Below, piece by piece: positions 1-29,890 of a stretch of DNA of 29,890 nucleotides. Every line of letters starts with the position of its first letter. Positions within the stretch are counted from its first letter, which is position 1. The DNA comes from a virus. The notes beneath the pieces are model-generated. The model did not search any database and was not told the DNA's origin. It worked only from the letters and a program-made list of their open reading frames with translations. A program made the translations under genes and the position numbers. The stretch spans positions 1 to 29,890 of IMG/VR virus record IMGVR_UViG_3300025030_000338; one strand, given 5' to 3'.

Positions 1-62
1 ATCAAAAATCCCGGCATTGCCTTTCCCGCTGTACGCGGGGTGATGTCTCCGTACACGTTCAT
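1..62 (-). CDS. Major capsid protein, N4-gp56-like (N-terminal 20 codons only, cut by window edge)
   Basis: Only the start of this gene lies in the window. Read leftward from the ATG at 62 it begins M-N-V-Y-G-D-I-T-P-R-T-A. The YGDI(S/T)PRTA opening is, from memory, characteristic of the N4-gp56 family major capsid protein, which builds the icosahedral shell of many podoviruses. A strong Shine-Dalgarno sequence (GGAGGT) lies 5 nt upstream of the ATG, and a small hairpin sits just before it. The position directly after a scaffold-like gene fits a capsid gene. The remaining few hundred residues lie beyond the window, so the family call rests on about 12 diagnostic residues plus context. Confidence 0.75.
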   Translation of the reverse strand, partial: MNVYGDITPRTAGKAMPGFL

Positions 63-75
63 GGTGTACCTCCTG

Positions 76-92
76 GCCGGTAGTTATCCGGC
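76..92 (-). promoter_or_regulatory. Leader hairpin directly upstream of the capsid ribosome binding site
   Basis: A GC-rich inverted repeat (GCCGG, 7-nt loop, CCGGC) lies immediately 5' of the capsid Shine-Dalgarno on the leftward transcript. The surrounding 27 nt recur with three mismatches before the tail gene that starts at 10682. It may be a transcript-stabilising or translation-modulating 5' UTR hairpin; the function is inferred. Confidence 0.5.
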
Positions 93-172
93 AAAGTTTC
101 GGCTCCTAAGGATACCGGTTTTTTCGTGGTGTCGGTGCTGAAAGCACTGAAACTACGGGGTCTAGCCTTATT

Positions 173-1024
173 TTATGCTGCAATCTTTAATTTTTTAGCT
201 TCTGCTTCAAAGGCGGCGTCAAAATCATCGGGGTCATCTTCAGACGTTACCGACGTGCGCACCGTGTCTGTAACCTCCATACGCTTCAATCGTGCCGCAG
301 TCTCCTGCTTCTTTACGTCCTCCGCAGCCTTTGTCGGGTCCGGTGTCTGGATACTCGCTCCGGTCGCGGTCTTAAACGTGCTGAACAGTTCTACGATCTC
401 AATGGCACTGCCATCAGCCAGAACCTTCGTGTATTGCGGTTGCAAGAACTTCGGTTGTGTCTCGATCCACTTAACCACATCCGGATAAATCTTTTCAGCG
501 TCGGCGTGTGCGGTATAGATCGTGTTATAGTGCTTCTCCTCCGCTGAGAGGTTGGCGGACTCGATAACTGGTGCGATCTGGCCCTTGAGTGCCTCTACAG
601 TCGTGGTCAGCAGGGTCTTGACATCCTCCAGCTCTTTCTTCAATCGATCTTCTCTCGCTGCGTGCTCCGGCCAGTCCTTGCGATACTGTTCTTCGGCAGC
701 GATCTCTTCCGGTGTCCGCACTATAGCGGCAACGGGTTCTTCCTTGACGGGCTCTACCTTCGTAGCGGCTATCGCCTCGGCGACTAGCGCCTTTATATCT
801 ACTGGAGGGTCAGCATTTTGTTCAGGTTCGGGGTCAGTCTTTTGTTCAGGTTCGGGGTCAGTCTTTTGTTCAGGTTCGGGGTCAGTCTTTTGTTCAGGTT
901 CGGGGTCAGTCTTGGCGTCACCCTCCGGCTGAGTAATTTCGTTACTCAGTCCCTCGTCAAACCCTGCGCTAAAGAGATCATCCGCCAACGCCTCAGTGTC
1001 GGTTCCTACGGCTTTTAGGCTCAC
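173..1024 (-). CDS. Scaffold-like protein preceding the capsid gene
   Basis: A 284-residue acidic protein, rich in Glu, Asp, Ala and Lys, lying between the portal region and the capsid gene, the usual place for a phage scaffolding protein that guides procapsid assembly. The GTG at 1024 is preferred: AAAGGAG lies 8 nt upstream, while the in-frame ATG at 1042 overlaps that ribosome binding site and has none of its own. Residues about 37-70 hold four tandem KTDPEPEQ-type octapeptides encoded by exact 24-bp DNA repeats, giving an extended, probably disordered spacer. The second half is helical and charged and ends in a basic KKLKIAA tail, as scaffolds often do. The role rests on position and composition, not on a catalytic motif. 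Confidence 0.65.
   Translation of the reverse strand: MSLKAVGTDTEALADDLFSAGFDEGLSNEITQPEGDAKTDPEPEQKTDPEPEQKTDPEPEQKTDPEPEQNADPPVDIKALVAEAIAATKVEPVKEEPVAAIVRTPEEIAAEEQYRKDWPEHAAREDRLKKELEDVKTLLTTTVEALKGQIAPVIESANLSAEEKHYNTIYTAHADAEKIYPDVVKWIETQPKFLQPQYTKVLADGSAIEIVELFSTFKTATGASIQTPDPTKAAEDVKKQETAARLKRMEVTDTVRTSVTSEDDPDDFDAAFEAEAKKLKIAA
816..911. repeat. Four 24-bp tandem repeats inside the scaffold-like gene
   Basis: Four head-to-tail 24-bp units at 816-839, 840-863, 864-887 and 888-911 encode the repeated octapeptide with core TDPEPEQ. The unit is a multiple of three, so copy-number change would keep the reading frame. Confidence 0.9.
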
Positions 1025-1053
1025 GTTAAAAGCTCCTTTCAATATTGGTTTTC

Positions 1054-1082
1054 AAGTAACTACATTTTTAACACATTGTCAA
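1054..1082 (-). promoter_or_regulatory. Possible sigma70 promoter for the scaffold and capsid genes
   Basis: On the leftward strand TTGACA (1077-1082) lies in the AT-rich gap upstream of the scaffold start, but the -10 at 17-nt spacing (TTACTT, 1054-1059) is a poor match. The wider string ATTTGACTTGACA closely resembles the -35 region of the rightward promoter at 16131. It would add internal transcription for the most abundant virion protein. The weak -10 limits confidence. Confidence 0.35.
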
Positions 1083-1101
1083 GTCAAATATCTACTCACT
1101 T

Positions 1102-1353
1102 TTAATTTTTTTGTACTGCAAAGATGTCAAGTAATTCACTGATCTCCTTGATGCGTCCCTGCGTCCCCGCGTCAAGTTCTTTACTGAGTCTGGTGCGCTC
1201 CAGTTCGATGCGTACTACCAGGTACTCGAACAGGTCTTCGCCGACACTACTTGGCGGCAGCTTTTCTTTCAGGTTTTGCAGCAGCTCCTTCTCCCTTTCC
1301 TTTAGGTGTGATCTGGTCGAGAAGTAGCTGGATCGACTGTAGAGCGGTGGCAT
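1102..1353 (-). CDS. Small helical protein overlapping the portal gene's 3' end
   Basis: An 83-residue ORF of unknown function. Its first 107 nt overlap the end of the portal gene in another frame. The ATG at 1353 is chosen because AAAGGAG lies 6 nt upstream, inside portal coding sequence; the ATG at 1377 lacks such a site. The protein is charged and probably helical, with heptad-like spacing in its middle (residues about 18-70), and may form a coiled coil. Lying between portal and scaffold it could be a minor head or head-completion protein, but nothing in it proves this. The part beyond 1247 is not constrained by the portal and still reads as a sensible protein. Confidence 0.65.
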   Translation of the reverse strand: MPPLYSRSSYFSTRSHLKEREKELLQNLKEKLPPSSVGEDLFEYLVVRIELERTRLSKELDAGTQGRIKEISELLDIFAVQKN

Positions 1354-3355
1354 CTTTGGCTCCTTTCGCTTTGGCAAGATTCAGGGCGATCTTAGAAAGC
1401 CCGTCCTGTACTTTAGTAGTGATGGTCTGAGCGATCTCTTCCGCCTTGGCGGCTTTCTCCTGTGCTGCGGCCAGCTGGAGCTGGGTCTTGCTCTCATCCA
1501 AACCTTGCTGTACCTGGGCTGCACGTGCCTGGTTCTGGTCGTACTGCGCCAGCTTGGCTTCGGCCTCTTTCTTCGGCAACAGGTATTTAGAGGGCAGGTC
1601 GCGGGACAGCAGCCGATCCTGCAACATCTCGCGCTCATCTAATTGGGTGCGTTCCCGGTCGGTGAGTGTGCCGTTCAGTTGGTCGAGGGCGGCGCCACGT
1701 ACCTCTTTAGCCACCAGAGACAGGTTGCCTTTAGGCATCACTTGAAAATCACCCTTGATGTCCGCCTTCTCGTTAAACTCCATGTTCCATTTAACCAGAC
1801 TGCCTATGAAGGACTTTACAAAGCGGTCAAAGGAGCGCACGTCATCTTTCGTCACCATATCCCCGCCAGCGCGCATCATGGACATATTATTACTGGTACG
1901 GAACGCCTCGCCTAAAGGCTGTGCGTCACCCATCGTCCACGACTGGAGGTGGCTCTCGGTGTCGAACACACGCACGAAGTTATCGCGCAGTGCTAACAGC
2001 TCAGATGTGTGGTTGGGTATGTCGTAAATCCGGATGGCGGGATAGTTGGCTTCGTTGCCGTCGCCGTGACGGTGGATGGTCATGCCGCCAGATATCTTGC
2101 CGACGTTGCGGGAGGTATCCAGCAGGTCGTCGTTGACCTCCTTGATGGAGCTGGCGCTATCGGCCATGTTGTCCATGATAGCGCGGTCGATAGCGCAGAT
2201 TTTCATCTGTGAGTCACGTAACGTCTCCACCTTGGCTGAACCGGTCAATGGGCCATCCTCATCCTCTTCAGGAATGAAGGCGTGGAACATGTCGGAAACT
2301 TTATCTCCAAAAGGTGCGGTGTCAGCCTTGATGACGACCTCACCCAATAGCCAGATGTCGGCTAGAATATCCTTCCCGAGCGCCGTACCTGGTACAGTCA
2401 CCCCGATATCAGCCAACTCCTGTGCCGAGATATAGCCGTACCAGCGAATGACCTCGAACTGGCGCACTTCAGTGCTGGCGGTGGTCTGGTCAGTCTGCTT
2501 GATGCTGTTCAGCTCCGCCTCGAAGCCGCGTGCCTTGTAGTTGCCACTGGTGTGCTCTCGCAGGTACTCATTGATTTCATCGCTGAGGAAGTCGCTGCGT
2601 TTGGCGAGTGCTCGCAGCCCTTGGCGTGAGTATGCCTTGCGTACAAACAAACCTTCCTGGGTATCCCACGTTTGTGCGGATAGGTCAGGGTAGACATCCC
2701 ACGCCTTGAGGGTGCTGTAATAGGGTCGCTTGAGTTCCTTGGACACCGCCGCGAAGTTCCCTTGTTCGTCCGGCTCCCACACGCGCTCGGTCTGAGTCTT
2801 GACCTGCGGACCCTCGACGACGCCAAAACCATAGATGCCGCCGCGCCGGATGACTTTTTTGCATAGCTCGGGATAGTCGATGCCTTCATCAGAGAGCTGA
2901 TCCTCACACTCCATAGTCATGCGGTCTGAGCGTTGCTTGGCCAACTCCTTGACTGCCTGCTCGATCATCTCACTCGTGACTGGTTGCGGCTCCTGCTGCG
3001 ACTGCTCGGCAATCAGTAGTTGCTGCTGTTCGAGGGTCGTAATTATGTTGGCCAGATCCGCCTTGGAGATATTGGGGAATGGTGACGGCTCCAGGCTCCA
3101 GTTCTTCTCTTGGGCCGGGAACATCATCTCCATGATCTTGGCCACCCACCCCACGATCTTGGTGTGGGTATCCTTGGGGTAGACCCTCGACATGCCCTCG
3201 GGGATCTTGATCTCGGGATCGTAGATAGCTTTGTATTGGCGCAGGTTGCGCAGCCATTGCAGTTCAAGCGTATTGCGCTCTCGGGCAAAGGTCTCGAACT
3301 TACCCCACATGCGCTTGCCGAGGGCCTCCAGTTTTTCCTTGTCGGTAACTATCAT
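1247..3355 (-). CDS. Portal protein
   Basis: A 702-residue protein, in the size range of podovirus portals, which form the dodecameric ring at the capsid vertex through which DNA is packaged and the tail attaches. The N-terminus has a segment near residues 58-95 containing MMFPAQEKNW, a pattern I associate with portals of phages carrying N4-gp56-like capsids. The C-terminal 130 residues are Ala, Gln, Lys and Glu rich and probably helical, like the portal barrel. GGGAGG lies 5 nt before the ATG. It follows the large terminase with a 12-nt gap, the classic terminase-portal order. The last 107 nt are also read in another frame by the next gene. Confidence 0.88.
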   Translation of the reverse strand: MIVTDKEKLEALGKRMWGKFETFARERNTLELQWLRNLRQYKAIYDPEIKIPEGMSRVYPKDTHTKIVGWVAKIMEMMFPAQEKNWSLEPSPFPNISKADLANIITTLEQQQLLIAEQSQQEPQPVTSEMIEQAVKELAKQRSDRMTMECEDQLSDEGIDYPELCKKVIRRGGIYGFGVVEGPQVKTQTERVWEPDEQGNFAAVSKELKRPYYSTLKAWDVYPDLSAQTWDTQEGLFVRKAYSRQGLRALAKRSDFLSDEINEYLREHTSGNYKARGFEAELNSIKQTDQTTASTEVRQFEVIRWYGYISAQELADIGVTVPGTALGKDILADIWLLGEVVIKADTAPFGDKVSDMFHAFIPEEDEDGPLTGSAKVETLRDSQMKICAIDRAIMDNMADSASSIKEVNDDLLDTSRNVGKISGGMTIHRHGDGNEANYPAIRIYDIPNHTSELLALRDNFVRVFDTESHLQSWTMGDAQPLGEAFRTSNNMSMMRAGGDMVTKDDVRSFDRFVKSFIGSLVKWNMEFNEKADIKGDFQVMPKGNLSLVAKEVRGAALDQLNGTLTDRERTQLDEREMLQDRLLSRDLPSKYLLPKKEAEAKLAQYDQNQARAAQVQQGLDESKTQLQLAAAQEKAAKAEEIAQTITTKVQDGLSKIALNLAKAKGAKDATALQSIQLLLDQITPKGKGEGAAAKPERKAAAK

Positions 3356-3367
3356 AGTGCCTCCCGG

Positions 3368-4843
3368 CTAGTAGCCTGCGTATCTGTCTGCGGGTTGGTG
3401 TGTGTGCTGGGTCGTATTGGTGCTTCTGGTGCGTACAAAATGTGTGGGGTCGTAGTTCTTGCCGAGAATGAACAGCGTGCCGTACTGATCTGCCTCACAG
3501 ACATGACTCCATTTATTCTTGTCCGGCGCATCCTTGAACTTGCCATCGGCAGTCTTCTGCCGTGTATATCTGTACTTACTGCGCAGCCCCTCGATCAGCA
3601 TTTTACACTCGTCGTCATACTCAATGCCTGGTTCGCCGTCCGGCCACCAGTTGCGGAATGGTTCGTCCAGTGCGTTGATCCGTGCCGTAGGATCGTTGGT
3701 GGCGGCGCACTTGACCGCGTTGCCGGAGTCAGGCATATCGGTGACATATATCTTCTTCAGCAGCTTCCTGATTGAATCGTCATCAGTCTCATTTTGCCTC
3801 TTCCATGCAGGGTCGCCGATAAAGACCAGCGGGTTATTCGGGAAGTAGTTTTTGATCGTAGGCCAGAGTTTTGTGGAATTGAATGTTTTGAAACCCATGT
3901 CGAAGCCTACCGCCTCGCGCAGCTTTCTGAGCCGCCCGTCTCGCCCCAGCTGCATGAATACCGCCGCCGGGTTACGAGCTGAATCAATACCGACAATCAC
4001 AGGTAAAAAGGGGTCGATCTGCAAGCCGCGTTTCTTCCTCCGGTCATACTGAAACGACTTCTCATAGACCGGCTTGCCAGACTGGCTTTTGGCATATAGG
4101 CCGTGAACATAGACATCAATCCATGCCTGCGACTTGCCCTTGGAAAGTTCCTCATAATAGCCTGGTCGCAGATTCTCAATGTTCTCCGCTTCTGGTGATA
4201 ATCCGGATGGCTGCTTGAACGCATCAACCTGAATAATGGAGTTTTCTTCGTCCTCCACCTGTGGCAACCCCTCCATAAGTTTGTAGTGATCAGAGTCGAT
4301 CTCTGGAGGGTTGGTGGTGTAGATGATCCCTGAGCGATACCTGAATCCTTCCGGAAAAGCGTCGGACTTGCTCTGCGACGGAAATCGTCCACGTCTCCCC
4401 TCAAGGTCAGAGAGCAACGGCACTGGGATCTCGCGTGCTTCCTCGACCCAGACCCATGTTACCTGGAGGGAAAGAACGCGTTGCACGTCCTCGGGCGTAT
4501 CCAGTGAACGAAAAAGCCATTTGGAGCGCACGTCGTTGAAGCTGAACTCCATCGCCATGTCGCTCTCTTTCCACTTATATATCTCGACTGGTAGCAATTC
4601 GCGTACAGACGCCAGAGTTGTATCCTTTAGCTGCTGCTTGGTATTTCGTACTACAAGCATTACGCTTTCGCGCAGTCCATTTGCGCCTTGGGGCATCAGT
4701 ATGCTCTGGCGTAGCAGCTCGACAATCGCTCCGGAGGTTTTGCCCCCGCCGACTGGCCCCATTAGAGCACGCATAGAGTGATCTGAGAGCATAAACTTCC
4801 GCACCGTCTTGGATGGCGTATAGTTTAGCCCACCTATAGCCAT
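3368..4843 (-). CDS. terL: Terminase large subunit
   Basis: A 491-residue packaging motor combining ATPase and nuclease. Visible ATPase motifs are a Walker A (GPVGGGKTS, about residues 29-37), a Walker B (VTWVWVEEARE, about 128-138) and a coupling motif (YTTNPPE, about 175). The C-terminal RNase H-like nuclease shows VGIDSARNP, VFIGDP and an EADQYG segment that supply the expected acidic residues. It translocates DNA into the procapsid through the portal and cuts concatemers. The ATG overlaps the stop of the tiny upstream gene (TAATG) and is preceded by GAGGGG. Portal follows directly, as is usual. The C-terminal 25 residues are Thr/Arg rich and look disordered. Confidence 0.93.
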   Translation of the reverse strand: MAIGGLNYTPSKTVRKFMLSDHSMRALMGPVGGGKTSGAIVELLRQSILMPQGANGLRESVMLVVRNTKQQLKDTTLASVRELLPVEIYKWKESDMAMEFSFNDVRSKWLFRSLDTPEDVQRVLSLQVTWVWVEEAREIPVPLLSDLEGRRGRFPSQSKSDAFPEGFRYRSGIIYTTNPPEIDSDHYKLMEGLPQVEDEENSIIQVDAFKQPSGLSPEAENIENLRPGYYEELSKGKSQAWIDVYVHGLYAKSQSGKPVYEKSFQYDRRKKRGLQIDPFLPVIVGIDSARNPAAVFMQLGRDGRLRKLREAVGFDMGFKTFNSTKLWPTIKNYFPNNPLVFIGDPAWKRQNETDDDSIRKLLKKIYVTDMPDSGNAVKCAATNDPTARINALDEPFRNWWPDGEPGIEYDDECKMLIEGLRSKYRYTRQKTADGKFKDAPDKNKWSHVCEADQYGTLFILGKNYDPTHFVRTRSTNTTQHTHQPADRYAGY

Positions 4844-4956
4844 TACTTCTTCCCCTCATAGCTGATACAACAATCCCAAGGCTGGCGACTACTAGCTGTC
4901 AAAGAGCACTTCCTGATCTTGTTTTGGTGGAACTTACAGCCCTTGCAGGATTTCAT
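4843..4956 (-). CDS. Tiny cysteine-rich protein between spanin and terminase
   Basis: A 37-residue ORF with Cys at positions 4, 7, 17, 29 and 30, including an N-terminal CKGC pair and a late CC pair, which suggests zinc binding. Its ATG overlaps the upstream stop (ATGA) and its own stop overlaps the terminase start (TAATG), so it is tightly coupled on both sides. That gap-free coupling is the main argument that it is a gene. Function unknown. Confidence 0.6.
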   Translation of the reverse strand: MKSCKGCKFHQNKIRKCSLTASSRQPWDCCISYEGKK

Positions 4957-5186
4957 TTATCCATCCCTTCATACCCTTTCAGAATTAACCGCAACTGCTC
5001 CTCAGCGTCCTGACACAGTAAGAGATCCTGCGTCATCGTCTTGATTATGGTCGCCGACGAGGTAGTCTCGGGCAGAGCAGCCGTCCGGTAGATAGTCAAG
5101 CTGAGTGGTGGTGGCGCCGGGCAACGGGTTATGTAGATCGTATCCGTACAGCCGGTCATCAGTAAACACAGTAGGAGCCATCTCAT
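4953..5186 (-). CDS. Rz1: o-spanin, Rz1-like outer-membrane lipoprotein
   Basis: A 77-residue protein with an N-terminal signal ending in the lipobox LMTGC, so Cys13 would be lipidated. A proline run (PAPPPLSL, about residues 22-29) is typical of Rz1 proteins. The ATG at 5186 overlaps the stop of the i-spanin gene (ATGA) and has AAAGGAAGG upstream; the longer in-frame start at 5237 would bury the signal peptide. With the upstream i-spanin it should span the periplasm and fuse inner and outer membranes in the last step of lysis, implying a Gram-negative host. Confidence 0.85.
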   Translation of the reverse strand: MRWLLLCLLMTGCTDTIYITRCPAPPPLSLTIYRTAALPETTSSATIIKTMTQDLLLCQDAEEQLRLILKGYEGMDK

Positions 5187-5536
5187 TGATTCCTTCCTTT
5201 CAGTATTTTGAGCGCCTGTGTGGTCGCGTCGCTGCAATCCTCAGGCCAGTTATCAAACATTTCCTTGAGCTTCCGGGCGGTGTCGGCCTGTCTCTTTTTA
5301 GTCTTCGATAGCTCCACGGTTGTGGCGGCCAACCTCGCATCTTGCGCCTTGGACACCGCTGTGATTGATGCGAGCTGATTCTTCAGACCTTGCCCTTCAA
5401 GCTGAGCAGCCTCAAGCCGAAACATCTGGAAACGCAAGAATAGGCTTACTCCTGCGAGCACGGCGAGCAGTAGAATACAGAACGCCCTCCACGGGTTATC
5501 GGTGACGAACTTGATGGCTAGGTAGGCGAGTTCCAT
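5183..5536 (-). CDS. Rz: i-spanin, Rz-like inner-membrane protein
   Basis: A 117-residue protein with one N-terminal membrane segment (about residues 17-36) followed by a long charged, Ala/Gln/Lys-rich helix (about 40-95) expected to form a periplasmic coiled coil. This is the standard Rz layout: anchored in the inner membrane and binding the o-spanin through its C-terminus. The start overlaps the upstream stop (TAATG) and the end overlaps the o-spanin start. Confidence 0.83.
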   Translation of the reverse strand: MELAYLAIKFVTDNPWRAFCILLLAVLAGVSLFLRFQMFRLEAAQLEGQGLKNQLASITAVSKAQDARLAATTVELSKTKKRQADTARKLKEMFDNWPEDCSDATTQALKILKGRNQ

Positions 5537-5721
5537 TACTGCGCTCCTTCAGGTGCTAGCTTGGTTTTGGAGTAGGCGTCGATTACAAAGATGCCTGTGG
5601 TCAGCATAACCCACTCTGCGCCTGCGATAAAACCGCTGACCAGTAAATAAGTAGCAACGACCCAAGCCACGTATTTTTTTGCTATGAAGGTTTCTGCCAA
5701 TCTTTTTAATCTTTTGAGCAT
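5536..5721 (-). CDS. Small membrane protein in the lysis cluster, holin or antiholin candidate
   Basis: A 61-residue protein with a basic N-terminus (MLKRLKR) and a long hydrophobic stretch (about residues 17-51), enough for one long or two short membrane helices. The ATG at 5721 is preferred over 5817 because GGGG lies 9 nt upstream and the longer N-terminus is arginine-rich and overlaps the previous small gene. Its place between endolysin and spanins makes it a holin or holin-modulator candidate alongside the membrane protein at 6309-6656. The sequence cannot decide which forms the lesion. Confidence 0.6.
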   Translation of the reverse strand: MLKRLKRLAETFIAKKYVAWVVATYLLVSGFIAGAEWVMLTTGIFVIDAYSKTKLAPEGAQ

Positions 5722-5738
5722 CTTAGCATCCCCTATAC

Positions 5739-5828
5739 TTATTTGGATCTCTCTGCACACTGATTGCACTTCTCGCAGTCGTAATCGTCGGCAACGAAAC
5801 CACCTATCTGCTTGCAAAACTTAGCCAT
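5739..5828 (-). CDS. Very small cysteine-containing protein
   Basis: A 29-residue ORF whose Cys residues (positions 5, 20, 23 and 26) include a C-x2-C-x2-C arrangement, possibly a metal site. The ATG at 5828 has AAGGAG 7 nt upstream. A longer reading from the ATG at 5912, overlapping the endolysin end, is possible but has a weak ribosome binding site. Function unknown. Confidence 0.45.
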   Translation of the reverse strand: MAKFCKQIGGFVADDYDCEKCNQCAERSK

Positions 5829-5892
5829 GTCCAGCTCCTTGAAATAGAGGTATAAAAGCCAATTCTGGTGATTGACCAGAGATGCCAAGTAC

Positions 5893-6312
5893 TCAAGCGA
5901 CTTCAATTTTCCCATCCAGCCAGAGAGCTTGTTGTGCCTTCCAGTTCGGATCTTCGTAGTGGGGTGAGTCCGGGATACTTTTGAAGTCGTACCCGCAGCG
6001 CAATCCCAGTTGCTCACCTATCCGGTGCATGGCATTCCAAACGTCGTCTGGGGCTTTCCACCACAGGGTTCCGTCCTCTTTTTTCGGGCATAGGTCAGCA
6101 GCAAGACCAAAGTTGTGAGGTGATTGGCCGCCTTTGGCTTTAGTGACGATATTACCTGGAGCTGTTCGGCCCTGAGCGTAGAGCTTGTCTTGTTCCGCAA
6201 TAGTTCGCCTCCCAGATGTAACTATGGTGCGTATACCCATGATTAGTAGTTGTGCTTGTAGTTGGATGATTTTAACTTTGAAATCCGACTCCAATGTGTC
6301 GATGGCTCTCAT
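5893..6312 (-). CDS. Endolysin, M15-type L-Ala-D-Glu or D-Ala-D-Ala peptidase
   Basis: A 139-residue single-domain enzyme with the zinc-peptidase M15 signature SPHNFGLAADL, where His66 and Asp73 are expected ligands. The second histidine motif, DSPHYE (His118), follows a GYDFKSI segment like that of the phage L-alanyl-D-glutamate endopeptidases. It would cut the peptide cross-links of peptidoglycan at the end of infection. There is no signal peptide, so it needs the neighbouring holin. The start overlaps the upstream stop (ATGA). Length is normal for the family. Confidence 0.88.
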   Translation of the reverse strand: MRAIDTLESDFKVKIIQLQAQLLIMGIRTIVTSGRRTIAEQDKLYAQGRTAPGNIVTKAKGGQSPHNFGLAADLCPKKEDGTLWWKAPDDVWNAMHRIGEQLGLRCGYDFKSIPDSPHYEDPNWKAQQALWLDGKIEVA

Positions 6313-6656
6313 TTACCCGCCTTTCCGGCAGACTGTGCTGCCTCGATAATGCCGTGCTTGATGGCCCACGCGATAACAGTCACCAAACCTGCACCAATCG
6401 CCGCCAGAAACGCGTATCCAACTGCCAGTATTCCGCCGTTGATGGTTCTGATAGTTCGCTTCAACAGGGCGATCTCAGCCGGCTCAAACCCCATCGCGCA
6501 TGACTTGTGACTTACCGCTTGCACGACCTTAGCGATAATTAGTATATCGTCACGCGTTAGTGCATTACGCCGTTTCTCACCACCTTCTGGTGCGTCAGTC
6601 AGTTCGTCCATTATGTCTTGTAGCTCTGTGAGGTCAATGTTGATCGGCCCTGGCAT
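6309..6656 (-). CDS. Membrane protein, probable holin
   Basis: A 115-residue protein with a soluble acidic N-terminal half and one strongly hydrophobic segment (about residues 75-98), followed by a short Ala/Lys tail. Its position immediately before the endolysin, with an ATGA overlap, is the usual holin position. GGAGG precedes the ATG. Single-span holins with long cytoplasmic N-termini exist but are less common, so the assignment is from context; the small membrane protein at 5536-5721 competes for the role. Confidence 0.62.
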   Translation of the reverse strand: MPGPINIDLTELQDIMDELTDAPEGGEKRRNALTRDDILIIAKVVQAVSHKSCAMGFEPAEIALLKRTIRTINGGILAVGYAFLAAIGAGLVTVIAWAIKHGIIEAAQSAGKAGK

Positions 6657-6670
6657 GCGTGACCTCCGTT

Positions 6671-6922
6671 TTACTTTAGTGTGGCATCATCGCCCTCATC
6701 GGGCTGTATTGACTCTTTCGTGTGTCCCTGATCCCAGAAGAAAAACTTATCGATAATTGTCGCGAAGAGCCGTTCTAAATCATCCCGGCGCTTGCCTACT
6801 CTTGATGAAATATATTCGTCGCCGTCTCCAAGGCAGATGGCGTTCAACAGGCAGTCCAGGCCGAGCAAAGTATGCTTTAGACCTTTGCCAAGATTACGAA
6901 AGTATGAGCGCAGGAAGTTCAT
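6671..6922 (-). CDS. Conserved phage protein near the lysis genes, unknown function
   Basis: An 83-residue protein. Its central stretch LLNAICLGDGDEYISSRVGKR matches, from memory, a family seen beside lysis genes in many phages (LDxLLNAxxxGDxDExxSSRxGKR). The ATG at 6922 (GAGGAA 8 nt upstream) is chosen; it lies 29 nt inside the end of the upstream gene. The N-terminus is basic with a short hydrophobic stretch, so membrane association is possible. Role unknown. Confidence 0.65.
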   Translation of the reverse strand: MNFLRSYFRNLGKGLKHTLLGLDCLLNAICLGDGDEYISSRVGKRRDDLERLFATIIDKFFFWDQGHTKESIQPDEGDDATLK

Positions 6923-7280
6923 TGATAAGTTCCTCACTCGTCGGTATTGCCCGCAACGCATTCTGGCAAGCGTTCAACACGTCATAGCACTTCCGCCAGC
7001 AGCCATCGCGCCAATCACAGTAGGCCAAACCCTCAGCGCTGAACACGGGATCGGTCGAATTGCTATAAGAGCAGGCCGAAAGGATACCATCATACATCCT
7101 GAGCCTCGCGCCTTCGTCCAAATGGCACTGGACGGCGGATTGCAGCATAGATATGATCCTTTGTTCTTCGGCCAAAGCTTGCGCTGCTGCTTCTTCCGCA
7201 GTGAGATCGGGGATGTCGTATATCTCGACAATCTCTTTCCCGGTCGAGCAGTCCATAATCATTCTAGTTGCTTGTGCCAT
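6894..7280 (-). CDS. Tail fibre-associated protein, assembly chaperone-like
   Basis: A 128-residue protein. The second half (about residues 65-110) contains SYSNSTDPVFSAEG and a WRDGCWRKCYDVL segment, matching the common phage pattern SYxxSxxxxxxxEGxAxxxWRDxVWxxCY found in short proteins just downstream of tail-fibre genes. These are usually called tail-fibre assembly or fibre-tip proteins. GGAAAT precedes the ATG, 2 nt after the upstream stop. The role comes from family pattern and position. Confidence 0.65.
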   Translation of the reverse strand: MAQATRMIMDCSTGKEIVEIYDIPDLTAEEAAAQALAEEQRIISMLQSAVQCHLDEGARLRMYDGILSACSYSNSTDPVFSAEGLAYCDWRDGCWRKCYDVLNACQNALRAIPTSEELINELPALILS

Positions 7281-7282
7281 TG

Positions 7283-7879
7283 CTATTTCCTTTTGTACAG
7301 TCGTAAAATTGATCCAATTTTTATGCCGTTAGCGACATCTCCTACAACGGTAATACTGGTTATGTTGGTTATTGTGGCCGAATATTTAGCTATAGATACA
7401 TAGTTGATCAATGCGTCTAGTCGCATCGTTTGACCTTGGATTACGCCATACCCCCCTATTCTGGTTATATTGGCAGTGCCAAATAATACAGTCTGGGTCG
7501 TGGACATATCGCCCAGTTTAGCAAAGTTGTCTGTACTAGCTATATACGCCGTTGTAGCAAACGCGACCAAATATTGCTGTTTGTACCCAGTTGATGACGC
7601 ATCACCATTAAATCTGATTGAGATTGTATTTGTACTGGTATTTACAGGTAACAGTTCGACTACCAGTACATATCCGCCGTCAGTATTCCCATCCAGGCCC
7701 GAGAATGTATAGGATGTCACATCGCTGCCGGATATGATTGTCTCGGCTTTTAAGAGGCTTCCTAGTGTCACCACCGAAGCAAGTGTCGCTTTCTTATTCG
7801 CGCCTGCTTGCAAAATAGGTATAAAGTCCGCCCCTGTTGGAGTTACTGTCATATCTGCGCTAATCTTGGTATCCGCCAT
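7283..7879 (-). CDS. Tail fibre or receptor-binding protein
   Basis: A 198-residue protein opening with ADTKISADMTVTPTGADFIPI, the head often seen on phage tail-fibre and spike subunits, followed by a Ser/Thr/Gly-rich beta-strand-dense body. The C-terminus (about residues 90-198) reads like a compact beta-sandwich or fibre tip. GGGAGG precedes the ATG. Lying after the lectin-like gene, it is probably part of the adsorption apparatus. No enzymatic motif is seen. Confidence 0.65.
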   Translation of the reverse strand: MADTKISADMTVTPTGADFIPILQAGANKKATLASVVTLGSLLKAETIISGSDVTSYTFSGLDGNTDGGYVLVVELLPVNTSTNTISIRFNGDASSTGYKQQYLVAFATTAYIASTDNFAKLGDMSTTQTVLFGTANITRIGGYGVIQGQTMRLDALINYVSIAKYSATITNITSITVVGDVANGIKIGSILRLYKRK

Positions 7880-8824
7880 TTATGCCTCCCGCGCAAAGCG
7901 CGTACCGTCTTCTCGTAATATATATTCCGCATCCTCACGAAGAAATGCATTAATTGCTTCTGCTATCGTCAATGGTTTAACTATTCCACCGACTAAAGTG
8001 TATAGCGTGAGGTCTTTTATTGTGCCGTCAATTAATGCTTTAAATGCTGTGAACTGCTTTAGTTCCCCATTGATTAGAGTATATAAGCTGCTACCTCCCT
8101 CTGGTGGTGTTGCTGATTCTACCCACACAATCACCGGCTCATATACCTGCCAAGGATTAGCTGAGATGAGGGTTATTTCGGCGGGGGAGAGGGCGCGGTT
8201 GTAAATGGAAACAAACTGTATCAAACCTCCGAAAGATTGAGATATAGTCACTCTCCGTCCGAAATACACGGGGATGGAACCACTCAAACCTTTTAGTGTG
8301 CCGGTCAGCGTACCTGTTTTGACTGCGCCGTCTGACCACAACGATAAATTTGTACCTGCGGCTGTGACGCACTGAGTAAATAAGGTATTTGCATTCACGG
8401 CGTTGTCAGCAGTGACCACAAAGGCTGATCCAGCCGTGTTAAAAGCAATAAATCCCGGTTTACTTGTGGTTTCTATTCGACTCTGGAATACCCTGTTTGA
8501 TGTCCCATCATCCTGATCCATGACAGAACGGATGTTCGCTGTCCCGTCATGGGCTTGGATGCTAAATACAGAGTAGGCAGTACTACTAGGTACAGGTGCC
8601 GTAGCATACTTGGATGTATCCCGATTAAACAATAAGCCATGGGGCGACCATAGCGGATTTAGTAATGATGCCACCCCGCCCAACCCTGAAAAAGCTGAAC
8701 TCCCCACGCCCTCATTAAACGCCCACACGCCCACAAGCCCCTGCGCAAGCGGATTACTCCAATCAAGCGGAGTACCGACAGGAGGTTTAGTGGTATGAGG
8801 TATGCGAATTGGTTTTATCGCCAT
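7880..8824 (-). CDS. Tail protein with LamG/concanavalin-like lectin domain
   Basis: A 314-residue protein. Residues about 24-225 fit a LamG/concanavalin A-like jelly roll: an early GLVGVWAFNEGVG strand, a middle LSLWSDGAVKTGT segment, and the closing SIYNRALSPAEITLISANPW that ends such domains in many phage tail proteins. It probably binds surface glycans during adsorption. A linker then leads into a repeated C-terminal pattern (LYTLINGELKQ, LYTLVGGIVKP) and a tail with two related segments (FLREDAEYILREDG). It abuts the next gene without a gap and overlaps the previous stop. Confidence 0.78.
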   Translation of the reverse strand: MAIKPIRIPHTTKPPVGTPLDWSNPLAQGLVGVWAFNEGVGSSAFSGLGGVASLLNPLWSPHGLLFNRDTSKYATAPVPSSTAYSVFSIQAHDGTANIRSVMDQDDGTSNRVFQSRIETTSKPGFIAFNTAGSAFVVTADNAVNANTLFTQCVTAAGTNLSLWSDGAVKTGTLTGTLKGLSGSIPVYFGRRVTISQSFGGLIQFVSIYNRALSPAEITLISANPWQVYEPVIVWVESATPPEGGSSLYTLINGELKQFTAFKALIDGTIKDLTLYTLVGGIVKPLTIAEAINAFLREDAEYILREDGTRFAREA

Positions 8825-9219
8825 TAGATGCTTATCCCATTTTTCCGCACATAGACATTGGGTGTATACGCACCCGCTGTGGTCGCCCCTTTACGCACCT
8901 CTACTCTATATTTGTATGGCCCTGTCAACATAATTGACCGACGCTGAGTAGTGTTGAGGACGTATGGGATTAAACCCACGGTGAACGCCACTGAATCAGC
9001 ATTTTCCGAAGATAAATCCGGTGTACAAATAATGCGGAAAAACATATCACCGCCAGTTGCTCCAAACGCCGCCTCGACTTGTATGTGTGCCGACTCGCCA
9101 GGATTGAGTGTGTCCCATTGCGTGAAGTGATTTGTGGCAACGTAATCAGCGTCAACATTGGTTGTTTCGGATAAACTTGTGTTCAATCCAGTCAATGTTA
9201 CTTTATCGTTCCATGCCAT
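8824..9219 (-). CDS. Tail-associated beta-rich protein
   Basis: A 131-residue protein of unknown family, rich in Thr, Val and Asn, predicted mostly beta. It lies between the fibre gene and the lectin-like gene, with AGGAG before the ATG, and shares a base with the next start. Probably a small tail or fibre-decorating protein; assigned from position only. Confidence 0.55.
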   Translation of the reverse strand: MAWNDKVTLTGLNTSLSETTNVDADYVATNHFTQWDTLNPGESAHIQVEAAFGATGGDMFFRIICTPDLSSENADSVAFTVGLIPYVLNTTQRRSIMLTGPYKYRVEVRKGATTAGAYTPNVYVRKNGISI

Positions 9220-9231
9220 TTTATGACTCCT

Positions 9232-10026
9232 CTACGGCGTATAAACGCCGATTATTGAACCGTTGCCGTCAAAGTCTCCAGCTACCGGCGTAGCGGTCAT
9301 TAATTTGATCTTGCGTACTCGTTGAGTGGTGTAGTCATCACCTGGATTGCCTAAGTCGTCAACAGATTGTGCCAGCTCTTGCAGGGTGTTAGCGGTGTCA
9401 GCGAGGTTGCCTGTGCCGTCCATTGGGATGAAAGTATTTATATCCGTTGGTTTATTCTTAATATAGTCAGCTTCGGTATCTACTGACTGATCCCAGTCAG
9501 CCTGCACATTCTGCTCTGCTGTTGTCGGTGCGTGCGCTGCTTGAGAGTGATCGTAGGCAGTTTTACCTCTATCGCCGCGATAGGCGGTGGTGGATGTTTC
9601 GCCTAAAGCTACGAGAGATGGCAGTTGGCTGGATGGTACAAACCCCCCAACTAGATCCGCTTTATTACTCAGGCCGTGAACATTAGTAAGTGCGGCATGG
9701 GTGGTGACTGTCCCAAATGGCTCCGCCCCAACTTGCGTGGCTGTAACGCTGTGGGGATTTGTTGTAGATGTGATGTGGCTCTGGATGTTGGTATTAGCCG
9801 GCTCGTAAGTTCCTGTGTGGTTATGTGTCGTTAGGGCTTTCGCATCCAAAGCGTTCTTAAGATCAGTCTGATCTGCAAGAGTACCGACGATCCCGCCCCA
9901 TACTCCACCACCTCCACCTCCACCTCCAGTCGCTACTGGTATCCGCGCGATGATCGTTTGGGGTGAAGTCTGGGTAATCTCGATAGTCGGCTGTCTTTGC
10001 TGGATGATTATGGCTGGAGTGGTCAT
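9232..10026 (-). CDS. Tail fibre protein
   Basis: A 264-residue protein with a short N-terminal head, an eight-glycine run (about residues 34-41), then VWGGIVGTLADQTDLKNALDAKA, a phrase common at the junction of phage fibre shafts. The middle has His/Thr-rich stretches (THNHTGTY, TNPHSVTATQVGA, AYDHSQAAHAP) typical of trimeric fibre shafts that may coordinate metals. The C-terminus is acidic with a DFDGNGS loop. It overlaps the upstream gene by 4 nt and likely attaches through its N-terminus. Confidence 0.8.
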   Translation of the reverse strand: MTTPAIIIQQRQPTIEITQTSPQTIIARIPVATGGGGGGGGVWGGIVGTLADQTDLKNALDAKALTTHNHTGTYEPANTNIQSHITSTTNPHSVTATQVGAEPFGTVTTHAALTNVHGLSNKADLVGGFVPSSQLPSLVALGETSTTAYRGDRGKTAYDHSQAAHAPTTAEQNVQADWDQSVDTEADYIKNKPTDINTFIPMDGTGNLADTANTLQELAQSVDDLGNPGDDYTTQRVRKIKLMTATPVAGDFDGNGSIIGVYTP

Positions 10027-10682
10027 GGCGCCACCGCTATGATAAATGATTGGCCGGTAACAGTCTGAGCCGAGGCGTTGCTGATCCGCATCCTGGCCGC
10101 ATATCGCCCTGCGATTAAGGCAGATAAGTCGATAGTGTAAACTCCGGTCAGCGGAGCGGTAATCACAATCGGGTAGTTGACAGTGACACTATCCGACCCG
10201 GTAACGTCCAGTGAGAGAGTGTATCCGGTAATATTAAGCACCGACCCATCCTCATTGGTAAGCGTGCCTGATACCGGCAAAGTGTTGCCTACAGTGAGCA
10301 GGAGTGGGGTGGAGTATGCATCAGCACTGAGCGGATTGCCGCCAAGTTTGAAGTCGATCCACTGGAGAGCTGTAAGCGCACCTGACGGAAGTGGTGCTGT
10401 GAAGGGTGTTACATACGGGACATTGACCTCACACAGATAGTAGGTCAGCCGATCGCCTCGGTCGTTGGGCCACAGAGCAACTGAGAACAACCCACCTGCG
10501 TCAGTGGTGGCAATCTCCTTGACCGGAGCAACCCGCTCGCCGGTCAGAACGTCCCACGCATCAGTCGGCGCCTTGTTGGCATTGACCAGCGTGAACGTGA
10601 TCTTTTTACCGACCAGCACAGTCCCGTCAGGAGCGACCAGCGCATCTCCGGTATTGGTTATAGTACGAGTGGTGAGTGCCAT
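10023..10682 (-). CDS. Tail protein with two beta-sandwich domains
   Basis: A 219-residue protein. The first half (about residues 10-115) reads as a transthyretin-like fold of the kind seen in phage tail proteins, with GTVLVGKKITFTLV, a TTDAGG turn and an ALWPNDRG segment. The second half (about 125-219) resembles a BppU-like N-terminal domain, ending in YAARMRISNAS. Proteins of this sort sit at the tail tip and carry the fibre. The ribosome binding site AGGAG is 7 nt from the ATG, just after a hairpin shared with the capsid leader. Confidence 0.6.
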   Translation of the reverse strand: MALTTRTITNTGDALVAPDGTVLVGKKITFTLVNANKAPTDAWDVLTGERVAPVKEIATTDAGGLFSVALWPNDRGDRLTYYLCEVNVPYVTPFTAPLPSGALTALQWIDFKLGGNPLSADAYSTPLLLTVGNTLPVSGTLTNEDGSVLNITGYTLSLDVTGSDSVTVNYPIVITAPLTGVYTIDLSALIAGRYAARMRISNASAQTVTGQSFIIAVAP

Positions 10683-10694
10683 CTAAGACTCCTG

Positions 10695-10711
10695 GCCGGT
10701 GATTATCCGGC
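10695..10711 (-). promoter_or_regulatory. Second copy of the GCCGG/CCGGC leader hairpin
   Basis: The same 5-bp stem with a 7-nt loop and the same CTCCTGGCCGG flank as upstream of the capsid gene, again ending at the Shine-Dalgarno. Two copies before two structural genes suggest a shared post-transcriptional signal. Confidence 0.5.
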
Positions 10712-10727
10712 GAAGGGTTTGAGGTGT

Positions 10728-11255
10728 TTACAAATTAATCTGTATATTCACCATGTTAGCGTTCTGACTGGTTGCGGCTTTATCTTCTTTTGGCTCCAAC
10801 CCGCCCAGCTTGGCGACTGTCCTGAATGTGTCCATCTTAGTGGTGAATCCCAGCTCAGGGTCGTGCAACTTGGCGTCGATCTCACCCAGGAAATCTTCGG
10901 CAATACTGGCGCACAGCCGCTTAAAGGTTAGGCCATTATCGCGCACCTCTTTGGCAGCCCCAGCCAGCGCACGCCGGAAGGCCAGCGTCATCGCCCACTG
11001 CTGATAGTCCTCAGCGGAAACGCCATGCCGGAGAAGCACCTGCTCGTGTGTCTCCACACCCATCGCCAGATCAATAGGTAAGCGGGTTGGCCAGGGAGTT
11101 AAAGGTGGTGCGGTGGTAGTCACAGGGAGGTTTGTGTCGTCGGAAAAAGGGTCGTAAATCTGACGAGTATCGTCAATATAGGCCGCTCCACCTAAAGCCA
11201 GTTCAGGCAGGGGTGCGAAGGGCAGATTCAGTATGTCGTGCGCATGTGTGTTCAT
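10728..11255 (-). CDS. Terminase small subunit-like protein
   Basis: A 175-residue protein. From about residue 60 it shows LPIDLAMGVE, then HEQVLLRHGVSAEDYQQW, a KEVRDNGLTFKRLC-containing helix and finally KMDTFRTVAKLGGLEPKE. This order matches a family annotated as small terminase or DNA-recognition protein in many podoviruses. It would recognise viral DNA and load the large terminase. The ATG at 11255 is chosen; an in-frame GTG at 11264 overlaps the promoter -10. If the promoter at 11265-11292 is used, the message is almost leaderless. It is the first gene of the late operon. Confidence 0.68.
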   Translation of the reverse strand: MNTHAHDILNLPFAPLPELALGGAAYIDDTRQIYDPFSDDTNLPVTTTAPPLTPWPTRLPIDLAMGVETHEQVLLRHGVSAEDYQQWAMTLAFRRALAGAAKEVRDNGLTFKRLCASIAEDFLGEIDAKLHDPELGFTTKMDTFRTVAKLGGLEPKEDKAATSQNANMVNIQINL

Positions 11256-11264
11256 GCGCCCCAC

Positions 11265-11292
11265 TGTGTAGCATAACTATGTTGGAAGTCAA
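11265..11292 (-). promoter_or_regulatory. Sigma70-like promoter of the late structural operon
   Basis: On the leftward strand TTGACT (11287-11292) is separated by 16 nt from TACACA (11265-11270), which is preceded by TATGC, an extended -10. The TTATGCTA core resembles the TTATGTGCTA core of the rightward promoters near 24050 and 29570. Initiation would fall at about 11258, only a few bases before the ATG of the first gene. Confidence 0.6.
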
Positions 11293-11681
11293 GAGAAAAA
11301 TGTGTGACTTTTTAACTTGGTGGTGTGTTAATTTAGTACATGGAAAGTTCTTTACATTACTTTTTTGTGGGTTGGAATTTTCTGAGGGCTGTGATTTTTC
11401 ACAACAAAATCAAATAGTTAGGAACTTTACAACCTCTTTCTGTGAACTCCGTGTATTTCGCAACCCATGATAATGGGTTGGGGGTGGTGCGATCAGCACC
11501 CCCCAACTGCTTTCCATAAAGTGAGCGTAGCGAATTTACTTAATGCTGTAGATTGTATGACGTACGAGAAGCGAAGCGCGTCGTGATTTGGTCGCCTGTT
11601 GACGTAAGCGGAGCGAGCGTGAACGTGGTAGGCGATTTACCTAATCCCCGAACGAAGTGAGGGGCGCGAAAACACGGACAC
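11293..11681. other. Gene-free stretch with hairpins and GCGNAGCG motifs
   Basis: No convincing gene on either strand. It contains an 8-bp perfect hairpin (CAACCCAT, GATA loop, ATGGGTTG) at 11461-11480, followed at once by a second imperfect GC-rich hairpin (11481-11514) built around GGTGC/GCACC. From 11520 to 11665 there are several copies of a GCGNAGCG-like core flanked by short inverted arms, for example CCCC/GGGG around GAACGAAGTGA. Two rightward AAAGTTCTTTACA-like and AACTTTACA strings (about 11344 and 11421) resemble the phage -35 element, but no rightward gene follows. Confidence 0.5.
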
Positions 11682-11706
11682 AAAAAAGCCGGGTGATTAG
11701 CCCGGC
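11682..11706 (-). terminator. Rho-independent terminator of the second leftward operon
   Basis: On the leftward strand a perfect 6-bp stem (GCCGGG/CCCGGC, 7-nt loop, 11688-11706) is followed by six T residues (11687-11682). It lies about 75 bp after the last gene of the 15.4-11.8 kb operon and separates it from the late promoter. Confidence 0.85.
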
Positions 11707-11780
11707 CCTGGTTGATTTATTCCTCGTTTATTGCTGTCTAAGTATCAAAATAACTACTGTTCCCAGCGCAATTAACAGGA

Positions 11781-12038
11781 TCATAAACATCTCACAATCC
11801 AGCGACCCCACAATGCTGAGCGTTCGTTGCGCCTGGCGGTAACATTGATGTAAACTTTATCATTGATCTGCGAGGAATGCATAACGGCGGTGCCGAAATA
11901 ACGACGTGCGCGGTCCATATCTGCCTTTAATGCTGCTCTGAGTTCTGCGCCGGTTATGCTCTCCGGCGTGCCTATGGGCGTTATCAGTATATCAAAACCC
12001 ATGTTGAGTATATATCTTTTGTTGTTTTTGATTATCAT
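11781..12038 (-). CDS. Small protein of unknown function, last gene of the second leftward operon
   Basis: An 85-residue ORF. The ATG at 12038 overlaps the upstream stop (ATGA) and has AGGAG 8 nt before it; an internal ATG at Met13 lacks a ribosome binding site. The C-terminal half (YFGTAVMHSSQINDKVYINVTARRNERSALWGRW) reads like a compact alpha/beta domain. No family recognised. Confidence 0.62.
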   Translation of the reverse strand: MIIKNNKRYILNMGFDILITPIGTPESITGAELRAALKADMDRARRYFGTAVMHSSQINDKVYINVTARRNERSALWGRWIVRCL

Positions 12039-12235
12039 GGTGTGGGCTCCTGATATTCTGGGTTTGTCTCCCGTCCGCGCGATATCTTGAATGGAAAGGG
12101 GCAGTTTTCCTGGTATGCTTTGCGGTTCTCTTTAAGCTCTGCCCTGGTAGCTTCAAAGCTTTCATACTCCCAACCGTGGCCGTAATTAACGTATATCTTC
12201 CAACCATACAGGTATTTATTGACGCGCTTTTTCAT
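12035..12235 (-). CDS. Small conserved phage protein
   Basis: A 66-residue basic protein with the pattern YLYGWKIYVNYGHGWEY...YQENCPFPFKISRGRE, which resembles short phage and plasmid proteins having a WxYExFExTxxExxENxxxYxEN core. AGGAGG precedes the ATG. Function unknown; overlaps the next gene by 4 nt. Confidence 0.65.
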   Translation of the reverse strand: MKKRVNKYLYGWKIYVNYGHGWEYESFEATRAELKENRKAYQENCPFPFKISRGRETNPEYQEPTP

Positions 12236-12236
12236 C

Positions 12237-12422
12237 TTATTTACCCTCCTGATTTCCGAAGAGCTGATAAAACTTCTCGCAACTGATCCAGCGCGGCGTG
12301 CTGTCGTGTGCTGGTATTATCTCAATCATCGGTAAATCAATCTTGCTGACCTGACAAACGTCGGGGAACGGGCCTTTATACGTCTTGCCTACTACCGGGA
12401 AAATATCAACTGTAATTTTCAT
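12237..12422 (-). CDS. Small protein of unknown function
   Basis: A 61-residue ORF. The ATG at 12422 follows a purine-rich GGGGGAGGAGG; a longer reading from 12464 would overlap the upstream gene and add a glycine-rich head encoded by that same ribosome binding site. The sequence looks beta-rich with a WISCEKFYQLF ending. Not recognised. Confidence 0.58.
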   Translation of the reverse strand: MKITVDIFPVVGKTYKGPFPDVCQVSKIDLPMIEIIPAHDSTPRWISCEKFYQLFGNQEGK

Positions 12423-12460
12423 ACCTCTAAAACCTCCTCCCCCTAATGCTATTAACAAGA

Positions 12461-12727
12461 TCATCCTTCCACCTCACTAATCACCCGCTCAATCTGCTTG
12501 ATTGTGCCTGGTATGTTGTAGGTCTGGAACACAATCCCGCCGCCGTATTGCTTATTGTGGTACTTGCGGCCATGGATCTGGTTCATAAGCTTGACTGTCC
12601 GAGCGTATCTTCCGCTAAACTCTTCTGTCCTCCAGCTCTCCGGCTCGCATTGCAGGAAATGAATCACGTAACGCGGGTTGCCGTAGCTATCCGAGTTTAC
12701 TCGGGTAAAATCTTCTTCTTTTATCAT
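12461..12727 (-). CDS. Conserved phage/plasmid protein, unknown function
   Basis: An 88-residue protein. DFTRVNSDSYGNPRYVIHFL and GRKYHNKQYGGGIVFQTYN are hallmarks of a small family found on phages and plasmids, known to me only as hypothetical. The ATG at 12727 has GGAGG 9 nt upstream. It overlaps the next longer reading by 4 nt. Confidence 0.7.
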   Translation of the reverse strand: MIKEEDFTRVNSDSYGNPRYVIHFLQCEPESWRTEEFSGRYARTVKLMNQIHGRKYHNKQYGGGIVFQTYNIPGTIKQIERVISEVEG

Positions 12728-12760
12728 CTGTAAAACCTCCAATATAAATTAGGGTTGCTG

Positions 12761-12871
12761 CTAACATTGTAAATCCACTGACCACAGCGCACTAAAAGTC
12801 CCGGTAATACTGAAGCTGGGAAAGTCTTTGAACCTGTAAGCATTGCAGGCCTTAGCCGTTACACATCTCAT
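12761..12871 (-). CDS. Tiny coupled ORF, unknown
   Basis: A 36-residue ORF whose ATG overlaps the stop of the 321-residue gene (ATGA), with GAGGG upstream. It has three Cys (positions 3, 9 and 36) and an aromatic core (FKDFPSFSITG). The coupling and the fit into the gap between two genes are the only support. Confidence 0.45.
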   Translation of the reverse strand: MRCVTAKACNAYRFKDFPSFSITGTFSALWSVDLQC

Positions 12872-13833
12872 AACCCTAAAACCCTCTTAAATTGAGATAT
12901 GAAGCGCTCTATTTCCCCCCTGTTTATGGTATGACAGCCCGCCCTAACCTCACCTGTGTCTGCTATGGATGTCAACTCAAAATGCCCAAGCGGTATTTTG
13001 TGGCCGTTGGTGTGATATGGTGCAAAATGGATCAACCCTTGGGCCATTTTAACGTCATTTACATAATATTGCCGGGATTGCCAAAACCTAAGCGCCCTAA
13101 TTGCATGGTCAAGCGGGCATTCCGCACCCTGGGAGGTGACAACAACGTCGCCCTTGATAGTAATTTGATCCTGGCCATAAACCCTGAACGAGCTGGGGAA
13201 CCTGCCGGCGCCGGTCATCAACCATAAATTATACCGGTCTTGGTCCTCGATCCGTTGCAGCCGTGCAGCCTCTGCTCTGCGGGCCTGGGCGGCTTTTTCC
13301 TGCTCTGCTACCTGCTCTGCTACCTGGGCCGCGTACTGCGCAATCTCCTCAACGTTCACCGCCGGCAAGTCAGGAAGGTCTAAGCCGAACGCTTGACAAA
13401 CTTTGAATATCTCATCACGTCGAGCATTGTACACCTGCATGGCAGATAGTTTCGTGGCCTGTCGCCTGCGCGGCCCGAATGCGCCTTTGAGGTTGCGCTC
13501 TGCCTCATCAATTGCTGGTTGTATCATCTCCGCAATAGTTCGCCTGTATGACCTCCAGCGGGTGAATGCCGGCGTATAAAACCGGTTGATGTGTCGTGTC
13601 GCATACCGGGACGCACTAACATGTTTTGCTGTCCTGGGCGTCAGGCCCTCGCTGCTCAAAAATGCCCACGTATTGCCGCCGGTGTCCGTCTCCAGTTGGG
13701 CAATAACAGTAGTGTGCGAGTACAGCAATTTACCGTCAAAACTCACGTTTGAGCCGTTGCGGGCGCTGTCTTGGCTTTGGTGTGCCCAAATGTGGATCAC
13801 CTGGTCTGTCGGGTATACGTGTCTCTGTCTCAT
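12868..13833 (-). CDS. Conserved phage protein with long central helix
   Basis: A 321-residue protein of unknown function. The N-terminal part (residues about 10-60: VIHIWAHQSQ, then a GKLLYSHTTVIAQL segment) matches a domain common in phage and plasmid hypothetical proteins with the pattern 'gs.Yf.g..iYSYg.h..iA'. A central Ala/Glu/Gln/Arg-rich stretch (about 165-205) is probably a coiled coil. A C-terminal domain (about 210-321) contains GRFPSSFRVYG and an SQGAECPLDHA segment. It starts at an ATGA overlap with the pentapeptide-repeat gene. Confidence 0.65.
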   Translation of the reverse strand: MRQRHVYPTDQVIHIWAHQSQDSARNGSNVSFDGKLLYSHTTVIAQLETDTGGNTWAFLSSEGLTPRTAKHVSASRYATRHINRFYTPAFTRWRSYRRTIAEMIQPAIDEAERNLKGAFGPRRRQATKLSAMQVYNARRDEIFKVCQAFGLDLPDLPAVNVEEIAQYAAQVAEQVAEQEKAAQARRAEAARLQRIEDQDRYNLWLMTGAGRFPSSFRVYGQDQITIKGDVVVTSQGAECPLDHAIRALRFWQSRQYYVNDVKMAQGLIHFAPYHTNGHKIPLGHFELTSIADTGEVRAGCHTINRGEIERFISQFKRVLGL

Positions 13834-14708
13834 TTTCTCAACTCCTTTTCCATCGTAGATATAAAAATTAGTGCTGCTTTGTAGTCGGGTCTGTCTGTGC
13901 GTGCCGCTAGATCGTCGGGTGAGCCGGTGAAGCAGCCGGTTTTTAGTGTGGTTCGGCTCGCGGTAATAAATACCTGTAAACAGTCATTGCGACTACCGAT
14001 ATTGGTTATTGCAAAATATTTTAGCAGTAGCTCGTCTCCGTATTTAGCGCCGCTCAGGTTGGCTCCGCTCAGGTCGGAGCCGCTCAGGTTGGCTCCGCTC
14101 AGGTTGGCTCCGCTCAGGTTGGCACCTCCCAGGTAAGCACCTCTCAGGTTGGCTCCGCTCAGGTTGGCTCCGCTCAGGTAAGCACCTCCCAGGTAAGCAC
14201 CTCTCAGGTTGGTGTTGTACAAATCGGCGTTGCTCAGGTCGGCGTTGCTCAGGTTGGCACCTCTCAGGTCGGCGTTGCTCAGGTCGGAGCCGCTCAGGTT
14301 GGTGTTGTACAAATCGGCGTTGCTCAGGTTGGCACCTCCCAGGTAAGCACCTCCCAGGTAAGCACCTCTCAGGTTGGTGTTGTACAAATCGGCGTTGCTC
14401 AGGTCGGAGCCGCTCAAATCGGAGCCGCTCAGGTTGGCTCCGCTCAGGTCGGAGCCGCTCAGGTTGGCTCCGCTCAGGTTGGCTCCGCTCAGGTTGGCAC
14501 CTCCCAGGTAAGCACCTCTCAGGTCGGCGCTTCTCAGGTTGGCACCTCTCAGGTTGGTGTTGTACAAATCGGCGTTGCTCAGGTCGGCGTTGCTCAGGTT
14601 GGCACCGCTCAGGTCGGCGCTTCTCAGGTCGGCGCGTTGTCCTGTTGTTGGGGCAGCCAGCCATAATTTATGATTATCTAATATTTTAGTCAATTCTTGC
14701 GGTGTCAT
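13830..14708 (-). CDS. Pentapeptide-repeat protein
   Basis: A 292-residue protein. Residues about 26-220 are around 39 consecutive A(D/N)LXX pentapeptides (ADLSG, ANLSN, AYLGG, TNLRG and similar), predicted to form a right-handed quadrilateral beta-helix. The N-terminus (MTPQELTKILDNHKLWL) is a short cap. The C-terminal 70 residues (NDCLQVFITASRTTLKTGCF...) resemble the tail domain of other phage and cyanobacterial pentapeptide proteins. Some such proteins mimic DNA and protect gyrase, but nothing here proves that role. The DNA is a dense array of 15-bp near-repeats, so copy number can vary. AGGATTT precedes the ATG. Confidence 0.93.
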   Translation of the reverse strand: MTPQELTKILDNHKLWLAAPTTGQRADLRSADLSGANLSNADLSNADLYNTNLRGANLRSADLRGAYLGGANLSGANLSGANLSGSDLSGANLSGSDLSGSDLSNADLYNTNLRGAYLGGAYLGGANLSNADLYNTNLSGSDLSNADLRGANLSNADLSNADLYNTNLRGAYLGGAYLSGANLSGANLRGAYLGGANLSGANLSGANLSGSDLSGANLSGAKYGDELLLKYFAITNIGSRNDCLQVFITASRTTLKTGCFTGSPDDLAARTDRPDYKAALIFISTMEKELRK

Positions 14709-14712
14709 AGTT

Positions 14713-15357
14713 TTAAATCCTTTCCCCGTTTATTTTGTACTCATCATCATCATTATTCTCCAGATAATCCCTGGCGTTTTCCTCCGATGTATCCCAGTTG
14801 TAAGCATCCTCCAGCTTGTCATATATCCAGTCCGCAAAAGCTCTAAATGCTTGGGTAATAATCTCTTCCGCGTCGGCGGTCATTTCTTTGCCGTCCTGAC
14901 GTTCCACCGTCACCTGCATACATCCAGAGTGGTAATAGTGTCCGCGCTGATCTGTTGAGGCGGTGAGCTGGTAAAAATTCCTACTTTGCACCCTTTGTAA
15001 GTCTTTTACTATCCGGTGCAAGGTGGTGTCCTGGGGTGCGTAGGCTTTAACCGCTTTCAGCGATCCGGCTTTATACCGATAATTACCCTCATAGCAGGCG
15101 CCGTCGCCTTGATGCCAAAACCCCGAATAATAGATATTAGGGCTATAAGTTGTTTCGCCCTTGCTATTTTTACCTGTCCTAGTGTTTATATCTAAGCCAA
15201 ACAGGTCTGCAATCATGGCGGCGCCCTTATATACCCATTCAGCACCACCAAAAAACTCACTACTTACTTGACACTGTTCTTCAACCAGTTTCTGCTGCAC
15301 TTTTTCCGGGAGTTCCGAAAATTTGTAAACCGGATAAATGTCTGTTTGTTTTCTCAC
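14713..15357 (-). CDS. Conserved phage protein with YSGFxxQGDGAxxxG motif
   Basis: A 214-residue protein starting at GTG (15357), with GGAGG 10 nt upstream. The motifs YSGFWHQGDGACYEG and NFYQLTASTDQRGHYYHSG mark a family common in phages and phage islands, sometimes listed as an antitoxin-like protein. The last 30 residues are very acidic (ENNDDDEY). Function is not established. The stop of the 22-residue upstream peptide lies 2 nt before this GTG, so translation is likely coupled. Confidence 0.7.
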   Translation of the reverse strand: MRKQTDIYPVYKFSELPEKVQQKLVEEQCQVSSEFFGGAEWVYKGAAMIADLFGLDINTRTGKNSKGETTYSPNIYYSGFWHQGDGACYEGNYRYKAGSLKAVKAYAPQDTTLHRIVKDLQRVQSRNFYQLTASTDQRGHYYHSGCMQVTVERQDGKEMTADAEEIITQAFRAFADWIYDKLEDAYNWDTSEENARDYLENNDDDEYKINGERI

Positions 15358-15359
15358 TT

Positions 15360-15428
15360 TTAGTTACCTCCTAAGATATCGATCATACACCAAGCCAAAA
15401 ATAAAACACCGCCGACGATCAAAAGCAT
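15360..15428 (-). CDS. 22-residue hydrophobic peptide, first ORF of the second leftward operon
   Basis: ATG at 15428 with GAGGTGA just upstream, ending at 15360. The peptide is almost entirely one membrane helix (LLIVGGVLFLAWCMIDIL). It lies just after the promoter at 15467-15495, and its last codons contain the Shine-Dalgarno of the next gene, so it could be a small membrane protein, a coupling leader or both. Confidence 0.55.
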   Translation of the reverse strand: MLLIVGGVLFLAWCMIDILGGN

Positions 15429-15466
15429 AGTCACCTCACACAATTTAATGTTTAAAGTACAGGTAG

Positions 15467-15495
15467 ATACTACCGTGGTTTGTGTAGTTTGTCAA
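15467..15495 (-). promoter_or_regulatory. Strong sigma70-type promoter of the second leftward operon
   Basis: On the leftward strand TTGACA (15490-15495), a 17-nt spacer and TAGTAT (15467-15472). Initiation near 15460 would leave a leader of about 30 nt before the 22-residue ORF. Confidence 0.8.
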
Positions 15496-15499
15496 GTTT

Positions 15500-16130
15500 T
15501 CCGCAAGGTCAAATATAGGCCCTATAATTAAGTATAATTAGGTATAACTTCACCCCACAATAATATCACGTTTAGGCTCGACTTTTCGCAGTTAAGCCTG
15601 GTGGTTAAGCCTACCACTACAAAACCAGAATACATATAATATAGAAGATAATATCATGCTCAAACGTGTGGTTGGGTGGATCGTGATAGCGCTTTTTAGG
15701 TGATTCCAGTGGGTTATGGCGTTGTGTGGGATATCAATAGTATGTGCAAAACACCTTCGTGATAGTACTCCAGGGGTAGGTAAGTGCCAGAAAAACAAAG
15801 AAAAGTAGGGCTGTTTGGTGGTATGTAGTATTCTAGTAAGAAAAAGAACAGTACCACGATTGAAGAGCCAATATGTTCATATGGTAGTATATACATTCTT
15901 ATTGGCACAAAGCCACGCCGAAAAACAGTCGTAAGAACGTATTATACTCGATATGAACGTATTGGCTCTTTGTTGGTACCTCTGTTCTCGTTTTCAAACT
16001 AGAATACTATTTTATCTTCTCCTCTGCGCCGACCCGCCTCTATTGGGCATCCAACCCACTATCACGTTAGTTTTTTTCTATTTTGTGTGTTACTATTAAA
16101 GGGCTTTTACCACGGCTTTTCAAATTTGAC
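15500..16130. other. Divergent gene-free control region
   Basis: About 630 bp between the leftward promoter at 15467 and the rightward promoter at 16131, AT-rich and without a convincing ORF. It contains tandem TATAATTA-like strings (15521-15550), a GTGGT/ACCAC hairpin around TAAGCCT (15601-15617), and a large inverted repeat at 15826-16009 listed separately. This is the best place in the window for a replication origin or for operators controlling the two divergent early operons. Confidence 0.5.
15826..16009. repeat. Large imperfect inverted repeat, arms of about 80 bp
   Basis: The left arm starts at TAGTATTCTAGT (15826) and the right arm ends with its exact complement (15998-16009). Inside, GAACAG, GTACC, AAGAGCCAATA, GTTCATAT, AGTATA and TTCTTA recur in order on opposite strands, leaving a central unpaired part of about 30 bp. 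Candidate origin hairpin, regulatory cruciform or a MITE-like remnant. Confidence 0.75.
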
Positions 16131-16159
16131 TTGACACCTTCTGAAAACACCCTTATTCT
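16131..16159 (+). promoter_or_regulatory. Strong sigma70-type early promoter
   Basis: TTGACA (16131-16136), 17-nt spacer, TATTCT (16154-16159), about 30 bp before the first rightward gene. A second TTGAC lies directly upstream (TTTGACTTGACA), as in front of the scaffold gene. Confidence 0.8.
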
Positions 16160-16190
16160 ACCAAAAACACCACTTAAAAAGGAGTAAAAC

Positions 16191-17258
16191 ATGGCCTACC
16201 CAAAAAACGACGCTCTGCGTAAATTCATCATCGACTGTGCATCTGCATTTACGCCGCTCCGTACTATAGGAGACCCATCTGTGGCTAAGATGGTGGCCGC
16301 AGAACTGAAAAAAGAATTTCCTGCCCGATCTGACTCGTCGCTATATCAAATCACCTGTTACTATCTGAGGGGCGGCAACAAGAAAACTAAATCTGACTCC
16401 AGGCGCACATACACCGCCCGTGAGTTGGCTCACATTGATCTGATGTCGTCTAAGGACCGATCTGCATACGCCACCGCGTCTGGGAGAACACTACGGGCTG
16501 TAGACGCGGCTCTGAGCCGGTATAGAAAAGGTATGGATGATTACGCAAACTCAGCACCCTTTTCCGGATCTATGGCTCTTGCCGACATACAAAAACAAGG
16601 GTACATCAACTTCAGTAATACCTCTCACCTAAGTATTTATGGCTTTACCCGCGAGTCTGTGGCGGCTGCCAGGGCATTTCTTGCGCATCCTTACGGCATA
16701 TCACTAAGAGCACCTAACATCCTGTACCATACAGTAACTAAACGCCGTTACGCTATGAGTGGGTCAGAGCAGCAGATGCTTTTAACCGACCCGAAGAACT
16801 TTCTTCGTGAGCGCGCTGACGAGATAAAAGCTGGCTGGGTCTGCGCTAATGTAGATCCTGTAGCCGATGGCTCGTTTGACAGCGCCCTCGACGAGATGCC
16901 GTCAACAAAGGCATACGAGCGGCGTAAGATTGGTAAAACAGTACACTCCCTGGCGGAGAGACTCACTTCTGTTCTACAGACCCCTGGTTTGGTGGTGGCT
17001 AAAAATACAGTAGAGTACAGTAGCCTGGACACGCTGCGTGTGTGGGTGAACTGTGCTCTCGGTAATGCTGCGCTGGGGTTCAACCCATCAGACCCGTCTA
17101 CGTATATAGACGACACCAAACCGGCTTTGTGTGCCGAGGATAAACATCTACGCATGGTTAAGCCTCGCGTAGAGAGTGGCCCTCTAAACCCCGACAAACC
17201 TTTTAACCCGTCAGAAAAAGCCTTGGCGGCGGCGTTAAGGATTCTTAAAAAGAGATAA
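16191..17258 (+). CDS. 355-residue protein of unknown function, first rightward gene
   Basis: The ATG is preceded by AAGGAG at 7 nt, and the gene sits directly after a strong promoter, so it is probably expressed very early. The N-terminal 75 residues look helical, and a basic stretch GGNKKTKSDSRRTYTAREL (about 64-82) could bind nucleic acid. A segment with RTLRAVDAALSRYRKGM follows. The C-terminal third is mixed. No family or catalytic motif recognised. The stop codon lies in the first unit of a 16-bp A-rich tandem repeat. A role in host takeover or replication initiation is possible from position but unproven. Confidence 0.75.
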   Translation: MAYPKNDALRKFIIDCASAFTPLRTIGDPSVAKMVAAELKKEFPARSDSSLYQITCYYLRGGNKKTKSDSRRTYTARELAHIDLMSSKDRSAYATASGRTLRAVDAALSRYRKGMDDYANSAPFSGSMALADIQKQGYINFSNTSHLSIYGFTRESVAAARAFLAHPYGISLRAPNILYHTVTKRRYAMSGSEQQMLLTDPKNFLRERADEIKAGWVCANVDPVADGSFDSALDEMPSTKAYERRKIGKTVHSLAERLTSVLQTPGLVVAKNTVEYSSLDTLRVWVNCALGNAALGFNPSDPSTYIDDTKPALCAEDKHLRMVKPRVESGPLNPDKPFNPSEKALAAALRILKKR

Positions 17259-17310
17259 AAATAAAAAGAGATAAAAATAAAAAGAGATAAAAATAAAAAG
17301 AGATAAAAAT
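17247..17310. repeat. Four 16-bp A-rich tandem repeats
   Basis: Four perfect copies of AAAAAGAGATAAAAAT at 17247-17310. The first copy contains the stop codon of the preceding gene. Such iterated A-tract DNA can be bent and easily melted. Confidence 0.9.
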
Positions 17311-17384
17311 AAATATTGACATTCAACAATAAATCACTGTAAGGTTCTTTACAAAGACACACTAAAAATGAAAGGAGAAACAAA
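17311..17384 (+). promoter_or_regulatory. Possible promoter region before the DUF6948-like gene
   Basis: TTGACA at 17315-17320 and GTTCTTTACA at 17344-17353 both look like -35 elements, the second resembling the recurrent phage motif, but neither has a clear -10 at normal spacing. AAAGGAG precedes the ATG at 17385. Confidence 0.35.
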
Positions 17385-17723
17385 ATGAGTAAACCTGAAA
17401 CCATGATGATTGACAATGTAAAGTACGTACGTGATGACTCAGTCCAGCAAGTACCGCAACCGACTGGAGCCATTAAGATCGTCATCCTCCCACGCGGGTG
17501 GAACATGGTCGGCCACTTCTCTCAAGAGGGGTCGAAATGTAAGTTGGAGAAAGCCTCGGTTATACGCCGCTGGGGTACAACCCAAGGACTTGGTGAGCTA
17601 GCTTTAAAGGGGCCGCTGGCAGACACCATCCTTGACCCTTGCCCTCTGCCTGTGGAGTTCCACGAGTTGACCGTTATCGCCACCATGGGTTGTGTGGAGG
17701 GTGTATGGACATCCAGACTTTAA
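17385..17723 (+). CDS. DUF6948-like conserved phage protein
   Basis: A 112-residue protein. The sequence IKIVILPRGWNMVGHFSQEGS, followed by ASVIRRWGTTQGLGELALKG and VEFHELTVIATM, matches my recollection of a small phage family (DUF6948) with the RWGTTKGLGELA core. Biochemical role unknown. AAAGGAG lies 7 nt before the ATG. The last 19 nt overlap the start of the Gly-X repeat gene, suggesting coupling. Confidence 0.7.
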   Translation: MSKPETMMIDNVKYVRDDSVQQVPQPTGAIKIVILPRGWNMVGHFSQEGSKCKLEKASVIRRWGTTQGLGELALKGPLADTILDPCPLPVEFHELTVIATMGCVEGVWTSRL

Positions 17724-17944
17724 CCGAAGGTTTATGTCAGACCACGTACGGAAACGGCAACGGAAACGGCTATGGCTATGGCTATGGCTACGGCAACGGC
17801 AACGGCAACGGCTATGGCTACGGCAACGGCAACGGCGACGGTGATGGCGACGGCTATGGCAACGGCTATGGCAACGGCAACGGCGATGGCTACGGCGATG
17901 GCAACGGCGATGGCTACGGCGATGGCTACGGCTATGGCTTTTAA
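17705..17944 (+). CDS. Alternating Gly-X repeat protein, copy 1
   Basis: A 79-residue protein: a 15-residue head containing LTEGLCQTTYG, then a strict Gly-X alternation to the end in which X is only Asn, Asp or Tyr, closing with GYGF. The DNA is an array of GGCNAY hexamers. All frames are open through such an array, so the frame is fixed by the ATG with GGAGGG upstream and by the head shared with the second copy at 18420-18746. The stop is directly followed by the ribosome binding site of the next gene. A flexible or polyglycine-II-like structure, possibly metal-binding through DGDGD stretches, is conceivable. No family known to me. Confidence 0.7.
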   Translation: MDIQTLTEGLCQTTYGNGNGNGYGYGYGYGNGNGNGYGYGNGNGDGDGDGYGNGYGNGNGDGYGDGNGDGYGDGYGYGF

Positions 17945-17953
17945 GGAGATCTT

Positions 17954-18217
17954 ATGAACCAACCGGAATTAACCAAGAAACAACAGGACGCAGTAAAAAG
18001 GGTTGACCGATCACTCATGGACAACCAGCTCACCACCTACTCTGTAATGGAGAACCAACTTTACATGGCCCTGACAGCCGCCTTGGAGTCCGTTGAGATG
18101 GGTAAACAGATCGTGACCTGTTTGGACAGGGAAGAGGCGGAGAACAAGATCCTGCGTGAGCAGTTAGAGAAGGCTGACAAGATGATCGAGATGTTAAGGG
18201 GGGATGCACCCATATGA
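17954..18217 (+). CDS. Small coiled-coil protein
   Basis: An 87-residue protein. The C-terminal half (DREEAENKILREQLEKADKMIEMLRG) is a clear coiled coil. AAGGAG precedes the ATG, and the stop overlaps the next start (ATGA). Function unknown. Confidence 0.72.
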   Translation: MNQPELTKKQQDAVKRVDRSLMDNQLTTYSVMENQLYMALTAALESVEMGKQIVTCLDREEAENKILREQLEKADKMIEMLRGDAPI

Positions 18218-18387
18218 TCGGACCAAGCACTGTAACCGAGCAGAACTATCCGGAGTTTAAAAAGCTCTATAAGAAAGCGGCAGATAAAAAGCTGGAGTCC
18301 TTCATGTTTCAAAGCAGTGAAGTTTTGACCGGCTACGCAAAATATCTCTGCGAGTATGTAGAAACGCAGCGAGGGTGGAAGCCGTGA
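18214..18387 (+). CDS. Small conserved phage protein, unknown function
   Basis: A 57-residue ORF starting in an ATGA overlap, with GGGGGG upstream. The sequence YPEFKKLYKKAADKKLESFMFQSSEVLTGYAKYLCEYVE has the shape of a widespread small phage protein (FKxxYxxAxxxxxxxFxFxxxxxLTxYAKYLxEYL). Helical; role unknown. Confidence 0.7.
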   Translation: MIGPSTVTEQNYPEFKKLYKKAADKKLESFMFQSSEVLTGYAKYLCEYVETQRGWKP

Positions 18388-18419
18388 TTGTTTAGCTATT
18401 TTACAGGAGGGTACTATAC

Positions 18420-18746
18420 ATGAGTGATGAGGAGATGGAGCAGGTTGGGTGCAAATGTTACCGGCCAGGTGATCAAGGTTTTGAAGCGCTGGCTGCGCGG
18501 ATTACACCGCTGGAGTTAACCGAAGGTTTATGTCAGACCACGTACGGTAACGGCGACGGCAACGGCGACGGTGATGGCAACGGCAACGGAAACGGCTATG
18601 GCAACGGCAACGGCTATGGCTACGGCAACGGCAACGGCGATGGCTACGGCAACGGAAACGGCTACGGAAACGGCGACGGTGATGGCAACGGCTATGGCAA
18701 CGGCGATGGCTACGGCGATGGCGATGGCAACGGCTATGGCTTTTAA
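18420..18746 (+). CDS. Alternating Gly-X repeat protein, copy 2
   Basis: A 108-residue paralogue of the protein at 17705-17944. A distinct 30-residue N-terminus (MSDEEMEQVGCKCYRPGDQG...) is joined to the shared LTEGLCQTTYG head and an alternating Gly-(Asn/Asp/Tyr) array ending in GYGF. The DNA is conserved across the head and again across the stop and following GGAGATCTTA, so a block was duplicated. AGGAGG lies 9 nt before the ATG. The array is richer in Asp than copy 1. Function unknown. Confidence 0.7.
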   Translation: MSDEEMEQVGCKCYRPGDQGFEALAARITPLELTEGLCQTTYGNGDGNGDGDGNGNGNGYGNGNGYGYGNGNGDGYGNGNGYGNGDGDGNGYGNGDGYGDGDGNGYGF

Positions 18747-18755
18747 GGAGATCTT

Positions 18756-19102
18756 ACGAGCCGACCAAAACTTGCCAAAGAGCTAACTACTTCCGAAAGC
18801 TGGCCGCAGGGCTGGAGTACACGGATACAGCAAAACATCTTTGGCACAGGATTTATATCAAAACATTTACATCAGCAAGCACAGCCCCCGTATTATCGAG
18901 GCTTTGGGCGGAAGACACAAGCCTGATACATACCGACATCACCACTTACGTACAGACGGGAGTTTGGACAGGATTTAATCAGGAGTTTTTACCGACTGTT
19001 GCACTGTCTACACAGATAACATTAGCTGCTGGACAGTCTATGCTCGCGGTCTGTATTTCTGGCGGACCTATGACGGATGTTGAGCTGAGGTTGCACACGT
19101 AA
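18756..19102 (+). pseudogene. Probable broken gene: long frame without a usable start codon
   Basis: At the place where copy 1 has the ATG of the coiled-coil gene, this copy has ACG after the same GGAGATCTT ribosome binding site. The frame from ACG stops after 56 codons, but another frame (18758-19102, 115 codons) is open and coherent (KLAAGLEYTDTAKHLWHRIYIKTFT..., ending TDVELRLHT) with no upstream start. Joining the first 10 or so codons of the ACG frame to the second frame near 18785 gives a plausible original protein. I infer a start-codon loss plus frameshift. The beta-rich C-terminus resembles small phage structural domains, but no family is recognised. Its TAA lies in an attC-like half site. 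Confidence 0.5.
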
Positions 19103-19116
19103 CGCTTGAGCGTTAC
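19099..19116 (+). other. Half attC-like signature at the end of the broken gene
   Basis: Contains TAACGCTTGAG, the same opening as integron attC sites of the aadA type, with the stop codon in the TAAC box. Here GTAACGC/GCGTTAC also forms a 7-bp hairpin with a TTGA loop. No matching 3' GTTA box follows, so it looks like a truncated site or a simple hairpin. Confidence 0.4.
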
Positions 19117-19160
19117 CAGCCGGTACTACGCCTGGCCATCTTATTCAGAAGGAACGAAGC

Positions 19161-19388
19161 ATGAAATTCTACGAGTGGAGCATGTCAGATGACTATAAAG
19201 CACAGAAGTACCGCCAGCGTCTCAGGATGGCGGGGATCGAAGAAGAAAAGGAAGAATTGAGCAGTGAAGAAATCGCAGCATCGCACGCATGGGAAGCCGG
19301 GATTGAAGAGGGCAAGCGCCAAGCTGCGCAAACTCTTTCCGAGTTGGTAACACGCGGGATGCCGAGGGTAGATTTACCATTCAGATAA
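19161..19388 (+). CDS. Small acidic helical protein ending in an attC-like site
   Basis: A 75-residue protein, rich in Glu, Lys and Ala and probably helical (AGIEEEKEELSSEEIAASHAWEAGIEEGKRQAAQ). AAGGAA precedes the ATG. Its TAA stop lies in the 5' outer box of the attC-like element at 19383-19440, as is typical of integron cassette genes. No known family. Confidence 0.65.
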   Translation: MKFYEWSMSDDYKAQKYRQRLRMAGIEEEKEELSSEEIAASHAWEAGIEEGKRQAAQTLSELVTRGMPRVDLPFR

Positions 19389-19440
19389 CGGCTTGAGTAC
19401 AGCGGCGGGCCTTATCGCCCGCTGCTACGATTTGTTATGA
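19383..19440 (+). other. attC: attC-like recombination site, 58 bp
   Basis: Outer boxes AGATAAC (19383-19389) and GTTATGA (19434-19440) pair over ATAAC/GTTAT. Unpaired spacers follow (GGCTTGA on the 5' side, GATTT on the 3' side). Inner boxes GTA/TAC come next, then an extrahelical C at 19425, CA/TG, a 3-nt bulge and GCGGGC/GCCCGC around the loop CTTATC. This order (outer box, spacer, inner box with one extra base on the 3' arm, stem, variable loop) is that of integron attC sites. The stop codon of the preceding ORF lies in the 5' box. Confidence 0.72.
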
Positions 19441-19471
19441 TCCGATTGCCACCGTCCCCGGCATAAATAAA

Positions 19472-19523
19472 AATGCACAATGTGCATTATTTTTATTGAC
19501 ACCAGATACACAACGTGTATAAT
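19472..19523 (+). promoter_or_regulatory. Sigma70 promoter with two palindromic operators
   Basis: The promoter is TTGACA (19496-19501), a 16-nt spacer and a perfect TATAAT (19518-19523). Operator 1, AATGCACAATGTGCATT (19472-19488), is a perfect 8-bp inverted repeat just upstream of the -35. Operator 2, ATACACAACGTGTAT (19506-19520), lies between -35 and -10 and shares the pattern ATRCACAAYGTGYAT. Their centres are 33 bp apart, about three helical turns. A repressor bound there would block RNA polymerase; the helix-turn-helix protein encoded downstream is the obvious candidate. Confidence 0.85.
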
Positions 19524-19562
19524 GTAACTCAGATGGACAATAAATCTGAGGAGGAAAACAAA

Positions 19563-19943
19563 ATGAAAACTTACAACCCTACCCGCTACAACGAACTGGA
19601 CCAGAGAGCAATGAAGGATTTTACGGTTTACAACATGCTGCGTTGCACCGGCGATTTGAGCCCCGAGGAAATCGCAGAATACAACGAGCTGACTACGCAG
19701 AACGCTATTATTGGTCGGCTGGCAAAGAACATTTATGAGCAGGCTATAAACCTCGACTTGGAAAACGTCAAGAAGGTCCTTCGCAAACTCCGGGGAAGTG
19801 AAACGATGGTAGTGACCAAGGCAATCATGGCCGAAGTCTACGAGCTTGACGATGTAGAGCCTTTCCGTGTGCCGACATCCTGCCAACAAGAACTCGCCGA
19901 AAAGATTGCTGCTTGGTTTGCTCAGGGCGGTCACGAGCTGTGA
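19563..19943 (+). CDS. First gene of an autoregulated two-gene unit, unknown function
   Basis: A 126-residue mostly helical protein with GAGGAGG before the ATG, directly downstream of the promoter-operator. Its stop overlaps the GTG of the helix-turn-helix gene. A middle stretch, DLSPEEIAEYNELTTQNAIIGRLAKNIYEQ, looks like helix-turn-helix packing. The pairing with a downstream XRE regulator and two operators recalls toxin-antitoxin or phage switch modules, but no toxin fold is recognisable, so I leave the function open. Confidence 0.7.
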   Translation: MKTYNPTRYNELDQRAMKDFTVYNMLRCTGDLSPEEIAEYNELTTQNAIIGRLAKNIYEQAINLDLENVKKVLRKLRGSETMVVTKAIMAEVYELDDVEPFRVPTSCQQELAEKIAAWFAQGGHEL

Positions 19944-20131
19944 GCACTGCCAAGGAACTCAGAGAGGCCCGCGAAGCTGCGGGCCTCAGCATGAAGCAAG
20001 CGGCGGAGAACTCCGGCACACCATACCGAACTTGGCAGAGCTGGGAAACCGAAGGTCGCGACGGTCGCAGACCTCCGGGGATTGCTTTTTCCTGGCTGGC
20101 CCTGTGGGTGAAGCAACATCAAGGATCATAA
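19940..20131 (+). CDS. XRE/Cro-CI-type helix-turn-helix regulator
   Basis: A 63-residue protein starting at the GTG that overlaps the upstream stop (GTGA). AKELREAREAAGLSMKQAAENSGTPYRTWQSWETEG is a classic XRE fold: the first helix, a GLS turn, the AA-containing recognition region and the TWQxWE segment (residues about 4-38). A WLALW stretch near the C-terminus may form a dimer contact. It probably represses its own promoter at the two palindromes upstream. The TAA stop lies in the 5' box of an attC-like site, so regulator, partner gene and promoter form one cassette-like unit. Confidence 0.85.
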   Translation: MSTAKELREAREAAGLSMKQAAENSGTPYRTWQSWETEGRDGRRPPGIAFSWLALWVKQHQGS

Positions 20132-20184
20132 CGAGTTGAGGCACACCAGACGGCCTTATGGTCTGGTGCTGCCGATGGTTAGCC
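20126..20184 (+). other. attC: attC-like recombination site, 59 bp
   Basis: Outer boxes TCATAAC (20126-20132) and GTTAGCC (20178-20184) pair over TAAC/GTTA. Spacers GAGTTGA and GATG are unpaired. Inner boxes GGCA (20140-20143) and TGCC (20170-20173) pair, with one extrahelical C at 20169. The stem CACCAGAC/GTCTGGTG is perfect, with the 9-nt loop GGCCTTATG. This is the cleanest of the set. It follows the stop codon of the XRE gene, and the next gene's ribosome binding site starts 6 nt after the 3' box. Bases 20127-20179 recur identically at 21247-21299. Confidence 0.78.
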
Positions 20185-20201
20185 AGATTCAGGAGGATAG
20201 T

Positions 20202-20468
20202 ATGGGCGACATGGGTGATTTTTGGAAAGATGTCAAACCGGAAATGCAAGCCAGAAGCAAAGACAAACGTGCCAACAATCGGGAACAACCCGCGCAATAC
20301 CTAACAAATGTAGGCATTCCTTTCACTTCCAATAACCACGGCGCACACCTGATAGTCGAGGGCAAAGACTGTTTCATTGATTTCTGGCCGGGAACTGGCA
20401 AATGGATCAGCCGCAACAAAGAATCCGGTTTCGGAGTGCGGAACCTAGTTAATTTTATTACTGGCTAA
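20202..20468 (+). CDS. Small conserved phage-type protein
   Basis: An 88-residue protein with AGGAGG 5 nt before the ATG. The second half (YLTNVGIPFTSNNHGAHLIVEGKDCFIDFWPGTGKWISRNKESGFGVRNLVNFI) matches a small phage family with the core GIxFxSxNxGAHLIV...DFWPGTGxW; function unknown. The stop lies in the attC-like element at 20463-20522, so this gene occupies a complete one-gene cassette between two such sites. Confidence 0.75.
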   Translation: MGDMGDFWKDVKPEMQARSKDKRANNREQPAQYLTNVGIPFTSNNHGAHLIVEGKDCFIDFWPGTGKWISRNKESGFGVRNLVNFITG

Positions 20469-20522
20469 CGACTAAGCGCACCGGCAAGCGGAGCGCAGAC
20501 CGTGTGCCGCGACTGGTTATGT
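20463..20522 (+). other. attC: attC-like recombination site, 60 bp
   Basis: Outer boxes GGCTAAC (20463-20469) and GTTATGT (20516-20522). Spacers GACTAA and GACTG do not pair. Inner boxes GCG/CGC (20476-20478, 20508-20510) are followed by CAC/GTG and CGG/CCG, with two extrahelical bases on the 3' arm (C at 20507 and T at 20503). Two such bases on one arm also occur in the aadA-type attC as I remember it. The loop contains a GCGGAGCG motif. Confidence 0.7.
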
Positions 20523-20578
20523 GGCCGGAAGTGGCATACAAATTTATTTTCACTCGCCGCATTATTTCTCTTGCACAA

Positions 20579-20592
20579 CATAACTAGTTATG
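20579..20592. promoter_or_regulatory. Perfect 14-bp palindrome CATAACTAGTTATG
   Basis: A perfect inverted repeat 40 bp before the next gene. It could be an operator, or a collapsed attC-like site, since it consists of the two outer boxes (ACATAAC and GTTATGA) separated by only TA. Confidence 0.5.
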
Positions 20593-20631
20593 ATAAATAT
20601 TGACTATCAAATCAATTCGGAGGTAGTCGCC

Positions 20632-20883
20632 ATGTGCCACACAGAACCATTCCACATTTTTAAAGCCAACATCTTTGAACTGGTGAAAAAGAATGTCCCA
20701 TCCGTGACTATGACATGGCTGGAAAAGCATAGCAGCCGGATAGTTTTATACTGGAATTGTGGCGAGGGTTCCGCCACTGCTGCCGAAACTATCACGGCAT
20801 TCGCTGCCGCTGAATTCAGCAAAACATATTGTGGTAAAGAAAAATCACCTATGGCGATGGCTATAGCAATTCACCATTTTTAA
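20632..20883 (+). CDS. Small protein of unknown function
   Basis: An 83-residue protein. The ATG at 20632 is preferred to 20590 because GGAGG lies 8 nt upstream; the longer start falls in the palindrome. The sequence is mixed alpha/beta with a TAAETITAFAAAEFSKTY helix and three Cys. Not recognised. First of three short genes between two attC-like sites. Confidence 0.62.
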   Translation: MCHTEPFHIFKANIFELVKKNVPSVTMTWLEKHSSRIVLYWNCGEGSATAAETITAFAAAEFSKTYCGKEKSPMAMAIAIHHF

Positions 20884-20895
20884 GGGGGATGAACA

Positions 20896-21039
20896 ATGAG
20901 AGAACACGAGGCGCATGAATACCGCGAACGGATCAAGAAACTCGAAGAGGAAAAGAAATCGTTGGCGACTGAAAACAAGGGACTCCGTAAGGAACTGAAC
21001 AAGGCGATGGACAAGCTGGAAGACTTGGAGGGTATCTGA
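20896..21039 (+). CDS. Short coiled-coil protein
   Basis: A 47-residue ORF that is almost all charged heptads (REHEAHEYRERIKKLEEEKK...KLEDLEG). GGGGG lies upstream and the next ATG follows the stop after 2 nt. Likely a small oligomeric helix; role unknown. Confidence 0.6.
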   Translation: MREHEAHEYRERIKKLEEEKKSLATENKGLRKELNKAMDKLEDLEGI

Positions 21040-21041
21040 AA

Positions 21042-21251
21042 ATGTATATCATCAATGGTAAATATTGGGCTTCATCTCTGCCGGATTTGGGGCCAAAAGA
21101 CTTGTATATTGACGTTACTTACTTGATCGGAACTTTGACTCCTGAAATGTTGGTAAAGCTCCGCGCTGCGATTAACGGCAAACTGAGCAAGCGCAAAATA
21201 ACACCGGAACAACAGGCAAAAATGCAGGCCGCAAGGCAAAAGGTCACATAA
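21042..21251 (+). CDS. Small protein ending in an attC-like site
   Basis: A 69-residue protein. The ATG follows GGAGG (located in the end of the previous gene) by 10 nt. The C-terminus is helical and basic (LSKRKITPEQQAKMQAARQKV). The TAA stop lies in the 5' box of the attC-like element at 21246. No family known. Confidence 0.62.
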   Translation: MYIINGKYWASSLPDLGPKDLYIDVTYLIGTLTPEMLVKLRAAINGKLSKRKITPEQQAKMQAARQKVT

Positions 21252-21302
21252 CGAGTTGAGGCACACCAGACGGCCTTATGGTCTGGTGCTGCCGATGGTG
21301 CC
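21246..21302 (+). other. attC-like site, second copy, damaged 3' box
   Basis: Bases 21247-21299 are identical to 20127-20179, including inner boxes, extrahelical C, stem and loop, but the 3' outer box reads GGTGCC instead of GGTTAGCC. A 2-bp loss removes the GTTA core that would be cut and joined. It directly precedes an ATG. Probably a decayed or inactive site. Confidence 0.7.
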
Positions 21303-21611
21303 ATGAAATTAAGATTTGCAAGATTTGAGTTCAAAAAAGAAGATTTCTGGATAGGGATATTCTGGAAGAAAAACGCATGGTGCAACGGAGAATCCCTCGA
21401 TATTTGGATTTGTCTGTATAAGCTGGTTATATTCGGAGGTTGTTATGCACTGGAGGGAGCAGCAGAGAAAAAGAAACAGAGAAGGTACGTCGTTTATTAT
21501 GGGTATGTGTTTCTTGGCCTTAATAGTCATGACTCACTCTTGTACGCGAGAGCCTCAACCAGCTCTCATGACCAAACCTATATACACACCGTACACAAGC
21601 GACGAACTTAA
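21303..21611 (+). CDS. Small aromatic-rich protein, uncertain 3' extent
   Basis: A 102-residue ORF starting at the ATG just after the second attC-like copy. The first 50 residues (RFARFEFKKEDFWIGIFWKKN...LDIWICLYKLVIFG) look like a real compact beta-rich protein of a type seen in small phage and cassette ORFs. The rest overlaps the gene at 21445 in another frame and is low quality, so the natural protein may have ended earlier and been extended by a frameshift. The ribosome binding site is weak. Confidence 0.45.
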   Translation: MKLRFARFEFKKEDFWIGIFWKKNAWCNGESLDIWICLYKLVIFGGCYALEGAAEKKKQRRYVVYYGYVFLGLNSHDSLLYARASTSSHDQTYIHTVHKRRT

Positions 21612-21660
21612 AATAATAGCTGAGAGGACATACACCAATGCAAGAGAATACCACCGATAA
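21445..21660 (+). CDS. Small single-span membrane protein
   Basis: A 71-residue protein with GGAGG 5 nt before the ATG, a basic N-terminus (RKRNREG) and one hydrophobic helix (residues about 17-31) ending near a Cys. It could be membrane anchored with its C-terminus outside; SHSC is not a good lipobox. It overlaps the neighbouring ORFs on both sides. Confidence 0.55.
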   Translation: MHWREQQRKRNREGTSFIMGMCFLALIVMTHSCTREPQPALMTKPIYTPYTSDELKIIAERTYTNAREYHR

Positions 21661-21838
21661 ATACTGCGCGGACCCATGTTGTGGTAAAGTGCTGGTACAA
21701 GGCGGTCAAGAGACCAAGTATAACTGGACTAAACGCATGTACTGCGGGAGATCGTGTGCTAGACAGCACCAAGTAGACAAAGGCAACACCACAGGCAGAA
21801 AAAATAACAGGTTTGCATACCCACAAGCACACCTGTAA
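21638..21838 (+). CDS. Small zinc-finger-like protein
   Basis: A 66-residue protein with Cys10, Cys14/15, Cys36 and Cys40 arranged as a treble-clef-like ribbon (CADPCC, then YCGRSCARQHQ). GAGAGGA lies about 10 nt before the ATG. Basic overall. Probably binds zinc and perhaps nucleic acid; the biological role is unknown. Confidence 0.6.
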   Translation: MQENTTDKYCADPCCGKVLVQGGQETKYNWTKRMYCGRSCARQHQVDKGNTTGRKNNRFAYPQAHL

Positions 21839-21852
21839 AGGCGATAAAGTTC

Positions 21853-21957
21853 TTGACAAATAAGCAATAACCAGTCAGAGTACAGCCTTCAACGAGTGAG
21901 CCTCTCGAAGAAGCTCGCCAGTTGTTATATCGAGAGGAGGTGCACATGAAAAAGTAA
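21853..21957 (+). promoter_or_regulatory. Leader region: promoter-like box, hairpin and three-codon ORF
   Basis: AAAGTTCTTGACA (-35 at 21853-21858) matches the recurrent phage promoter string, although its -10 is unclear. An 8-bp inverted repeat CCTCTCGA/TCGAGAGG (21901-21908 and 21930-21937) covers the first half of a very strong Shine-Dalgarno, which serves only the minimal ORF ATG AAA AAG TAA (21946-21957). This resembles a translation-sensitive leader. Confidence 0.45.
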
Positions 21958-21986
21958 ACCTTAAAAACCTTGTGAGGTAGAAAATC

Positions 21987-22017
21987 GGCGGCGTCCTTGG
22001 TGGGATCGCCGCCTTTT
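21987..22017 (+). terminator. Rho-independent terminator-like hairpin before the DNA polymerase
   Basis: GGCGGCG/CGCCGCC (21987-21993 and 22007-22013), a 13-nt loop and TTTT after. It lies between the minimal ORF and the polymerase gene, so it may attenuate rather than fully stop transcription. The T run is short. Confidence 0.6.
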
Positions 22018-22066
22018 CAGGTGAAACTTTCGAGTGATAGCGAGACGTAGAAAGGCGCACCACGAC

Positions 22067-24001
22067 ATGATTGATTTTAATGCGCAGGTAGTTGGATTTG
22101 ACCTCGAAACGCAGGGAGTAAGACCTGAGTACGCACTACAGCCGTGGAGAGCTGTGACAAAAGAAGCGTGGATCAGTGCGGTAGCCTACACCAAGGGCGA
22201 AGTATCTCAAGGGCAGCTCTACCCCTCCACTGAGTCGATCAAAGCTGTCCTGGAGGCGGTGGTGAAGTCTGGTGCTTACGTCTGCGGTTGGAACGTCGCA
22301 TTTGACTGCTCATGGGTGTGTGCGCTGGGTCTTGAGGATCTTGCCTTCGAGATAAAGTGGTTGGATTCTATGTTGCTCTGGCGTCATCTTGTCGTTGAAC
22401 CTGAGGGTGATGATGTACCGGCGACCAAGCGCAAGTCATATAAGCTAGAAGCAGCGATGCATGAGTTCTTCCCAGCAGAAGCAGGATTCAAAGAGTTCAA
22501 GAACTTCGCCACGCAAGACCCAGAAGAGTTGAAGCAGCTACTATTCCGCTGTAAAGAGGATACCCGCTTCGCTGTACGACTTGGTGAAATGTTCTGGCAC
22601 CAGTTGAGTCCTAAGCAGCAGCAGGCAGCACTGATTGAAGCCCGATGCATCCCGCAGATGGCGCGAGCCAATGTCCAAGGAATTTGGTCGTCAAGAGATC
22701 TTGCTGTAAAGTTGCAGGAGAAGCTGGAGGCCGAAGGCGCCGCCGCTCGTGCGTCACTGGTCGCTACTAGCCCAGAGATCGAGGGGGTGAACCTCGGGAG
22801 CCCTACGCAGTTGGCAAAACTACTGTTCGATACTTGGGGGCTCCCCTCACTGAAGCAGACCAAAGGCACCAAGACTAATCCTGAGGGGAATAGATCTACA
22901 GATAAATATGTACTTTATGAGCTGGCGTTTCAAGATGAACGAGCAAGGTTGTTGAAAGAGGTGCGGGAGGCAAAGGGTAACAACACCAAGTATGCTGTAG
23001 CCACTCAGAAGTGTTTAGACTACAATGGCGACGGCTTTATCCGGCCGCAAGCGAGGATCTTCTCAACCTACAGCTCCAGGATGACGTACAGCTCAGACCA
23101 GAAGCGTCGAGGCGACAAAGACGCCGGCACCAAGGCCGAGGCGTACCAGATTGGTGTAGCACTGCACCAGTGGAAACGAGGCAAGGACTTCAGGCGCCTG
23201 ATCCGCCCACCTGAGGGGTATAGTCTTGTTGAGCTGGACTTCGCCGGTCAGGAGTTCGGGTGGATGGCGGTGGCGTCGATGGACGAAACCATGCTGTCGC
23301 TCCGGGAGCCGGGAGAAGATGCTCACAGTTATATGGGAGCTCAGATCGCTCAGATTGACTACAAAGAACTGATTGCGAAGGTCGCGGCTGGAGATGATGA
23401 GGCGTCGTTTCAACGGAAACTCGGGAAGTTTGCCAACCTCAGTTTTCAATATCGAGTAGGACCCAAGACCGCATTAATGAAAGCACGCACCGACTACGAG
23501 ATGGACCTTGACGAAACCTTTATCAAGCAGATCCTCGCCACATACAAGGCGACATATAAAGATGTCGCAGGAGCGCCAGGTACAGTCGGCTATTGGGCTA
23601 AGGCGATCTATAAAGCCAAAATGCAGGGTTATGCTGAGACGTTTGCCGGCAGACGGGTACAGCTCAAAGGGACGTGGTCTGGTCGGGACGCATGGCCGAT
23701 GGAGAGTACCGCCATCAACTACCCGATTCAGGGGACGGGCGGGGACCAGAAATACCTTGCGCTCGCTGTAGCGAGGACGCCGGAGATGCTGCGGAGGTTT
23801 AACGGCTATACATATTTTGAGCTTCACGACGGCTTATTTTTCATTTTCCCGCACGCTATAGCTCAGAAAGCCGCCGAGGTTTTCCGTACCACACTGTCAA
23901 ACCTACCCTACAAGCAGGCATGGGGCGTCAACCTGCCGATTACCTTCCCTGTTGATGCAAAGATCAGCTCTGAGTCGTGGGGCGATCTGAAAAATATTTG
24001 A
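22067..24001 (+). CDS. DNA polymerase, family A, with 3'-5' exonuclease domain
   Basis: A 644-residue replicative polymerase. The exonuclease shows Exo I (GFDLET, Asp12/Glu14), Exo II (GWNVAFDCSW, Asp80) and an Exo III-like EDTRFAV (Asp165). Polymerase motif A is LDFAGQEFGW (Asp391), motif B RKLGKFANLSFQYRVG and motif C FELHDGLFF (His587, Asp588). Motif C has Gly where most family A enzymes have Glu, and motif B has Leu at the site of the usual Tyr/Phe (Tyr526 in T7, Phe762 in E. coli Pol I). No 5' nuclease domain. The ATG at 22067 is used; an in-frame GTG at 22034 would add 11 basic residues, and both have weak ribosome binding sites. Confidence 0.92.
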   Translation: MIDFNAQVVGFDLETQGVRPEYALQPWRAVTKEAWISAVAYTKGEVSQGQLYPSTESIKAVLEAVVKSGAYVCGWNVAFDCSWVCALGLEDLAFEIKWLDSMLLWRHLVVEPEGDDVPATKRKSYKLEAAMHEFFPAEAGFKEFKNFATQDPEELKQLLFRCKEDTRFAVRLGEMFWHQLSPKQQQAALIEARCIPQMARANVQGIWSSRDLAVKLQEKLEAEGAAARASLVATSPEIEGVNLGSPTQLAKLLFDTWGLPSLKQTKGTKTNPEGNRSTDKYVLYELAFQDERARLLKEVREAKGNNTKYAVATQKCLDYNGDGFIRPQARIFSTYSSRMTYSSDQKRRGDKDAGTKAEAYQIGVALHQWKRGKDFRRLIRPPEGYSLVELDFAGQEFGWMAVASMDETMLSLREPGEDAHSYMGAQIAQIDYKELIAKVAAGDDEASFQRKLGKFANLSFQYRVGPKTALMKARTDYEMDLDETFIKQILATYKATYKDVAGAPGTVGYWAKAIYKAKMQGYAETFAGRRVQLKGTWSGRDAWPMESTAINYPIQGTGGDQKYLALAVARTPEMLRRFNGYTYFELHDGLFFIFPHAIAQKAAEVFRTTLSNLPYKQAWGVNLPITFPVDAKISSESWGDLKNI

Positions 24002-24030
24002 CGCTCACCAATAATATTTAAATAAAGTTC

Positions 24031-24060
24031 TTTACAAAGAGATTCTTTATGTGCTACGGT
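24031..24060 (+). promoter_or_regulatory. Phage promoter of the recurrent AAAGTTCTTKAC type
   Basis: TTTACA (24031-24036), 18-nt spacer, TACGGT (24055-24060) with the extended -10 context TTATGTGC. The flanks AAAGTTCTT and TTATGTGCTA recur at 29541-29574. It lies in the gap after the DNA polymerase and would drive the nuclease block. Confidence 0.6.
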
Positions 24061-24081
24061 CTGAATCAGGAGGTATTCGTT

Positions 24082-24228
24082 ATGAACTGCCCCAGGTGCT
24101 CAGGGAGAATTGAAGAGGCGACCCGTACTTACGGGCTTATGGGTAAGATTTATGTCTACATCTCCTGCCCTTTTTGTATGTACGACGCCACAGCGGAACT
24201 TGATATCAAAGACTTCATGGAGGAGTAA
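24082..24228 (+). CDS. Small zinc-ribbon protein
   Basis: A 48-residue protein with two CxxC knuckles (CPRC at residues 3-6 and CPFC at 29-32), a minimal zinc ribbon. AGGAGG precedes the ATG. It could modulate a polymerase or bind DNA or RNA; no family is certain. The next gene starts 1 nt after the stop. Confidence 0.72.
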   Translation: MNCPRCSGRIEEATRTYGLMGKIYVYISCPFCMYDATAELDIKDFMEE

Positions 24229-24229
24229 A

Positions 24230-24367
24230 ATGCTGAGACTGAAACCTAACGGAGTGCTGGAGAAGGTCAAAGGGCCGACGGTGTTAGAACTAGATGAGAA
24301 ACTTGATTGCGCCCGACGCAGACAAAAGGAAGCACGTAAAAGAGTGCAGAAGGAGGTTGATAGGTGA
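24230..24367 (+). CDS. Small basic helical protein
   Basis: A 45-residue ORF following the zinc ribbon and overlapping the next gene (GTGA). The C-terminal half (CARRRQKEARKRVQKEVDR) is strongly basic and helical, fitting nucleic-acid binding. It carries the ribosome binding site of the nuclease gene inside its end. Confidence 0.6.
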   Translation: MLRLKPNGVLEKVKGPTVLELDEKLDCARRRQKEARKRVQKEVDR

Positions 24368-26373
24368 TCTATGCCCACCAAATAACATTCCAGCAGCTCC
24401 AAGCGTCCAAGGAGGCAGTCTGCGATCTTCAGGGCCGGATGATCGGCGGTCCTGATACCAAGATGGAATCCGACTGGACGAAGTGGGTGTTGTGGCAGAA
24501 AGCGATCCAGAAAGCCCCTGTTGGCTCAGTACCACCTGATGTTATGGCGTATTTTCAGAAGACCAAAGGACTGACAAAGGTGCCTACACGAATCGATGTT
24601 GAGGATGCAATTTTAATAACACCAGCACCACCACCATACAATATCGAAAGCCAAGGACTCCAAATGACTCAAGCCAAACCCTTCACCCCGCCAAGATTCA
24701 CATGGTCCTACACCTCAATGGCTGAGTTCCTGACCTGTCCCGCGCAGTGGGCCGCCAAGCGCTATTTCAAGACCATCAAAGATGTCGAGTCTGAGGCGAT
24801 GCGGGTCGGCAACATGATCCATGAGACAGCGGAACACTATCTGAAGTCCAAGATTGGCCAGACCTTCAAACCATCCAGCATCCACACACAGTACCTGCCG
24901 GTTGTCCAGAAATACTGCGACGCCTTGGTCGCCTCCGGCGCCGAACTGCACGTCGAGCGCGAGATGTGCTTCGACAAGCAGATGAAGGTATCAGCATGGA
25001 AGGCTTGGGACACTGTATGGGTCAGATCGAAAGCGGACGTACTTGCCCGAAAAGACCAGCGCCTCTCGATTGTAGATTGGAAAGGTTTGGCACTAGACAC
25101 ACCACTACCCACCCCAACTGGGTGGACAACTATGGGTGATGTGTGTGAGGGAGATAAAGTTTTCGGTGCCGACGGCAAACCGTGCACTGTTACCGGGAAA
25201 TCTAAAATAAAAAATTTACCTTGTTATGAGTTGACCTTTTGTGATGGATCTACAATAACATCCGATTGTGAGCACCTATGGGAAGTTCGGGAGCGTACAA
25301 GCAAAAATGTATATAAACCTAGAATAGTATCCGCCCACGATTTATGTGCTCTAACTGAATTTAAGAAGCTAAATGTGCGTTTATCACAACCACTACTGCC
25401 CGTCGGCGAACCAAGTGGCTTACCCTTCTATACTATCGGGTGCTGGCTTGGAGACGGCAAACACACAGACGGCTCGATTAGCAAAGGCGACCAAGGTATA
25501 TTCGACCACATTATTGAAGAGGGCCTGTTTGTAAAAGAGCCTCAGAAGTGTATAGAAGGTAAGTGCCCTACGCGGACGGTTATCGGGCTTAGAACGCTAC
25601 TTGGCAAAGAAGGATTACTTGGGAATAAACACATCCCAGCGAGGTGGCTCAGATTTTCGTATGAGGATAGGGTAGCGCTCCTCCAAGGTTTAATGGACAC
25701 TGATGGGTCATGGAACTTTACACGGACGCAAGCAGTATTTTGTACTGTGAACAAATCTTTCGCTGACGAAGTTTTTGAGTTATTGGTGACTCTAGGCCAA
25801 CGCCCTACCATACACACTATTGATGGTTTTGGTTTCGGAAAAGCGGTCAGATCATATGATATAACATTCACCCCCATAGGACTCACACCATTTCGGGCAA
25901 GTATTAAAAAAGAGAAGTTTGAAAAGTACCCTTCTAAAAACCCTCGTACGTATCGCCAGATCAAGTCGGTAAAGTTGGTGCGCTCTGTACCGACCCAGTG
26001 CATCAAGGTGGACTCTTCCGACAGCATGTATTTGTGCGGAAAAGCGATGATCCCCACGCACAACACAGGCAAGTATAAAGAAGACTTCCTCCAGCTCAAG
26101 ATGTTCGCAGTGTTCGCTGCTCTGACCCCAGGCTTTGAGGACGTTCAGGAGTTCGACCCGAAGTTTATCTTCACCAAAGAGGCAGCACCCAAAAACATTC
26201 TGCGTCTGCCCGAGCCGATAAAGAGGAGTGAACTCAAAGGTGTACTCGGGGAGATCCTCGGCGTGGTGCGTAGGATGGAGGCTGCCTGGGAGGGTGGTAA
26301 TTTTCCCGCAAAGCGGAACGGGTTGTGCCGCAATTACTGCGCAAATACGGACTGCGCACATTGCGGCGGTTAG
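24364..26373 (+). CDS. RecB/Cas4-like PD-(D/E)XK nuclease interrupted by an intein
   Basis: A 669-codon ORF starting at GTG with GGAGG 7 nt upstream. Residues 1-100 form a separate N-terminal part of unknown role. The nuclease follows: SYTSMAEFLTCP (about 115-126), GNMIHETAEHY (His153), an RSKADV acidic motif (Asp225) and the catalytic SIVDWK-TGK split by the intein between Lys240 and Thr568. Cys125 and the C-terminal cluster CRNYCANTDCAHC suggest a 4Fe-4S cluster as in AddB and Cas4 nucleases. After splicing the protein has 342 residues. It probably processes DNA ends in recombination or replication. An internal ATG at residue 101 could also give a nuclease-only form. Confidence 0.85.
   Translation: MIYAHQITFQQLQASKEAVCDLQGRMIGGPDTKMESDWTKWVLWQKAIQKAPVGSVPPDVMAYFQKTKGLTKVPTRIDVEDAILITPAPPPYNIESQGLQMTQAKPFTPPRFTWSYTSMAEFLTCPAQWAAKRYFKTIKDVESEAMRVGNMIHETAEHYLKSKIGQTFKPSSIHTQYLPVVQKYCDALVASGAELHVEREMCFDKQMKVSAWKAWDTVWVRSKADVLARKDQRLSIVDWKGLALDTPLPTPTGWTTMGDVCEGDKVFGADGKPCTVTGKSKIKNLPCYELTFCDGSTITSDCEHLWEVRERTSKNVYKPRIVSAHDLCALTEFKKLNVRLSQPLLPVGEPSGLPFYTIGCWLGDGKHTDGSISKGDQGIFDHIIEEGLFVKEPQKCIEGKCPTRTVIGLRTLLGKEGLLGNKHIPARWLRFSYEDRVALLQGLMDTDGSWNFTRTQAVFCTVNKSFADEVFELLVTLGQRPTIHTIDGFGFGKAVRSYDITFTPIGLTPFRASIKKEKFEKYPSKNPRTYRQIKSVKLVRSVPTQCIKVDSSDSMYLCGKAMIPTHNTGKYKEDFLQLKMFAVFAALTPGFEDVQEFDPKFIFTKEAAPKNILRLPEPIKRSELKGVLGEILGVVRRMEAAWEGGNFPAKRNGLCRNYCANTDCAHCGG
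25084..26064 (+). mobile_element. Class 3 intein with LAGLIDADG homing endonuclease
   Basis: Residues 241-567 (327 aa) of the nuclease ORF. The block A region LALDTPLPTPTGW starts with Gly instead of the Cys or Ser nucleophile. The class 3 WCT set is complete: Trp306 in block B (CEHLW), Cys546 in block F (QCIKVD) and Thr568 as the first residue after the intein. Block G is MIPTHN. The endonuclease has both motifs, TIGCWLGDG (about 357-365) and LLQGLMDTDG (about 439-448). It sits exactly in the catalytic DWK-TGK motif. Base composition is more AT-rich than in the exteins, consistent with separate origin. Confidence 0.88.
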
Positions 26374-26421
26374 ATCATAATCTCGCTGGTGACGTAACCA
26401 CATCATTTTAGGAGGATCAAA

Positions 26422-26871
26422 GTGAACAATATTGAATATGGAAACAGACTGATTCGGCTCGGCAAGCTGATGAAAAATGAAAAGACAAAACTTAAAGACC
26501 TCGTACATGCATCTTTAGACTGCGGTTTAATTTACACGTATGGGCTGACCCCACAACCGCATGTGAGTGTTGAGTTAGATTTGAATGGGCCAGATGTGCC
26601 GCCCCCACACCTCGAAGAGATAACTGGCAAAATTAGGGACATACCGGTCAAGTCACTGGTTCCGGTGATCGACCAGGTACGGATTGCGGCTGCTACATTC
26701 GAGAGGACTACCGGTAAAAAGCCAGTGAGCGTCTATCTCGGCTATTCGGAGTGGGCAGACCTCAAAAGTTCCGATTGGGCACGACAACAGTATGTCGAAA
26801 CTCGGGAACCGACGGCGGACGGCAAACGCATTTACGTGGTAACGCAGAACTCACATCTTGTGGTTGCATAA
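26422..26871 (+). CDS. Unknown protein after the nuclease
   Basis: A 149-residue protein starting at GTG (AGGAGG 7 nt upstream). N-terminal helix, then a stretch with PHVSVELDLNG, and a C-terminal part (KPVSVYLGYSEWADLKSSDWARQQY...IYVVTQNSHLVV) with alternating strands. No family recognised; a small alpha/beta protein. Confidence 0.65.
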   Translation: MNNIEYGNRLIRLGKLMKNEKTKLKDLVHASLDCGLIYTYGLTPQPHVSVELDLNGPDVPPPHLEEITGKIRDIPVKSLVPVIDQVRIAAATFERTTGKKPVSVYLGYSEWADLKSSDWARQQYVETREPTADGKRIYVVTQNSHLVVA

Positions 26872-26890
26872 AATCACCTGTGGAGGGTAC

Positions 26891-27304
26891 ATGGAAAATC
26901 TTAAAACAGTCGGCGACTATATTCGCAAACTACAAGAGTTCCCAGAAGAATGGCCTGTAAATGTCTCTACACCCGCAGGCGGTGGAGTTGCTATCGAACA
27001 CCGTGAAATAAAAGGAAATCCGGTTGTCGCAATTTTCGGTAGCAACGGTGGACGGTTCGGAGAGAACCCTTTAACCGAACAAGAGTACATGAATAAGTCC
27101 GGCCAGTTTATGAGTATGTGGAATAACCCGCGCTACTCTTACACATCCATTCACGGCGACCATAGGATGTACCATCCGTCCGGACAAAACGATACTTGCT
27201 ATGGTACACATTTTGACCGCCGTGTTGTTGAGCGTATGGTGTCAGAAGGGCTAATACCTGCCGACAAAGTTGACGTTGAGCGGGTGCGACATTGTGAGGC
27301 ATAA
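26891..27304 (+). CDS. Unknown protein ending in an attC-like signature
   Basis: A 137-residue protein. The ATG at 26891 has GGAGGG 3 nt upstream and is preferred over 26858. It opens with a helix typical of small phage proteins (LKTVGDYIRKLQEFPEEWPVNVS), followed by a Gly-rich segment and a His/Tyr-rich region. The TAA lies in GCATAACGGCTTGAG, the same stop-in-TAAC pattern as the attC-like sites, but without a complete 3' arm. Confidence 0.65.
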   Translation: MENLKTVGDYIRKLQEFPEEWPVNVSTPAGGGVAIEHREIKGNPVVAIFGSNGGRFGENPLTEQEYMNKSGQFMSMWNNPRYSYTSIHGDHRMYHPSGQNDTCYGTHFDRRVVERMVSEGLIPADKVDVERVRHCEA

Positions 27305-27348
27305 CGGCTTGAGGTCGCCATGAAAATAAAAGATAAAAAATAAATCAG

Positions 27349-27516
27349 ATGGTGGATGTGTGCGAAAAGGGGTGCCCGAATCGTCCGTGTTACTGGCCCA
27401 GACAAAACCCAGGCTCATTCGTTCAAGGTCGCGGATACAGGAGTTACAGGGATAAACGCGACAAAGAGTACATCTGCGGGACTCGAAACATCCACGGGTG
27501 CCCAGACGATTATTGA
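27349..27516 (+). CDS. Small cysteine-rich protein
   Basis: A 55-residue ORF with Cys at 5, 9, 14, 43 and 51 (CEKGCPNRPCYWPR, then CGTRNIHGC), suggesting a zinc site. There is no good ribosome binding site at the ATG. A seven-codon ORF just upstream (ATG at 27320 after GAGGT) could couple translation. Confidence 0.5.
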   Translation: MVDVCEKGCPNRPCYWPRQNPGSFVQGRGYRSYRDKRDKEYICGTRNIHGCPDDY

Positions 27517-27557
27517 TAGCAGCTTTTAAATCACAAGCAAGCGAAGCGGAGTCGGAA

Positions 27558-27614
27558 ATGAGTAATATAACGATCAAGCGTTGGTTATGCCGGCGCTGCA
27601 AATTAAGGAGGTAG
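27558..27614 (+). CDS. Tiny 18-residue ORF coupled to the next gene
   Basis: Reads MSNITIKRWLCRRCKLRR with GGAG nearby upstream. Its last codons are the Shine-Dalgarno (AGGAGG) of the gene at 27617. It could be a leader peptide; weak support. Confidence 0.3.
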   Translation: MSNITIKRWLCRRCKLRR

Positions 27615-27616
27615 TC

Positions 27617-27934
27617 ATGGCAGCAATTACAGTACTAGTCGAATACGAGGATACAACGACCATCCCGTCATTTAACGCTGGGATGGAAGTTCTTGGCGGG
27701 AAAATCACCCGCGTCCAATTTTCTAACCTTTTCGCTGAACTTGATTTAACGGTTCCGGTGCGCCAAAAAATCTTGATACTGCTTGACCAAATGGAAGAGT
27801 CAAACGACAAAGTATGTAAAGAGATTTCAGGGTCTGAAACCATATCAGAAGACGATGCCTGGCAGTTTAACGGACTTGCCATGACGAATAATGCAATCAG
27901 AGAAGTTCGCAAACGGATAATTGAACTGTTCTGA
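27617..27934 (+). CDS. Small acidic protein, unknown
   Basis: A 105-residue protein with AAGGAGG 5 nt before the ATG, preferred over 27581. The N-terminal beta stretch AAITVLVEYEDTTTIPSFNAGMEVLGGKITRVQF leads into helices with an acidic middle. It resembles no family I can name. Followed after 3 nt by an attC-like opening. Confidence 0.65.
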   Translation: MAAITVLVEYEDTTTIPSFNAGMEVLGGKITRVQFSNLFAELDLTVPVRQKILILLDQMEESNDKVCKEISGSETISEDDAWQFNGLAMTNNAIREVRKRIIELF

Positions 27935-28114
27935 TCAGCATAACGCTTGAGGGTCAAACGGGAGCGAAGCGAAACTGATTGCAGCGTATGGCTATGGTGC
28001 GCTGTTGAACGGAGGAACAGTCGCTGTGGTGCTCCTTGGTTTAAATCCACATAACGCTAACGGTTAGCCGATAGGCGGGTTATGCCCGCCAATTCTTCAT
28101 CATGGAGGTAGGTT
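27935..28114 (+). other. Gene-poor stretch with degenerate attC-like boxes
   Basis: GCATAAC (27938-27944) followed by GCTTGAG, and 134 nt later GTTATGC (28079-28085), are perfectly complementary 7-nt boxes, as in the outer boxes of a long attC. The arms between them do not pair well. A second ACATAAC lies at 28049-28055, and a strong local hairpin GGCGGG/CCCGCC lies at 28074-28090. A GCGAAGCG motif lies at 27963-27970. No convincing ORF. Possibly two decayed sites or a lost cassette. Confidence 0.45.
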
Positions 28115-28384
28115 GTGATTGATAAATTTTGGGAGCCAGTGGCAGACCTCGAACTGATGGTACTCGACCTGGACAGCGAGCCCATGAAAGATGACCCCGA
28201 AGATCCGCAAGAATATGGGTGTGTGGTAATAGGTTTTGATCTGACCGACCCTGAAGGCTGCCGGTCGATCCTGACTATCACAGCAGATAACGACCGAGAG
28301 GCAGACGTAGAATTTGCAAAACTGATAATCAAAGGTTTGCAGGCTCTCATACCATCTGAAACACCAAACAGGAGGAAACAATGA
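28115..28384 (+). CDS. Unknown small acidic protein upstream of the KTSC gene
   Basis: An 89-residue protein starting at GTG with GGAGG 6 nt upstream. Acidic N-terminal part (LELMVLDLDSEPMKDDPEDPQEYG), then a beta-alpha segment (CRSILTITADNDREADVEFAKLIIKGLQAL). Overlaps the next start by 4 nt. Function unknown. Confidence 0.65.
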   Translation: MIDKFWEPVADLELMVLDLDSEPMKDDPEDPQEYGCVVIGFDLTDPEGCRSILTITADNDREADVEFAKLIIKGLQALIPSETPNRRKQ

Positions 28385-28578
28385 CAACCTACGAACCAGT
28401 AAACTCAGGGCATGTCGCAGCGATGGCATGGGAGGACGAAACCATGCTTGTCCGATTTAAGTCAGGCGATGAGTACGCTTATCACGGGATATCCTTCGAC
28501 ACTTTTGAAGCAATCAAGGAAGCACCTTCGGTCGGCAAGGCGCTCAATGCCTGCGGCGTGAGAGGTAATAAGATATGA
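28381..28578 (+). CDS. KTSC domain protein
   Basis: A 65-residue protein matching the KTSC domain end to end: NSGHVAAMAWEDETMLVRFKSGDEYAYHGISFDTFEAI and then SVGKALN. The domain is common in phages and bacteria, often fused to lysyl-tRNA synthetase or nucleic-acid proteins; its function is not settled. AGGAGG precedes the ATG, and it overlaps its neighbours on both sides. Confidence 0.82.
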   Translation: MTTYEPVNSGHVAAMAWEDETMLVRFKSGDEYAYHGISFDTFEAIKEAPSVGKALNACGVRGNKI

Positions 28579-29204
28579 GAATATTTGCTTTAAGCGGTAA
28601 GGCTGGTAGCGGCAAGACATCTTTCGCACAGCACGCAGTTAAAGTGTTTGGAGGCGCCAAGCTAGCCTTGGGCGACGCAGTCAAAGAAGAGGTTGCTGAG
28701 TTTTTGGACTCCTGCTTGGTATCGTACGAACAGCGCCATCTCTACGGTACCCAAGACGACAAGGCTGAGATATTCTCAGTGCTCGCCGGTGACTGGCTCC
28801 GGACTGACTATAGGCTCAGAAGGATACTCAACCCACACACTAAATTCGATGGGGTTTCAGTATCTATGTCGTATCGTAAGCTATTACAGCTCTGGGGCAC
28901 CGAGTATCGCAGGAGTCAGAAGGAGTCATATTGGTCTGACAAAGGCCGCGAGAAGATCCTCGCCACACCAGGACTGGTATTTATTGACGACCTAAGATTC
29001 TACAACGAAGCAGAGCTGATTCAGGATCTTGGTGGTGTGTTGATCAGGATTGAACGCCCTGGCGGGCCATTTATCTCGACTCCCGACCACCCCTCGGAAA
29101 CTTCGCTCGACGGCTACAACATGTTCAACTGGACATTGTGGAACGGCGCGACGCTAACCGAGTTCCAGCAGGAAGTCGAGAAGATTATGCGGGTGATGAT
29201 ATGA
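28575..29204 (+). CDS. Deoxynucleoside monophosphate kinase
   Basis: A 209-residue P-loop kinase. Walker A GKAGSGKTS (residues 8-16) follows the first beta strand, and an LVFIDDLRFYNEAE segment (about 136-149) carries acidic and arginine residues of the substrate lid. The ending HPSETSLDGYNMFNWTLWN is typical of phage dNMP kinases. It phosphorylates deoxynucleotides from degraded host DNA to feed phage replication. It overlaps the KTSC and nuclease genes by 4 nt each, forming one replication operon. Confidence 0.86.
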   Translation: MRIFALSGKAGSGKTSFAQHAVKVFGGAKLALGDAVKEEVAEFLDSCLVSYEQRHLYGTQDDKAEIFSVLAGDWLRTDYRLRRILNPHTKFDGVSVSMSYRKLLQLWGTEYRRSQKESYWSDKGREKILATPGLVFIDDLRFYNEAELIQDLGGVLIRIERPGGPFISTPDHPSETSLDGYNMFNWTLWNGATLTEFQQEVEKIMRVMI

Positions 29205-29542
29205 CGGGTGAAGGACTGGTCAAGCAGGAAGTCAAGGACTACCTCAACTCCATCGGATGCATTTCGGCCACGAAGGCGCCGCTGGTCACACCGGCACACC
29301 ATGGTTGGTACTTTATGCCGGTGACTAATGGTATGGGTGTGAGTGGCATTCCGGACTTTCTAGGTCAGTATCGAGGCAGGTTCTTCGCCATCGAAACCAA
29401 AGTCGCCAAGAAAGACCCCACGCCACTGCAATGGCATCAGATCAACGCCCTCAATATCTCAGGCGGCAAGGCGTTTGTCGTGCGAGGGTTGGGGGGTCTT
29501 GCAGAGCTAAAAGAGTGGGTGGCTAAAATAAACAAGATGTAA
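29201..29542 (+). CDS. VRR-NUC domain nuclease
   Basis: A 113-residue stand-alone VRR-NUC nuclease of the PD-(D/E)XK superfamily. Catalytic residues are in GIPDFLG (Asp), FFAIETKV (Glu-x-Lys) and PTPLQWHQI (Gln), ending in GGKAFVV. Phage members cut branched or flapped DNA during replication and recombination. The ATG at 29201 overlaps the kinase stop (ATGA). Confidence 0.9.
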   Translation: MTGEGLVKQEVKDYLNSIGCISATKAPLVTPAHHGWYFMPVTNGMGVSGIPDFLGQYRGRFFAIETKVAKKDPTPLQWHQINALNISGGKAFVVRGLGGLAELKEWVAKINKM

Positions 29543-29547
29543 AGTTC

Positions 29548-29577
29548 TTGACGGTAAGAGATGTTATGTGCTAGGAA
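29548..29577 (+). promoter_or_regulatory. Phage promoter of the recurrent AAAGTTCTTKAC type
   Basis: TTGACG (29548-29553), 18-nt spacer, TAGGAA (29572-29577) in the context TTATGTGCTA. It shares the spacer words AAGAGAT and TTATGTGCTA with the promoter at 24031. It starts just after the nuclease stop. Confidence 0.6.
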
Positions 29578-29584
29578 GACCTAC

Positions 29585-29740
29585 ATGCGAAAAATATGTC
29601 AAGAATGTAAAGATAGAATCAGCGCCAGAGTGAAGTACGTCGTCACGGCCAAGTGTGTAGATGGTAAAATAACCATCTCTGTCGGTGGCCCCTACGAGGG
29701 CAAGAAGTATAAGATAATGGTTATGGAGGAGGTAGATTGA
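29585..29740 (+). CDS. Small Cys-containing protein
   Basis: A 51-residue protein with an N-terminal CQEC pair (residues 5 and 8) and a third Cys at 24, then a beta-rich basic tail. AGGA lies about 7 nt upstream. It resembles the zinc-ribbon gene at 24082 in size and position directly after a promoter of the same type, but only half of a ribbon is evident. The next reading frame starts at the overlapping TTGA. Confidence 0.6.
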   Translation: MRKICQECKDRISARVKYVVTAKCVDGKITISVGGPYEGKKYKIMVMEEVD

Positions 29741-29811
29741 CACCCCAAATTACTGAATCGCAACTCAAACACATCTTCCTCCAACAGAAGCAAGGGCTAC
29801 CGCGGGTTTAG
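29737..29811 (+). CDS. Short ORF with TTG start near the window end
   Basis: A 24-codon frame starting TTG with GGAGGAGG close upstream, beginning MTPQITESQLKHIFLQQ. A different frame stays open from the stop to the window edge, so this may be the start of a longer gene with a frameshift, or a true short ORF. Undecidable here. Confidence 0.3.
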   Translation: MTPQITESQLKHIFLQQKQGLPRV

Positions 29812-29890
29812 CGTGGAGAAGAGTAGCGGAGGCGAGCATAGTCTACACAGATTTAGGTATATCGAAAGGTATGGAGCACGGCATTGCAGA

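Follow-up and report, generated by a model that had tools for sequence, protein, structure and literature searches.

The question raised by this locus is whether a long inverted repeat lying between two diverging gene blocks of a phage starts replication, switches transcription, works as RNA or is left over from a mobile element. The window analysed here was the whole 29,890-base phage record from IMG/VR, IMGVR_UViG_3300025030_000338. Its left block, on the minus strand, carries the terminase, the portal and other structural genes, and its right block, on the plus strand, a family-A-type DNA polymerase and a PD-(D/E)XK nuclease. A divergent non-coding gap of 833 bp (15358-16190) separates the structural from the replication genes, an arrangement that we counted in favour of an origin or switch; relatives also have the gap. 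We infer an early/late timing for the two blocks. The gap is flanked by genes 14713-15357 (minus strand) and 16191-17258 (plus strand), and the only open reading frames of at least 60 aa inside it were minus-strand frames of 68 and 64 aa. As a separate observation, the nuclease gene (24364-26373) contained an insert at about residues 241-566, absent from the closest relative and with a weak LAGLIDADG match, which is probably an intein. The polymerase genes of several relatives (L011, L012, L014 and L051) were likewise interrupted, at or near residue 467 or so in the numbering of the window polymerase, and in L051 the polymerase formed one continuous frame of 996 aa, which suggests inteins as well.

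The inverted repeat in the divergent gap

The inverted repeat is real. The first-pass annotation had described arms of about 80 bp around a 30-bp centre, and this was borne out by a left arm at 15826-15901 (plus strand), a centre, or loop, of 30 bp at 15902-15931 and a right arm at 15932-16009 (minus strand). In a gapped arm alignment, the arms were complementary at 65 of 72 aligned pairs and scored 91, whereas the best of 200 shuffles reached 37, and a minus-strand self-comparison gave 70% identity over 184 bp (E 1.5e-9). The DNA fold of the repeat reached -47 kcal/mol (z -11.2, with none of 200 shuffles as good), supporting the hairpin or cruciform potential that had been proposed, and the RNA fold gave a z of about -12 on either strand. 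When 627,544 bases from 32 phage sequences were scanned for repeats, this one was the strongest in the window and the only one there scoring at least 45. In a composition-regression fold scan it ranked ninth among 993 stretches, since stretches of 120 nt cannot contain a repeat of 184 bp. The same scan placed the hairpins of the relatives L008 and L014 third of 1996 and first of 661, respectively, and the L012 hairpin was not among the 14 listed best stretches. Elsewhere in the window, the segment 11361-11784, which includes the non-coding gap 11471-11780, also ranked among the best-folding stretches; it was 93% identical to locus L003 of the closest relative, reaching 96-97% per 100 bases at 11401-11700.

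A consensus scan placed a leftward promoter-like site (TTGACA-17-TAGTAT, 15467-15495, minus strand) and a rightward one (TTGACA-17-TATTCT, 16131-16159, plus strand) on the two sides of the repeat, each with 10 of 12 matches. The two strong divergent promoters of the first-pass annotation were thus recovered as two diverging sites with about 635 bp between them, close to the gene-free stretch of about 630 bp that had been described. Their strength was not borne out, the scan of the region having returned three sites compared with a mean of 2.5 in shuffles, a count not above that of the shuffles.

Sequence constraint and palindromes in relatives

The closest relative found was a single contig, IMGVR_UViG_3300025030_000259 (G001; loci L003, L007, L016 and L017). 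Compared with L003, the arms of the window presented 2 differences in 154 bases (1 in 76 on the left and 1 in 78 on the right) and the 145-bp left flank (15681-15825) only 1, while the centre differed at 6 of 30 positions and the next gene at 43 of its 163 fourfold-degenerate sites. In the outer segments of the gap, 25 of 143, 20 of 180 and 14 of 181 bases differed. The differences between arms and centre (p 0.00026) and between arms plus left block and fourfold sites (p 3e-18) were significant. Because the arms and left flank remained nearly unchanged while the centre and the fourfold sites diverged, arms and flank are under strong constraint through purifying selection. One of the two arm changes, at 15971, gave L003 a G-C pair where the window fold has G-T, and the other, at 15885, turned a mismatch into a pair by reading of the two folds. 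The stem mismatches were likewise conserved between the window and L003, so at this distance selection acts on the base sequence as well as on the pairing. We considered it unlikely that recent recombination had produced the conserved block, since the divergent centre sits inside it.

The first rightward gene (16191-17258, plus strand) encodes a 355-aa protein, a candidate binder of the region. It had no Pfam or PHROG match, and in its low-confidence model (mean pLDDT 52.8) the N-terminal helices look HTH-like; a structure search with that model against PDB returned 45 weak matches, none at E<=0.001, and no known initiator family was recognised in Pfam, PHROG or PDB. Members of this gene family came from seven records (window, G001, L008, L012, L014, L009 and L056/L059). 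L009 ends within the gene, leaving five lineages with upstream DNA when the window and G001 are counted as one. No family member was confirmed among 38 candidates in genome_contigs, and the L008 member retrieved no relatives from annotated phages.

In each gap, the 120-nt stretch that folded best occupied the same relative place across lineages, and in four of the five lineages an inverted repeat, strong in three and moderate in L008, was located 210-274 bp before the HTH-like gene. The centre lay 274 bp before the start codon in the window, 273 in L003, 228 in L014, 217 in L008, 246 in L012 and 210 in L059. Arm scores relative to the shuffle maximum were 94/42 in L003, 52/30 in L014 (with a perfect stem of 26 bp), 41/33 in L008 and 77/35 in L059, and fold z values over 200 shuffles were -10.3 for L014, -4.0 for L008 and -5.5 for L059. 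The syntenic gap of L012 had no significant dyad (score 25 against a shuffle maximum of 31; z -1.8). L059 was looked at once the pattern was already known, and its hairpin was at the predicted place. The stems were unrelated in sequence between lineages; the window repeat, searched in eight related records, matched in G001 only. Mismatches in six dyads comprised 23 plus-strand wobbles, 23 minus-strand wobbles and 59 transversions, and this even wobble split favours a dyad in DNA over a folded RNA strand, so the pairing looks DNA-level rather than RNA-level. Unrelated palindromes at the same spot suggest a replication start or control switch in which shape counts for more than letters. The repeat had been called the best origin candidate in the window, and that claim gains support from its constrained arms and free centre and from the same-place palindromes in most relatives.

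Dyads also occurred in further polymerase relatives. L035 (arms 5171-5251 and 5279-5358; score 72, shuffle maximum 37) and L051 (arms 305-403 and 429-532; score 86, shuffle maximum 38) carried repeats of 188-228 bp before other genes with HTH matches; a search for relatives of the L051 HTH gene led nowhere. Seven repeats scoring at least 60 were found in the 32-sequence scan (window, G001, L059, L035, L051, L050 and L042), which covered neither the loci L010, L015, L055 and L058 nor the final 2,233 bases of the G002 contig and 1,372 bases of the G006 contig. Six of them were in non-coding gaps, the exception being L042, and the L050 repeat was followed by a gene not recognised as HTH by inspection. 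The divergent gaps of L037 (two), L040 and L043 presented no strong dyad. Other repeats were observed in these sequences: L042 contained a 33-bp perfect inverted repeat (923-1023) in coding-like sequence, adjoining repeats that resemble a pentapeptide-repeat gene, and L011 an exact 44-bp inverted repeat with copies about 1 kb apart (1335-1378 and 2392-2435). Phage HHU4 (L069), a distant polymerase relative, had strong intergenic repeats at about 4544, 9992 and 24968, one of which lay within a divergent gap just short of 1.2 kb, and Xp15 had no repeat above 42; most of the genome was scanned in both phages.

Motifs and known origins

The window gap contained three copies of CGTGATAG, two of them direct in the left flank (15682 and 15758) and one inverted at 16059-16066 (minus strand). 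This motif was present once exactly in L012 and in L014, at a distance of 131-144 bp to the left of the hairpin, and was not found in L008 or L059. Within the arms, four putative mirror-image half-sites of type AATAYGTTCWTA, a pattern derived from these very copies, were spaced 20 bp apart, two in the left arm (15870-15901, plus strand; starts 15870 and 15890) and two in the right (15932 and 15952, minus strand). Exact copies of TAAGCCTAAG and ACATTAGA were located left of the hairpin in L008, L012, L014 and L059, with ACATTAGA again inside each of these hairpins at 0-1 mismatch; the window had neither. TAAGCCT occurred twice in the window, which was not above chance for the whole window. In L051 a 12-base repeat occurred four times, with its hairpin built from two of the copies, and L035 carried four copies of ACTAGAG. 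In five of seven lineages (L014, L012, L059, L035 and L051), the gap held a single rightward TATAAT, placed 60-106 bp to the left of the centre of the dyad; the window and L008 had none at that shared place. DnaA-box-like sites were limited to window/L003, L012 and L014. The cumulative GC skew of the window reached its minimum at 16746, near the repeat but confounded with gene direction, and the minima of G001, G002 and G006 were away from the region. GC skew gave no clear backing for an origin and was dropped as evidence.

Iteron origins of plasmids and phages combine repeats, an AT-rich box and an adjacent initiator gene. Repeats, an AT-rich box and an HTH-type gene were likewise side by side here, most clearly in L051 and L035, whose three to four repeat copies resemble iterons. 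The window differs in having two direct CGTGATAG and four mirror-image half-sites within a dyad instead of a direct-repeat array, and in an adjacent gene that was not recognised as a member of a known initiator family.

The diversity of c2-type origins is reportedly the subject of a paper by Rakonjac et al. from 2003. According to PMC7150918, the lactococcal c2-type (Ceduovirus) origin separates early from late modules that diverge from it and has PE1 and PE2 on its two sides; it occurs in three types with no similarity between groups, supports plasmid replication and makes an untranslated transcript, PE1-T. In the c2 record, early promoters were at both ends of the variable part. Both systems share about 0.6-0.8 kb of non-coding DNA separating divergent modules and sequence types that are dissimilar between groups; in the window, structural genes are on the left (minus strand) and the polymerase and nuclease on the right (plus strand). 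In contrast, no similarity to a c2, bIL67 or 923 type origin was found, window positions 15300-16300 having no match in the phages collection, which includes c2, and c2's own region had no comparable inverted repeat (best score 36). A c2-type origin would be expected to yield an untranslated transcript from PE1 across its variable region and to sustain plasmid replication in the absence of phage proteins; a transcript and plasmid replication are demonstrated for c2. Because c2 has no comparable repeat and no sequence relationship, we classified the window element as one that may work like the c2 origin in layout, and not as a member of the c2 type.

Competing explanations and meaning

The place of the dyad, its repeats, the AT-rich box and the HTH-like neighbour fit an origin joined with an early/late switch. 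We therefore tentatively favour, at somewhat less than even probability, the dyad as the centre of a cis-acting element, most probably a replication origin combined with such a switch. The HTH-like product of the first rightward gene would bind the repeated half-sites in arms and flank; the dyad would help the duplex to open or extrude beside the AT-rich box, allowing replication priming, and the same binding would control both outward promoters. Over long times the stem could be rewritten provided that the dyad persists. Weighing most against this reading are the skew minima of G001, G002 and G006 away from the region and the failure of the searches to recognise a known initiator; the lack of a significant dyad in L012, of the TATAAT box at the shared place in the window and L008, and of strong dyads in the divergent gaps of L037, L040 and L043, together with the restricted distribution of DnaA-box-like sites, also count against it. 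A regulatory dyad with no replication role, either a multi-site operator or a torsion-sensitive cruciform through which the HTH-like protein switches the early and late promoters, is possible rather than probable. It would account equally well for the sequence constraint, and the position between divergent promoter-like sites, the mirror-image half-sites 20 bp apart with three CGTGATAG, and the HTH-type gene adjoining the dyad in L035 and L051 all agree with it. However, arms of 80-110 bp exceed the needs of an operator, and a full turnover of the stem between lineages would be odd if its sequence were read.

It is improbable that the hairpin functions as an RNA, for instance a primer or a decoy transcribed from a promoter to its left. 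Its RNA fold is as strong as noted above, five of seven lineages have the rightward TATAAT left of the dyad, and the c2 transcript offers a parallel; yet the wobble mismatches were divided evenly by strand beside the many transversions, no convincing promoter was seen just to the left of the window repeat, and a search for a structured RNA gave no match in 4227 Rfam families at gathering score. A scan for intrinsic terminators, covering loops of 3-8 only, listed none at the repeat, whose stem base is A+T-rich, and a terminator was rejected. With its long terminal inverted repeats, short centre and perfect outer 12-bp ends (TAGTATTCTAGT/ACTAGAATACTA), the element resembles a MITE-like remnant, as the first-pass annotation had suggested, or an insertion-sequence remnant. 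The only candidate target-site duplication was a TA indistinguishable from the palindrome itself, the flanks GGTATG and TTTTAT having no common direct repeat and no longer duplication. Furthermore, the repeat was single-copy and fixed in position: the syntenic G001 repeat aside, none was found in its own record or the eight related ones, contig scans with an exact 20-base pattern found none in genome_contigs and one match, the syntenic one, in viral_contigs, and phages and plasmids gave no match. The arms are also constrained, and relatives carry unrelated palindromes at the same site, leaving a mobile-element remnant very improbable.

Beyond the combined origin and switch in this phage, the dyads may form a family of about 90-250 bp at a fixed place, with a stem wholly rewritten between lineages, perhaps via within-hairpin template switching, and with shape as the inherited signal, a proposal that we consider rather unlikely as it stands. 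Searches among open-licence papers yielded no report of such a dyad family. To our knowledge, origins are unknown for most uncultivated tailed phages. If the proposal is true, a dyad recognised by its place and shape, rather than by its sequence, would make it possible to locate their origin or switch and would constitute a directly testable case of DNA structure conserved without sequence conservation.

Follow-up and report, generated by a model that had tools for sequence, protein, structure and literature searches.

A nuclease gene in this virus is interrupted, within its catalytic motif, by 327 in-frame codons, and the locus raises the question of what the insert is, whether it is likely to splice and to move, and how it came to lie there. 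The window analysed here is a whole 29.9-kb virus record (29,890 nucleotides). In its left half, the minus strand carries terminase, portal and tail-type genes; in its right half, the plus strand encodes a family A DNA polymerase, a dNMP kinase and the nuclease itself. A megablast search of the right half against phage records gave no nucleotide-level match. The nuclease reading frame is open throughout, and the insert sits between DWK and TGK. The boundaries that an initial annotation had placed at 25084-26064 (residues 241-567) proved exact, and computed removal of these residues leaves a nuclease of 342 amino acids.

Judged from their sequence, the exteins are a RecB/Cas4-like PD-(D/E)XK nuclease, meaning Cas4-like and not Cas4. 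The Pfam family PDDEXK_1 (PF12705) matches the ORF over its cut-off (E=5e-8), an intein-free homologue matches the PHROG exonuclease family phrog_69 (E=5.5e-23), and the residues that are invariant in an 18-sequence alignment (Gly149, His153, Asp225, Asp238 and Lys240) correspond to the RecB-type motifs. A true CRISPR Cas4 (TIGR00372) was rejected on scores of 24.4 bits for the intein-free homologue and 15.8 for the precursor, against an NCBIfam cut-off of 65. Solved structures gave no sequence match to the empty nuclease, and no geometry was taken from the precursor model, which was only moderately confident (pLDDT 74.7). The intein lies directly 3' of the codon for the motif III catalytic lysine, Lys240, in agreement with the early reading of an insertion in the catalytic motif of a Cas4-like nuclease. 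As the Gln/aromatic helix and the cysteine cluster sit in the C-extein, the active site of the nuclease would be split before splicing.

The insertion point was confirmed by comparison with inteinless relatives, a check that the initial annotation had proposed. Two metagenomic viral contigs encode intein-free versions of the nuclease: L001, with 90% extein identity, reads DWKTGK across the junction, and L002, with 72% extein identity, reads DWKSGK. A second search of viral contigs for relatives of the empty nuclease returned only these two. The features of the locus are collected in Table 1.

Table 1. Coordinates of the intein-containing nuclease gene and its features in the window.
Feature	Position	Strand	Remarks
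RecB/Cas4-like PD-(D/E)XK nuclease ORF, intein-containing	24364..26373	+	669 codons, GTG start
Shine-Dalgarno-like AAGGAGG	24350..24356	+	5' of GTG start, read from sequence
N-extein, residues 1-240	24364..25083	+	His153, Asp225, Asp238-x-Lys240; invariant columns, 18-sequence alignment
Putative co-conversion tract, codons 221-240	25024..25083	+	Replaced relative to intein-free L001
Possible extra tract past insertion, up to 9 nt	26065-26073	+	Window compared with L001
Motif III, Asp238-Trp-Lys240	25075..25083	+	Lys240 is the -1 residue; N-terminal splice junction
Class 3 intein, 327 aa, Gly1-Asn327	25084..26064	+	Protein residues 241-567
His64 (block B:10), catalytic	25273..25275	+	Aligned to class 3 inteins
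Trp66 (block B:12), W of WCT	25279..25281	+	Protein Trp306; aligned to class 3 inteins
LAGLIDADG motif 1 (block C), YTIGCWLGDG, Asp124	25429..25458	+	Model helix 115-124
LAGLIDADG motif 2 (block E), LLQGLMDTDG, Asp205/Asp207	25678..25707	+	Model helix 193-207
Cys306 (block F:4), C of WCT, predicted initiating nucleophile	25999..26001	+	Protein Cys546
Thr325 (G:5, T of WCT; protein residue 565), His326, Asn327	26056..26064	+	Alignment
Thr+1 of C-extein (protein residue 568), predicted second nucleophile	26065..26067	+	
C-extein, residues 568-669	26065..26373	+	Gln/aromatic helix and C-terminal cysteine cluster

All residues expected of a class 3 intein are present (Gly1, His64, Trp66, Cys306, Thr325, His326 and Asn327 in intein numbering, then Thr+1). 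These comprise the WCT triplet, a residue 1 that is no nucleophile, His B:10 and the C-terminal Asn, and the C-terminal junction reads IPTHN/T, with the slash marking the splice site. Against solved structures (phmmer), the intein matched the class 3 DnaB inteins 6rix, 6riy and 6bs8 with E values down to 9.5e-29, and its blocks B, F and G align with these proteins, so that Trp66, Cys306 and Thr325 fall on their equivalents in 6rix and 6bs8. Because of this match, and the exact absence of the insert from a close homologue, the insert is not a product of chance. An AlphaFold2 model of the intein, made from a 26-sequence alignment (pLDDT 94.4), comprises a HINT domain and a LAGLIDADG domain. The splicing domain of this model compares to 6bs8, the MsmDnaB intein, with Z 23.4 and 1.2 Å over 124 residues at 43% identity; the fold is likewise that of 6rix (Z 22.9; rmsd 1.2–1.6 Å across the two), and the catalytic Cys-His-Thr plus Trp are common to all three. 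These mycobacterial DnaB inteins differ, however, in being mini-inteins without an endonuclease, in having Ala1, and in their site within the DnaB P-loop (GK/S). Over the whole chain, the HINT and LAGLIDADG architecture resembles that of PI-SceI, the Sce VMA intein (Z 27.7 over 321 residues). PI-SceI is a class 1 intein (Cys1) that resides in the vacuolar ATPase, and the window intein differs from it in both respects.

The acidic residues of both LAGLIDADG motifs (Asp124; Asp205/Asp207) are kept, as first read from IGCWLGDG and LLQGLMDTDG, and Pfam LAGLIDADG_3 matches at E=6e-4, slightly under its gathering score. This layout is typical, since LAGLIDADG motifs occur in 82.5% of 1701 class 3 inteins (PMC7891396). 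By its residues and matches, then, the insert is a genuine intein of class 3 whose LAGLIDADG endonuclease looks intact, as originally proposed. One residue of the proposed WCT set must be replaced: Trp306 and Cys546 stand, but Thr568 belongs to the C-extein, at position +1, and the WCT threonine is residue 565. The glycine at residue 1 had also been presented as unusual. Splicing in class 3 is initiated by Cys F:4, which is obligatory in tested class 3 inteins, and a nucleophile at residue 1 is not required (PMC5222942). Since the class 3 route starts at Cys F:4 and not at residue 1, Gly1 is no obstacle to splicing; its reading as a mechanistic oddity was rejected, as a non-nucleophilic residue 1 is normal in class 3 and Gly1 is mostly a clade trait.

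The initial annotation treated hosts of the RecB/Cas4 type as unfamiliar for class 3 inteins, but 40 intein-containing RecB/Cas4-like exonucleases have been described in C1 mycobacteriophages, all class 3 and all interrupted at one point of the PD-(D/E)XK motif (Kelley et al. 2016, PMC5050341). The nuclease of ArcherS7, a C1-type phage (Bixzunavirus; L006), has the identical insertion point (ELK/S...PTHN/T) and both LAGLIDADG motifs. Its intein is therefore like that of the window in class, site and endonuclease motifs, but differs in sequence (31-32% identity), in having Ser1, and in falling outside the Gly1 clade in free trees. Inteins closer to ours are found at the window's insertion point in Cas4/RecB-like exonucleases of DiMaria and Zeeculate (Fromanvirus), Frankenweenie (Streptomyces) and Rollin (Pseudomonas), all with Gly1 and the WCT residues. 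These are 44-48% identical to the window intein over the intein, whereas their exteins, annotated as exonuclease or hypothetical, are merely 20-28% identical to the window's. Catera is a C1 phage and, with matching gene numbers, its Gp206 probably belongs to the same RecB/Cas4-like nuclease group. Efficient splicing is recorded for the Gp206 intein, which is of class 3 (PMC3196547). Host type and insertion site are thus already known, and the element is of a described kind, not a new one. What is new here, and of modest added value, is a Gly1 clade bound to this site and an upstream replacement of about 60 bp relative to L001.

This replacement is seen when the window is aligned with L001. Identity is about 86% over 3.6 kb but about 53% in the 60 bp adjoining the insertion; by codons, it is 90% (101-219), 56% (220-240) and 85% (244-342). 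The simplest reading is that the tract probably records co-conversion of donor flank along with the intein, and that the intein was probably acquired recently, after the split from L001. Such a pattern could also arise from a loop that evolves fast, or from an exchange that took place in L001 and not in the window. Codons 229-234 are indeed variable (RKDQRL / KNGTKL / KKGNKI), and there is a second low-identity stretch at codons 85-106, in a linker. Yet some of the differences in the tract are synonymous changes in codons of invariant residues, Ser222 and Asp238 among them, and the differences end at the insertion or at most 9 nt beyond it, which argues against such readings. Moreover, L001-L002 identity is steady in the tract, at 71%, and the pattern of shared informative sites is reversed there: elsewhere, the window and L001 share 136 and L001 and L002 share 36, whereas inside the tract the counts are 5 and 15, respectively (Fisher p = 2e-6). 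As sharing between L001 and L002 dominates inside the tract, the changed sequence is the window's and not L001's. The comparison comprises three sequences and about 20 codons, part of them a variable loop, and we judge these other explanations to be unlikely, without being negligible. Broad searches yielded no candidate donor for the tract. The GC3 of the intein (0.45, vs 0.63-0.65 in the exteins) points to a foreign source. The near relative without the intein, together with the polarised tract, allows natural sequences to be used for testing homing into the active site of a nuclease.

To place the element, we gathered class 3 inteins in viral contigs, in phage records and in bacterial genomes. 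Because Gly1 inteins served as seeds for this collection, the proportions that follow are not population estimates. We see Gly1 in 21 of the 22 distinct nuclease-site inteins, with ArcherS7 (Ser1) the exception, compared to 3 of 139 elsewhere, where Ala1 prevails. When residue 1 was omitted from the tree, the first set's 20 Gly1 nuclease inteins grouped in one clade (support 100/99), and in an enlarged set 21 such inteins, the window's included, again form a clade (SH-aLRT 98). The prevalence of Gly1 at this site thus mostly reflects shared descent. Among the members are those of the DiMaria, Frankenweenie and Rollin phages, of metagenomic viruses and of a Nocardioides MAG (L089), and every insertion lies directly 3' of the catalytic lysine, in divergent nucleases. 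The placement of ArcherS7 outside the clade is weak, and an AU test did not reject a single clade (p = 0.835). An independent invasion by the ArcherS7 intein, to which the free trees point, is not claimed, as the single-clade constraint was likelier in a quick search and the ArcherS7 branch is long.

Of 231 pairs, 229 show higher identity between the inteins than between the exteins (medians 43% and 18%). This is consistent with horizontal spread among diverged nucleases, although unequal rates, with the intein evolving more slowly, could contribute. On balance, we lean towards one Gly1 lineage specialised on the PD-(D/E)XK catalytic-lysine codon, which would have moved horizontally, with short co-conversion tracts, between nucleases of about 18% identity. 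Its range would take in at least one bacterial MAG as well as phages whose hosts are Gram-positive or Gram-negative. If so, the endonuclease would tolerate very divergent targets, reading mainly the D-x-K/T codons. The clade provides material for studying how a LAGLIDADG endonuclease tracks a catalytic motif through highly diverged genes. With the window, the RecB/Cas4-nuclease inteins published from C1 mycobacteriophages gain a counterpart in an unrelated virus lineage.

Some further inteins were seen in these searches. Bacterial genome contigs gave nothing with a single-intein query and 80 matches with an alignment query. One match, in the Nocardioides MAG (L089:1970-4000), is a class 3 intein with Gly1 that follows the catalytic lysine in a RecB-like nuclease; nearly all the others are at P-loop (DnaB-type) sites. 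A class 3 intein in an Actinoallomurus genome (L101) has Ala1 and a C-terminal TCN rather than THN. Two nuclease-site class 3 inteins (L014:2501-3481 and L015:195-1175) have Cys+1 (DLK/G...PTHN/CPG); the Bvi IcmO intein was the sole class 3 intein with Cys+1 known at the time of an earlier report (PMC5222942).

On all the evidence, the RecB/Cas4-like nuclease of this phage very probably carries a homing intein of class 3 that is active and was acquired after the split from L001; from residues and fold, we infer the following route for its splicing and mobility. Cys306, assisted by His64, would attack the Lys240-Gly1 bond to give a thioester branch at block F. The N-extein would then be transferred to Thr+1, and cyclisation of Asn327 would free the intein. 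An O-to-N shift would join DWK to TGK and restore the PD-(D/E)XK active site, making nuclease activity dependent on splicing. The LAGLIDADG domain is predicted to cut intein-free nuclease genes around the DWK/TG codons, with repair copying the intein in. The window copy, presumably a member of the Gly1 lineage specialised on the catalytic-lysine site, would have arrived in this way with its flank of about 60 bp from a divergent donor.

The intein may in addition act as a switch, in which a redox-sensitive Cys306 would tie splicing and activation of the nuclease to conditions in the host cell. The insertion divides the nuclease active site, and splicing conditional on oxidative stress is reported for mycobacterial DnaB inteins (PMC6195587). 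Yet the sequence holds no regulatory feature and the intein-free relatives manage without an intein, which makes such a role improbable. Less probable still is decay of a complete-looking intein that has lost splicing or DNA cleavage, so that the nuclease is inactive. One class 3 intein is described as a pseudogene (PMC3196547), and the window intein comes from one genome, its nearest relatives (at most 48% identity) being too distant for a selection test. That pseudogene had, however, lost His B:10 and Cys F:4, whereas the window intein keeps all catalytic residues; its frame is open, its LAGLIDADG acids are intact, its model is confident and its acquisition was apparently recent. A class 2 route, in which Thr+1 attacks directly and bypasses Cys306, would suit a non-nucleophilic residue 1, as class 2 inteins have, but is very improbable given the full WCT triad, the close class 3 structural match and the obligatory Cys F:4 of tested class 3 inteins (PMC5222942). 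Finally, the idea that the in-frame insert, continuous with the nuclease, is a genuine domain of that family is refuted by the uninterrupted motif in both intein-free homologues, where a true domain would be present in all members; the element also occurs in DnaB- and terminase-type proteins.

Elsewhere in the window, a perfect direct repeat of 53 nt (20127-20179 and 21247-21299) lies slightly 5' of an ORF start at each copy and contains a strong hairpin (-21 kcal/mol, z -3.1). A short intergenic element is common to the window (20465-20595) and L001, where it is repeated (4153-4237, 5059-5114 and 6423-6478). The minus-strand ORF at 13830-14708 has repeats with a 15-nt period across about 680 bp and matches the uncharacterised repetitive families phrog_7713 and phrog_923, and weakly a tail fibre. 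A 24-nt tandem repeat and two blocks, about 0.8 kb apart, of related 12/18-nt repeats are found at 783-939 and 17678-18777.
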